Assembly: GCA_030429345.1 (NCBI GenBank) | Contig: JAUIFJ010000012.1 | Location: forward strand, 83,898-132,511 | Source of the DNA: a bacterium | GTDB taxonomy: Bacteria > CAIWAD01 | DNA length: 48,614 nucleotides | Direction: 5' to 3' | Shown here: positions 1-48,614 of the stretch, one piece after another | Layout: each line of letters begins with the position of its first letter | Position numbering within the stretch: the first letter of the stretch is position 1 | Program-made: the position numbers and the translations under genes | Notes under the pieces: generated by a model | Databases searched by the model: none | What the model saw: the letters and a program-made list of their open reading frames with translations, nothing else | What the model was told of the DNA's origin: nothing

Positions 1-1
1 C

Positions 2-1192
2 CTGCTGGGCTACATGATCGAGGCCATGGAAGCCGCCCGCAGCCTGCAGTACGACTTTGTCTGTGTCGTGCCGCCCGAATTCGTCGCCTCCCTGGAGGCC
101 GACGGCGTTCCGGCCGTCGGCTGGGACTTCGGCAGGATCAACGAACAGTCCACCGACCTGGCCCGCCAACTGCGGGAAGCCGAGGTCAGCCTGGCGATCC
201 CCTTCTACGAGGAGACCGTCGAATGGGCCGGCGCGCTCAACGCCCAGTTCCTCGAGGATCCGCGCATCTTCAACCGCTCCCTGCTCTTCCGCGACAAGGC
301 GATGATGAAACGCAAGGCGCAGATGAGCGGCATTCGCGTCGGGGTCTTCGAGGAAGTCGACAGCGCCTCCGACGCGCTCACCTTCTTCCGCCGCGTCAAC
401 AAGGCCCTCGTCAAGGGGCCGGAGGAGGATCCGGAACCGGTGCACCTGAAGCCGATCAGCGCGGCGGGCAGCGTGGGCCACTTCATGGTGAGACAGGAAG
501 AGGATCTGGACGAGCTGCCGGCCGAGGTCTTCCCCTGCCTGGCGGAAAGCCACCTGGCGGGGCAGGAGTTCTCCTGCGAGGTATTCATCCAGGACGGCGT
601 GATCCGCTTCCTGAACATCAACGAATACATCCACCTGGGCTACAGCCAGCTGCTGCCGCCGACTCCGGCCCTGGAGCGGCACCGGCCCAGGATCCGCCAG
701 GAGATCGAGAAGCTGATCCGCGCATTCGGCTTCCGCAACGGGGTCCTGCACCCCGAGTATTTTCTGGACGAGAACGAGGAGCTCAACTTCGGCGAGGTGG
801 CCAATCGCGTGCCGGGCGGACACATTTTCGAACTGATCCAGCGCGCCTACGGATTCGATCCCTTCGCCGGCCTGATCCTCTGCAGCGATCCGGACACGAC
901 GGACGAGGAACTGGCCGCCTTCTTCCCCGACGAACGCGAAGGCAAACGTGGTCACGCGGGGAACGTGCTGATCTACCCCCGCCGCAAGGAGATCCACGAA
1001 CTGCGGATACCGGACGAGCTGGAGGCCGAGGACTACTACCACAGCCACGATCTCTTCGAACCGGTCAACTCGAAAGTGGCCGAAAGAGCGGGCTTCGGCA
1101 ACCACTACGGCAAGGTCGACTTCTTCGGCGAGGATCCGGATCGCCTGCGCGAGGTGCTACAGCGCTTCGAATCCCTGGAGTACTACATCTAG
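2..1192 (+). CDS. ATP-grasp ligase, 5' end outside window
   Basis: The frame is open to the window edge and an in-frame ATG at 14 falls inside what looks like the N-terminal domain, so the true start is probably upstream. The product resembles ATP-grasp carboxylate-amine/amino-acid ligases, which join a carboxylate to an amine through an acyl phosphate. The central part carries the ATP-binding pattern (HLKPISAAGSVG near residues 147-158 from the 14 ATG), then SCEVF. The metal-binding segment FGEVANRVPGGH has its Glu at about residue 261. No signal peptide is seen in the visible part. It ends 29 bp before the papain-like gene and sits two genes from a racemase-family enzyme, suggesting a joint role in making or modifying a peptide or amino acid derivative. 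That pathway is inference; the substrate cannot be read. Confidence 0.85.
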   Translation: MLGYMIEAMEAARSLQYDFVCVVPPEFVASLEADGVPAVGWDFGRINEQSTDLARQLREAEVSLAIPFYEETVEWAGALNAQFLEDPRIFNRSLLFRDKAMMKRKAQMSGIRVGVFEEVDSASDALTFFRRVNKALVKGPEEDPEPVHLKPISAAGSVGHFMVRQEEDLDELPAEVFPCLAESHLAGQEFSCEVFIQDGVIRFLNINEYIHLGYSQLLPPTPALERHRPRIRQEIEKLIRAFGFRNGVLHPEYFLDENEELNFGEVANRVPGGHIFELIQRAYGFDPFAGLILCSDPDTTDEELAAFFPDEREGKRGHAGNVLIYPRRKEIHELRIPDELEAEDYYHSHDLFEPVNSKVAERAGFGNHYGKVDFFGEDPDRLREVLQRFESLEYYI

Positions 1193-1221
1193 CCGCTTCG
1201 GCCTTGTACGACAGGAATCGA

Positions 1222-3219
1222 ATGGCAAACACCGCGACACGGGAGGTCCCAGTGCAGGAGGAAATCCGCAAACGCAGCCGCCGCTTCGAAGAGGCGTTGG
1301 CCGAACTCGAAGCGGCGCCGCCCTTTGCCAAGGCGCGCTACCAGACCGCTGTCTTCCGTCGCTCGACGGACCTGCTCGACGCGAGGGAAGGCATTCCGCT
1401 CGTCTACGAATACGCCGGCCGCTTCGACGCGGCGGGCGTGTTCCACGGCGGCCCCTGGGAAGCCCCGGCGAAACTGCTGCCCCAGCTGGTCGGAGTGGGC
1501 CTGCTGGGCGACGGCGTATACCCCAGCGTGGAGGCGCTCAGCGAACTGCGGGTGCTGGCCATCGCCGAAGGAAAGGCCGAAGGCCGGGATTTCAGCGCCG
1601 ACGAGGCGGCCGAGTTCCTGCGGGAGGTCGTGGCCAAGCACCTGCACCTGCTCTACCCCGGGGAAACCGAGGACCGCCGCTCGCGGCCCCGCATCTACTT
1701 CCGCGCCGAGAGCCTCCTGCGCTTCATTGCCGACCACATCGGCCTGGAAGGCCTGCGCGAGCAGGTCATCGAGGAGATCGAACTGCTCTGCGTGCAACGC
1801 CCGATCGCCACGGACCGCATCCGCGGCCTGCTCGAGATGGCGAGGCGCATCGAGCCGGGGAAGGAAAGCGACGAGGCGCAACGCACGCTGGATCTGTATA
1901 CGCAGGCGGTCGGAGCGCCGACAGCGGGCAGCCGGGCGACCGCGGAGCCCGGCTCCTACCGCGACTGGATCCGGGAAGCCGGGCCCGCCGCCCTCGGGGA
2001 GGAGGCGCGCTCCTTCGCCGAGTCCCTTTGTCGCACAGGACTTGGCAGCCCCTTCCATCCGGTCCTGCTGCGTTTCCTGCAGAAGAACGACCCTTCGGGC
2101 CTGCCGGGCGCGCTGGGGCTGAGTGAAACCGGCTCGGCGGAACTGTTCCGCAACGCGGAACTGGCGGGACAGCTGCTGCGGGCGTCGCTCTTTCCGGCGA
2201 CGGCCGACGCGCTGACCGGCTTCCGGGGCATGCTCGAGCGCGGACTGCTCTCGCGGCGCGAGGTGGCGGGCGGACTGCGCCGGCTGCTGGACCTGGACAT
2301 TCTTCCATCGGTCCGCGAGATGCTGCTGGACTCCCAGGCGGACACGGGCGGCCTCTCCCCGAACAACCTGCTGCTGGCGGCGGCGATCCGCGTGCTCGGC
2401 CAGCCCCTGGGCGTGGGACAGGGGAACAACCCCACCTGCCAGGCGGCGCGGGGCATCAGCCTGTGGAGCCTGCACGCTCCCGGCCTCCTGCTCGGCATGG
2501 CGGCCAACGCCGCCCGGGACGGCACCGTTGAATGCCGTTTCGAGGGGCAGGTGCTGAGCTCCGGGCAGATCGTATACGAAGGCAGCTACGACACGCGTTC
2601 GCTTTCGGTCGATCCCCTTTCGAGCCTGCTGGTGCCGCACCTGGATCGCCTCTACTTCCGCATGCAGCAGCTGGCCGCCTACCGGGGGGAGGACCCGCAC
2701 CGCTGGATCAATCCGGCCCTGTATGGGCGCTGGGTGCCGACCCAGTTCGAGTCCGTCCTGGATCCGGCCAGCGGCGCTGTCCGCGACCATGGCGGATTCG
2801 TCCGCCGCTTCTTTGCGACACACCACCCCGACTACAATGAGGGCCATGAGCTGCTCTACCCCAATCCGGTGGGCCTGATGGTAACCAATGTACACGGCCG
2901 GCTGCTGGGCCCCCACGCGGTCTCGATCCAGCGCATCCGCAGGGACCCGGACGGCGCATTGAGGATCTACTTCTTCAATCCGAACACCGAGGGCCGACAG
3001 GACTGGGGCATGCAGGTTCGTCCGAGTGTCCGCGGGCACGGCGAGGCGCACGGCGAGTCCTCCCTGCCCTTCGGGAGTTTCGTCTCACGGATGTATGCCT
3101 TCCACTACGATCCCTACGAGATGGGCGAGGTCTACGCCGTCCCTTCCCCCACCGTGGAGGAAGTCGGCCGCATGGCGCGCGAGAGCTGGGCGCGCGAAAT
3201 GCCCTGGCTGGACTCCTGA
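1222..3219 (+). CDS. Large protein with papain-like Cys/His/Asn set
   Basis: I do not recognise the family as a whole. The 665-residue product has no signal peptide. The first ~390 residues look helical and charged. The last third carries a possible cysteine-hydrolase core: Gln400 six residues before Cys406 (motif GNNPTCQAAR), the same Gln-Cys spacing as papain. His565 follows (GPHAVSI), then Asn586 in YFFNPN, close to the HAV...DPN pattern of C58 and other papain-fold enzymes. A peptidase, transglutaminase or acyltransferase chemistry is therefore plausible but unproven. The ATG at 1222 was chosen because the upstream reading frame only shadows the ATP-grasp gene. The stop overlaps the next start (TGATG), so it is translationally coupled to the racemase gene. 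Confidence 0.8.
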   Translation: MANTATREVPVQEEIRKRSRRFEEALAELEAAPPFAKARYQTAVFRRSTDLLDAREGIPLVYEYAGRFDAAGVFHGGPWEAPAKLLPQLVGVGLLGDGVYPSVEALSELRVLAIAEGKAEGRDFSADEAAEFLREVVAKHLHLLYPGETEDRRSRPRIYFRAESLLRFIADHIGLEGLREQVIEEIELLCVQRPIATDRIRGLLEMARRIEPGKESDEAQRTLDLYTQAVGAPTAGSRATAEPGSYRDWIREAGPAALGEEARSFAESLCRTGLGSPFHPVLLRFLQKNDPSGLPGALGLSETGSAELFRNAELAGQLLRASLFPATADALTGFRGMLERGLLSRREVAGGLRRLLDLDILPSVREMLLDSQADTGGLSPNNLLLAAAIRVLGQPLGVGQGNNPTCQAARGISLWSLHAPGLLLGMAANAARDGTVECRFEGQVLSSGQIVYEGSYDTRSLSVDPLSSLLVPHLDRLYFRMQQLAAYRGEDPHRWINPALYGRWVPTQFESVLDPASGAVRDHGGFVRRFFATHHPDYNEGHELLYPNPVGLMVTNVHGRLLGPHAVSIQRIRRDPDGALRIYFFNPNTEGRQDWGMQVRPSVRGHGEAHGESSLPFGSFVSRMYAFHYDPYEMGEVYAVPSPTVEEVGRMARESWAREMPWLDS

Positions 3220-4394
3220 TGGAACACGGACAGCGCGCCGTGCGCCACTCCTCGCGCATCGAGCTCAGTCTCGGGGCGCTGAGGCAGAACCTGGGTTTCA
3301 CGCGCGAGCTCATCGGCCGGCAGGCGCGCATCTCGCTGGTCGTCAAGGCCAATGCCTACGGACACGGCTATGCGGCCATCGTCAAGATGGCGGAACGCTG
3401 CGGCATCCGGCACTTCTCGGTGGCCTCCTCGCAGGAGGCCGAGGAGGTGCTGGCGGCCGTGCGCGAGGACTCGCGCGTGATGATCATGGGCATTCTCTAC
3501 GACGAGGACCTGCCCTGGATCATCGAGCACGACATCGAGTTCTTCGTCTACGATCTCGAACGGCTGAAACACGCCGCCGGGATCGCCGGCAGCATCGGCC
3601 GGCCGGCGCTCGTGCACCTGGAACTGGAGACCGGCGGCAACCGGACAGGCCTGGCCGCCGCCGAGCTGCCGGAGGCCCTGCGCCTGCTCACGCGCAACCG
3701 GCGGCAACTGCAACTGGCGGGAGTCTGCACCCACCTGGCCGGCGCGGAAAGCCTGGCCAACCGCTTCCGCATCACGCAGCAGCTGCAGCTCTTCCAGCAG
3801 CTGCGCAGGAGGATCGCGCGGGCGCGCAGCCTTGAACCCGCGTATCACATTGCCAGTTCGGCGGCGACGGTCGCCCTGCCGGAAAGCCGGCTGGACATGG
3901 TGCGGGTCGGCAGCCTGGCCTACGGCCTCTGGCCCAGTCCGGACGTGCGCGACCTCTACCTGATGCATCACAAACCCGCCAGGAGCAATCCGTTGAAGCG
4001 GGTCTTCAGCTGGAAGACCGACATCATGCAGGTCAAGTCGGTATCCCGGGGGGAATTCGTCGGCTACGGGACCTCCTTCCAGGCCCATCGCGACAGCCGG
4101 ATCGCCGTCCTGCCCATCGGCTACGGCAACGGCCTGCCCCGCGAACTTTCCAACCGCGGCACCGTGCTGATCCGCGGCCGCCGTGCGCCCATCGTGGGCA
4201 GCATCAACATGAACCTCTTCTTCGCGGATGTGACCACCATCCCCGAGGCGCAGGTCGGCGACGAGACCGTTCTCGTCGGCAGGCAGCGGAACAACGAGAT
4301 CGGCCTGCGCTCCTTCACCGAGTTCAGCTCCGCGCTGAACACGGAGTTCGTCTGCCGGCTCCCCGCGGGCATCCCCCGCACCATCATCCGCTGA
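3219..4394 (+). CDS. alr: Alanine racemase family enzyme
   Basis: A 391-residue PLP enzyme of the alanine racemase fold III family, interconverting L- and D-amino acids. The PLP lysine is Lys43 in VVKANAYGHGY and the catalytic tyrosine is Tyr283 in VGYGTSF. Several usually conserved residues differ. The lysine carbamylated in classical Alr is Glu135 (VHLELETGGNRTG). The GYADG stretch reads GYGNG. The substrate-site Met-Asp is Met331-Asn332. These changes suggest altered substrate range, perhaps a broad-spectrum or dedicated racemase rather than the cell-wall enzyme. The start overlaps the upstream stop by one base (TGATG). Family membership is firm; alanine as substrate is less so. Confidence 0.88.
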   Translation: MEHGQRAVRHSSRIELSLGALRQNLGFTRELIGRQARISLVVKANAYGHGYAAIVKMAERCGIRHFSVASSQEAEEVLAAVREDSRVMIMGILYDEDLPWIIEHDIEFFVYDLERLKHAAGIAGSIGRPALVHLELETGGNRTGLAAAELPEALRLLTRNRRQLQLAGVCTHLAGAESLANRFRITQQLQLFQQLRRRIARARSLEPAYHIASSAATVALPESRLDMVRVGSLAYGLWPSPDVRDLYLMHHKPARSNPLKRVFSWKTDIMQVKSVSRGEFVGYGTSFQAHRDSRIAVLPIGYGNGLPRELSNRGTVLIRGRRAPIVGSINMNLFFADVTTIPEAQVGDETVLVGRQRNNEIGLRSFTEFSSALNTEFVCRLPAGIPRTIIR

Positions 4395-4566
4395 CGTCCC
4401 GCTCCTTGACGCCCGGGTGGAGCCAGGCTAGAGCCTGCGCACAAGCAGCAACAGGCACAAGGCTCCGGCGCAGGCGGCCACCGTTCGCGCCCGGTTCCAG
4501 GCGATCCAGCGCGCAGAGGAGCGCAGAAACGATCAGACTGAACTCATACCAGGTGGTGAGTGACAT
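4384..4566 (-). CDS. Possible small membrane protein
   Basis: A 60-codon ORF with ATG at 4566 preceded by GGAGGG four bases upstream. It has two hydrophobic stretches (about residues 9-20 and 35-50) separated by a basic turn, as in small two-helix membrane proteins. It converges on the racemase gene and overlaps its 3' end by 11 bp. No homologue is recognised. It may be a chance ORF; the ribosome binding site is the main support. Confidence 0.35.
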   Translation of the reverse strand: MSLTTWYEFSLIVSALLCALDRLEPGANGGRLRRSLVPVAACAQALAWLHPGVKERDVSG

Positions 4567-4787
4567 GAACCCTCCGATTACTACGCGCCGGCGCGCGGCC
4601 GACAATGCGGGATTCCGAATTCCCCGTGGTGCCGAGCACAAGGATCTTCTCGCGATTCGCGTGTTCGCGTTTGATCGTTCCACTCATGGCAAGCCCACTT
4701 CAGGTGTGTCATGCAACACAAGGCAGGGAGGCGGAAGGCGTGATTCTTGTTCGGCAGCGCCAACTTTTGGACTGCCGACGCCACAGG

Positions 4788-5798
4788 CTAGGCGGGGGGC
4801 AATGCGTCGAGGCGGTATGAGCGCGGAGTCCGGCCTTCCCATCGCCTGAAGGCCCGCGTGAAGGCGCTCTGGTCCGAGAAGCCGGCCATGAAGGCAATCT
4901 CATTCAGTCCGTAGCCGCTTTCCCGCAACAGGCCGCAGGCCAGCTGCCGGCGGGTGTCGTCGACCAGGGCCTGATAACTGAATCCCTGACGGGCGAGGCT
5001 GCGCTGCAGGCTGCGGGTACTCAGGCCCAGGCCTTCGGCCATGGTTGCGATGCGCGGAACCCCTTCGCTCAGAGAGTCAACAAGCGCCTGGCGCAGACGG
5101 GCCTCCACGGAAGGCCGTGCGCCAAGCTTCTCCATTTCGCCTTCCAGATGGTTTTCGAAAAAGCGCGTGAGGCCTTCGTCGCCCAGCCGATTGGGGCGCG
5201 CCAGGTCCTCGGCGGAGAGGCGCAGCGCGTCCCGGTCGGCCTCGAAGGACACAGGGCAACCGAACCAGGCTTCGTGATCCACGATGCTTCGCGGGGCCGG
5301 ATGACGGAAACGGACCTCGAGCGGCCGGATCTCCCTGTCCGACACCTGGCGGCTGATCGAAAGCACGGCCGCCAGGCTGGCCTCGTTGGACAACCGCAGC
5401 CCCAGGATCCGCTCCCCGCCCCGGTGAAGGTGCATCCAGGCCCCCTTCTCCGTCTGCTCGACCTGGTAGCGTGTGACGCTGGTCAGCACGCGACCATAGC
5501 GTTCCGCGCGCTCGAAGGATCCGCGCAGGGTCCGCGCCGATTTCCAGGCAAGGCCGAAGGCTCCGTAGTCGTCACAGCGCATGGCCGCGCCGGCGCGCAG
5601 GGGAAGGGTCACCGGATCCGGATCGACCTGCGCCAGCCGCTCCAGCAGAGTGTAGTAGGCGCTTGCAGCAACCATGAGTCCCGCATCCTGCATGCATGCG
5701 GAGTCGATGCCCGCTTCCGCGAGCAGGGCTTCGGGATCCAGCGATCCCTGGACGATCTGCAGCACCTTCTGCACGAACAAGGCAGTGATTTGTCCCAC
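4788..5798 (-). CDS. AraC-family transcriptional regulator
   Basis: Regulator of the OruR/ArgR-like branch of the AraC family: an N-terminal ligand-sensing domain (about residues 10-200) and a C-terminal double helix-turn-helix. The C-terminal HTH is typical: LGLSTRSLQRSLARQG, then YGLNEIAFMAGFSDQSAF and RAFRRWEG. I chose the GTG at 5798 (336 residues, beginning VGQITALFVQKVL) over an ATG at 5927 because the extra 43 residues look non-coding and the family begins near here. Two promoters' worth of space separate it from the lamin-tail gene. Its relation to the ATP-grasp/racemase cluster beyond the 4.4-4.8 kb gap is guilt by proximity only. Confidence 0.85.
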   Translation of the reverse strand: MGQITALFVQKVLQIVQGSLDPEALLAEAGIDSACMQDAGLMVAASAYYTLLERLAQVDPDPVTLPLRAGAAMRCDDYGAFGLAWKSARTLRGSFERAERYGRVLTSVTRYQVEQTEKGAWMHLHRGGERILGLRLSNEASLAAVLSISRQVSDREIRPLEVRFRHPAPRSIVDHEAWFGCPVSFEADRDALRLSAEDLARPNRLGDEGLTRFFENHLEGEMEKLGARPSVEARLRQALVDSLSEGVPRIATMAEGLGLSTRSLQRSLARQGFSYQALVDDTRRQLACGLLRESGYGLNEIAFMAGFSDQSAFTRAFRRWEGRTPRSYRLDALPPA

Positions 5799-5959
5799 GG
5801 CGTCTTCCCGGCTTCCAGAGTTGCTGCAAGCTAGGATTGCGGCACCGGGAGAGGCAAGGCCGATCGAGCCGGCAGGGAATTGCGGGCTCGTCTCCCGGCG
5901 ATCGCTTGTTCCGGGCCCGTGACACACCGCCAGGCGGACGAAAGCCCCGCAGACCGAAA

Positions 5960-5995
5960 CGAGAAACCCCGGCTCCGCAGCATGCGGAACCGGGG
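5960..5995 (-). terminator. Intrinsic terminator of the lamin-tail gene
   Basis: A 13-bp stem (5967-5979 with 5983-5995, one G-U pair) with a 3-nt loop. On the minus strand it is followed by TTTCTCG. It lies 51 bp after the stop at 6046. The same hairpin recurs at 8007-8035. Confidence 0.75.
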
Positions 5996-6340
5996 GAGGC
6001 GTTTGTCGGACGGCTAGCTGGGATCGCGCGTTCCAGGCGCATCGATCACTTGACCAGCATCATCTTCCGCGCGCTGTGGCCGCTTTCCGTCTGCAGCCGG
6101 GCGATGTACAGCCCGGAGGGCCGGCCGGCCGCGTGGAAGACCGCTTCGTGCTCGCCGCCGGCCAGCATGCCGTCGATCAGCTGTGAGACAAGGCGACCCT
6201 GCAGGTCGTAGACGGCCAGGGAGACAGCGCCCGTCTCCGGCAGCGTGAAGGCCAGGGTCGTGGCGGGGTTGAAGGGATTGGGCACCGGAGCCTGCAGGGC
6301 GAAGGCCCGCGGCAGGTCGCGGGCGTCGGCCGTGGGGCTG
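5964..6340 (-). repeat. Direct repeat, copy 1 (sorting domain + terminator)
   Basis: 377 bp repeated at 8004-8380 at an offset of exactly 2040 bp. By eye there are 9 differences (about 97.6% identity). It covers the sorting-domain coding region, stop codon and terminator, while the upstream coding parts of the two genes are unrelated. Confidence 0.9.
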
Positions 6341-7629
6341 CTGTTGGGCGCAGCGGGCGTGCCGCCATCCACATAGCTGATCTGCCAGCTCGAGGCCAGG
6401 GCGTTGTCGAGGGCGGGATCGATCAGTTCGAGACTCGGTCCGTCGCCATCGGCCTCGCCGGGCCAGTCGCCGCCGTCGTCGTACTCGACCGCATCCACCT
6501 GGGCGCCGCCCGCCGTGTTCAGGACCAGCTCCTCGCCGCCGTTGGACAGGGCGCCGCTGTCCCACTCGTAGTCGGGCAGGAAGCCGAAGGCATTCTCGAA
6601 CTCGGATTCGTCGACTGCCAGCACCAGGAACGCGCCCGGTGCGATGGCGGCACCCGCCGGGAAGGTGAAGGTGAATCCGTCGAAGTACCATCCTTCCAGG
6701 TCGACTGTCGTGCTGCCGTTGTTGTAGAGCTCGAGGAATTCGAGCACATCCTCGCCGGCGGGATTGTACATGATCTCGTTGATCACGATGTCCAGGGTCC
6801 CGCTGAAGACCGTGTAGCTGTACCAGTCGCTGCTTGCGCTTTCCGCGTCGTCGTCTGTCGCCGTGACACGGTACTCCACGACGGATCCGGCGACCTGCCC
6901 GGGGATCACGGACTCGAAATCATCTCCGCTCATCAGGATCATCGGCTGGGACTGTAGCGGCCCGGCATCGACCGTGTACTCCAGGGTCACGCCGAAGACC
7001 ATGCTTTCGTCGACGACCGTGGCGGTCACGGTGACGGCCTCGGCGGGGTTGACCAGCTCGGGATCCTGGATCACGCTGACGATCACGGGAGGACCGCCGA
7101 GAGCCTCGAAGGCGCTGTTCTGGGCGCCGGGAGTGCCGTTGCCGCTGCTGGCGGCCCAGTTGCTGCCGTCGTTGTTGTCCAGGGCCGGGTTCTTCAGTTC
7201 CAGGCTCGGTCCGTTGCCGTCCGGGTCGCCTGTCCAATCGCCGCCGTCATCGTAGTCCACGACATCGATCACGGCGAGGCTGCCGTCGACGAGCTCGATG
7301 TCCTCGCCGCCGTTGCTCAGGGCGCCGCTGGTCCACTGCAGCACGCCCGTGAGGCCATAGGTCGACATGATGGCTGCGGCATCCACACCGATCACCAGGT
7401 AGCCGCCGGCAGGCACGATGGTGGGATCTGGAAAGACATGGTCGACTCCCTGGGTGAAGGACCAACCACCCATGTTGACGTCGGATCCCCCGGTGTTGTA
7501 GAGCTCGATGTACTCGTTGATATCCGTTCCCGACTCGATCGGGTTGTACATGATCTCGTTGATCACGATGTCCGCCGAAGCGGCACCGGCCAGGGCGAGG
7601 CCGGCAAGACAGATCAAGGCATTCTTCAT
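6046..7629 (-). CDS. Secreted lamin-tail-domain protein with C-terminal sorting domain
   Basis: A 527-residue exported protein. Residues 1-19 are a Sec signal peptide (ends GAASAD). Two lamin-tail domains follow (about 20-170 and 280-430), each opening with the identical IVINEIMYNP and each containing SGALSNGGE and YDDGGDW. An Ig-like linker lies between them (about 180-275). Residues 432-527 are a FlgD-like sorting domain (PNPFNP, YDLQGRLV, SGLYIARL, final KMMLVK) that in FCB bacteria marks secretion or surface anchoring. The ATG at 7629 has GGAAGAG upstream; the longer frame to 8082 only shadows repeats. Lamin-tail domains are common in surface and nuclease-associated proteins; no enzymatic motif is seen, so a structural or adhesive role is likely. 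Confidence 0.85.
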   Translation of the reverse strand: MKNALICLAGLALAGAASADIVINEIMYNPIESGTDINEYIELYNTGGSDVNMGGWSFTQGVDHVFPDPTIVPAGGYLVIGVDAAAIMSTYGLTGVLQWTSGALSNGGEDIELVDGSLAVIDVVDYDDGGDWTGDPDGNGPSLELKNPALDNNDGSNWAASSGNGTPGAQNSAFEALGGPPVIVSVIQDPELVNPAEAVTVTATVVDESMVFGVTLEYTVDAGPLQSQPMILMSGDDFESVIPGQVAGSVVEYRVTATDDDAESASSDWYSYTVFSGTLDIVINEIMYNPAGEDVLEFLELYNNGSTTVDLEGWYFDGFTFTFPAGAAIAPGAFLVLAVDESEFENAFGFLPDYEWDSGALSNGGEELVLNTAGGAQVDAVEYDDGGDWPGEADGDGPSLELIDPALDNALASSWQISYVDGGTPAAPNSSPTADARDLPRAFALQAPVPNPFNPATTLAFTLPETGAVSLAVYDLQGRLVSQLIDGMLAGGEHEAVFHAAGRPSGLYIARLQTESGHSARKMMLVK

Positions 7630-8000
7630 GGCTCTTCCTTCGGTTTTCAGGCGTTGTTGCAAACGGGTTGAATCAGGCACAGGCAGGGCCATGGCGGACC
7701 CTGCGCATCTTGTCTTGGTCGTGATTCTTTCCGCGACTAGGCGCGGCAGGGCTCGGGGCTGGATCTCGGCGGGCAAGCCGGAATCCCCCGATGGCCATCG
7801 AAACCCCCTCTCCCGGGGCAGCGACGGGCGGTCAGGCAGGGCCTTCGGCAGAGAACGGCCGCCTGACGGCCAACAGGAAGACACTCGAAGGTTAGATCGC
7901 GATAAGCATCCGGTTAGTTCCGGCCGGAACACGCTCCCCGGGCGAAGCGGGTACCCGAACGGAGAGATGGCGGAGCGCCAGTTGCCCTCCTTCGCACGAC
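7630..8000. other. Gene-free stretch upstream of lamin-tail gene
   Basis: About 370 bp without a credible ORF. It must hold the promoter of the minus-strand gene starting at 7629; I could not pick a convincing -10/-35 pair. No repeats beyond the terminator that follows. Confidence 0.5.
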
Positions 8001-8035
8001 AAAAAACCCCGGCTCCGCAGCATGCGGAACCGGGG
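8001..8035 (-). terminator. Intrinsic terminator of the beta-sandwich repeat gene
   Basis: Same 13-bp stem hairpin as at 5967-5995, here followed on the minus strand by TTTTTTG, a better T-tract. It lies 51 bp past the stop at 8086, the same spacing as its twin. Confidence 0.85.
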
Positions 8036-8380
8036 GAGGCGTTTATCGGACGGCTAGCGGGGATCGCGCGCTCCAGGCGCATCGATCACTTGACCAGCAT
8101 CATCTTCCGCGCGCTGTGGCCGCTTTCGGTCTGCAGGCGGGCGATGTACAGCCCGGAGGGCCGGCCAGCCGCGTGGAAGACCGCTTCGTGCTCGCCGCCG
8201 GCCAGCATGCCGTCGATCAGCTGTGAGACAAGGCGACCCTGCAGGTCGTAGATGGCCAGGGAGACGGTGCCCGTCTCCGGCAGCGTGAAGGCCAGGGTCG
8301 TGGCGGGGTTGAAGGGATTGGGCACCGGAGCCTGCAGGGCGAAGGCCCGCGGCAGGTCGCGGGCGTCGGCCGTGGGGCTG
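8004..8380 (-). repeat. Direct repeat, copy 2 (sorting domain + terminator)
   Basis: Partner of 5964-6340. Identity stops abruptly at the codon where the sorting domain begins (PTADARDLPRAF), marking a domain-swap boundary. Confidence 0.9.
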
Positions 8381-9636
8381 TCCAGCCGGCTCAGGCTGAA
8401 AGTGAAGGGCTGGCCGTCCCACTGGAAACCGTCGACGACCGCGTAATACATTCCGGCGGGATAGTCGCCGCTGATCGTCTCGCTGCTGCCGATCAGCCAG
8501 GGCATGGCCAGGCAGTCTGCTGGATCACAGCTGCCGAGCAGGACCAGGTCCAGCTGCTCGCTGTCGCTGGAACTCAGCTCCAGGTGCAGGGGACCACCGG
8601 GATGATCGATGGCAAAGATCACTTCCGGCGCGGTCTCGCCCGTGAAGCAGTAGCCGCTCCACAGGTTGCCGTTCTGCGAATCGGCACTGGAGCCGTTGAC
8701 GGTCTCGCCCAGCGCCAGCGGCAGGGCGGAGGCGCAGGGGTCCAGGTCGCCGGGACAGGTCACATCCAGCTCGAAGGTGAAGGGGGCGCCGTTCCAGTTG
8801 TAGGCGTCGACGACCACGTAATACGTGCCGGCCGCGTAGTTGCCCGAGATCGACTCGCTGCTGCCGACCAGCCAGGGCATGGCCAGGCAGTCCGCCGGAT
8901 CACAACTGCCGAGCAGGACCAGGTCCAGCTGCTCGCTGTCTGTCGAACTCAGCTCTAGCGAAAGAAAGCCGCCCGGGTGCTCGAGGGAATAGATCACCTC
9001 GGCACCGCTCTCGCCGCTGAAGCAGTAGCTGGTCCAGGTGTTGCCGTTCTGCGAATCGGCACTGGACCCCGTCATGGTCTCGCCGCAGGTCAGCGGAATG
9101 GCGTTCTCGCAGAAGTCCTGGCTGCCCAGGCACTGCACATCCAGGGTATAGCTGAAGGGAACTCCGTCCCAGAAATAGGCGTCGACGACCACGTAGTAGG
9201 TGCCGGCAGCGTAGTCGCCGGAAATCGTCTCGAAACTGCCGACCAGCCAGGGCATGGCCAGGCAATCCGCCGGATCACAGCTGCCGAGCAGCACCAGGTC
9301 CAGCTGTGCGCTGTCCGGGCTGTCGAGGGTAATGCTGAGCAGCCCGCCGGGGTGGTCGATCACATGCAGCACCTCCGGCGCCGTTTCGCCGGAGAAGCAG
9401 TAGGCCTCCCAGAGGTTGCCGTTCTGGGAATCGGCCGAACTGCCGGTGTAGACCTCGTTGCAGGCCAGTGGAATCGCCAGGTCGCAGGCCGTCTGCTGGT
9501 CGCGGGAGCCGGAGTCCGCAATGGCGTCTCCGCTGTGGGTCTGCATCTGGCCGTTTTGCACCGGCGCCGACTGGCTGGCGGCATGCAGGGAGCTGGCCAG
9601 TAGCCCGAGACAGAGCGGAGTCAGGAAATGGGTCAT
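8086..9636 (-). CDS. Secreted three-repeat beta-sandwich protein with sorting domain
   Basis: A 516-residue exported protein with a signal peptide at 1-20 (LLASSLHAAS). It has three tandem domains of about 118 residues (51-169, 176-294, 301-416). Each has GSSADSQNG, a YCFSGE/YCFTGE stretch, DHPGG or EHPGG, LDLVLLGSCDPADCLAMPW and an AGTYYVVVDAY-like strand, resembling pre-peptidase C-terminal (PPC) beta-sandwich domains. Residues 421-516 form the FlgD-like sorting domain, almost identical to that of the neighbouring lamin-tail protein. The ATG at 9636 has an AGAGGACC Shine-Dalgarno region. No catalytic motif is seen; it is probably a surface or binding protein. A paralogue lies at 13295-15001. 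Confidence 0.87.
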   Translation of the reverse strand: MTHFLTPLCLGLLASSLHAASQSAPVQNGQMQTHSGDAIADSGSRDQQTACDLAIPLACNEVYTGSSADSQNGNLWEAYCFSGETAPEVLHVIDHPGGLLSITLDSPDSAQLDLVLLGSCDPADCLAMPWLVGSFETISGDYAAGTYYVVVDAYFWDGVPFSYTLDVQCLGSQDFCENAIPLTCGETMTGSSADSQNGNTWTSYCFSGESGAEVIYSLEHPGGFLSLELSSTDSEQLDLVLLGSCDPADCLAMPWLVGSSESISGNYAAGTYYVVVDAYNWNGAPFTFELDVTCPGDLDPCASALPLALGETVNGSSADSQNGNLWSGYCFTGETAPEVIFAIDHPGGPLHLELSSSDSEQLDLVLLGSCDPADCLAMPWLIGSSETISGDYPAGMYYAVVDGFQWDGQPFTFSLSRLDSPTADARDLPRAFALQAPVPNPFNPATTLAFTLPETGTVSLAIYDLQGRLVSQLIDGMLAGGEHEAVFHAAGRPSGLYIARLQTESGHSARKMMLVK

Positions 9637-9927
9637 GAGGTCCTCTTCAGGATGAGTGAGTGGGAATCTGCTGTTGATGCATTGTTCAAGCCGGGTACTA
9701 TTGAAAGAAATGGCAGGAATCGAAGCAAGCGAAGAATGAAGCTGCAGCTGAAGATCCAGACCGCGACCAACGACCAGCCGAATACAAGCGATCCCTGGCG
9801 GGGAGGCATTACGCTTCTTCTAGACACATTTTACAGAATCAGCTTCCGAGCTGGCATTGCCGAAGGCACTTCTCTATTCTTCGGTGCTAACACAGCAGTT
9901 CACAGTACAAGCAACGATCAGGACACC
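9637..9927. other. Divergent intergenic promoter region
   Basis: About 290 bp between divergent secreted-protein genes, more AT-rich than its surroundings. It carries TTCAAT...CGGCTTGAAC reading toward the minus-strand gene, a motif also present upstream of the paralogue at 15001. No gene is seen. Confidence 0.5.
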
Positions 9928-11847
9928 ATGCAAAACCACGGTACCCGTTTTCCCGGCCTGCAGGCTCTCTCTGCTTTCTTCCTGCTGGCACTCTTTGCGG
10001 GCTCTCCCGCTCATGCCCAGACCCGCGACATCACGGACCTGCAGATCACGGCCCAGGGCGATTCCCTGCGCCTGGAATGGGAGGAGCAGGCAGGCGTGCC
10101 GAAGATCAGCTATTCAGCGGAACCCCACGGCGTATACGGAATCGTCCCAGACGCCACCACCTGGACCAACGGCCAGCGCCGCTTTGCCAGCTTCCCGGCG
10201 GACACGGCGGGCATCGGCTTCTTTCGGGTCAGCGTCAACCAGCCGCCGGTCGCCAGCCTGCCCCAGGGGCCGCTGCTGGTCGAGCTGGGCCAGCTGCTGC
10301 AGATTCCGGCGGGAGGATCAGACCCGGACGGGGACCCTCTGAGCTACCGCTGGGAGAGCGTGGATCACGCGCCTCAGTTCGGTGACACGCTGAGCCTGCC
10401 CACGCCGAGCGATGACGGCGTGATCTGGTCCTTTGCCCTCTACGCCAGCGACGGACTGCAGGAGAGCGCCCCGGCGCAGGTCGAGGTGCGCGTGGTCCAG
10501 CCCGTGCTCGACGGCTGGTGCGTGGCTCCCTGGGGAGACGACGGCAACCCGGGCACTCCCCTGCTGCCCAAGGCCACCGTCGGGTTGGCCGTCGAACAGG
10601 CGCCGGGCAGCCGCGTCTACGTGGCCGAGGGCGAGTACGAGGGCTTTCTGGTCAGCCAGCTTCCGGGTCTGGTGCTCAAGGGCGGCTATTCACAGGACTT
10701 CCTGCACCGCCATCCCGAGAACAGCCAGACGATTTTCAACAGCCAACAGACCCTCACGGGTGCCCGCATTCGAATCGACTCCAGCGACGGGGCCCACCTG
10801 TCGGGGATACAGATATTGGGCGGGAACCCGGCCCTTGGCCTGGCTTTCAGCGACGATCTGTTCCTCGAAGACCTGGTCCTCGAATCGGACCCAGGCAGCA
10901 ACGGCCAGCATGGCTTTCCGGGGATCAACGGGAACAACGGCGGCAACGCCCAGAATGGACGACCCGGCTGCGAGGATGGCAGCGGTCCCTTCTGCGAGAG
11001 CTGCTCGCGCCCGTCAGGTGGACTTGGCGGCTCGGGCTATTACTATGGCGGGCGCGGGGGCCATGGCGGCCACGGATCAGGTTCCGGGTACAATGGCATT
11101 GATGGCGGTGGCCCCTTTGGCGGCCCAGGATCCGGCGGAGCCTCGGGCCAGAACGCCAGCCGGGGCTATGCCGGCGGTGACGGCGCAAACGGGGACAACG
11201 GGGCCCAGGGGCTCCAGGGCAGCTGGAACCCGCTCTCGACGACCCTGCAGGTCTACGTCGGCGGCAATGGCACGCGCGGAGACGGAGGCGCCGGCGGGGG
11301 CGGCGGTGGGGGCGGCGGCGGCGGCACCAGTGGCTGCGACAGCTACGGCAGCTCCGGCGGCGGCGGTGGCGGGGGAGGCTATCCCGGCTATGGCGGAACC
11401 GGTGGCGAGGGGGGACAGGCCAGCATCGGCCTGCGGCTGCGCGAATGTTCCAACGTGACCCTCTTCGCCCAGATCACCGTCGGCAGCGGCGGCCAGGGCG
11501 GCAATGGTGGCCAGGGAGGCAGCGGCGGTACTGGGGGCAACTACGGGAATGGCGGCGCCTACGGCGGCAGTGGCGAACAAGACGACGCCGGAAACGGAGC
11601 GCGCGGCGGCGAAGGCGGTGATGGCGGCAACGGGGGCTGGGGCGGCAACGGCGCCGGCGGGCCGGCGGTCGGCATCCTGACCAACAACGCCGAGCCATCG
11701 AGCGGCGCGGTCCAGGTCAACCTGCCGGCCCCGGCCCCCGGAGGCAGCAACGGTGGCGGCACGGGCCTGCCCGGCGCGACCCTTGCCCTGCTGAACGTGA
11801 GCAACCCGACGGCCGTGCCTTCCGGGCTGGACCTGCAGGTGCGCTAG
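9928..11847 (+). CDS. Secreted glycine-rich protein
   Basis: A 639-residue protein with a clear signal peptide (about 1-30, ending AHAQ). Residues ~95-190 resemble an Ig/cadherin-like domain (PPVASL, GGSDPDGDPLSYRW). Residues ~195-330 look like the start of a parallel beta-helix with a choice-of-anchor flavour (DDGNPGTP, GSRVYVAEGEY). Residues ~330-600 are glycine-rich, with runs of Gly and repeats such as GGQGGNGG, similar in composition to PE-PGRS or collagen-like surface proteins. No sorting domain is present. The ATG at 9928 was chosen because the signal peptide begins there; the upstream part of the long frame runs through the intergenic region. An intrinsic terminator follows 27 bp after the stop. 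Function unknown; cell-surface or matrix role inferred. Confidence 0.8.
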   Translation: MQNHGTRFPGLQALSAFFLLALFAGSPAHAQTRDITDLQITAQGDSLRLEWEEQAGVPKISYSAEPHGVYGIVPDATTWTNGQRRFASFPADTAGIGFFRVSVNQPPVASLPQGPLLVELGQLLQIPAGGSDPDGDPLSYRWESVDHAPQFGDTLSLPTPSDDGVIWSFALYASDGLQESAPAQVEVRVVQPVLDGWCVAPWGDDGNPGTPLLPKATVGLAVEQAPGSRVYVAEGEYEGFLVSQLPGLVLKGGYSQDFLHRHPENSQTIFNSQQTLTGARIRIDSSDGAHLSGIQILGGNPALGLAFSDDLFLEDLVLESDPGSNGQHGFPGINGNNGGNAQNGRPGCEDGSGPFCESCSRPSGGLGGSGYYYGGRGGHGGHGSGSGYNGIDGGGPFGGPGSGGASGQNASRGYAGGDGANGDNGAQGLQGSWNPLSTTLQVYVGGNGTRGDGGAGGGGGGGGGGGTSGCDSYGSSGGGGGGGGYPGYGGTGGEGGQASIGLRLRECSNVTLFAQITVGSGGQGGNGGQGGSGGTGGNYGNGGAYGGSGEQDDAGNGARGGEGGDGGNGGWGGNGAGGPAVGILTNNAEPSSGAVQVNLPAPAPGGSNGGGTGLPGATLALLNVSNPTAVPSGLDLQVR

Positions 11848-11873
11848 CAGCTGCCAGCAACCGTAGAGCAACT

Positions 11874-11907
11874 GGCCCCGCCGCGTGATTCGCGGCGGGG
11901 CCTTTCT
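11874..11907 (+). terminator. Intrinsic terminator of glycine-rich protein gene
   Basis: Perfect 12-bp GC stem (11874-11885 with 11891-11902), 5-nt loop, followed by TTTCTGT. Confidence 0.85.
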
Positions 11908-11948
11908 GTCTGTGTCTCACAGGAACGGACTCCAGGAGTGCCCGAGGC

Positions 11949-13133
11949 TCAGGGCTGCAGGACCGTCTCGAGCATCGCCGCCGTATACGGGCCGTCGGCC
12001 TGGCGGGAACGGCTCGCCAACTGCCGCCAGGCCTGAAAGACCGGCACGGGGCTATGCGCATACAGCAGGTAGCCGCAGGGGTAGACGGCGGCGAAGTCGC
12101 CCTCGCCGACGGCCGCTTTCAGGGAGCGTCCTTCCAGCGCCCTCTCGCAGGCCGAGGCCATCGAAACGCTGAATGCCGCCGAGTCGGCCTCGCTCCAGAT
12201 GCCGGCTCGCGTCAAGGCCGAGACGGCCTTGGCCTCGGCGCCGCCCTCGTGGATCCAGGGGAGATGCGAGGCAAAGGGCGTGTCGAGGCTCTGTTCTTGC
12301 CAGAGGTGAGCCAGCTCGTGGGCGATTAGCTTCTGCAGCCCCTGTTTCAGGGAGGGCTGCTCCTCCAGCAGGTCGCGGCCCTGGAAATGCATCATAAACT
12401 GCCCGGCCAGAGCACCGCCCTTGATCGAGTAGCCTTCGGCAGCGTGCAGCATGCCAGCGGCGAAGAGAGCCAGGGGACGATCGGTCAGCTCCAGTTGAAG
12501 TTCGTTCCTGTAGACGGCAGAAGCGGCAGGGGCGACCTGCTCCACCGTGTCGAGGATCCACGCCGGTAGGGCCGGGTCGATCAGAAGCCGCAAGCCGTTG
12601 TGCTCCCTGGGCTCCTGAGGCCCGAAGAAGGCGTAGGCGGGATCGCCGAAGGCCGGCAACGCGGGAAGTAGTGTCAGGTCGCCTTCCAGGCCATCCAGTA
12701 CGAAGGAGCACTCGAGCAGTTGCCAACCCTGCTCCGTCTTCGCTTCTCCCCAGAGGTGGCCCAGGAAGAGGGCCCGGCCACCGTCGGAAAAGCGCGCCAC
12801 CGGCATATAGGTGTCCGCCTCGAAGGAGCTGTCGCTGGCGAAGAGCACACTGAAACTGTTGCGCGCCTTGCCTGAAAGGAGCAGTTTCCCGGCTCCTTCC
12901 CCTTCCTCGAAAACGCATCCGGGCGTTTCCAGGAGCCATCCATCGCTGCGGAATGCGCCCGCGCGTGTCACGAACTGCAGGGCTTCGACGGAATTCTCGA
13001 ATCTGTAGAGGACGCGCCAGCGATCCTCATCCAGCCTTGCGACCTGGATTTCGGCCCTCACTTTCGCGGCCCCGACTTCACCCGTACAGGCAAGCACCGC
13101 CAGAAACAGGATCCTCACCATCCACTTGGCCAT
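11949..13133 (-). CDS. Exported zinc metallopeptidase (gluzincin type)
   Basis: A 394-residue protein. The N-terminus has a signal peptide ending LAVLAC, a near-lipobox, so it may be a lipoprotein. Zinc-site residues are His272-Glu273 and His276 (HELAH), with Glu296 twenty residues on in WIHEGGAEA, the arrangement of M1/M61-type gluzincins. The first 180 residues look like a beta domain as in M61-like peptidases. No sorting domain. It converges on the glycine-rich gene and is monocistronic. The family is clear at the motif level; the substrate is unknown. Confidence 0.82.
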   Translation of the reverse strand: MAKWMVRILFLAVLACTGEVGAAKVRAEIQVARLDEDRWRVLYRFENSVEALQFVTRAGAFRSDGWLLETPGCVFEEGEGAGKLLLSGKARNSFSVLFASDSSFEADTYMPVARFSDGGRALFLGHLWGEAKTEQGWQLLECSFVLDGLEGDLTLLPALPAFGDPAYAFFGPQEPREHNGLRLLIDPALPAWILDTVEQVAPAASAVYRNELQLELTDRPLALFAAGMLHAAEGYSIKGGALAGQFMMHFQGRDLLEEQPSLKQGLQKLIAHELAHLWQEQSLDTPFASHLPWIHEGGAEAKAVSALTRAGIWSEADSAAFSVSMASACERALEGRSLKAAVGEGDFAAVYPCGYLLYAHSPVPVFQAWRQLASRSRQADGPYTAAMLETVLQP

Positions 13134-13245
13134 GTACCTCGCACTCCTCTTTCTTGAATGCCATCAATGATTCTTTGACCGACAAGCCAGGGCATCGTTT
13201 CTGCGGAAACACGGTTTTCCAGGGCGTATCCGGACACATGCCTAG

Positions 13246-13270
13246 CAAAAACGGGCCCCGCAGGGCCCGC
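13246..13270 (-). terminator. Intrinsic terminator of secreted repeat gene
   Basis: Stem CGGGCCC/GGGCCCG (13252-13258 with 13263-13269), 4-nt loop, followed on the minus strand by TTTTTGC. It lies 25 bp past the stop at 13295. Confidence 0.8.
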
Positions 13271-13294
13271 TCGTGATTCATGAAGTGCATGATC

Positions 13295-15001
13295 CTAGTC
13301 GCAGAGATGCAACGCCTGGTAGAAACGGCGTCCCAGTGTGACACCGCCCGTGTGGGTGTAGCTGCCGTCCATGGCATCGACCTCCACCAGCAGGGCGCCC
13401 TCCTCGTAGGCTTCCATGCCGTTGGTGATGCGAAGGGTTCCGGCTACCGGGGTCCAGCTGAGCACGGCACTGGTGCCGACGGTCTCGATGGTGAGCTCGA
13501 CGGCCTCGCAGGGCTGGCTGGTCGTGACACAGAGGTTCAGCTCGTCGAAGAACTCTTCCCCGTTGCCCCACCAGTTGTCGTAGCTCTCGCCGTTGTAGAA
13601 GCTGCTGTACTCCTCGTAGCCGCCGGGGCTGCCGGCGAAGAAGCCCAGGCGATCGTCCATGCCTGCCGGAGCGAAATCCACGCGGATCACATAGTCCTGG
13701 AAGGCCTGGATCTGGTAGCCCAGCGGGGTCATGTCCAGTTCCATGTAGCCGTCCCCAAGAGCGCCGGCATCAAAGTCCAGCGAACCGGCCAGGCTGCCGG
13801 GGTAGTCGCCGGGCGCGGGCTCGTATACGGCAAGGCTCAGGGTGCCATCGTGCTGGGGTTCGCTGTCCGTGTCCACGTGCAGCAGCACCGACTGCAGGGT
13901 GGCGTCGGCCTCGGGAATGAAGAGCTGCAGGTAGCTCAGCGCCGAGCCCATGGGATCGGGCAGGGTGAGCAGCAGGCCCGTGCTTTCGTGGTGGCAGAGG
14001 GCATCCTCGCCCAGGCAGTCGGCACGCAGGGTGAAGGTGAAGGGTTGGCCATCCCACTGGAAGGCGTCGACGACTACGAAATAGCGGCCGGCGGGCCAGA
14101 CGCCGCTGATCGTTTCCGAGCTGCCGATCTGCCAGGGCATGGCCAGGCAGTCTGCTGGATCACAACTGCCGAGCAGGATCAGGTCCAGCTGCCCGGAGTC
14201 CTGGGAATCCAGTTCCAGGCTGAGCAGGCCGCCCGGATGATCGAGTGCGTAGAGCACTTCCGGACCGGACTCGCTGGAATAGCAGTAGTCGCTCCAAAGG
14301 TTGCCGTTCTGGGAATCGGCGCTGGAACCATTGACCGTCTCGCCACAGTTCAGCGGCAGGGCGAATTCGCAGGGATCCAGCTCGCCGGGGCAGGTCACAT
14401 CCAGCTCGAAGGTGAAGGGCTGGCCATTCCAGTTGTAGGCGTCGACGATGACGTAATACGTGCCGGCGTCGTACTCGCCGGAGATCGATTCGCTGCTGCC
14501 GATCAGCCAGGGCATGTCCAGGCAGATCGGCAGCAGAAAATCGTACTCGCCGGAGATCGATTCGCTGCTGCCGATCAGCCAGGGCATGGCCAGGCAGTCG
14601 GCTGGATCACAACTGCCGAGCAGGATCAGGTCCAGCTGTTCACTGTCCGTGCTGTTCAAGGTCAGGTTGAGCAGACCGCCCGGATGGTCGAGCACATGGA
14701 TGATCTCCGGAGCGGACTCGCCGCTGAAACAGTAGGCGGTCCACATGTCCCCGTTCTGCGAATCGGCGCTGCTGCCGTTGTAGACCGCATTGCATGCCAG
14801 CGGAAAGGCCAGATCGCAGCCCTCGCGCTGGTCGCGGGAGGCGGGGGGCAACACGGCCTCGCCGTGATCCGCCTGCAGGGTCGCGTTCGTCAGCAGATGG
14901 TTCCGTGTGGCCTCGGCGGGCATTTCGGCAACCGCAGGCTGCGCCGCCTGCAGCGCGCCGGCGAGCAGGCCGCCGCAGAGGGTGATCATCAATGGGTTCA
15001 T
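13295..15001 (-). CDS. Secreted beta-sandwich repeat protein, no sorting domain
   Basis: A 568-residue exported paralogue of the protein at 8086-9636. The ATG at 15001 begins the signal peptide (MNPLMITLCGGLL) and has GAGGACTCC upstream; the longer start at 15046 adds no signal. Three PPC-like domains with the GSSADSQNG and GSCDPADCLAMPW signatures follow, the first interrupted by a 24-residue in-frame duplication (see 14469-14612). The last ~230 residues hold a different beta-rich domain with a YNGESYDNWWGNG segment and a short Ig/FN-like end. It lacks the sorting domain of its paralogue, so it may be freely secreted. Monocistronic, with its own terminator. Confidence 0.85.
   Translation of the reverse strand: MNPLMITLCGGLLAGALQAAQPAVAEMPAEATRNHLLTNATLQADHGEAVLPPASRDQREGCDLAFPLACNAVYNGSSADSQNGDMWTAYCFSGESAPEIIHVLDHPGGLLNLTLNSTDSEQLDLILLGSCDPADCLAMPWLIGSSESISGEYDFLLPICLDMPWLIGSSESISGEYDAGTYYVIVDAYNWNGQPFTFELDVTCPGELDPCEFALPLNCGETVNGSSADSQNGNLWSDYCYSSESGPEVLYALDHPGGLLSLELDSQDSGQLDLILLGSCDPADCLAMPWQIGSSETISGVWPAGRYFVVVDAFQWDGQPFTFTLRADCLGEDALCHHESTGLLLTLPDPMGSALSYLQLFIPEADATLQSVLLHVDTDSEPQHDGTLSLAVYEPAPGDYPGSLAGSLDFDAGALGDGYMELDMTPLGYQIQAFQDYVIRVDFAPAGMDDRLGFFAGSPGGYEEYSSFYNGESYDNWWGNGEEFFDELNLCVTTSQPCEAVELTIETVGTSAVLSWTPVAGTLRITNGMEAYEEGALLVEVDAMDGSYTHTGGVTLGRRFYQALHLCD
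14469..14612 (-). repeat. 72-bp in-frame tandem duplication
   Basis: Two adjacent 72-bp units (14469-14540, 14541-14612). The first 48 bp are identical and the rest partly diverged. The duplication repeats the segment MPWLIGSSESISGEYD within one domain and adds 24 residues without breaking the frame. Confidence 0.85.
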
Positions 15002-15130
15002 GGAGTCCTCGTGGATGGGTTCGATTCTTCGCTGTCTTTCGTTCAAGCCGACCCTTTAGAACGGAAAGTGCGCCGATTGAAGCAAGGGCTAGCTCTGTCC
15101 AGGGAAGAGGCATGGGATGAGGTGCTGTGT

Positions 15131-15355
15131 CGGCCGCAATCGTCGATCCTGGTGCCTTGACGAAGGGGGATGTGTACTCCGCCTTCGGGATTGACGATTG
15201 CGGAGAGGTCTCTGGGCGGGGGCACAGGGTGTCAGCCGCAATCGTCGATCCTGGTGCCTTGACGAAGGGGGATGTGTAATCCGCCATCGGGATTGACGAT
15301 TGCGGAGAGGCCTCTGGGCGGGGGCAAAGGGTGTCGGCCGCAATCGTCGATCCTA
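15131..15355. repeat. 102-bp tandem repeat of hairpin elements
   Basis: Two full units and a third partial unit at an exact 102-bp period (starts 15131, 15233, 15335). Each full unit contains a 16-bp inverted repeat (CCGCAATCGTCGATCC with its partner GGATTGACGATTGCGG, one G-U pair) around a ~38-nt loop. It sits between the secreted-protein gene promoter and the tRNA-Ser gene. No coding capacity is credible. Confidence 0.85.
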
Positions 15356-15391
15356 TAGGAAAGCGCGCTAGGCGCGCGCACTATCTCTGGG

Positions 15392-15458
15392 CCTCTCCGT
15401 ACGAAAACGAGAAATGGCACACCGACGGTGTGCCATTTCTCGTTTTCGTACGGAGAGG
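15392..15458. repeat. Perfect 33-bp inverted repeat at tRNA-Ser 3' end
   Basis: 15392-15424 is the exact reverse complement of 15426-15458, with one central base. The right arm contains the 7-nt 3' acceptor strand of tRNA-Ser(GCU) plus discriminator and 25 nt of trailer. Symmetry ends exactly at the acceptor-stem boundary. Confidence 0.95.
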
Positions 15459-15537
15459 GAGGGATTCGAACCCTCGGATGGTTTCACCCATCATACCCTT
15501 AGCAGGGGTACGCAATCAGCCGCTCTGCCACCTCTCC
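15451..15537 (-). tRNA. tRNA-Ser(GCU)
   Basis: An 87-nt serine tRNA read on the minus strand. The acceptor is GGAGAGG (15537-15531) paired with CCTCTCC (15458-15452), with discriminator G. The anticodon loop CTGCTAA gives anticodon GCU. It has a long variable arm and a T-loop GTTCGAATC. CCA is not encoded. Its 3' acceptor strand is one end of the 67-bp palindrome. Confidence 0.93.
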
Positions 15538-15567
15538 TGGATTTTTGGTCCCGCCTGTCGGAAATAG

Positions 15568-15650
15568 CGGAGGAAGGGGGACTCGAACCCCCAAGGGCGC
15601 TAACCCGGCGGTTTTCAAGACCGCTGCCTTACCAATTAGACTATTCCTCC
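15568..15650 (-). tRNA. tRNA-Ser(UGA)
   Basis: Read on the minus strand: acceptor GGAGGAA paired with TTCCTCC, discriminator G, anticodon loop CTTGAAA (anticodon UGA), extended variable arm and T-loop GTTCGAGTC. CCA is not encoded. It is 30 bp upstream of tRNA-Ser(GCU) and probably co-transcribed with it. Confidence 0.93.
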
Positions 15651-15662
15651 AGGCAGACCCCG

Positions 15663-15691
15663 AATGTAGAATGCTGTTCTTCAAAAGTCAA
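15663..15691 (-). promoter_or_regulatory. Sigma-70-type promoter of the tRNA-Ser pair
   Basis: On the minus strand, TTGACT (15691-15686), 17-bp spacer, TACATT (15668-15663). The predicted start is a few bases before the tRNA 5' end at 15650. Confidence 0.65.
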
Positions 15692-15788
15692 AGGGCTGCC
15701 CGATTCCCTTGCATTGAAACCCGCTTGCCTGTTCCTTCGTATCTTCGACGCGGAGGGCGACGGGGCCCTCCGGCAACAGCGGCTATTC

Positions 15789-16922
15789 GTGACCCTCTTC
15801 CTTCTTTGGTGTGTAGGCCTGCCCGGGCTTTGGGCTCTGGTGCGGGAATGCCGCGACATGCGGCGCGCGGCCCAGGTGCCCCCGGCGGAGCTGCGACCGC
15901 TGCAGGATGAAAGTGCCGCCGGCCTGCGGGTCGTCTGCGCCTTCCGGAACGAAGAGGCCTGTCTGCCCGAACTGCTGGCGGCCTTGCTGCCCCAGCTGGA
16001 ATCCCTGCCCGGCGCCGAGGCCTGGTTTGTCGATGACCACAGCAGCGACGGCGGAGCCGCGCTGGTCCGCGAGGCGGCCCAGCGGAACCCGTCGATCCAC
16101 CTGCTGGAGGCAGAGGGACAGGGCAAGACCGCGGCTCTAGCCCAGGCGATTCGCGCCTGTGGCGGAAAGGTGCTGGTCTTTCTTGACGGGGATTGCGTGC
16201 CTGGGGCCGGATGGCTCAGGGCGCACGCACGGGCCCACGAAGACGGGGCGCGAATCGTGCTGGCCCACCAGCGCGTGATCGGCAAGGGATTCTCCCCCAT
16301 GGAAAGCCTGCTGGCCAGCGCCCAGGTCGCCGGCGGAGCCGTGCGAGGCGCGCCTCCCTTCGCCCGCGGAGGAAACTGGTCGATCCGGCGCGAGGACTGG
16401 GAGGCTGTCGGCGGCTACGCCTCCATGGCCGCCCAGGGAAGCGGAGACGATGTCTTCCTGCTGCACCGCCTGCTGGACTCCGCGCCGACCTGTCGCTTCC
16501 TGCTCGGCGATGGCTGCCAGGTCAGCACGCCGGCCCTCGAGCGCCGCAAGCGGCCGGCCCAGCGTCGCCGGCGCTATTCGAAATGGCGCGGGCTCTCCGG
16601 CAGAGAGGCCCTGCGTCATGGCCTGCTCGCCTGGGGCCTGCTGCTGGGCATCGGGCTGCCCGTGGCGGCAGCGGCCACGAAGAACGGCATGGCGACCCTG
16701 CTGCTGCTGATGCAGCTGGCCTGGCTCTGGGTGATCGCCGCGCGCGCCCTGCGCCGTTTCGCCCGAAGTCTTCCGGCCGACGCCGCGGAGAGGAAAGGCC
16801 TGCGCCGCCTCCCTCTCTGGCCGGGACTGGTATTCGTATACAGCCTCTGGGGAGGACTCGGCGGCTATACCTGGAAGGGGCGCGAGGCGCGCACCCTTTC
16901 CGCAAGGAGAGAGAGCACATGA
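15789..16922 (+). CDS. Family 2 glycosyltransferase, membrane-bound
   Basis: GT-A fold glycosyltransferase with a hydrophobic N-terminus. From the GTG at 15789 the motifs are FVDDHSSDGG (Asp82-83), DGD at 133-135 (metal/nucleotide sugar), GGNWSIRREDW near 194-204, GDD at 219-221 and QRRRRYSKW at 258-266, a variant of the processive QxxRW motif. Two or three membrane helices end the protein. The start is uncertain: the frame is open upstream across the tRNA genes, and GTG 15789 is the first initiator that yields a sensible N-terminus. It is first of five genes with 4-bp overlaps; its stop overlaps the radical SAM start. Likely adds sugars to a lipid-linked or surface glycan at the inner membrane. 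Confidence 0.82.
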   Translation: MTLFLLWCVGLPGLWALVRECRDMRRAAQVPPAELRPLQDESAAGLRVVCAFRNEEACLPELLAALLPQLESLPGAEAWFVDDHSSDGGAALVREAAQRNPSIHLLEAEGQGKTAALAQAIRACGGKVLVFLDGDCVPGAGWLRAHARAHEDGARIVLAHQRVIGKGFSPMESLLASAQVAGGAVRGAPPFARGGNWSIRREDWEAVGGYASMAAQGSGDDVFLLHRLLDSAPTCRFLLGDGCQVSTPALERRKRPAQRRRRYSKWRGLSGREALRHGLLAWGLLLGIGLPVAAAATKNGMATLLLLMQLAWLWVIAARALRRFARSLPADAAERKGLRRLPLWPGLVFVYSLWGGLGGYTWKGREARTLSARREST

Positions 16923-18262
16923 AAGAGCACTGGCTCTTCATTCGTCACACATTCAGCCTGCGCCGCGTCTGGAACGCGGCGATCAACGGCCTGTCCTACC
17001 ACCTGAGCAACTGGATCGGCAAGCCCGTCGTCTGGGGCCTGCCGCCGGTGGTCGCCGTCGAGCCGACCAATCTCTGCAACCTGAAGTGCCCGCTCTGCCC
17101 CACCGGCGCGGGCACCCTGCGTCGCCACGGCTCCTTCATGGATTTCGAGCTCTACAAGAAGGTCATCGACGAGGTATACAGGGACTCCTTCATGATCCTG
17201 CTCTGGAACCAGGGCGAAAGCTTCATGAACAAGGACTTCCTCAGGATGGCGCGCTATGCCGCCGACCGGGGCCTCTGGACCTACAGCAGCACCAACGGCC
17301 ATTTCCTCGACGACCCGGAGGCTGTCGTACATAGCGGCCTGGGAACCCTGCTGGTCAGCGTGGACGGCGCGACGAAGACGACCTACGAGGCCTATCGCCG
17401 CAGCGGCAAGTTCGACCAGGTGATCGAGGGCATGCGCGAGCTGGTCGCCGCCAAGCGCCGCCTGAAGAGCGCCACACCCGTGATCCATCTGCAGTTCATC
17501 ATCATGCGTCACAACGAGCACGAGATTCCGCACATCACCGAGCTGGCGCGGGAGATCGGCGTCGACCGCCTGACCCTGAAGACCGTGCAGATCTACGACG
17601 ATGCCGACATCGATGTCTGGCTGCCGGAGAACATGGGCCAGAGCCGCTACGAGATCACGGAGGACGCGGAAGGCAAGCACTTTGCCCTCAAGGGCGGCTA
17701 CAAGAACCGCTGCCGCAAATTGTGGAACATGCCCGTGGTCAACGCGGGCGGCGAGTTCGCCGTCTGCTGCTTCGACAAGGACGTGGACTTCCCCATGGGC
17801 AACATGAAGAGCGAGGGCTTCCGCGCCATCTGGAAAAGCGAGCGCTACCAGGCTTTCCGCCAGGGGCTGATGCAGGATCGCAGCGCCCTGGAAATGTGTC
17901 GCAACTGCGGCGAAGGCGTGAAGCTGAATCACGACCAGCGCGACATCCAGGTCGATCTGTCCAGGTCGGCCGCCACTCCGCAAAGGGTCGAGCTAAGCCC
18001 CGAAGAAGAGGCGGAACTGGCGCGCACGATTGCCGAGCGCGTCGATTCCACGGTCGAACGCATCGACACGCCGGAAGAAGCCCGCATGCGTGCCGAGAAG
18101 CTGGCCCGCGCCAAGGCGTCCCGCCCCCGAACCGCCGGCAGTCGCGAGAGTCGCCGCGAAGGCCGCACCGGCGTGGCCGGTCTTTCGCTGGGACAGGGGC
18201 CGCGCCCCATCGAGGAACTGCGCAACCGGCAGACGGACTCGAACAAGGAACAGCCCCGGTGA
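16919..18262 (+). CDS. Radical SAM/SPASM enzyme
   Basis: A 447-residue protein; ATG with AAGGAGAG upstream. The radical SAM cluster motif is Cys53-x3-Cys57-x2-Cys60 (NLCNLKCPLC). SPASM-type auxiliary cluster cysteines are at 265, 283, 284, 327 and 330 (CRKLW, VCCFDKD, CRNCGEG), with the GNMKSEGFRAIWKS stretch typical of SPASM domains. The last ~110 residues are charged and helical and lie outside the known fold. SPASM enzymes modify peptides, sugars or lipids. Embedded between glycosyltransferases it probably modifies a sugar or lipid precursor, but a ribosomal peptide substrate cannot be excluded; no precursor peptide is seen next to it. Confidence 0.88.
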   Translation: MKEHWLFIRHTFSLRRVWNAAINGLSYHLSNWIGKPVVWGLPPVVAVEPTNLCNLKCPLCPTGAGTLRRHGSFMDFELYKKVIDEVYRDSFMILLWNQGESFMNKDFLRMARYAADRGLWTYSSTNGHFLDDPEAVVHSGLGTLLVSVDGATKTTYEAYRRSGKFDQVIEGMRELVAAKRRLKSATPVIHLQFIIMRHNEHEIPHITELAREIGVDRLTLKTVQIYDDADIDVWLPENMGQSRYEITEDAEGKHFALKGGYKNRCRKLWNMPVVNAGGEFAVCCFDKDVDFPMGNMKSEGFRAIWKSERYQAFRQGLMQDRSALEMCRNCGEGVKLNHDQRDIQVDLSRSAATPQRVELSPEEEAELARTIAERVDSTVERIDTPEEARMRAEKLARAKASRPRTAGSRESRREGRTGVAGLSLGQGPRPIEELRNRQTDSNKEQPR

Positions 18263-19188
18263 ATCTCCGGCCCTGGCGGGGTGCGCTGCAGCTGGCTGTC
18301 AGCCTGGGCGCGCTCTGGCTGATCAGCCGCAGTGTTTCCCTGCAGGATCTCACTCGCCTCTGGAGCCTGGCCGACGGCGGGCTGCTCTTCGCGGCGGTCG
18401 CCCTGCTCCCGCTCAACCTTGGGCTGCAACTGATGAAGTGGCGTACCCTGCTCCTGGGCCTGGAGGTGCTGCCTCCCGGCAAGCAGATCCTGCGCAGCTG
18501 GTTCCTGGGCCTGCTGCTCGGCCTGTTGACGCCCGGCCGTCTGGGAGAACACGGCCGTATACTTTTCCTCAGGGACATTCCCCGCTCGCGTCTGCTCACC
18601 CTGAGCCTGCTTGAACGGGCCGCCAGTTCCGTGGTCACGGTCTTCCTGGGACTGGCCTGCCTGCTGGCCCTTCCCCACTCATGGTTTCCCGGACTGCCGC
18701 GCCAGGCGATTCTCGTCTACGCGGGAGTCTCCTTCCTGCTGCACCTGCTGGCGCTGGCGGTCCTGCTGCGCCCGGTGCTGCTTGGCGGTCTGCTGGACCG
18801 CCTGCCAAGGCTTCGTGAACACCGCCGCCTGCAGGAGGCGCGCGCGGCCCTGGCCGGCATTGCCCCCTCGCATCGCCTGGCCCTATTGGGCTGGTCCCTG
18901 GCTTTCTGGCTGTGTTTCACCGGCCAGTTCGTGCTGCTGATCCGCTCCCTGGGATTCGAGCATTCGCTGAGCTGGGCCGCGGCCGGCGGCACCTTCCTGC
19001 TCAACGCCCTCTTCCCGATCAGCTTCGGCAATCTGGGCCTGAGGGAACTGTTCTCCGCGGCCCTGTTCCAGTCGATCGGCGCAGAGGCGGCGCTGGCTGT
19101 CGGGGCCAGCCTGCTGCTCTTCAGCATCAACATGCTGCTGCCGGCGCTGATCAGCCTGCCCCTGCTCCGGTCGGGGAGAGCCTCGTGA
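18259..19188 (+). CDS. Flippase-like membrane protein (LPG synthase TM / UPF0104 family)
   Basis: A 309-residue polytopic protein with about eight hydrophobic helices. The pattern MKWRTLLLGL, LGLLTPGRLGEHGRI and LLERAASSVVTVFLG matches the flippase-like family related to the membrane half of lysylphosphatidylglycerol synthase. The GTG at 18259 overlaps the radical SAM stop (GTGA). Its place in a glycosyltransferase operon suggests movement of a lipid-linked intermediate across the membrane, which is inferred. Confidence 0.82.
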   Translation: MNLRPWRGALQLAVSLGALWLISRSVSLQDLTRLWSLADGGLLFAAVALLPLNLGLQLMKWRTLLLGLEVLPPGKQILRSWFLGLLLGLLTPGRLGEHGRILFLRDIPRSRLLTLSLLERAASSVVTVFLGLACLLALPHSWFPGLPRQAILVYAGVSFLLHLLALAVLLRPVLLGGLLDRLPRLREHRRLQEARAALAGIAPSHRLALLGWSLAFWLCFTGQFVLLIRSLGFEHSLSWAAAGGTFLLNALFPISFGNLGLRELFSAALFQSIGAEAALAVGASLLLFSINMLLPALISLPLLRSGRAS

Positions 19189-20276
19189 GCCTGCTGCTTC
19201 TGCTGGGGGCCGTATACGCCCTTGCCGTCTGGCGCCTGGGCAGCCTGCTGCGGCCGGAAACCGCCGACGGGACGGAGCCCCTTCCCGGCCTGAGCGTCCT
19301 GGTGTGCTACAGAAACGAGCAGGAGCGGATTGCCGCCTGCCTTGAGAGCCTGCTCGAGCAGGATCACCCGGAGCTGGAAGTGCTGGCGATCAACGATCGC
19401 AGCGAGGATCAGGGGCCGGAGATCGTCGCCGGGATGGCGAGGAAGCATCCCCGCCGGCTGCAGGCCCTCGCGGCTCCTGCGCCGGGCGGAAAGAAGCGCG
19501 GCCTGAGCGCAGGCATGCAGGCGGCGACATACGACCTGCTGGCTGTGGTGGACGCCGATTCCCGCGCGCCGCAAGGCTGGGCCCGCCGCCTGGCAGGCGC
19601 GTTTGACCAGGAGACGGGCCTGGTTGCCGCGCCGGTCGTCTTCGAAAGCGGGAACAGCAGCCTCTTCTCCCGCGCCGTCGCCAGCGAGTACGCCGCCCTG
19701 CTCGGAGCGGGGCTCGCCGCTCTGGCGGACGGCCGACCGCTCTTCGCCAGCGGCAGCAACCTGGCCTGGCGTCGCCAGGCCTTCCTCGACGCCGGCGGCT
19801 ACCAGGGCCTGGAAGACATTCCCAGCGGGGACGATACCCTGTTGCTCCAGCGTATACACACAAGAACGCGCTGGAAACTGCGCAGCCTGCTCGACCCGCG
19901 GGCCGTGATCCACACGCGCGGTCCATCAAGCCTGGCCGAGCTTGTGCGCCAGCGTGTCCGCTGGAACAGCACCGAGCGGCACTACCCGGACCCGCTGGCC
20001 CTGCTGGCCGCCCTGGCCGTGTATACGGTCTGGCTCGGACTGCCGCTGTCCCTCGTCCTGGCCCTGGCCGGGCGGGCGGATGCCGGCGCGGTCCTGCTGC
20101 TCTGGCTGCTCAAGCTGCTGCCCGACCTGCGGCTGGCGGGGCGCGCCCGGGAGACCTTCGGCCTGCCGAAGGATTCGCTCTCCCTCTTGCCGGCCTGGCT
20201 GCTGCAGCTGGGCTATGGCCTGCTGGTTCCTTGGCTGGGCCTGGCCGGCCGCTTCCGTTGGCGGGAAGGCCGATGA
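19185..20276 (+). CDS. Family 2 glycosyltransferase (processive type)
   Basis: A 363-residue enzyme with one N-terminal helix and two or three C-terminal helices. GT-A motifs: Asn70-Asp71 (INDRSED), DAD at 123-125, SGDD at 214-217 and QRVRW at 256-260, the QxxRW signature of processive inverting GT2 enzymes. It starts with GTG overlapping the upstream stop (GTGA), with GGGGAGAG as ribosome binding site. It is related in architecture to the first gene of the operon but not a recent duplicate. Probably elongates or adds sugar to the same glycan. Confidence 0.87.
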   Translation: MSLLLLLGAVYALAVWRLGSLLRPETADGTEPLPGLSVLVCYRNEQERIAACLESLLEQDHPELEVLAINDRSEDQGPEIVAGMARKHPRRLQALAAPAPGGKKRGLSAGMQAATYDLLAVVDADSRAPQGWARRLAGAFDQETGLVAAPVVFESGNSSLFSRAVASEYAALLGAGLAALADGRPLFASGSNLAWRRQAFLDAGGYQGLEDIPSGDDTLLLQRIHTRTRWKLRSLLDPRAVIHTRGPSSLAELVRQRVRWNSTERHYPDPLALLAALAVYTVWLGLPLSLVLALAGRADAGAVLLLWLLKLLPDLRLAGRARETFGLPKDSLSLLPAWLLQLGYGLLVPWLGLAGRFRWREGR

Positions 20277-20917
20277 CGGGCTGGTACTACCGAAGCGGCG
20301 GGCCGCGGCATCTTCTCCAGGGCGGTCTCTGGTCCCCTCCCCGGGGGCAGGGCCTGCTGGCCAGTTTCGACGACGGGCCCAGCGGGAACAGCCTCAGAAT
20401 CGGCGAGCTGCTGGCCGGATCCGGTGTGCGCGCGCTGTTCTTCGTGTTGGGCGACAAGGCGCGAAGGCACCCCGAATGGCTGCGGGAGCTGGCGGCCCAG
20501 GGGCATCTGCTGGGAAGCCACGGCGAGCGGCACGAGCGGCACACCTGGCTGCGCGCGGAGAGCGTGCGCGAGTCCCTGCGACGCAGCCAGGACGCGATCC
20601 GCGCGGCGGGCCTGGAGCCCTCGGGCTGGTTCCGTCCGCCATACGGCGCCTGGTGGCCCTGGCAGAACCGCCTGCTGAAGGAAGCGGGCCTTAGGGCGCT
20701 CTACTGGAACCTCAACCCCCACGACTATGCGGGCATTCCGGCGAAGACCATTCGCGATCGGCTCTTGCGCTATCGGCGCGAGCGCAGCCTGGCTCTTCTC
20801 CATTGCAGCGGAAACAACGAAGAGCAGACATGGCTCTGCCTGCAACGCTATCTTCCGGAATTGCTGGAAGCCGGACTGGGCCGGCTGGCGCCGATGGAAC
20901 TGCTCCCCGGCACCTAG
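20273..20917 (+). CDS. Polysaccharide deacetylase (NodB family)
   Basis: A 214-residue carbohydrate esterase 4 domain. Motif 1 is SFDDGPS (Asp33, Asp34), motif 2 SHGERH (His83, His87) and motif 3 RPPYG (121-125), with a late LLHCSG. These give the catalytic Asp and the metal Asp-His-His. No signal peptide, so it probably acts on a cytoplasmic or membrane-facing precursor. ATG overlaps the upstream stop (ATGA). Last gene of the operon; removes acetyl groups from N-acetylated sugar. Confidence 0.88.
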   Translation: MTGWYYRSGGPRHLLQGGLWSPPRGQGLLASFDDGPSGNSLRIGELLAGSGVRALFFVLGDKARRHPEWLRELAAQGHLLGSHGERHERHTWLRAESVRESLRRSQDAIRAAGLEPSGWFRPPYGAWWPWQNRLLKEAGLRALYWNLNPHDYAGIPAKTIRDRLLRYRRERSLALLHCSGNNEEQTWLCLQRYLPELLEAGLGRLAPMELLPGT

Positions 20918-20977
20918 GGGAAGCGTCCTCCGCAAGGGTCGAGAACGACCGATACAGGAGATGAAAGGAACCCGGCG

Positions 20978-22228
20978 ATGATCAATATCCGCTCCGAGGT
21001 CGGCCGGCTGAAGACCGTGCTGATCCACCAGCCCGGATTCGAGCACCGCAAGACCGTGCCCTGGAACAAGGACGCGATGCTCTTCGACGACATCCTGGAT
21101 GTAGACGCGGCGCGCCGCGAGCACCGGGGCATGGCCGACGAACTGGCCGCTTCCGGCGTGGAGGTGGTCTACCTGCTCGACCTGTTGAAGGAGGTCTGCG
21201 CCGACAAGCAGCGGCGCCGCGCCTTCTACGAGGATTTCCTCGGGCCGGAGATCCTGCGGACGCTCGATGTCGATCGCCTGCAGCCCTGGCACCTGATCCA
21301 CGGCTGGCCGGACCGTTTCCTGATTACGGCGGACACGCTGGTGCCGCCCCTGCCCAACCTCTATTTCACCCGGGATCCGGCTTTCGTGATCCACGACTGC
21401 CTGATCGTGAGCCATCTCTACTGGCCGGCCAGGCTGCGCGAAAGCCGCCTGCTCTCGAGCATCTTCCGCCTGCATCCCTCCATGCAGGAGGTCAAGGTCT
21501 GGGACGGCCTGCTGGAGAGCGAGGAGACGCGGGTCGAAGGCGGGGATGTGCTCGTCGCCAACGAGCATACGGTCCTGGTCGGCGTTGGCGAAAGGACGAC
21601 CTCTGCGGGTGCCGATCTGCTGGCGGAACACCTCTTCAAGCATACGCCGGTGGACACGGTGATCAAGATCCTCCTGCCCGCCAAGCGCGAGTTCATGCAC
21701 CTGGACACGGTGCTGACCTTCGTGGATCACCAGCGCATCCTGACCATGCCCTATCTCTGGGACCGTCCGGATCTCTACGCCGCCGTGGCGGACAAGGCCC
21801 GCGATATCTGCATCCGCAACCACCACCAGTATACGGGACCGGATCCCGACGAGCTGCGCACCGGTTCGCAGATGGAGATCCTGCGCAAGGGCAAGAAGGT
21901 GGAATGCAGGGACAAGGTGCTCGAGGGCCTGGCCGAGCTGGGCATCATCAACCCGGACTGGACGGTCTGGGTCGGCGGCCGGCTGAATCTCTACCCGACC
22001 CCGGACGAGCACATCATCTGCGCCCTGCGCGAACAGTGGAACGACGCCGCCAACACCTTCGCCATCAGCCCGGGGCGCGTGCTCTGCTACCAGCGCAACA
22101 TGCGCACGCTGCAGGCGCTCGAAGAGGCGCACGTGGACCTGGTGACCTTCCACGGCAGCGAGCTGGTCCGCGGCCGCGGCGGTGCGCGTTGTATGACAAT
22201 GCCCCTGGGCCGGGTGGAGTCGGTGTAG
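20978..22228 (+). CDS. arcA: Arginine deiminase
   Basis: A 416-residue amidinotransferase-superfamily enzyme converting arginine to citrulline and ammonia. Signatures: NLYFTRDP, VEGGD, MHLDTVLTF and the C-terminal catalytic Cys405 in GRGGARCMTM, all at family positions. ATG with AAAGGAA seven bases upstream. It is 60 bp downstream of the glycan operon but functionally unrelated. No ornithine carbamoyltransferase, carbamate kinase or antiporter lies beside it, unlike classical arc operons. The rest of the pathway must be elsewhere, or citrulline/ammonia is the endpoint. Close variants can act on other guanidino substrates, but the full motif set favours arginine. Confidence 0.92.
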   Translation: MINIRSEVGRLKTVLIHQPGFEHRKTVPWNKDAMLFDDILDVDAARREHRGMADELAASGVEVVYLLDLLKEVCADKQRRRAFYEDFLGPEILRTLDVDRLQPWHLIHGWPDRFLITADTLVPPLPNLYFTRDPAFVIHDCLIVSHLYWPARLRESRLLSSIFRLHPSMQEVKVWDGLLESEETRVEGGDVLVANEHTVLVGVGERTTSAGADLLAEHLFKHTPVDTVIKILLPAKREFMHLDTVLTFVDHQRILTMPYLWDRPDLYAAVADKARDICIRNHHQYTGPDPDELRTGSQMEILRKGKKVECRDKVLEGLAELGIINPDWTVWVGGRLNLYPTPDEHIICALREQWNDAANTFAISPGRVLCYQRNMRTLQALEEAHVDLVTFHGSELVRGRGGARCMTMPLGRVESV

Positions 22229-22302
22229 CACGCGAAGGATGGCAGGGGCGAACCCCGGCACATCCGTGGTGACACACCTTCGCACTTCCCCCAATCCGTC
22301 AT

Positions 22303-22435
22303 CCCCGCGCAGGCGGGGCCCATTCCGTTCCGGACGCTGCTTCTTGTGCGTTCCGCCGACTGTCTGCAATCAAAAGCTCTTCGCGGAACAATGGATTGGC
22401 TATACGCCAGGATAGGCCCCCGCCTTCGCGGGGGC
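22303..22435. repeat. Inverted pair of REP-like GC hairpins
   Basis: Hairpins CCCCGCGCAGGCGGGG (22303-22318) and GCCCCCGCCTTCGCGGGGGC (22416-22435), in inverted orientation about 100 bp apart with matching CATTC flanks, as in bacterial BIME pairs. A third copy lies at 48477-48494. No gene in this stretch. Confidence 0.75.
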
Positions 22436-22467
22436 GACTGAATGGAGAGGATCTCCCGTAACACTAA

Positions 22468-22502
22468 AGCGGGCGGCTGCAACGCAGCCGCCCGCTCTTT
22501 TG
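22468..22502 (+). terminator. Intrinsic terminator between convergent genes
   Basis: 13-bp stem (22468-22480 with 22484-22496), 3-nt loop, then CTTTTG on the plus strand and TTTAG on the minus strand. It may serve both the arginine deiminase transcript and the opposing gene. Confidence 0.75.
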
Positions 22503-22506
22503 TATA

Positions 22507-22552
22507 CAGTTCCTCCGCGCTCTCCGTCTCCTCCGCGCCCTCCGTGCGAGTT
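22507..22552. repeat. Low-complexity CTCCGCG-type dispersed repeat
   Basis: A run of imperfect CTCCGCG/CTCCGTC units, the kind found scattered in many bacterial genomes and mis-translated as RRGEEE-like peptides. A second copy is at 37968-38018. It is non-coding. Confidence 0.6.
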
Positions 22553-22553
22553 C

Positions 22554-23867
22554 TTATTCGGAAAGCTTCGCCAACACGAAAGCCAGGTCCGGCTGCCCGA
22601 TCTCCTGCAGCTCATAGCCCACCCGCAGGCAGGGGCAGTCGAAGTTGATCAGCTTGCGCAGGTCGATCGGCGTGCCGATGATCACCAGGTCGGCATTGAC
22701 GGCCTCGATGGTCTTCTTCAGGTCCTCGACCTGGGCCGGGCTGTAGCCCATGGCGGGCAGGATCTCGCCCGTGTCCGGGTACTTCTCGAAGGTCGTCTGG
22801 ATCGAGCCGACGGCGAAGGGCCTGGGATCAATGATCTCCGCCGCGCCGTGACGCTTGGCGGCGACCCAGCCGGCGCCGTACTTCATGCCGCCGTGTGTCA
22901 GCGTCGGGCCGTCCTCGACCACCAGCACGCGCTTGTCGCGGATCTTCTCCGCCTGCTCCACGGTCAGGGGACTGGCGGCCTCGATGACCGTCGCCTCCGG
23001 ATTCAGCTTGTAGTCGATGCGGTGACACAACTCGATGTCCTCGCGCGAGGCGCTGTCGATCTTGTTGACGATCAGCGCGTCGGACATGCGGACATTGGTC
23101 TCGCCCGGGTAGTACTTCTCCGCGTGATCCGGCCTGTGCGGGTCGACGACGGTGAAGAAGACATCCGGCTTGATGAAGGGCGTGTCGTTGTTGCCGCCGT
23201 CCCAGATCACGATGTCCGCTTCCTCCTCGGCGCGGCGCAGGATGGCCTCGTAGTCGACGCCGGCGTAGATCACCAGGCCCGCGTCCACGTAGGGTTCGTA
23301 CTCCTCGCGCTCCTCGATGGTGATCTTGTGCTTGGCCATGTCCTCGTAGGTGGCGAAGCGCTGCACGGCCTGTTCGGCCAGGTTGCCGTAGGGCATGGGG
23401 TGGCGGATCGCCACGACCTTCTTGCCCGTCTCCTTGAGCAGCTTGACCACCTTGCGGCTGGTCTGGCTCTTGCCGCAGCCGGTGCGGCTGGCGCAAACGG
23501 CGACCACCGGCCGCGAGCTGGGCAGCATGGTCTTCTTCGGGCTGAGCAGGATGAAATCCGCTCCGTTGGCGTTGCAGATCGCCGCCAGGTTCATCACGTG
23601 CTGATAGGGCACATCGCTGTAGCTGAAGACGCACTGCTCGGCTTTCAGCTCCTTGATCAGGCGCGGCAGCTCGCTCTCATCCTCGATGGGAATGCCGTAG
23701 GGGTAGCGCGGTCCCGCCAGTTCGGGCGGATACCGGCGACCGTCGATGTCGGGAATCTGCGTCGCCGTGAAGGCAACCACCTCGACCTCCGCATTCTCGC
23801 GGTAGCAGACATTGAAGTTGTGGAAATCCCGGCCTGCGGCTCCCAGGATGATGGTGCGAGTGGACAT
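22554..23867 (-). CDS. Cyclic 2,3-diphosphoglycerate synthase-like GTPase
   Basis: A 437-residue P-loop protein related to archaeal cyclic 2,3-diphosphoglycerate synthetase. It has an N-terminal Rossmann-like region (IILGAAGRDFHNF), P-loop SRTGCGKS (127-134), DIVIWDGGNNDTPF and VNKIDSA, the latter resembling a GTPase NKxD. I chose the ATG at 23867 because GGAGGAG lies just before it and just after the alternative ATG at 23882. In bacteria this family is widespread but its role is unproven; making a thermo- or osmoprotectant here is doubtful. It converges on arginine deiminase across a terminator. Confidence 0.82.
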   Translation of the reverse strand: MSTRTIILGAAGRDFHNFNVCYRENAEVEVVAFTATQIPDIDGRRYPPELAGPRYPYGIPIEDESELPRLIKELKAEQCVFSYSDVPYQHVMNLAAICNANGADFILLSPKKTMLPSSRPVVAVCASRTGCGKSQTSRKVVKLLKETGKKVVAIRHPMPYGNLAEQAVQRFATYEDMAKHKITIEEREEYEPYVDAGLVIYAGVDYEAILRRAEEEADIVIWDGGNNDTPFIKPDVFFTVVDPHRPDHAEKYYPGETNVRMSDALIVNKIDSASREDIELCHRIDYKLNPEATVIEAASPLTVEQAEKIRDKRVLVVEDGPTLTHGGMKYGAGWVAAKRHGAAEIIDPRPFAVGSIQTTFEKYPDTGEILPAMGYSPAQVEDLKKTIEAVNADLVIIGTPIDLRKLINFDCPCLRVGYELQEIGQPDLAFVLAKLSE

Positions 23868-24082
23868 GGAACTCCTCCGCATGATTCGCGTTCTGCGCGG
23901 GCGCGCCTTTCGAAGGCAGGGTGGTCATCACCGGGCTGCTTCAAAACAGAGTTTGTCATGCCAAAGGCGGAGGTGCCTTGACGATTGTCATGCACAGATC
24001 TGCTCCAGGACAAGGCGGCCGGAAGTCCAGCAGCGAAGCCCGAAGCTGGTGGGCAACCTGGAGGAACGCGGCCAGGGCAGAC

Positions 24083-24871
24083 TCAGTCGCGTTGCGAGCT
24101 TTCAGCCGGCAGCCGCAGCCGGTGTCGCTCGTCGAAGAAGCCGCGCTGGGCCATCTGCAGGGCGATGCGCTGGCCGAGGATCGTCGCCAGGAAGATCAGC
24201 AACAGGACCAGGTACTGGTAGAGAATGGCCTGCATCACGGAGGCGCCGGCCAGCAGCTGGCCGGTCATCATCCCAGGCAGGAAGACGATGCCCACCGTGG
24301 CCAGGCTGTTGATCGCCGGCGTCAGCGCGCGCCGCATCTCGCCCTTCCGCAAGGGGGCCAGGGCTTCTCCCGGAGTCATGCCGAGGGCCAGCCTCTCCGT
24401 GATCCATTCGCGCTCCTCGCGCAGGCGGGCGCAGAAGCCCTGCAGCGAAAGGCTGATGCCGTTCATCGAGTTGCCGAGCATCATGCCCAGCAGGGGAACC
24501 ACGAGGCGCGGCTCCTCGAAGAGTCCCTGGCGCAGCACGATCAGGGCGATCCCCAGGCTGCAGGCGGCGCTGCCGGCAAGGGCCAGCAGGGTGCCGGGCC
24601 ACAGGCGGCGTGCCTCGTCTTCCTGCCGCGCCAGCACCTCGCGCAGGGCGGCTCCCAGCATGAGGACCATGCACAGCGCCAGCCAGGGCCAGCCGGCGCT
24701 TTCGAAGAGCCAGGCCAGCACCAGGCCCAGCAGGGCCAGCTGCACGGCGGCGCGCAGAACCGCGATCCAGGCCGGACGCGCGACGCCGCTGCGCAGGAAG
24801 CCCTCCAGGGCCAGCACCAGGCCCAGCAGGCCCAGCGGCAGGAGCATGCGTTCCAGCTGCAGTTCAATCAT
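24083..24871 (-). CDS. fetB: FetB-like ABC exporter permease
   Basis: A 262-residue polytopic membrane protein of the UPF0014/FetB family. Signatures: MLGNSMNGISLSLQGF and LPGMMTGQLLAGASVMQA, both diagnostic of this permease. In E. coli FetAB exports iron and protects against oxidative stress. Its start overlaps the end of the ATPase gene by 8 bp. The C-terminus (FDERHRLRL) is cytoplasmic and charged. The metal specificity is inferred from the family. Confidence 0.88.
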   Translation of the reverse strand: MIELQLERMLLPLGLLGLVLALEGFLRSGVARPAWIAVLRAAVQLALLGLVLAWLFESAGWPWLALCMVLMLGAALREVLARQEDEARRLWPGTLLALAGSAACSLGIALIVLRQGLFEEPRLVVPLLGMMLGNSMNGISLSLQGFCARLREEREWITERLALGMTPGEALAPLRKGEMRRALTPAINSLATVGIVFLPGMMTGQLLAGASVMQAILYQYLVLLLIFLATILGQRIALQMAQRGFFDERHRLRLPAESSQRD

Positions 24872-25448
24872 CGACGGGCGCTTCCATTTCGATCACCGTA
24901 TCACAGGCCTCGAGCACCTCGCGGTTGTGGCTGACCCAGATCACGCCGCGCCCGTCCTGCTGCAGCCATTCGCGGACAACCCGGCACAGCAGGCCGCGTC
25001 CTTCCGGATCCATGTGCGCGCCCATCTCGTCCAGCAGCAGCACGGAGGGCTCCAGCAAAAGGGAGCGCAGCAGCAGCAGGCGCTGATCCTCTCCGCTGCT
25101 TCGTTCCTGCTTCAGTTCGCCGTCGATGCCGAGTCGTTTCGCCAGGGTTCCGGCCCTGTCGCTGTGCAGCAGTTCGGGAAAGGGCTCCCTGCGCAGCCGG
25201 CTGGCGGGCGGCGTATACAGCACCCGGCGGCGCCAGGCTTCCGGCCGGAAGTCCATCGCCGGACGCCCTTCCAGCAGGCAACGCCCCCGGTGGGGAGCCA
25301 GGTCGGCCATGGCCAGCAGCAGGGTGGTCTTGCCGCAGCCGCTGGGACCGCGCAGACCGAACATTCCCTTCGGCGGCAAGTCCAGGTCGATCCGCGGACT
25401 GAAAGCGGTCTGCAGTTCCTCGCAGCGGAAAAGAGGGGGGTGGCTCAC
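24864..25448 (-). CDS. fetA: FetA-like ABC ATPase
   Basis: A short (194-residue) ABC ATPase. Walker A is GPSGCGKT (34-41), Walker B LLLDE (137-141) and the H-loop is His174. The signature motif is degenerate: SSGED (117-121) in place of LSGGQ. Small size and coupling to the FetB-like permease define it as the ATPase of that exporter. Its start is 6 bp downstream of the secreted nuclease gene, so the pair may be read through from the ispH-pepT transcript. Confidence 0.85.
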   Translation of the reverse strand: MSHPPLFRCEELQTAFSPRIDLDLPPKGMFGLRGPSGCGKTTLLLAMADLAPHRGRCLLEGRPAMDFRPEAWRRRVLYTPPASRLRREPFPELLHSDRAGTLAKRLGIDGELKQERSSGEDQRLLLLRSLLLEPSVLLLDEMGAHMDPEGRGLLCRVVREWLQQDGRGVIWVSHNREVLEACDTVIEMEAPVDD

Positions 25449-25454
25449 AGGACC

Positions 25455-27218
25455 CTACTTGAGCAGCAGCAATCGCTGGACCTGCCGCATGCCGTTGCTG
25501 CTCAGGGCCAGCAGGTAGAGGCCCGCGGGCAATGAACCGGCATGCAGTTCCAGGCTGTGCTCGCCGGCGGCGCAGGGTCCTTCCCTCAGGATCTGCTCCA
25601 GCCCTCCCCGCAGGTTGTAGAGTTCGAGCCTCGCCAGGCCTTCCTGCCGCTGCACCCAGCGGATGCGCGTGCTCGGGTTGAAAGGATTGGGGTGGACGCT
25701 GAGTTCCGTATCCGTTGGCAGGGCAGGATCCGCGAGGCCTGTCTGTGTGACAGGCCGGAAATCGGCGAAACGGGGAATGTGATCCGAGGCCAGGGCCGCG
25801 TCCCCGGCCAGCAGGCTGTACTCGTCGAGCGCTTCTTCCGGCATCGAGGCGGTCCAGACCGTGCCGTGGCGCGCCGTCTCGATGACGCTGTCCGAGTAGA
25901 GCACATAGTCCAGCCAGCCCGGAGAGAAGCTGCTGCCCGTGTCATGCCAGGTGAAGACATCCGCCGTGCCGCAGTGCGGGCTGTTGAGGCTTGTGATTTC
26001 GCTGCCGTCCCAGTCGGGCGGGCTGTCGGGGCCGAAGAGCCCCTCGTTCTGCACATCGCCTTCCAGCAGCGTGAGCAGCTGCTGGCGCTGGCCGACCAGG
26101 TTGAAATCGCCCAGCAGGACGAAGGGCGTGTTCTGCGGAATGCCCTGGATCTCCCCGTTGCGCGCCTCGTGCAGGAAATGGATGATGCTGTCCGCCTCGT
26201 ACTGCCGCTGGTTGTCGGCGCCGCAGCAGCGCAGATGGATGTTGAAGACCAGCAGCGGTCCGCCAAGGGCCGTGGACTGGGCATCCACCAGGTGCGCCGT
26301 GTTGCGGTAGCCGGCGTCGATCAGCCAGCTCTCCGTGATCGGCAGGGCGCTGGCGAGCACATTCCCGCTGCTCAGCTTGACGGCCTGCCACTCCTGCTCC
26401 GGAAACCACTGCTCGAGCTGCTGCACCACCTGCGAGGCGGGGGGGTCCCAGATCTCCTGGAAGGCGATCAGGTCCGGCCGCAGCGCCGCCAGCATGCGTT
26501 CATAGGCCGGCTGAGCCGAGGGCTCAAGCAGCAGGCGGCCATGCAGCGTGTTCCAGGCCATCAGCCGCAGGTCGGTGGCCTCCTCGCGCTCGAAATCGGG
26601 ACAGGGCAGGGGCGGCAGCTCGCCGTCGTCGCCGAAGGAGGCCAGGAAGAAGCCGACATCCGGCAGGCGGTCGCCGGCGGTCACGCGCAGCACCGCCGTC
26701 AGGGTATTGGACGGAAAGAGGGGCTGTCCCGCCACCTCCGCCGTTCGCGAAAGAGCCAGTTCGAAGTCCGCGCTGCCGTGTGTCGGCAGGATGCGCAGGC
26801 CCACGTCAATGTGCGACACGGCGTTTCCCTGGCCCTGGGGCGTATACACGACCCCGCTGCGCGAGCCGAAGTACCAGGCGAAATCCACGCCCAGTCCTTC
26901 CTCCGCGAGCCCCGTCTGCGGATCGCCATCCGTGTCGACCAGCAGCTGCAGACCGTTGGGATCCTGCTGGACGAGCTCCTGGGCCAGCTCGATGCGGAAG
27001 ACGGCATTCTGCTCGTCGTTGGCGAAAGACAGGCCGAGCAGGTCGATCGAGGCCCCGTCCCCCGTCGGATCCTCCTCCACCTGGGCCGCGCCCGCCCAGT
27101 CCTCCGTGAAACCGTCGATCGCCAGGCGACGGAGCTCGGCGGAAACCGGCAGGGCCAGCGAAAGCGCCAGCAGGGAAGCCAGGATCCTATTTGAGAAGCA
27201 GCAGGCGTTGTGTGACAT
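25455..27218 (-). CDS. Secreted endonuclease/exonuclease/phosphatase with sorting domain
   Basis: A 587-residue exported protein with a signal peptide at ~10-27 (ALPVSAEL). Residues ~28-210 are a beta-rich domain with EDWAGAA and DTDGDPQTG. Residues ~215-495 are an EEP nuclease domain: Glu255 in AFQEIWD, GDFN with Asp371 and Asn373, and Asp479-His480 in SDHIP. The final ~80 residues form a sorting domain (PNPFNPSTRI, YNLRGGL, AGLYLLAL, final LLLLK). The ATG lies inside the 3' end of the endonuclease I gene (32-bp overlap), so translation is coupled. Two secreted nucleases in one operon suggest extracellular DNA scavenging. Confidence 0.87.
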   Translation of the reverse strand: MSHNACCFSNRILASLLALSLALPVSAELRRLAIDGFTEDWAGAAQVEEDPTGDGASIDLLGLSFANDEQNAVFRIELAQELVQQDPNGLQLLVDTDGDPQTGLAEEGLGVDFAWYFGSRSGVVYTPQGQGNAVSHIDVGLRILPTHGSADFELALSRTAEVAGQPLFPSNTLTAVLRVTAGDRLPDVGFFLASFGDDGELPPLPCPDFEREEATDLRLMAWNTLHGRLLLEPSAQPAYERMLAALRPDLIAFQEIWDPPASQVVQQLEQWFPEQEWQAVKLSSGNVLASALPITESWLIDAGYRNTAHLVDAQSTALGGPLLVFNIHLRCCGADNQRQYEADSIIHFLHEARNGEIQGIPQNTPFVLLGDFNLVGQRQQLLTLLEGDVQNEGLFGPDSPPDWDGSEITSLNSPHCGTADVFTWHDTGSSFSPGWLDYVLYSDSVIETARHGTVWTASMPEEALDEYSLLAGDAALASDHIPRFADFRPVTQTGLADPALPTDTELSVHPNPFNPSTRIRWVQRQEGLARLELYNLRGGLEQILREGPCAAGEHSLELHAGSLPAGLYLLALSSNGMRQVQRLLLLK

Positions 27219-28788
27219 GTCGATCCTCCGTGCGAAGGTGCATCAGGTAGACGCCGCTGGGCGCTCCGCCCGCGTGCCATTCGAGGCTGTGCCTTCCGGC
27301 GGCATAGCGTGTGACAGGCCAGTCTTCCACCATGCGGCCCGCCAGGTCGTATACCGCGGCCTGCAGCAGCCCGGCCCGCTCCAGCTGGAAGAGCACGCGG
27401 GTCCGCGGGTTGAAGGGGTTGGGGTGCGCTCCGAGCAGTTGCAGGCCTTCCGGTCGTGCGCTTGCCTCGTCGACAGAGACCCAGACGAGGGTGGCGCGAA
27501 AGGGAAGATGATAGGTTCCCGCCGTGCTGCGGAAGGAGATGTCGATCTCGTTCTCCTCGAAGGGAGCCGTTTCGGAAAGCGCGAAAGAGACGGCGGCCGC
27601 TTCCCCGGGCTCGAGGGTCGAGGGCAGCTCTCCCAGCTCCAGCAGGGGCGGATCCGCCTCGAGGCTCCACAGGCTGACCACGGACGTGCCGCTGTTGTGG
27701 ATCACGAAGGAGCCGGCGCATTCCTCGTGCCAGACCTCCTCTCCCAGGTCCAGGGTGTCCGGGTAGAGCGCCAGCGAGGCCGTGTTGGGCGGCTCGGGAT
27801 TGCCGGCCAGCGAGCCGATGCGCTCGAGCAGGCCCGGGTGATCGACGAAGGGATTGCGGTTGCCCTGCACGTTCTCGATGGCCGAGTTGCGTGCGGCTTC
27901 CTGCTCGTCGACGGGATCCTGCAGGGACCATTCGCGCAGGGTCGCCTCCTGGTAGTCCAGGAAGTCGTAGGGATTGTCGTAGACCAGCGCCACGTAGAAC
28001 AGCGAGCGCGCCGCGTCGCCCTTGTGCTCGTCCCGGGGCTCGAAGACGGTCACTCCCTGGGAATCCTCCCCTCGGGAGCTGCCGCCCTGCGGCCAGCCGT
28101 TGTCGGCGTCGACAACGACTCCGAAGGGCAGGTTGCCCCGGGCGCTGTTGACCGTCGATGCCGTCGGGTAGAGGTGATGCAGATCGCTGCGCGGCGTCGA
28201 GCCGTCGAAGAGGCTCTGCGGCCAGGTGTGCTCCGTGTTCATCACTGTGTGATCCGGAATGCCGGAGGTCTGCAGCATGAAGCCCGTATACACGCCCTCG
28301 ACCCAGCCGTCCACGTTGTCGATGGTCGAGAACATGTGCGTGCGGGCATTGGTGTAGCTCAGTTCCGTGTGCGGACCGGCCGCCGCCTGCAGGGCCTCGA
28401 CGAGCTCCTCACCGTCCAGCCCCTGGCTGTCGTCCCAGAGGCTGCCGGGATAATCGCCCGTGGCCTGCAGGCTGAGCAGCGCCGCGCCTTCCGCGCCTTC
28501 GGCCAGCAGGGCGCTTTGCCGCAGGGTGTTCTGCGTCGGCTGGAATCCCACCTGGACCAGCAGGCTCTCCCCGGCGGCCAGGCTGAAGAACCCGTCCTCG
28601 ACCAGCACGTCCTCGCTGGCGGGCAGCAGACGGAGCAGGAACTCCTCCTCTGCCGTGTTGAAGAGCCAGACCTCGCTCTGCAGGGGCGAGTCGGTGGAAA
28701 GCGTGCCCAGGTCCAAGGCGGCGGGCTCGAAATGCAGGCCGGCCCGGGCGACAACGCTGAGTGCTAGCAGCAGAAGAAAAGGTCTCAC
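27187..28788 (-). CDS. Secreted endonuclease I with sorting domain
   Basis: A 533-residue protein starting with GTG at 28788, overlapping the pepT stop (GTGA). The signal peptide is LLLLALSVVARAG. Residues ~20-110 are an Ig-like ASPM/Hydin-type domain. Residues ~120-340 hold the Endonuclease I (NucM-like) fold with NTEHTWPQSLF and catalytic His187, then SARGNLPFG. A second beta domain follows (LDLGEEVWHEECAGSF). The last ~85 residues are a sorting domain (PNPFNPRTRV, YDLAGRMV, SGVYLMHL, final LLLLK). The longer frame to 29889 only shadows pepT. A non-specific secreted nuclease of DNA or RNA is expected. Confidence 0.87.
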   Translation of the reverse strand: MRPFLLLLALSVVARAGLHFEPAALDLGTLSTDSPLQSEVWLFNTAEEEFLLRLLPASEDVLVEDGFFSLAAGESLLVQVGFQPTQNTLRQSALLAEGAEGAALLSLQATGDYPGSLWDDSQGLDGEELVEALQAAAGPHTELSYTNARTHMFSTIDNVDGWVEGVYTGFMLQTSGIPDHTVMNTEHTWPQSLFDGSTPRSDLHHLYPTASTVNSARGNLPFGVVVDADNGWPQGGSSRGEDSQGVTVFEPRDEHKGDAARSLFYVALVYDNPYDFLDYQEATLREWSLQDPVDEQEAARNSAIENVQGNRNPFVDHPGLLERIGSLAGNPEPPNTASLALYPDTLDLGEEVWHEECAGSFVIHNSGTSVVSLWSLEADPPLLELGELPSTLEPGEAAAVSFALSETAPFEENEIDISFRSTAGTYHLPFRATLVWVSVDEASARPEGLQLLGAHPNPFNPRTRVLFQLERAGLLQAAVYDLAGRMVEDWPVTRYAAGRHSLEWHAGGAPSGVYLMHLRTEDRHVTQRLLLLK

Positions 28789-30050
28789 GAAGCGGCTCCC
28801 GTCCAGCGGCGCGCCAGGTGCAGGATGGTCTCGCTGGCCGCGCAGAGCGCTTTCAGCGGCACCCATTCCCGGGTGCTGTGATACATGAGTCCGCCGGTGA
28901 AGATGTTGGGCGTCGGGTGCCCCAGGGCCGTCAGGGTGCTGCCGTCGGTGCCGCCGCGGATCTCCCTGCGCAGCACGGTCACGCCGGCATCCTCGATGGC
29001 CCGCGCCGCCCGTTCGGTGATCTGCGGATCCTGGCGCAGCCCTTCCTTCATGTTGGCGTACTGGTGTTCCCATTCGAGTTCGACCTGCAGCCGCGGCATG
29101 CGTTCCCGCAGGCGGGCGACTCCGTCCTCGATGACCGCGCGGCGGCGGCGGTTCTCCTCCGCGTCGAAATCGCGCAGCAGCAGCCGGATCTCGGCCTGCT
29201 CGGCATCTCCCCGGAAGAGGTGCAGGAAGTAGAAGCCTTCCCGTCCTTCGGTGCGCTCGGGACTCTCGCCTTCCGGCAGGCTGGCCAGCAGGCGGGCCGC
29301 GGCCATCGAGGCGTTGACCAGCACGCCCTTTGCGCTGCCGGGGTGAACCGGCACTCCCGTGAAGCGCGCCTTGAGCTGCCAGGCGTCGAAGCACTCGTCC
29401 TCCAGCTCGCCCATCAGCCCGCCGTCCATGGTGTAGCAGGCGCGGGGCAGGCGCTCGAGCGGCACCCCCTCGATGCCGCGGCTGACCTCCTCGTCCGTGG
29501 TGAAACAGATGCGGATCTCGCCGTGAGGCAACTCGGGCCAGCGGGTGAAGGCGGCCATCGCGGTCATGATCTCCGCAACACCGGCCTTGTCGTCGGCGCC
29601 GAGCAGGGTGTCGCCGCTGGCCGTGATGACGGTGTCGCCAATGAACTGCGCCAGCTCCGGGCTGTCCTCCAGGCCCAGCCGCAGGGCCGGATCCTTCGGA
29701 AAGTGGATCACGCCGCCATCCCAGTTCTCGTGGCAGCGGGGCTCGACGCCTTCGCCGCTCTGGTCGGGAGAAGTGTCCACGTGTGCCAGCAGGCCGAAGG
29801 GCTCCGCCTCGCCGTCGCCGGCGGGAAGGGTCGCCAGCAGGCAGCCCTCCGGCAGCAGCTCGACTTCTTTCAGGCCCAGCTCGCGGCACTCGGCCTCCAG
29901 CATGCGCAGCAGGTCGAACTGGCGCTCGGTGGAGGGGCAGGAAGGACTGTCGGGATCAGAGGTGGTGTGGACACGGACATAGCGCAGGAAACGCTCCCGC
30001 ACCTGTTCGCGGAGGAAGGCCTGTTGTTCGGCGCTCAAGGAAAGACTCAC
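28785..30050 (-). CDS. pepT: Peptidase T (tripeptide aminopeptidase)
   Basis: A 421-residue cytoplasmic M20B zinc peptidase that removes the N-terminal residue of tripeptides. Metal site: His90 and Asp92 (LAHVDTS), Asp153 (GADDKAG), Glu187/Glu188 (TTDEEVSRG), and late GGTDGSTLTALGHPTPNIFTGG. Length matches the family (about 410). It overlaps ispH upstream by 4 bp and the secreted endonuclease downstream by 4 bp. Grouping with nucleases hints at nutrient scavenging, though ispH has no such role. Confidence 0.94.
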   Translation of the reverse strand: MSLSLSAEQQAFLREQVRERFLRYVRVHTTSDPDSPSCPSTERQFDLLRMLEAECRELGLKEVELLPEGCLLATLPAGDGEAEPFGLLAHVDTSPDQSGEGVEPRCHENWDGGVIHFPKDPALRLGLEDSPELAQFIGDTVITASGDTLLGADDKAGVAEIMTAMAAFTRWPELPHGEIRICFTTDEEVSRGIEGVPLERLPRACYTMDGGLMGELEDECFDAWQLKARFTGVPVHPGSAKGVLVNASMAAARLLASLPEGESPERTEGREGFYFLHLFRGDAEQAEIRLLLRDFDAEENRRRRAVIEDGVARLRERMPRLQVELEWEHQYANMKEGLRQDPQITERAARAIEDAGVTVLRREIRGGTDGSTLTALGHPTPNIFTGGLMYHSTREWVPLKALCAASETILHLARRWTGAAS

Positions 30051-30922
30051 TGCTCCCCCTTCCGCTCGCGATCCAGTTCGCGGGCGATCTGCACCATGCG
30101 CTCGAAGACCTCGTCGATGGTGTCGTCCAGGGTCGAGGTGCCGGCGCTCAAGCCGACCACCTGGAAAGGACGGAACCAGTCGGGATCCAGCTCCGCCGCG
30201 GTCTGGATGTGGACGGCGGGCAGGCCGCGGGACTCGGCCAGGCGGGCCTGCTCGCGGGTATTGTTGGAATTGCTGCCGCCGACGACGACCAGGGCTTCCA
30301 CCTTCTCGATCAGTTCGGCGACCGCTTCCTGGCGCTTGCGCGTCGGCCGGCAGATGGTGTCCACGGGACGGATGTCCGCCGTCGGATTCGCTTCGCGGAT
30401 TTTCGCCAGCATCCTCTCCGACTTGACGGGACTGGTGGTGCTCTGGCTGATCACGCCGAGGCTGGGCTGACCGAAGTCCCGCACATCCTCCAGCTGTTCG
30501 ACGACGGTGTAGTTGTCGGGGAGGCTCCCCGTAATGCCGCGCACTTCCACGTGGTGCGGCTGGCCGATCACCAGCACATGCCGGCCTTCGGCGTGCAGGT
30601 CGATGGCGGCCTTGTGGACCCGCTTGACCAGCGGACAGGTGGTGTCGATCAACTCCTTGCCGGCCTGCTGCAGGCGCTCGCGCTCGGGATCGCTGATGCC
30701 GTGCGCCGTGATCAGCAGCCGCGGCCGTTCGCTGAGCGTTTCGCGCTCGTCTTCAGCGCTCATCGTCACGCCCCGCGAACGTATGCGTTCGAGGGCAACT
30801 TCATTATGGACCAGCTCTCCGTGAATGCTGACTTCCTGGGGATCGCTCAAGGTGTCGATGGTTTCCAGGGCGTCCTTGACCCCGAAACACATGCCCATCG
30901 CCTTGGCGCGGATGATCTGCAT
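30047..30922 (-). CDS. ispH: 4-hydroxy-3-methylbut-2-enyl diphosphate reductase
   Basis: A 291-residue [4Fe-4S] enzyme making IPP and DMAPP in the MEP isoprenoid pathway. The three cluster cysteines are Cys12 (GMCFGV), Cys96 (TTCPLV) and Cys191 (TICRPT). Substrate histidines His39 (GELVHN) and His74 (TAHGIS) and the SNSNNT motif are present. ATG at 30922. It heads a minus-strand run of genes (ispH, pepT, two secreted nucleases, fetAB) with overlapping ends and is divergent from the M3 peptidase. Confidence 0.95.
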   Translation of the reverse strand: MQIIRAKAMGMCFGVKDALETIDTLSDPQEVSIHGELVHNEVALERIRSRGVTMSAEDERETLSERPRLLITAHGISDPERERLQQAGKELIDTTCPLVKRVHKAAIDLHAEGRHVLVIGQPHHVEVRGITGSLPDNYTVVEQLEDVRDFGQPSLGVISQSTTSPVKSERMLAKIREANPTADIRPVDTICRPTRKRQEAVAELIEKVEALVVVGGSNSNNTREQARLAESRGLPAVHIQTAAELDPDWFRPFQVVGLSAGTSTLDDTIDEVFERMVQIARELDRERKGEQ

Positions 30923-31103
30923 GATGTCCCTTCTGCAATCGGGTTGGTTTGTGGTACCGGGCTTCGGAATCGGTACCGCTCACTTCCGCTTCCTGTTCTG
31001 AAACGAAGGAGGAATCTACCATTTCCCCCCTTGCCTGCACGGCGCAAGCACTTCCGGCTGTCGACTCCTATTTTCCCGCTTTTGCCTAGCTACCGGGAGA
31101 TCC

Positions 31104-32966
31104 ATGAGCCACGACAACCCTGCCGCCAGCGGTCCCGCCTGGGACCTGGACTGCGAGTATCCTTCCGCCGAACATGCCTCCTTCAAGGAGGACTTTGCCC
31201 AGTACCAGCTGCACGCGGCGGAAGTTTCCAGCCACAGCGAAGCCCTCGAGAAGCTGGTGCTGCGGCAGGCGGAGCTGGACGTCGAACAGCGCACGCTGGC
31301 CATCGGCCTGGCCCGGAAGATCCACCAGCACCTGCGCCAGGCCGGCATTCTGCTGGGCAACCTGGGCACCTGGGTGCTCTGCCGGCTGAGCACGGATTCC
31401 GAAGACGAGCTGCTGCGCGGGCTGCAGTCCCGCATCAGCAACGAATACAGCCTGCTCTCGCAGATGAGCGAGTCCTTCCAGCTCTTCCTGCGCAGCTGCA
31501 GCGAAGAGGACTTCGAGGCCTTCCTCCAGGACCCGGTGGCGCGCGAAGGCGAGTTCCAGCATCGCCAGGCCCGCAAGCTGGCGGATTTCAACCTGGGGCT
31601 GAAGGAAGAGCAGCTGCAGAGTGCCCTGGCCGTCGACGGCCACCATGCCTGGGGCCAGCTCTACAGCAACCTGGCGAGCACGATTCGAGTGCCGCTGAAG
31701 GGCGAAGAGCTGGGCCTGGCCCAGTTGGGCGGAAAGCTGCAGGATCCTGATCGAGGCACCCGCGAGGCGGCCTGGAAGGCGATCAACAGCGGCTGGCGCC
31801 AGCACCATGAAAGCGTGGCCCAGGGGCTGAACTCGCTGGCCGGATGGCGCCTGGCGCTCAACCGCAAACTGAGCCAGCAGGCGGGACGCGAGATCCATTT
31901 CCTGGAGTCGCCGCTGTTGGGCAACAACCTGCAGGCCCACAGCCTGCACAACCTGATCCAGGCCGCCGAGGACCACCAGGACCTGGCCCGCGAGGCCCTG
32001 CGCCTGGTGGCCCTGGCCCACGGGATCGAGCGCGCGGCCCCCTGGGACCTGCAGGCGCCGCTGCCGGCCTCCCTGCGCCCGGAGGACAAGGGCATCGGCT
32101 ACGAGGAGGGCATGGATCACGTCTGCGCCGCCTTCGAGCGCCTGGATCCCGCCATGGGCGCCTTTGCCCGCGCGATGCAGGAGAAGGGCTTCATCGAGGG
32201 CCGCAACATGCCCGGCAAGCGCACCGGCGCCTACTGCACGCGCTTCCGCAAGAGCGGCACCCAGCGCGTATACATGACCTGGAGCGGCAGCAGCTCCAAC
32301 CTGCGCACCCTGGCCCACGAACTGGGACACGCCTACCACGGCCACGTAATGCGGGACCTGCCGCCCGAGCAGCAGGGCTACCCCATGTGCCTGGCCGAGA
32401 CGGCGAGCATCCTGGCCGAGAGCCTGCTGACGGACTACATGATGGAACAGGCCGCCTCGCCGGCCGAGCAGCTGCCCGCCCTCTGGAGCGAGGTCAACCA
32501 GGTGCACAGCATGCTGCTCAACATTCCCTGCCGCTTCACCTTCGAGCACGAATTCTACGAGCGCCGCGGCGAATCGATCGTCGGCGTCAAGGCCCTGAGC
32601 CGCATGATGAGCGAACACTGGCAGCGCTGGTACGGGGACGCGCTCAGCGAGGTCGACCCGGGCTTCTGGGCCAGCAAGCTGCACTTTTCCATGAGTCACA
32701 CAAGCTTCTACAACTTCCCCTATCTCTTCGGCTATCTCTTCAGCCTCTCCGTGCTCCAGGAACGCGAGCGCCTGGGCGCCTCCTTCCACGAGGCCTACGT
32801 GGCCCTGCTCTGTGACACGGGCCGCGCCACGGTCGAGGAGGTCGCCCGCCGGCACCTGGACCGCGATGTCACACAGAAGGAGTTCTGGAAGCCGGCCCTG
32901 GACCGCCTGGCCGAGCGTGTCGCACACTTCCGCGAGGCGCTTGCCGAACGCGGCCTGCGTCCGTGA
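31104..32966 (+). CDS. pepF: M3-family oligoendopeptidase (PepF-like)
   Basis: A 620-residue cytoplasmic zinc peptidase cleaving short peptides. Active site His405-Glu406-x2-His409 (LAHELGHAYHG) with Glu432 in CLAETASI as third ligand. YCTRFRKSG and SHTSFYNFPYLFGYLF are typical of the PepF clade. ATG with GGGAGAT upstream. The MFS gene overlaps its stop. Length is normal for the clade. Confidence 0.92.
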   Translation: MSHDNPAASGPAWDLDCEYPSAEHASFKEDFAQYQLHAAEVSSHSEALEKLVLRQAELDVEQRTLAIGLARKIHQHLRQAGILLGNLGTWVLCRLSTDSEDELLRGLQSRISNEYSLLSQMSESFQLFLRSCSEEDFEAFLQDPVAREGEFQHRQARKLADFNLGLKEEQLQSALAVDGHHAWGQLYSNLASTIRVPLKGEELGLAQLGGKLQDPDRGTREAAWKAINSGWRQHHESVAQGLNSLAGWRLALNRKLSQQAGREIHFLESPLLGNNLQAHSLHNLIQAAEDHQDLAREALRLVALAHGIERAAPWDLQAPLPASLRPEDKGIGYEEGMDHVCAAFERLDPAMGAFARAMQEKGFIEGRNMPGKRTGAYCTRFRKSGTQRVYMTWSGSSSNLRTLAHELGHAYHGHVMRDLPPEQQGYPMCLAETASILAESLLTDYMMEQAASPAEQLPALWSEVNQVHSMLLNIPCRFTFEHEFYERRGESIVGVKALSRMMSEHWQRWYGDALSEVDPGFWASKLHFSMSHTSFYNFPYLFGYLFSLSVLQERERLGASFHEAYVALLCDTGRATVEEVARRHLDRDVTQKEFWKPALDRLAERVAHFREALAERGLRP

Positions 32967-34291
32967 TGGAGGAGAATCGTCCCGCGGCGGGCGGGGTTCT
33001 GAAGATCCTCTTCCTGACGCTTTTCCTGGACCTGGTCGGCTTCTCGATCATCTTCCCGCTCTTTCCGGCGATGCTCGAGCACTACCTGGCCCACTCCGCG
33101 GAAGGGGCGCTGATCCACTGGACGGTCGAGGGACTGACTCGCTTCGCCTCCTGGCTGGGCATGGACGGCCCGACACGGATCACGGTGCTCTTCGGCGGCC
33201 TGCTGACCTTCCTCTATTCATTGCTGCAGTTCCTGGCGGCTCCGCTGGCGGGCTGGCTGTCCGACCGCTACGGCCGCCGGCCGGTACTGCTCTTCAGCGT
33301 CGGCGGCATGGCCTTGTCCTACGCCCTGTGGATTTTTGCCGGCTCCTTCGCCCTGCTGGTCTTAAGCCGCCTGATCGGCGGGCTGATGGGCAGCAACATC
33401 ACGACGGCCAGCGCGGCGGTGGCCGATGTCACCGGACGCAAGGAGCGCAGCCGCGGCATGGCGATCATCGGCATGGCCTTCGGGCTGGGCTTCATCCTGG
33501 GTCCGGCCATGGGCGGCCTGAGCGCCCGGCTGGACCTGGCGGCGCTCTTTCCGTCGGTGCCGGGACTGAATCCCTTCTCCACGCCGGCCCTGCTCGCCTT
33601 CTGCCTGACCCTGTTGAACCTGCTGCAGATCCACTTCCGCCTGCCGGAGACTCGCCGCCCCGACAGCAGCAGCCCGCGGCGCAGCATCAATCCCCTGGCC
33701 CTTTTGCGGCCGGTCAAGTATCCCGGCGTCAGCACGAACAACCTGGCCTACTTCTTCTTTCTGCTGGCCTTCTCCGGAGCCGAGTTCACCCTGACCTTCC
33801 TGGCGGCCGAGCGCCTCGGCTACAGCCCGGCGCAGAACGGGCTGCTCTTCGTCTACATCGGCCTGCTGCTGGCGGGAGTGCAGGGCGGCTATGTGAGACG
33901 GCGGGCCCCGATCGTCGGGGAACGGCGCATGGCCTTCCGCGGGCTGCTGCTGCTCGCGGCGGGCATGGGCGCCACGGCCTTTGCCGCCTCGACCCCCTCT
34001 CTCCTGCTGGCCATGGCGCTGGTCTCCGTCGGATCCGGCATGGTCATGCCCTGCCTGACCGCCCTGGTCTCGCTGTATACGCCTGCCGACGACCAGGGCC
34101 GCATGCTGGGCATCTTCCGCAGCCTGGGCGCCCTGGCCCGCACCCTGGGGCCGATCCCGGCGAGTCTGCTCTACTGGAAACTGGGACCGGGCAGCCCCTG
34201 GGGACTGGGCGCACTCAGCCTGTTGCTGCCCCTGCTGCTCATTCAGCGTCTGCCGGAACCGGCCAGGGAAGGCGAGACACAGGCCGGCTGA
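32966..34291 (+). CDS. MFS transporter (TetA-like)
   Basis: A 441-residue protein with about 12 membrane helices. MFS signatures: loop 2-3 motif GWLSDRYGRRP and motif C-like GFILGPAMGG; it begins LFLDLVGFSIIFPL as in TetA-type drug/H+ antiporters. ATG at 32966 overlaps the peptidase stop by one base; a GTG at 32963 is an equally possible start. Substrate unknown; peptides or drugs are guesses. Confidence 0.88.
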   Translation: MEENRPAAGGVLKILFLTLFLDLVGFSIIFPLFPAMLEHYLAHSAEGALIHWTVEGLTRFASWLGMDGPTRITVLFGGLLTFLYSLLQFLAAPLAGWLSDRYGRRPVLLFSVGGMALSYALWIFAGSFALLVLSRLIGGLMGSNITTASAAVADVTGRKERSRGMAIIGMAFGLGFILGPAMGGLSARLDLAALFPSVPGLNPFSTPALLAFCLTLLNLLQIHFRLPETRRPDSSSPRRSINPLALLRPVKYPGVSTNNLAYFFFLLAFSGAEFTLTFLAAERLGYSPAQNGLLFVYIGLLLAGVQGGYVRRRAPIVGERRMAFRGLLLLAAGMGATAFAASTPSLLLAMALVSVGSGMVMPCLTALVSLYTPADDQGRMLGIFRSLGALARTLGPIPASLLYWKLGPGSPWGLGALSLLLPLLLIQRLPEPAREGETQAG

Positions 34292-34351
34292 TCGCAGCCA
34301 GGCACAGGCAGCCTGTCTTCCCCCAACCACGAACAGAACTCGAGGATCGAC

Positions 34352-34387
34352 GCAAAAAGAGGCCCGCGGGGGGATTCCCCGCGGGCC
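34352..34387 (-). terminator. Intrinsic terminator of the giant secreted protein gene
   Basis: 11-bp GC stem (34361-34371 with 34377-34387) followed on the minus strand by TCTTTTTG. Lies 37 bp past the stop at 34425. Confidence 0.82.
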
Positions 34388-34424
34388 GGCGACGATGCGA
34401 GAATGTGTTCCAGGTGAGCGGGAA

Positions 34425-37400
34425 CTAGGGCGCCAGGGCGCGTACCCGGAAGAACTGTCTTCCCGCCAGCGCGGAGAGCGCGATGTCCAGCTGCGTGTCC
34501 CCTGTACTCTGCCAGAGGCTCCAGCCGCTCGCGCCGTGGGTGAACTCCGGACTGGTGTATACCTCGTAGCTCGCAGCACCCGGGACCGGCTCCCAGCCGA
34601 GACGCAGGCTCTCCTCCGACGCCAGGTACTCGATGCGCAGGTCCGCCACCCCGGCTGCGGGCCGGTGCAGGATATGGAAGCGGTCAAGTACGTGACCGGA
34701 CTGGCTGAGCAGGCTCAGCTTGAGGAACCAGTGGCCCAGGGGGACGGGGATCGGATCGATGAAGGGCGGCAGGATCTGTCCCGAACCGCCGCCGGAACCG
34801 CTGCCGTCCCCGGGGGCATTCTCTGTCGGGCAGACATAGTAGCTCGTCCCCAGGCTGCCCGAATCGTTGTCGTCGCCATAGCTGTCGAACTGGCCCGTCC
34901 GGGGATCGAACCAGCCATACTGTGTATCTCCTGTCCAGGGATCCATGAAGTCGAGCAGGAGCGTGCCGTCCGGCGCGGGCAGGTTGTGGATCGAGCTGAG
35001 TGTGACACTGTGCGCGCCTCCACCCTCCCATTCCAGCGTGGCGATCACATCCTGGCCCTGGGACTCCCCCTGGTCCTGCATGCCGGCGACCCCCTCGTCG
35101 CCGTGATGCACCGTGTAGCCGCCGCCGTTGTCGTCGATCCAGTCCTGCAGCCCGCTGCGCAGATCGGAGTGACTGGTGCCCGCCCCGCCCACGTTCGTGT
35201 TGCAATAGATCCCCAGCAGGGTGATCAGGTCCTCCCCCGACCAGCCGCCCGTCACATTGGTGCCATAGGTGGCGTCGAGCCATTCCAGGCAGGCGGCGGC
35301 GGCCGTGGGGGAACAATGGGTGTCGCTGATGCCGCGCTGGTACTCGTGGGGTACGGAACGCTGCCATTCCAGCTCCTTGAGGCCCAGCTTCCAGTCGATG
35401 GAGACGATCTCCCCCGGCCAGGGCGTCGTCAGTGAAAGGAGGATCTCCTCCTCTTCCAGTTCCAGCTCGCGGGGCAGTCCGTCGTCCACGAGTTCGGGAT
35501 CCAGCGCCGGCGTATACCAGGTCGTCGCCGGCACGACCAGCACCTCGCCGTCGTCACAGAGGGCGCGCGCCTCGAAATGGATCTCGGCACCGGAGGGCGG
35601 CACCGGAAGCAGCATCGGATCGAAATCCAGCCACCAGCCGAACTCGCCCTGTGTGCCGCTGGCCTCGGTCGCCATGCGCGAGGCCTGTCCGTCGCTGTCC
35701 GAGCCCAGCGGGATCCAGCCGATGCCGTCGGGACTGGCGAAAAAGCCGACTTCCTGAATGCGATTGCAGGGATCATTCGCCAGCAGCCAGGCCGTGGAGG
35801 TGCTGGCCGAGAAGGAATTGTGCCAGAACTCCGCCCGCTCGCCCCAGGGGCCGATGACCAGGCTGGCATTGCTTCCCCCGCTGACGAAGGCCAGGTCCAG
35901 GTCGAAGGTGCCGGAGGCGTTTCCGGCGCCTTCGACGACGACGAAACAGGTCCCGGCGTCCAGGCAGCATGTGAGCCAACTGCGTGTGCTTCCCACTCCG
36001 CAGACCGTGCTGTTGTCGTTGGAGGCGAGCACCGTGCTGCCGTCCGCGGCCGTCAGCCGCAGGACCGTGTCGAAGTTCGTGTTCGGTCCGCAGGTCTTCG
36101 CGCGCAGGACGCCGCGGCCCGACACCTGCACCTTGTACCACACATCCTTCGCGGCGCCGAAGCCCTGGTCGCGATAGCTCGTGCTGGATCTTGTGTCACT
36201 GTAGGGCAACGAAGAGACGAGTATCGGATCCTCGCAGCAGTCGCCCACCGGCACGCTGGAGGGAATCTGCACCGCCGCCATGTTGTAGGATCCCTGCTGC
36301 AGGGAGGCCGGACCGGCCTGTTCCACCTGCACGTAGTAGTCGTCGATGGCCTCGATCTGCAGACAGGGATCAATCACGTAGCCCGTGTTCTCCCCCTCGC
36401 AGACACCTGCCTGGTTCGATTCGCCGAGCAGCAGCAGTCCCGAAGGTCCCATGCCCCACAGGCGCAACACGGGATCAAAGGTGTCCGGCTGCAGCAGAAG
36501 AGCCAGCTCTCCGGGCTGCCAGCCCAGCAGGTGGAACCAGTCGCTGTCCTCGCCGTGATCGCTGCTGCCGTGCATCGGATCCGTGATCCACCAGTCGACA
36601 GCCGTCTCCGGCATGCCGTTCGGTTCCACCTCGAAGGCGCTTCCCGGCTGGGGCGAAACGGGAGGACAGGCGGCCGTGAAGAGCAGATCCAGGCGCGCCG
36701 CGCCATCCGCGCTGCCCGCACCCTCGAGGACCACGTAGTACAAACCGGCCTCCAGCGAGGTCGTCGTCATGCGGGAGCCGTTCGAGGCGACGCAGCTGTT
36801 GTCGTCACTGTCCAGCACCGTCTCACAATCCGCGTCGAGCAGCCAGAGAAAGGTGTCGAAGTTGGTCGGCGAAAGGCAGGTCTGGCTGACCAGGGTGCCC
36901 GCCTCGTCCAGCTGGACCGGAATCCAGATGTCCCGCGCCGCGTTCAGGCCCTGGTCGCGGAAGGGACTCGTCGTGGACAAGGTGTCCGACCAGGGAAAGG
37001 AGCTGACCGTCGGCAGCGGAAAACTGCAGCAGTCCCCCTGGGGGACGCCCCCGGAGGGCTGGAAACTCGTGCTCAGCTGGTAGCTGCCGTTCGTGGGAGG
37101 AGACTGGGCGCTGTGCGCCACCTCGACCACGACCGGACCGTCGACGACAAGGTCCCGGCAGGGATCCCATTGCACGGTCGTGTTCTCCGGCTGACAGAAC
37201 TCTCCTTCGTCCGTCTCGCCGAGGAAGACCAGGTCGGGACCCGAATAGCCCCACAGCCGCAGGACCGGATTGAAGAAGTCCGGTCGCAGCTGGATCTCGA
37301 GCAGCGCGTCCGGAGGCGGGGGATCGATCAGGAAACAGTCCGTGTCCCATTCGAAGAGCTGGCCCCAGGCCGTTTCCATCGGGGGCAGGGGCTGGGCCAT

Positions 37401-37565
37401 CATCGGATCGTCGTTGGGCTCCATCTCCGGCAGGCCCACCGGTTCCACCGGTTCACAGGCGACGGCCTGTCGTGGCCCCATGAAGAGCAGGGCCAACAGG
37501 ATGAACAGCAGGATCCACAGAAAAGACAGGCCGCCGCGGCGACCGGAGTTCAGGGTCAGGAACAT
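34425..37565 (-). CDS. Giant secreted protein with C39/papain-like domain
   Basis: A 1046-residue exported protein. The ATG at 37565 has GGAGGG upstream; residues ~12-37 form a signal helix (ILLFILLALLFMG...AVAC). The first ~550 residues are four alternating cysteine-containing beta-sandwich domains of two types (PNDD..DTDCF/DSDWF type and FPWSDT/LPYSDT type, each with a FDT.L.L core), resembling PPC domains. Residues ~730-900 hold a cysteine-peptidase-like set: Cys751 (THCSPTAAA, as in the CGPTA motif of C39 peptidases), His852 (GGAHSVTL) and Asp875 (DFMDPWTG). The remainder is an FN3-like end. No sorting domain. A secreted protease is likely; the fold assignment is by motif only. Confidence 0.83.
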   Translation of the reverse strand: MFLTLNSGRRGGLSFLWILLFILLALLFMGPRQAVACEPVEPVGLPEMEPNDDPMMAQPLPPMETAWGQLFEWDTDCFLIDPPPPDALLEIQLRPDFFNPVLRLWGYSGPDLVFLGETDEGEFCQPENTTVQWDPCRDLVVDGPVVVEVAHSAQSPPTNGSYQLSTSFQPSGGVPQGDCCSFPLPTVSSFPWSDTLSTTSPFRDQGLNAARDIWIPVQLDEAGTLVSQTCLSPTNFDTFLWLLDADCETVLDSDDNSCVASNGSRMTTTSLEAGLYYVVLEGAGSADGAARLDLLFTAACPPVSPQPGSAFEVEPNGMPETAVDWWITDPMHGSSDHGEDSDWFHLLGWQPGELALLLQPDTFDPVLRLWGMGPSGLLLLGESNQAGVCEGENTGYVIDPCLQIEAIDDYYVQVEQAGPASLQQGSYNMAAVQIPSSVPVGDCCEDPILVSSLPYSDTRSSTSYRDQGFGAAKDVWYKVQVSGRGVLRAKTCGPNTNFDTVLRLTAADGSTVLASNDNSTVCGVGSTRSWLTCCLDAGTCFVVVEGAGNASGTFDLDLAFVSGGSNASLVIGPWGERAEFWHNSFSASTSTAWLLANDPCNRIQEVGFFASPDGIGWIPLGSDSDGQASRMATEASGTQGEFGWWLDFDPMLLPVPPSGAEIHFEARALCDDGEVLVVPATTWYTPALDPELVDDGLPRELELEEEEILLSLTTPWPGEIVSIDWKLGLKELEWQRSVPHEYQRGISDTHCSPTAAAACLEWLDATYGTNVTGGWSGEDLITLLGIYCNTNVGGAGTSHSDLRSGLQDWIDDNGGGYTVHHGDEGVAGMQDQGESQGQDVIATLEWEGGGAHSVTLSSIHNLPAPDGTLLLDFMDPWTGDTQYGWFDPRTGQFDSYGDDNDSGSLGTSYYVCPTENAPGDGSGSGGGSGQILPPFIDPIPVPLGHWFLKLSLLSQSGHVLDRFHILHRPAAGVADLRIEYLASEESLRLGWEPVPGAASYEVYTSPEFTHGASGWSLWQSTGDTQLDIALSALAGRQFFRVRALAP

Positions 37566-38411
37566 GATACCCTCCGCGCGTGTGTGTTCGGCCGCCGACG
37601 CCCTGCCGACGGCAGTGCAGGCCAAGGCGCTCGCGGGGGACCGTGATTGATTCGGGCGCGCTTGTACCACGAAAGGAGCACACCGTGATCCGGATTGTCA
37701 ACTCAAAAGGGCTTGCCAGGAATTTTTATTGTTGTTAATTCCACGGTTTGTATTACACCATGAACTGAATGCCGGAAACCCAAGGAAATCAGCCTGCGAA
37801 AAGATGTCAACCAGGATCGATACTTCTTCGGGCAGCCTTTGAGGATACTCATGCAGCCGATAACCCCGCCCAGGGAAGCCCGCCGGAAGGAGCGGTTCGC
37901 AAGGCCCGCCCGGCAGTACCCCCACAGGAAGCGACCACGAGACCGCCCTGCCGTGTAATGCTTCCACTCTTCTCCGCGGCCCTCTGCACCTCTGCGCTCT
38001 CTGCGCGAGGAAGAGTACTGCAGACGGTCATCTCCAAAAACGAAAAACGGCCGCCGGCAAGGCCGACGGCCGCTGGTCATCTCCAGATGACCTCTCCTTC
38101 CCCTCCCGAATGGGATTTTGCTGGGAATTTGACCCGCACGCGGGTCCAGGCAGATTCTTTCGAAGGAACCGGAAGACGGGAAACCAGGTTCCCGCTCGCC
38201 AGCGCCTGTGCACAATCAATCATAGCGGTCGGGATGCACACGTGCTCCACTCGACCCGCACTCCGTGACGATGATCACACGCGCTCCGCTTTACGGCCAT
38301 TCTCTCGCTTGACCAGAAAGAATGATCGCCTGGCGGAACAGGTCGTGGAATATAGGGATTCGGGGTGGAGCACGCCAAGCCCCTCTGGGCATCGACGCGC
38401 TTGGCAAAGCT
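37566..38411. other. Gene-free stretch with repeat and hairpin
   Basis: About 850 bp with no credible gene; the ORFs that exist have no start signals or family-like sequence. It holds a CTCTGCG-type low-complexity repeat (37968-38018), related to 22507-22552, and a GC hairpin near 38046-38072 (CGGCCGCCGGC...GACGGCCG). AT content rises near 37690-37780, probably the promoter zone of the giant protein gene. Confidence 0.6.
37968..38018. repeat. Low-complexity CTCTGCG-type dispersed repeat
   Basis: Imperfect CTCTGCG/CTCTGCAC units, second copy of the type at 22507-22552. On the minus strand it translates as an RRERRGAEGRGEE-like peptide, a known artefact of such repeats. Confidence 0.6.
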
Positions 38412-38449
38412 GGAGAAAAAGAACATGCCCGCCCCGCAAGGGGCAGGCA
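38412..38449 (-). terminator. Intrinsic terminator of pgk
   Basis: 10-bp stem with one mismatch (38426-38435 with 38440-38449), GCAA loop, then a T-rich TTCTTTTTC tract on the minus strand. Confidence 0.75.
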
Positions 38450-38474
38450 CGAGGCTTTGTCCGGGATGCGTGAA

Positions 38475-39659
38475 CTAGATTTCGCTCAGGGCGGCGACGC
38501 CGGGGAGGACTTTGCCTTCCAGCAGTTCCAGGCTGGCCCCGCCGCCGGTGCTGACATGGCTGAAGCTCGCGTCCAGGCCGGCCTGCTTGACCGCCGCGGC
38601 GCTGTCGCCGCCGCCGACGATGCTCAGGGCCTTCGACTCCGCAATCGCCCTCGCCAGGCCGAAGGTGCCTTCGGCGAAGGGTTCCATTTCGAAGACGCCC
38701 ATCGGGCCGTTCCAGAGCACGGTGCCGGCCGCGGCCACGCGCTCGCCGAAAAGGGCGAGCGACTTCGGTCCGATGTCGACACCGATCCACCCGGCAGGGA
38801 TCTCCTCGCGTGATACAACACGCGTTTCGGCGTCGGCGGCGAAGCGGTCGGCGACCACCGTGTCGACGGGCAGCAACAACTCGACGCCGCGCTTCTCGCA
38901 GTCGGCGATCAGCTGGCGGGCCATCTCGACGCGGTCCTCCTCCAGCAGGCTGCCGCCGATCTCCAGCCCCATGGCCTTGTAGAAGGTGAACATCATGCCG
39001 CCGCCGACAATCAGGCAGTCCACCTTGCCGGCCAGGTTCTCGATGACATCGATCTTGCCGCTGACCTTGGCTCCGCCGAGCACGGCGACGAAGGGGCGGG
39101 CGGGCTCCTGGAGCTTGCCCTCCAGGTAGTCCAGCTCCTTTTCCAGCAGGAAGCCGGCGGCGGCGCTGCCCAGCGCGCGGGCCACGCCCTCGGTGGAAGC
39201 GTGGGCCCGGTGGGCGGTGCCGAAGGCGTCGTTGACGTAGACATCGCCCAGGCGGGCCAGCTGTGACACGAAAGCGGGATCGTTCTTCGTCTCCCCCTCG
39301 TGGAAACGCAGGTTCTCCAGCAGCAGCACATCGCCGTCCTGGAGGGCGGCAACGGCGTCCTCGGCGGCAGCGCCCACGCAGTCGGCAGCGAAGCCGACCG
39401 GGCGATCGAGCAGGACGGAGAGGGCATCGCGGACCGGCTGCAGGCTGTATGCCGGATCCGGGGCGCCCTTGGGACGGCCAAGGTGACTCATAAGCACCAG
39501 GCGCGCGCCCCCGTCCAGCAGGGCGCGGATTGTCGGCAGGGCGGCCCGGATGCGCAGGTCGTCGCCCACCTTGCCCTCTTTCAGGGGCACATTGAAATCG
39601 ACACGGCAGAGCACGCGCTTGCCGCGTACTTCGAGATCACGCAGGGTCTTGCGGGGCAT
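38475..39659 (-). CDS. pgk: Phosphoglycerate kinase
   Basis: A 394-residue glycolytic kinase moving phosphate from 1,3-bisphosphoglycerate to ADP. Signatures: RVDFNVPL near the N-terminus, [39 protein letters not shown], and C-terminal NGPMGVFE and [12 protein letters not shown] with GGAGGG close upstream. It lies 57 bp downstream of gapA on the same strand, but an intrinsic terminator sits in that gap. Confidence 0.96.
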
Positions 39660-39673
39660 GGCTCCCTCCGGGA

Positions 39674-39699
39674 GAAAAAAGGGGGAGCCAGGCTCCCCC
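39674..39699 (-). terminator. Intrinsic terminator between gapA and pgk
   Basis: Perfect 9-bp stem GGGGGAGCC/GGCTCCCCC (39681-39689 with 39691-39699, single central base), followed on the minus strand by TTTTTTCTC. It ends about 14 bp before the pgk ATG, so pgk is either read through or has its own start; no clear pgk promoter fits in the gap. Confidence 0.75.
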
Positions 39700-39716
39700 G
39701 TGTGACATGGGCTGTT

Positions 39717-40832
<1,116 letters not shown>

Positions 40833-41210
40833 TCAGGAAAGGGCGTGCAGGATCTTGCGGACCCGCTGAAGGGTGACCGGCTCGCGGTCGAGCACGCTGA
40901 GGCAGTTCTCGGTGCCCAGCTGCTCGCAGAGTTGACGCATGCGCTCCAGGTCCTCGAAGGTCAAGGCCTCCAGGTGTCGTTGGCGAATCCAGCCCTGCAG
41001 CCGGTCTTCCCCCTGACCATCCAGGAAGACAATCGTGCAGCCCAGCTGATCGAAGACCTTGCGCAGCGAATCAATCTGCGGCGCGAAGCCCTCCTTGTTG
41101 AGCATGTCGTGCACGGTACTCGTGCTCAGGCCGGCCATCTGCGAGAGACGTCGCGCGCTGATCCGCTGTTCCGCCAGCTTGCGATGCAGCATCTCTTTCC
41201 AGTTCGTCAT
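40833..41210 (-). CDS. Small helix-turn-helix regulator
   Basis: A 125-residue XRE-type DNA-binding protein. The helix-turn-helix is at residues ~18-38 (SARRLSQMAGLSTSTVHDML). The rest is an unrecognised helical tail with conserved-looking FEDLERMRQL. It resembles phage- or plasmid-type repressors without a toxin partner nearby. Lies upstream of gapA with ~115 bp between; regulation of gapA/pgk is possible but not shown. Confidence 0.78.
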   Translation of the reverse strand: MTNWKEMLHRKLAEQRISARRLSQMAGLSTSTVHDMLNKEGFAPQIDSLRKVFDQLGCTIVFLDGQGEDRLQGWIRQRHLEALTFEDLERMRQLCEQLGTENCLSVLDREPVTLQRVRKILHALS

Positions 41211-41443
41211 TTTCGACCCCCTTGAATCACACGAAGCAGTCTATGCAATCCGTACTGAAGCAACTCAGGCAATCGGCCACGCCTGGGGCATGTCCGGCAG
41301 CGGTCCTCGCCCGGACGATGACCGACTAGTTTGGATCTACACGCATGGAAAAGGATTTCGCCAGTGGATCGGGGTATCGCGCCGGCAAAAATGCGGTTGC
41401 CATCCGCTGCATGCCCAACGCAAAGAATGGCACTAGTCGCCTA

Positions 41444-41471
41444 AATAAAAAAGCCCCCCGGAGCGGGGGGC
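41444..41471 (-). terminator. Intrinsic terminator of tRNA-Val
   Basis: Hairpin GCCCCCC...GGGGGGC (41453-41471) followed on the minus strand by TTTTTTATTT, 5 bp from the tRNA 3' end. Confidence 0.88.
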
Positions 41472-41475
41472 CCAG

Positions 41476-41549
41476 TGGGCGATACGGGACTCGAACCTGT
41501 GACCTCTGGTATGTGAGACCAGCGCTCTAACCAGCTGAGCTAATCGCCC
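41476..41549 (-). tRNA. tRNA-Val(CAC)
   Basis: A 74-nt cloverleaf on the minus strand: acceptor GGGCGAT (41549-41543) paired with ATCGCCC, discriminator A, anticodon loop CTCACAT (CAC), T-loop GTTCGAGTC. CCA is not encoded. Confidence 0.95.
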
Positions 41550-41572
41550 GGAATGCGAAAACGCAGACGCAG

Positions 41573-41601
41573 ATTGTAGCATCCGCGGGTGGATCAGGCA
41601 A
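41573..41601 (-). promoter_or_regulatory. Promoter of tRNA-Val
   Basis: On the minus strand, TTGCCT (41601-41596), 17-bp spacer, TACAAT (41578-41573), about 24 bp before the tRNA 5' end. Confidence 0.6.
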
Positions 41602-41825
41602 GCTCGACGCTGTCTCAATGAAAATGAGGCTGTCGAAGTCTGTCCTCGCCCCTGACCAATCGGTGCCGCATGCTGCAACCTGGCGGAGCGGGGACAGGAC
41701 GCGCTGGGTGCGATCTGAACTTCGCTTTCGTAATCGACCTGCCGAATGCCGCTGTGGTTCAGCTCATGGACGGCTGCCTGGCGGAAGCTGCCCGCCTGCG
41801 GGAGTGCCCCGGATCGAATTCTCCT

Positions 41826-41854
41826 TTGCATTCCACGGCGGGTTCTGACATAAT
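41826..41854 (+). promoter_or_regulatory. Promoter of membrane protein gene, probably leaderless
   Basis: TTGCAT (41826-41831), 17-bp spacer, CATAAT (41849-41854). The expected transcription start coincides with the ATG at 41861, and no Shine-Dalgarno precedes it, so the mRNA may be leaderless. Confidence 0.5.
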
Positions 41855-41860
41855 CAGCGC

Positions 41861-42670
41861 ATGGCTGAAGACAAACATCTTCCCCAGCAGATCGGCAAGC
41901 GATACGCCCACGTCAAGTGGATCGCCAACCTGGTCCTCTCCCTGATCCTGGTACAGGTGGCCGCCTATGACGCGAGCCGTGTCCCATGGTTCCTGTATCA
42001 CTGGCTCACCATGCTGGTCGGCGTGTTCGTGCGCATGCCCGCGAATGACCGCTTCAACCTGTGGCTGTGCTACAGGATCCTGCCGGAATCGCTCCTCCCC
42101 GAGCGCCTGCGCTACTGGAGAGGCATGCTCTATGTCCTGCTGGACTGCCTGCAGTACGGCGTATACTATTGCTGGCCCTTCTTCCTCGTCCTGCCCGTAT
42201 CACAGGCCCTTTCGCTGTCCGTCCTGGTCGCGCTGAGCTTTTTCGTGCCGATCCTGCTCAACCGGGAGGCCTTCCGGATCACGCCGGACGGGGGCTGCCG
42301 CTTCCGGTGGCTGCCCGCGCTGCAGACGAAATGGATCGGGGGCCTGCACACCCTGGGATGGCTGGTCCTGGCCTATGTGCAGCTGGACCATCCCCCGGCC
42401 CTTGCGATCTGGATCACGGCGAGGGCGATTCCCCTGGTCGGCTCACGGCTGCTGCTGAACCAGACGGGCAGCCAGATCCTCTACATGCTGCTCTTCAGCT
42501 ACGGCATCTTCGTGCTTGATTACGGGAGCACCTTCCAGAGCAACCTGGTCTTCGCCGGCGTATTCGCCGCGGCCTTCCTGGTTCTGCTTCCACACATGGT
42601 CGAGAACCTTCACTCCATGCGGCAGTACCGCCAGGCAAGACGCATCAATCTGGGCGCAGATCCGAATTGA
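41861..42670 (+). CDS. Polytopic membrane protein, founder-like member of a local family
   Basis: A 269-residue protein with about six hydrophobic helices and basic ends; no known family recognised. It is GC-rich like the chromosome. It aligns by eye with the three AT-richer proteins at 45025, 46041 and 47054. The shared stretch has an Arg, then a hydrophobic run with Asp and Gln (VLLDCLQYG here, VFFDQTQKS there), followed by PFFLVLP/PFYLVAP. Later segments with TPDGG versus LPNGA also match. Resemblance is remote, so homology is inferred. Isolated from the array by transposase-related repeats. Confidence 0.75.
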   Translation: MAEDKHLPQQIGKRYAHVKWIANLVLSLILVQVAAYDASRVPWFLYHWLTMLVGVFVRMPANDRFNLWLCYRILPESLLPERLRYWRGMLYVLLDCLQYGVYYCWPFFLVLPVSQALSLSVLVALSFFVPILLNREAFRITPDGGCRFRWLPALQTKWIGGLHTLGWLVLAYVQLDHPPALAIWITARAIPLVGSRLLLNQTGSQILYMLLFSYGIFVLDYGSTFQSNLVFAGVFAAAFLVLLPHMVENLHSMRQYRQARRINLGADPN

Positions 42671-42764
42671 TCCCATGGTTCACGATCCGACCTCGTAGAA
42701 AGAGGAAGGCCTCCCCTGCAACTCCTGCGGTTCCATGGGGCGCCACGGCGGGCTCCGTGCTGCA

Positions 42765-43101
42765 CCGCTGCGGGCTGTCGGCCGCAGCTACCATTTAGTC
42801 ACCGCTTCGCGGTTGGCACTGTGCGTGATTGGAACTGTTCGCGGGGTGGCCTGCTCGGACCATGAAATGTGAACCAGTCCGTTGTGATACGGATCAACGG
42901 TTCCTCGATTCTGGTACAATCCGAAGGACGTGATATCCAGGCCGCATTCTGGTCCTGCAGGGTGATTGAATGCAGTACGCTTCTTCGACCCCTGTCCTGG
43001 TATCGGAAACTCATCGATTGATCTTTCCTCTATCCATCGCCAGCACCAGCAATCCGCGAAGCGGAGGCTTAGCGGTAGCTGCGGCCGACAGCCCGCAGCG
43101 G
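42765..43101. repeat. Palindrome-ended repeat element, diverged copy
   Basis: About 337 bp bounded by inverted ends: CCGCTGCGGGCTGTCGGCCG...CCGCTTCGCGG on the left and TCCGCGAAGCGG...CGGCCGACAGCCCGCAGCGG on the right. It is the same architecture as the three 306-bp units at 43841-44684 but with a different interior. It abuts the transposase gene end at 43113. Confidence 0.75.
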
Positions 43102-43112
43102 GCACCAGTGTT

Positions 43113-43568
43113 TCATTCCCCTTCGAACAGGTGTTCATCGCTGAAATCGATCCCGTGTGATCGAAGCAGAAATCTGTATTCGTCTTCGAAGCTCATGCTC
43201 GAATGATGCAGTTCCTGATTCTGGATGTACTGCCGTACAGTGGGAACCTTGGATACACTTACTGCGAATGCGCCATATCCCTTCTGCCATCGGAATTCAC
43301 CGGCATACCCCTGCTCCCAGTTGAGCCACCGGGATGAATGAGCCTTTACATGGCGCAATACCGATGCGACCGATTGCGTCAGCGGCATTCCTGCAAGAAT
43401 ATGTACATGATCCGGCATGCCCCCGATTTCGATCACATGCGCCTTCCGGGACTCGAAGAGGCTCGCCAGATAGGGGTACAGCGAAGAGCAGAAGGGCGGG
43501 ACAAGGTCAGGCCGTCGACGGCGTGTACTAAAGACAAGGTGTACATGGAGTCTCGAATAGCTTCCCAT
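43113..43568 (-). CDS. REP-associated/IS200-like Y1 transposase
   Basis: A 151-residue HUH single-strand transposase. The metal-binding His-x-His is His54-Val-His56 in MPDHVHIL, the catalytic tyrosine is Tyr114 in VRQYIQNQ, and HVHLVFSTRRRR lies at the N-terminus. Length fits the Y1 family. ATG 43568 was chosen since the fold starts there; the frame upstream to 43715 has no family-like sequence. No TnpB. It is flanked on both sides by palindrome-ended repeats, the arrangement of RAYT genes, which move such repeats. Confidence 0.87.
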   Translation of the reverse strand: MGSYSRLHVHLVFSTRRRRPDLVPPFCSSLYPYLASLFESRKAHVIEIGGMPDHVHILAGMPLTQSVASVLRHVKAHSSRWLNWEQGYAGEFRWQKGYGAFAVSVSKVPTVRQYIQNQELHHSSMSFEDEYRFLLRSHGIDFSDEHLFEGE

Positions 43569-43840
43569 TGCATGATTCCTGATTGCTGTTTCGGCACCAC
43601 TACTGCGGGCCTCAGTATCAACAGAATTGGTTTGTAGTGCAATGCCGCACTGCTGAATGACCGGGAGATCACAGCGTATCGTCCACACCGTATGACACAT
43701 TAATGGAAATCCCAATATGTCAGCTGGGCAGGACGCCTGAGGCCCTCCCTGTGGAGATTTCCGCTTCTGGGCTCTTCCGGTTTGAATCGTGGGATGCCGC
43801 TGCGGGTTTCGTGCTACACCGCTGCGGGTTGCGTGCTACA

Positions 43841-44684
43841 CCGCTGCGGGCTTGCGGCCGCAGCTACCCTGAAACACCGCTTCGCGGAGGGCGATTCTTG
43901 TGTAATGGAAGACTTCCGGTGGGGTGGCTACTTGATACAAAAGATGTGGACCATCGCATTCGTGATAGGGATGGACAGTTCTACGAATGTTGAACCATCC
44001 TCTGCCCATCGCCGGCTCCATAAATCCGCGAAGCGGAGGCTGAAGGTAGCTGCGGCCGCCAGCCCGCAGCGGACTCAAGGATCCCCCCTAAAATCCCTCC
44101 AGTTCCCGCGGGTTTCGTGCTACACCGATGCAGGTTTCGTAATACACCGCTGCGGGCTTGCGGCCGCAGCTACCCTGAAACACCGCTTCGCGGAGGGCGA
44201 TTCTTGTGTAATCGAAGACTGCGGGCGGAGTGGATTCTTGATCAGTGAGATGTGGACCATCGCATTTGTTATAGGGATGGACTGTTCTCCGAATGTTGAA
44301 CCATCCTCTGCCCATCGCCGGCACCACAAATCCGCGAAGCGGAGGCTGAAGGTAGCTGCGGCCGTCAGCCCGCAGCGGACTCAAGGATCCCCCCTAAAAT
44401 CCCTCCAGTTCCCGCGGGTTTCGTGCTACACCGCTGCGGGTTTCGTAATACACCGCTGCGGGCTTGCGGCCGCAGCTACCCTGAAACACCGCTTCGCGGA
44501 GGGCGATTCTTGTGTAATCGAAGACTGCGGGCGGAGTGGATTCTTGATCAGTGAGATGTGGACCATCGCATTTGTTATAGGGATGGACTGTCCTCCGAAT
44601 GTTGAACCATCCTCTGCCCATCGCCGGCACCACAAATCCGCGAAGCGGAGGCTGAAAGGTAGCTGCGGCCGTCAGCCCGTAGCG
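43841..44684. repeat. Three tandem palindrome-ended elements, 306-bp period
   Basis: Units at 43841-44072, 44147-44378 and 44453-44684, exactly 306 bp apart. Each is about 232 bp with ~48-bp imperfect terminal inverted repeats (left CCGCTGCGGGCTTGCGGCCG, right ending CAGCCCGCAGCGG). Spacers contain GCTACACCGCTGCGGGTTTCG repeats and a fragment matching the small-ORF segment PRELEG. MITE- or BIME-like; no gene inside. Confidence 0.88.
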
Positions 44685-44704
44685 TTCTACAGGATCCCCC
44701 ATAA

Positions 44705-44853
44705 AAACCCTCCAACTCCCGCGGCTTTCCCGCATCCGCCACGTCCTTGCCGACGACAATGTCCCCGCTGACTTGGCCAATGCAGACCGTCGTGAAGTTC
44801 CGTGCCTGGGCCTTGCTGATGGCGTCCTGGAGCTCGCTGCTCTTTTTAATCAC
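44705..44853 (-). pseudogene. Small ORF family, copy A, 3' end lost
   Basis: From GTG 44853 it encodes a near-family N-terminus (SELQDAISKAQARNFTTV) and core (GDIVVGKDVADAGKPRELEG). The family C-terminus (GTDIELI) is then replaced by sequence running into the 306-bp repeat, suggesting truncation by repeat insertion or recombination. It sits divergently upstream of the membrane gene at 45025. Confidence 0.7.
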
Positions 44854-45024
44854 AGATTGGAATTTTGGGATCCTGGAGCAATATCGACGGGTTCAGGTCG
44901 TGCTACACCCCTGCGAGCCTGCAGACGCCGTGCAATCAATCGTCACCCTGGGTGTGCATCCTGGAACCGGAATTTGCTACTCTTGTCTGGCGGTGTCGCA
45001 AATCTGATCGATCGTGGGGGACCA

Positions 45025-45819
45025 ATGGACGTGCGGATGCGTCGACATAACAACCGCATACTCGTACAGTACCTGGAACACATCGTTTTTTGTTTTAAGA
45101 CTCTGTTGCTGGTACAGATTGCTTTCGTACAGCCTTTGCTGGCACTACTATGGATTCCGCACTACTTCATTTCCCCAGCCGGAATACTTTTCTGGAAGAA
45201 AGACATTTGGACCTATATCCCAATTCAAATAACATGGGTGGTCAGTGTGCTCTTGCCTTTCCCCAGGGAAAAGACACTGACACTAAGAATGACTATTCTA
45301 GTCTTCTTCGACCAAACCCAGAAGTCCTTTCAATGCTTCATACCATTCTACCTGGTAGCTCCATGGTCATGGGTCATATCAGCATGCATCCTGGTTGGAA
45401 GCGTTTGCACTTGGTTGTCTTTCCGAGATAGAACCTACATTCTCAGACTCCCAAATGGTGCGTTGAGATACACAAATGAGAAAGCAGGTTCCTGGTTCAG
45501 GGCCATCACCCTGCTTGCAGTATTGACTCTATTCAGGGACCAACTCCTACATCATCCTGAACTTCTTATTCCTGCTCCCATGCTATTGTTGTATGTGGCG
45601 AATGCCCTCTGGATAGGTCTGGCACCCATTATTCCAATTATGCTACTGCTGCAGAACGCGCTCTATCGATACATCTTATGGAACTCACATGCCGTAGGTC
45701 TGATTCTAATCCTGCTATTTCTAGTACTCATCATTTACTTATGGAAGCCATTGAAAGAAGAGTTTCGAATCAGCCGCCAGAAACGCCTGATTCGAAAACT
45801 CAAATCACCTACAAATTGA
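45025..45819 (+). CDS. Polytopic membrane protein, array member 1
   Basis: A 264-residue protein with about six hydrophobic segments and a basic C-terminus. It shares WKKDIW, FFDQTQKSF, PFYLVAPWSWV, TYILRLPNGALRY and QNALYRYILW with the proteins at 46041 and 47054 (roughly half the residues identical by eye). Codon and base use are much AT-richer than in the first 42 kb, suggesting transfer. ATG with GGGGGA upstream. Its stop is 4 bp from the stop of the convergent small ORF. No function recognised. Confidence 0.82.
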   Translation: MDVRMRRHNNRILVQYLEHIVFCFKTLLLVQIAFVQPLLALLWIPHYFISPAGILFWKKDIWTYIPIQITWVVSVLLPFPREKTLTLRMTILVFFDQTQKSFQCFIPFYLVAPWSWVISACILVGSVCTWLSFRDRTYILRLPNGALRYTNEKAGSWFRAITLLAVLTLFRDQLLHHPELLIPAPMLLLYVANALWIGLAPIIPIMLLLQNALYRYILWNSHAVGLILILLFLVLIIYLWKPLKEEFRISRQKRLIRKLKSPTN

Positions 45820-45823
45820 ATTC

Positions 45824-46012
45824 CTAGATCAGTTCAATGTCGGTTCCTGCCGCGTTTTCTTCTGTCCCCTCCAACTCCCGCGGCTTTCCCGCATCCGCCA
45901 CGTCCTTGCTGACGACAATGTCCCCGTTGACTTGGCCAATGCAGACCGTCGTGAAGTTTTGGAGTTGGGCTAGACTGTCAGGAAATACTATTCTTTGCAA
46001 GCCGTTGTGCAT
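45824..46012 (-). CDS. Small ORF family, copy B
   Basis: A 62-codon ORF converging on membrane gene 1. It has the family core (NFTTVCIGQVNGDIVVSKDV) and the C-terminal GTDIELI. Its first ~18 codons differ from copies A and D and overlie the promoter region of the next membrane gene, so the N-terminus may be a fused remnant rather than functional. No obvious Shine-Dalgarno. Confidence 0.5.
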   Translation of the reverse strand: MHNGLQRIVFPDSLAQLQNFTTVCIGQVNGDIVVSKDVADAGKPRELEGTEENAAGTDIELI

Positions 46013-46022
46013 GCTCTAAAAT
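45995..46022 (+). promoter_or_regulatory. Promoter of membrane gene 2
   Basis: TTGCAA (45995-46000), 16-bp spacer, TAAAAT (46017-46022), 18 bp before the ATG at 46041. The corresponding region of gene 3 keeps TTGCAT but a poor -10. Confidence 0.5.
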
Positions 46023-46040
46023 GAAAGTGGCGAAGCCAGG

Positions 46041-46820
46041 ATGGAAGTACGGTTTTATCCACATAACAAGCGTAAAGTCATCGAGTATCTGCCTACTGTT
46101 GCTTTTGCATTAAGGTTTCTGATTGTAGCACAGCTTGCGTTCGAATTGCCTCTCCTGGCGTTGCTTCTTCTCCCCCACTATGTCCTTTCGCCGTTTGTGG
46201 AGATGATCTGGAAGAAAGACCTCTGGAACTACAGCGCCGTCCAACTGGTCTGGCTGATTCGATTCCTGCTGCCCTTGCCTGACGAGAAAACGAGAACCTT
46301 CCGAATGACTGTTCTTGTATTCTTCGATCAAACCCAGAAATCCTTCGAGTACCTGCTTCCATTCTACCTGGTCGCTCCGTGGTCCTGGGTTTTCATTGCT
46401 TGCTTCGTGCATGGGGGAGTTTGCACCTGGATCACATTCAGAAACAAGACCTATCTTCTGCGACTCTCCTCAGGAGCATTGAAGTATATTAGCGACACGG
46501 CCGGTTCTGGATTCAGATTTGTCGCATTACTATTGCTTCTCGTGTTGACATGGGAACAGGTATCCCTGCACCCGGAAGTCCTGTTGTCCGCACCATATCT
46601 TCTGCTGCATTCCTTCAATGCTCTAGTGATCGGCAGAGGACCAATGATCCCGATCATGATCATGCTGCAGAATTCGCTGTACCGGTCAGCATTGTGGGAT
46701 TCTTATGTCATAGATTTGATTCTCATTCTGCTGAATCTGGTGTTGTTCACTTTTGTTCTGGATCCTCTCAAAGAAGAGATTCGAACCTGGCGACAGCTAC
46801 GCAAGGTTCGAAATCTCTAG
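46041..46820 (+). CDS. Polytopic membrane protein, array member 2
   Basis: A 259-residue protein, by eye about 80% identical to array member 3, and starting MEVRFYPHNKR. Conserved WKKDLWNY, FFDQTQKSFEYLLP and PWSWVFIACF, with about six membrane segments and a basic tail (RTWRQLRKVR). ATG at 46041 with a weak CCAGG upstream. It and member 3 derive from a recent ~1.0-kb tandem duplication that included upstream DNA. No function recognised. Confidence 0.85.
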   Translation: MEVRFYPHNKRKVIEYLPTVAFALRFLIVAQLAFELPLLALLLLPHYVLSPFVEMIWKKDLWNYSAVQLVWLIRFLLPLPDEKTRTFRMTVLVFFDQTQKSFEYLLPFYLVAPWSWVFIACFVHGGVCTWITFRNKTYLLRLSSGALKYISDTAGSGFRFVALLLLLVLTWEQVSLHPEVLLSAPYLLLHSFNALVIGRGPMIPIMIMLQNSLYRSALWDSYVIDLILILLNLVLFTFVLDPLKEEIRTWRQLRKVRNL

Positions 46821-46836
46821 CCTGGATCTTGCGGAA

Positions 46837-47025
46837 TCAAGGCAGTTCGATGTCCGCTCCACTCTGAGTCACCGCAGTCCCCCTCCAACTCCCGCGGCTT
46901 GCCCGCATCCGCCACGTCCTTGCCGACGACAATGTCCCCTTTATCCTCCCCGATGCAGACGGTGGAGAAGTTATTTGCTGGGCTAGGCTGCCTGGAATTA
47001 CTATTTTTTGCATGCCGTAGTACAT
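46837..47025 (-). pseudogene. Small ORF family, copy C, frameshifted
   Basis: The core NFSTVCIG...GDIVVGKDVADAGKPRELEG is present. The N-terminal piece matching copy B (GSLAQ) and the C-terminal GADIEL lie in a different frame from the core. At least two frame breaks therefore make this a decayed copy. It converges on membrane gene 2. Confidence 0.65.
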
Positions 47026-47053
47026 GCAACAGAAGAGAAAGTGGCGAAGCCTG

Positions 47054-47845
47054 ATGGAAGTTCGGTTTTATCCACACGACAAGCGTTCACTCGTCGAGTA
47101 TCTGACAATTGTGATCGTCTTATTCAGGTTGCTGATTGTAGCACAGCTTTCGCTCGAGGCGCCCCTCCTGGCGTTGCTTTTGCTCCCTCACAATGTCCTT
47201 GCACCGTTTGTGAGAATGATCTGGAAGAAAGACCTGTGGAACTACACCGCCGTCCAACTGGTCTGGCTGGTTCGATTCCTGCTGCCTTCGCCTGACGAGA
47301 AAACGAGAACGTTCCGAATGACTGTTCTGGTATTCTTCGATCAAACCCAGAAATCTTTCGAGTACCTTCTTCCATACTACCTGATCGCCCCGTGGTCCTG
47401 GGTTTTCATCGCTTGCTTCGTGCATGCGGGAGTTTGCACCTGGATCACATTCAAAAGCAAGACCTATCTTCTGCGACTCTCCTCGGGAGCCTTGAAGTAT
47501 ATCAACGACACGGCCGGTTCGGGATTCAGATTTGCCGCATTGCTCTTGCTTGTCGTCTTGACCTGGGAAGATGTTTCCGTACACCCGGAAATCCTTTTGC
47601 CCGCTACATTTCTTCTGCTGCATGCCTTCAATGCGCTTCGGATCGGCAGAGCACCAATTCTCCCGATTCTCTTCTTGCTGCAGAATTCGCTGTATAGGTC
47701 AGCGTTGTGGGATTCTCACGTTATTGATCTGATATTCATTCTACTGAATCTGGTGTTGTTCATTTTTCTTCTGGATCCCCTCAAGAAAGAGATTCGAACC
47801 TGGCGACAAGTTCGCAAGGTTCGAAATCTCTCGTCAGAATCGTAA
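47054..47845 (+). CDS. Polytopic membrane protein, array member 3
   Basis: A 263-residue near-duplicate of array member 2 (MEVRFYPHDKR start; WKKDLWNY; FFDQTQKSFEYLLP; PWSWVFIACFVH). ATG 47054 aligns with the start of member 2; its upstream DNA (AAAGTGGCGAAGCC) is also shared. Its stop is 7 bp from that of the convergent small ORF at 47853. Function unknown; integral membrane location is clear. Confidence 0.85.
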   Translation: MEVRFYPHDKRSLVEYLTIVIVLFRLLIVAQLSLEAPLLALLLLPHNVLAPFVRMIWKKDLWNYTAVQLVWLVRFLLPSPDEKTRTFRMTVLVFFDQTQKSFEYLLPYYLIAPWSWVFIACFVHAGVCTWITFKSKTYLLRLSSGALKYINDTAGSGFRFAALLLLVVLTWEDVSVHPEILLPATFLLLHAFNALRIGRAPILPILFLLQNSLYRSALWDSHVIDLIFILLNLVLFIFLLDPLKKEIRTWRQVRKVRNLSSES

Positions 47846-47852
47846 ACAGGGA

Positions 47853-48059
47853 TTAAATCAACTCAATGTCCGTACCGTTATCTGTAGCTGCCTCACCTTC
47901 CAACTCCCGCGGCTTGCCCGCATCCGCCACGTCCTTGCCTACGACAATGTCCCCGTTCACCTCGCCAATGCAGACCGTGGTGAAGTTCCGTGCCTGGGCC
48001 TTGCTGATGGCGTCCTGGAGCTCGCTGATGTCGATTTTCCTGCTGGGTACGGTAGCCAT
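47853..48059 (-). CDS. Small ORF family, copy D, intact
   Basis: A 68-residue product beginning MATVPSRKIDIS, with an ATG preceded by AAGGAG eight bases upstream, the only copy with a good ribosome binding site. It contains SELQDAISKAQARNF, the core TTVCIGEVNGDIVVGKDV with one Cys, DAGKPRELEG, and an acidic tail ending GTDIELI. Not membrane-like and no known family. It converges on membrane gene 3. The repeated pairing with membrane genes suggests partnership, but the near-identical DNA of the core in all copies could also reflect a recent repeat. Confidence 0.7.
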   Translation of the reverse strand: MATVPSRKIDISELQDAISKAQARNFTTVCIGEVNGDIVVGKDVADAGKPRELEGEAATDNGTDIELI

Positions 48060-48172
48060 GTCTTCACTCCTTGATGAATTCGTCTGTTCGATTTCCGCGA
48101 CATCCTGGATGCTGAGGATCCGGTTGTGTCGGGAATCGGTCCGAATGTAGCCTTCATGGAAGTGATTGGCAC

Positions 48173-48325
48173 ATGAGGAGGATCAAGCGATCGCCTTATC
48201 CGGAATTCATGCGGAAGTCCGGATTGGCCCGGACCAGGGAATTCTTCTTGCCGCCGCAGCGCGATGAACGGATCTTGCATCCGGCGAACGCGAACAAGGG
48301 CCTGTGCCCGCGAGTGGCAGGATGA
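48173..48325 (+). CDS. Possible small basic protein
   Basis: A 50-codon ORF (MRRIKRSPYPEF...) with GGAAGTG upstream. Rich in Arg and Pro. Its stop is inside the region providing a perfect AAGGAGG for the next small ORF 16 bp on, an arrangement typical of coupled genes. No homologue recognised; could be chance. Confidence 0.35.
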   Translation: MRRIKRSPYPEFMRKSGLARTREFFLPPQRDERILHPANANKGLCPRVAG

Positions 48326-48341
48326 AGGAGGAATCCCCGGC

Positions 48342-48440
48342 ATGAATGGAACCGCGCTGCTGCTGACCTTCGTGCTACTGGGGGAAGCGCGGCAGCAGCT
48401 CTTCGGCAGGCGACGGGCCGAGGCCGGGACCGCGGGGTAA
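48342..48440 (+). CDS. Possible 32-residue membrane peptide
   Basis: ATG at 48342 preceded by AAGGAGG nine bases upstream. Short hydrophobic N-terminus (TALLLTFVLLG) and a basic tail. Too short to assign; the strong ribosome binding site is the main support. Confidence 0.4.
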   Translation: MNGTALLLTFVLLGEARQQLFGRRRAEAGTAG

Positions 48441-48476
48441 AGGCCCCCCGGCACCCTTCGTCCCCTGCACGGTCAT

Positions 48477-48494
48477 CCCCCGCCTTCGCGGGGG
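48477..48494. repeat. REP-like GC hairpin, third copy
   Basis: CCCCCGCCTTCGCGGGGG, matching the hairpin at 22416-22435, preceded by GGTCAT as in the copy at 22303. Confidence 0.7.
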
Positions 48495-48604
48495 CAGGCT
48501 CCGGTTGAGTCCGTAGATTTGTGCAAAAGCAGCTAAGCCCTTGAAAAAGGAAGGGCCATGGCCTTCTTTAGTGGTGCATAACCAAATCACTAAGGAGGAA
48601 AACC

Positions 48605-48614
48605 ATGGCCCAGC
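48605..48614 (+). CDS. Start of a gene cut by the window end
   Basis: ATG GCC CAG preceded by AAGGAGG with a 7-base spacer. Only three codons are visible, so nothing more can be said. Confidence 0.45.

Follow-up and report, generated by a model that had tools for sequence, protein, structure and literature searches.

An orphan membrane-protein gene family in tandem array with convergent small genes in a bacterial accessory insertion

ORFan families that have expanded by tandem duplication in accessory islands share a set of features: homologues are seen in one genome only, the tandem copies differ in age by degrees, GC content is low, transposases and REP-like repeats are adjacent, and the site is empty in sister genomes. 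The locus described here has the same features, but differs in that its repeating unit contains a convergent small gene, the core of which is homogenised beyond the main gene. In integron cassette arrays a short repeat stands after each gene, and CDI/Rhs loci carry displaced toxin/immunity modules in tandem.

The present array, too, has a short repeat after each gene; in contrast to integron cassettes, however, the genes are paralogous, no conserved hairpin is found and no integrase is seen left of the array. With displaced CDI/Rhs module arrays the locus has in common that small two-gene modules stand in tandem in accessory DNA, a likeness in the way of working only (compare PMC3150448, on toxin/immunity genes of this type). 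Here, by contrast, no CdiA/Rhs gene or toxin domain is found among the searched proteins, the partners are convergent and the small gene is decaying. An array of this kind was not found described in a literature search.

Genomic setting of the array

The stretch of DNA analysed, referred to as the window, comprises the final 48.6 kb of a 132.5-kb contig from a draft genome of 4.24 Mb in 92 contigs. For comparison, the host family is represented by four genomes only, and the same class by one further genome. The features of the accessory region are, in window coordinates and with the evidence in brackets:

41475 to 41549, minus strand: tRNA-Val(CAC), which bounds the accessory region on the left (ARAGORN, Rfam, synteny)
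41861 to 42670, plus strand: M0, membrane protein of 269 residues (BLASTP, shuffle control, GC3)
43113 to 43568, minus strand: IS200-like (Y1) tyrosine transposase gene (Pfam PF01797, 2.4e-23; NCBIfam NF033573 above cut-off)
43802 to 44713, plus strand: REP-like palindromic repeat of 306 bp in three copies (repeat comparison, genome search)
about 44707 to 44853, minus strand: s0, small-gene copy that lost its C-terminus to the REP-like array (94% DNA identity to s3 over 133 nt)
45025 to 45819, plus strand: M1, polytopic membrane protein of 264 residues (ORF, paralogue comparison, dN/dS, hydropathy)
45824 to 46012, minus strand: s1, 62-codon ORF with the core in frame, C-terminus GTDIELI and an altered N-terminus (copy alignment)
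46041 to 46820, plus strand: M2, polytopic membrane protein of 259 residues (evidence as for M1)
46837 to 47025, minus strand: s2, 62-codon ORF with the core out of frame, probable pseudogene (copy alignment)
47054 to 47845, plus strand: M3, polytopic membrane protein of 263 residues (evidence as for M1)
47853 to 48059, minus strand: s3, intact small gene of 68 codons with the ribosome-binding site AAGGAG (ORF, copy alignment)
48503 to 48614, plus strand: IS256/Mutator-type insertion sequence, left end only (further copies in the genome; a sister copy matches Pfam PF00872 at its N-terminus)

In sister genomes the tRNA-Val is kept beside gapA, and in three genomes of the sister genus synteny places gapA, tRNA-Val and an LptD-type gene directly next to each other, the last having been typed as LptD-like through a related gene that matches Pfam LptD_2. 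In the present genome the tRNA-Val is followed by M0, the IS200-like Y1 transposase gene, the REP-like array, the M/s array and the IS256/Mutator-type end, and the lptD homologue is on another contig, C89, with 264 bp between it and the contig end. The simplest reading of these adjacencies taken together is that the locus was inserted 5′ of the tRNA, between it and lptD, the position of lptD on the far side being deduced from the contig end. An earlier reading of the DNA from its sequence alone had assigned the array to an accessory region, which agrees with an insertion relative to the sister genomes. It had also called the region visibly AT-richer than the rest, as is borne out by 46–50% GC per kb against about 60–70% over most of the window; taken as a whole, the region of the array has 45–50% GC compared with ~66%.

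The REP-like array contains the palindromes TCCGCGAAGCGGA and GCTGCGGGC, and related palindromes have dozens of matches genome-wide that are often clustered. The stretch of transposase gene and REP-like array (43113–44713) may represent a REP/RAYT-type system; the score of the RAYT model for the transposase gene is below its cut-off. On the other side, the IS256/Mutator-type end has about 11 further copies in the genome, most of them at contig ends. About ten other contigs bear this end and the majority are broken there, so that the element is among the chief reasons why the assembly of this genome is fragmented. In the Pfam check the 72-residue query for this element deviated from the locus by one residue (E for D). 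As the contig ends inside the element, the right flank of the array lies beyond view.

Left of the insertion, a gene for a Cro/C1-type HTH protein (40833–41210) is situated between gapA and tRNA-Val, where the three sister-genus genomes have no room for it. Further left, 34425–37670 encodes a large, secreted-looking protein whose frame spans up to 1,081 codons and contains repeated segments, e.g. PWSDTLSTTSPFRDQGLNAARDIW and PYSDTRSSTSYRDQGFGAAKDVW; DNA resembling this stretch is also located close to lptD in the sister genomes G001 and G002.

The membrane genes M1 to M3 and the candidate relative M0

M1, M2 and M3 are arranged head to tail on the plus strand with start-to-start distances of 1,016 and 1,013 bp, M3 having an alternative in-frame ATG upstream at 47024. 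The coordinates confirm the sequence-only reading as regards three polytopic membrane proteins of 264, 259 and 263 residues that alternate with ORFs on the opposite strand. Its derivation of the second and third members from a tandem duplication of ~1.0 kb is equally well founded, since M2 and M3 are spaced by 1,013 bp and are 81% identical in amino acids and 86.5% in nucleotides; the duplicated DNA of ~1,013 bp starts at about 45866/46880. M1 and M3 are 52% identical.

Differences between M2 and M3 are distributed over the three codon positions as 36/18/51, those between M1 and M2 as 101/53/148. By NG86, YN00 and maximum likelihood dN is about 0.10–0.11 versus a dS of 0.23–0.31 for M2–M3, and about 0.35–0.39 versus a dS of at least 1.3 for M1–M2. 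With dN well below dS in these pairs, M1–M3 are genes under purifying selection. Judged by sequence divergence, M1 split from the M2/M3 lineage long ago. The GC content of the three genes is 45–49% and their GC3 51–60%, in contrast to a GC3 of 88–90% in neighbouring chromosomal genes. According to hydropathy the M proteins have five to six hydrophobic segments and a positively charged C-terminal tail, on which account they would act in the cell envelope.

Upstream of M1–M3, M0 matches M1 in BLASTP with E 3e-4 and scores higher against the M1–M3 profile than 1,999 of 2,000 local shuffles of itself. It is a probable distant relative of M1–M3, graded no higher because the shuffle control is close. 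Its codon usage is near-native (GC3 84%), and none of the window ORFs beside it is a small ORF of the kind facing M1–M3.

Neither M1–M3 and M0 nor the small proteins have an above-threshold match in Pfam, NCBIfam, PHROGs or PADLOC, and for M0, M1, M3 and the small ORF no PADLOC or PHROG match is found at E 0.1 either. Matches of M2 to DUF7942/SCO4225 (E 0.07–0.24) are below the cut-offs and absent for M1 and M3, and were dismissed as chance. A sequence search of the PDB, with a four-member profile in the case of M, gave no significant match for the M or small proteins, and plasmid and phage collections gave none for the array proteins. Viral contigs and about 85,000 species genomes were also scanned with peptide patterns, a method reaching close relatives only, and gave no match. 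The M profile (A1) was run on 386 related and diverse genomes and on 195 genomes of one other phylum, one search lacking a positive control, and the profile of the small family (A4) on the 386 related and diverse genomes; both found the host genome only. The two families of the repeatedly duplicated unit, which the sequence-only reading did not recognise, are therefore without relatives in profile libraries, PDB, plasmids, phages, viral contigs and genomes as searched. As in an orphan family, homologues outside the lineage went undetected in the searched sets while the M copies are under purifying selection.

The AlphaFold model of M3, built from four sequences, has a pLDDT of 51, which is too weak for fold comparison, and Foldseek returned no match with E <= 0.001. 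For the small protein alone (pLDDT 62) a helix and three strands are suggested, and the model has no structural match.

The small genes and the homogenisation of their cores

The stops of s1, s2 and s3 are 4, 16 and 7 bp away from those of M1, M2 and M3, respectively, in convergent orientation, as the earlier figure of 4–16 bp implies. Among the four copies, only s3 possesses a ribosome-binding site as well as the full 68 codons. In s1 the original N-terminus is gone, as are the SD and clear start signals, and the altered N-terminus coincides with the region upstream of M2. s2 has lost one nucleotide just before the core and gained one just after it. These compensating indels lie exactly at both core edges, so that the frame of the core is shifted and the ORF is still open. 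The view that each membrane gene faces a member of a small-ORF family consequently holds at the level of ORFs but cannot be extended to intact genes, the core of s2 being misframed and the N-terminus and SD of s1 being lost. Likewise, the earlier inventory was right about three M genes and their facing ORFs but overlooked the fourth small copy s0 and the probable relative M0.

The 32-codon core aligns without gaps across all four copies, and, when read in the s3 frame, the differences fall mainly on third codon positions (s2–s3 1/1/9, p = 0.001). In the GTDIELI tails of s1 and s3 the sense-codon differences are synonymous only. Taken with the synonymous-only tail, this third-position bias marks the small ORF as belonging to a family that codes, or once coded, for protein. 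Its product is acidic with a net charge of -6, the adjoining membrane proteins being basic. That s3 has stayed intact and s1 is constrained may signal that M has a need of the small protein even now, a point against the hitch-hiking reading given below.

Comparison of third-position divergence between small and membrane genes distinguishes two situations. For s2–s3 it amounts to 9/32, similar to the 51/259 of M2–M3 (p = 0.26), which implies that in the M2/M3 units each membrane gene was duplicated along with its facing small gene. For s0–s1, which flank M1, it is only 2/32 versus 148/259 for M1–M2 (Fisher p = 1e-8), and for s1–s3 8/32 versus 157/263 for M1–M3 (p = 2e-4). The cores of s0 and s1 are thus far more alike than the adjoining membrane genes, from which their homogenisation follows. 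Gene conversion or unequal crossing-over would be the simplest cause, to judge from the aligned copies; the small-gene core could instead have been inserted more recently, which would also account for the similarity of s0 and s1. All copies come from one genome, so these comparisons are without an independent evolutionary replicate.

Origin and role of the array

The reading favoured here, and held with somewhat better than even confidence, is that of an orphan, lineage-restricted family of inner-membrane proteins that was expanded by recombination between flanking small-gene repeats, with the small copies hitch-hiking. The repeating unit in the accessory insertion would be one membrane gene plus one convergent small gene. 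Recombination between the small-gene repeats, acting as homologous handles, would duplicate whole units, and the same process would even out the small-gene cores. Presumably, the membrane protein is the product kept by selection; the small gene is a real protein gene of which one copy is intact, while the others, presumably carried along, decay.

The sequence-only reading had been reminded of defence, toxin or immunity modules, a hint that gained no positive support. In a two-component conflict module, the small protein would act as partner or antitoxin to M, itself a toxin, an effector or an immunity protein, and duplication would serve to diversify the pair. Repeated duplication of AT-rich genes at an accessory site beside transposases fits such a module, as does an acidic small protein beside basic membrane proteins; yet M and the small ORF have no PADLOC, PHROG, Pfam or NCBIfam match, and the genes are convergent rather than operonic or co-transcribed. 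Moreover, the small partner is broken in two of four copies next to intact M genes, and M0 is partnerless. Decay of this kind is not expected if each M needs its own small partner, although a single intact small gene could act in trans for several M genes. We regard a conflict module as unlikely. It is also quite improbable that the M proteins belong to an already known transporter or envelope family and have diverged too far for these searches to recognise them: they are polytopic, with length and hydropathy usual for transporters, and the low-confidence model (pLDDT 51) makes fold comparison uninformative, but neither the profile libraries nor the PDB sequence search with the four-member profile yields a significant match.

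Other explanations attribute the role of the small gene to its DNA or RNA. The convergent stops, 4–16 bp apart, would allow its transcript to run into the 3′ end of M as an antisense RNA, coding being secondary, and the 5′ part of s1/s2 is the DNA just upstream of M2/M3 with a promoter-like site at 45994–46022, sites of this type occurring at chance level regionally. Third-position bias and the synonymous-only tail, however, point to protein coding, the s2 and s3 cores fold near shuffle level with base pairs not all kept between copies, and in Rfam the tRNA alone is above threshold at the locus; such a regulatory gene is therefore distinctly unlikely. A far more improbable case is an integron-like or site-specific cassette array in which the ~95-bp small-ORF core is the recombination site. 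The core is sharp-edged and stands after each gene, and s0 and s1 are able to form a long hairpin (z -2.7 for s1), but the hairpin is poorly formed in s2 and s3, the core evolves as coding sequence, the genes between the repeats are paralogues and not unrelated cassettes, and no integrase is present among the ORFs near or left of the array, the right flank lying beyond the contig end. An attC-like hairpin was discarded on the grounds that fold z-scores range from -2.7 to +0.7 and structures differ between copies.

A small but real chance is given to an undescribed two-protein envelope module, in which a polytopic membrane protein of ~265 residues and a 68-residue acidic soluble partner, serving several paralogues in trans, are being amplified and diversified in this lineage. 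Were the small protein such a shared partner, the pair would form an envelope module of a new kind. Under the favoured expansion of an orphan family, the locus is a real case, though probably an ordinary one, of tandem duplication enlarging a gene family specific to its lineage in a region rich in mobile DNA. The array would then clearly illustrate the growth of an orphan membrane-protein family, with duplicates under selection and a facing companion that decays and is homogenised by recombination.
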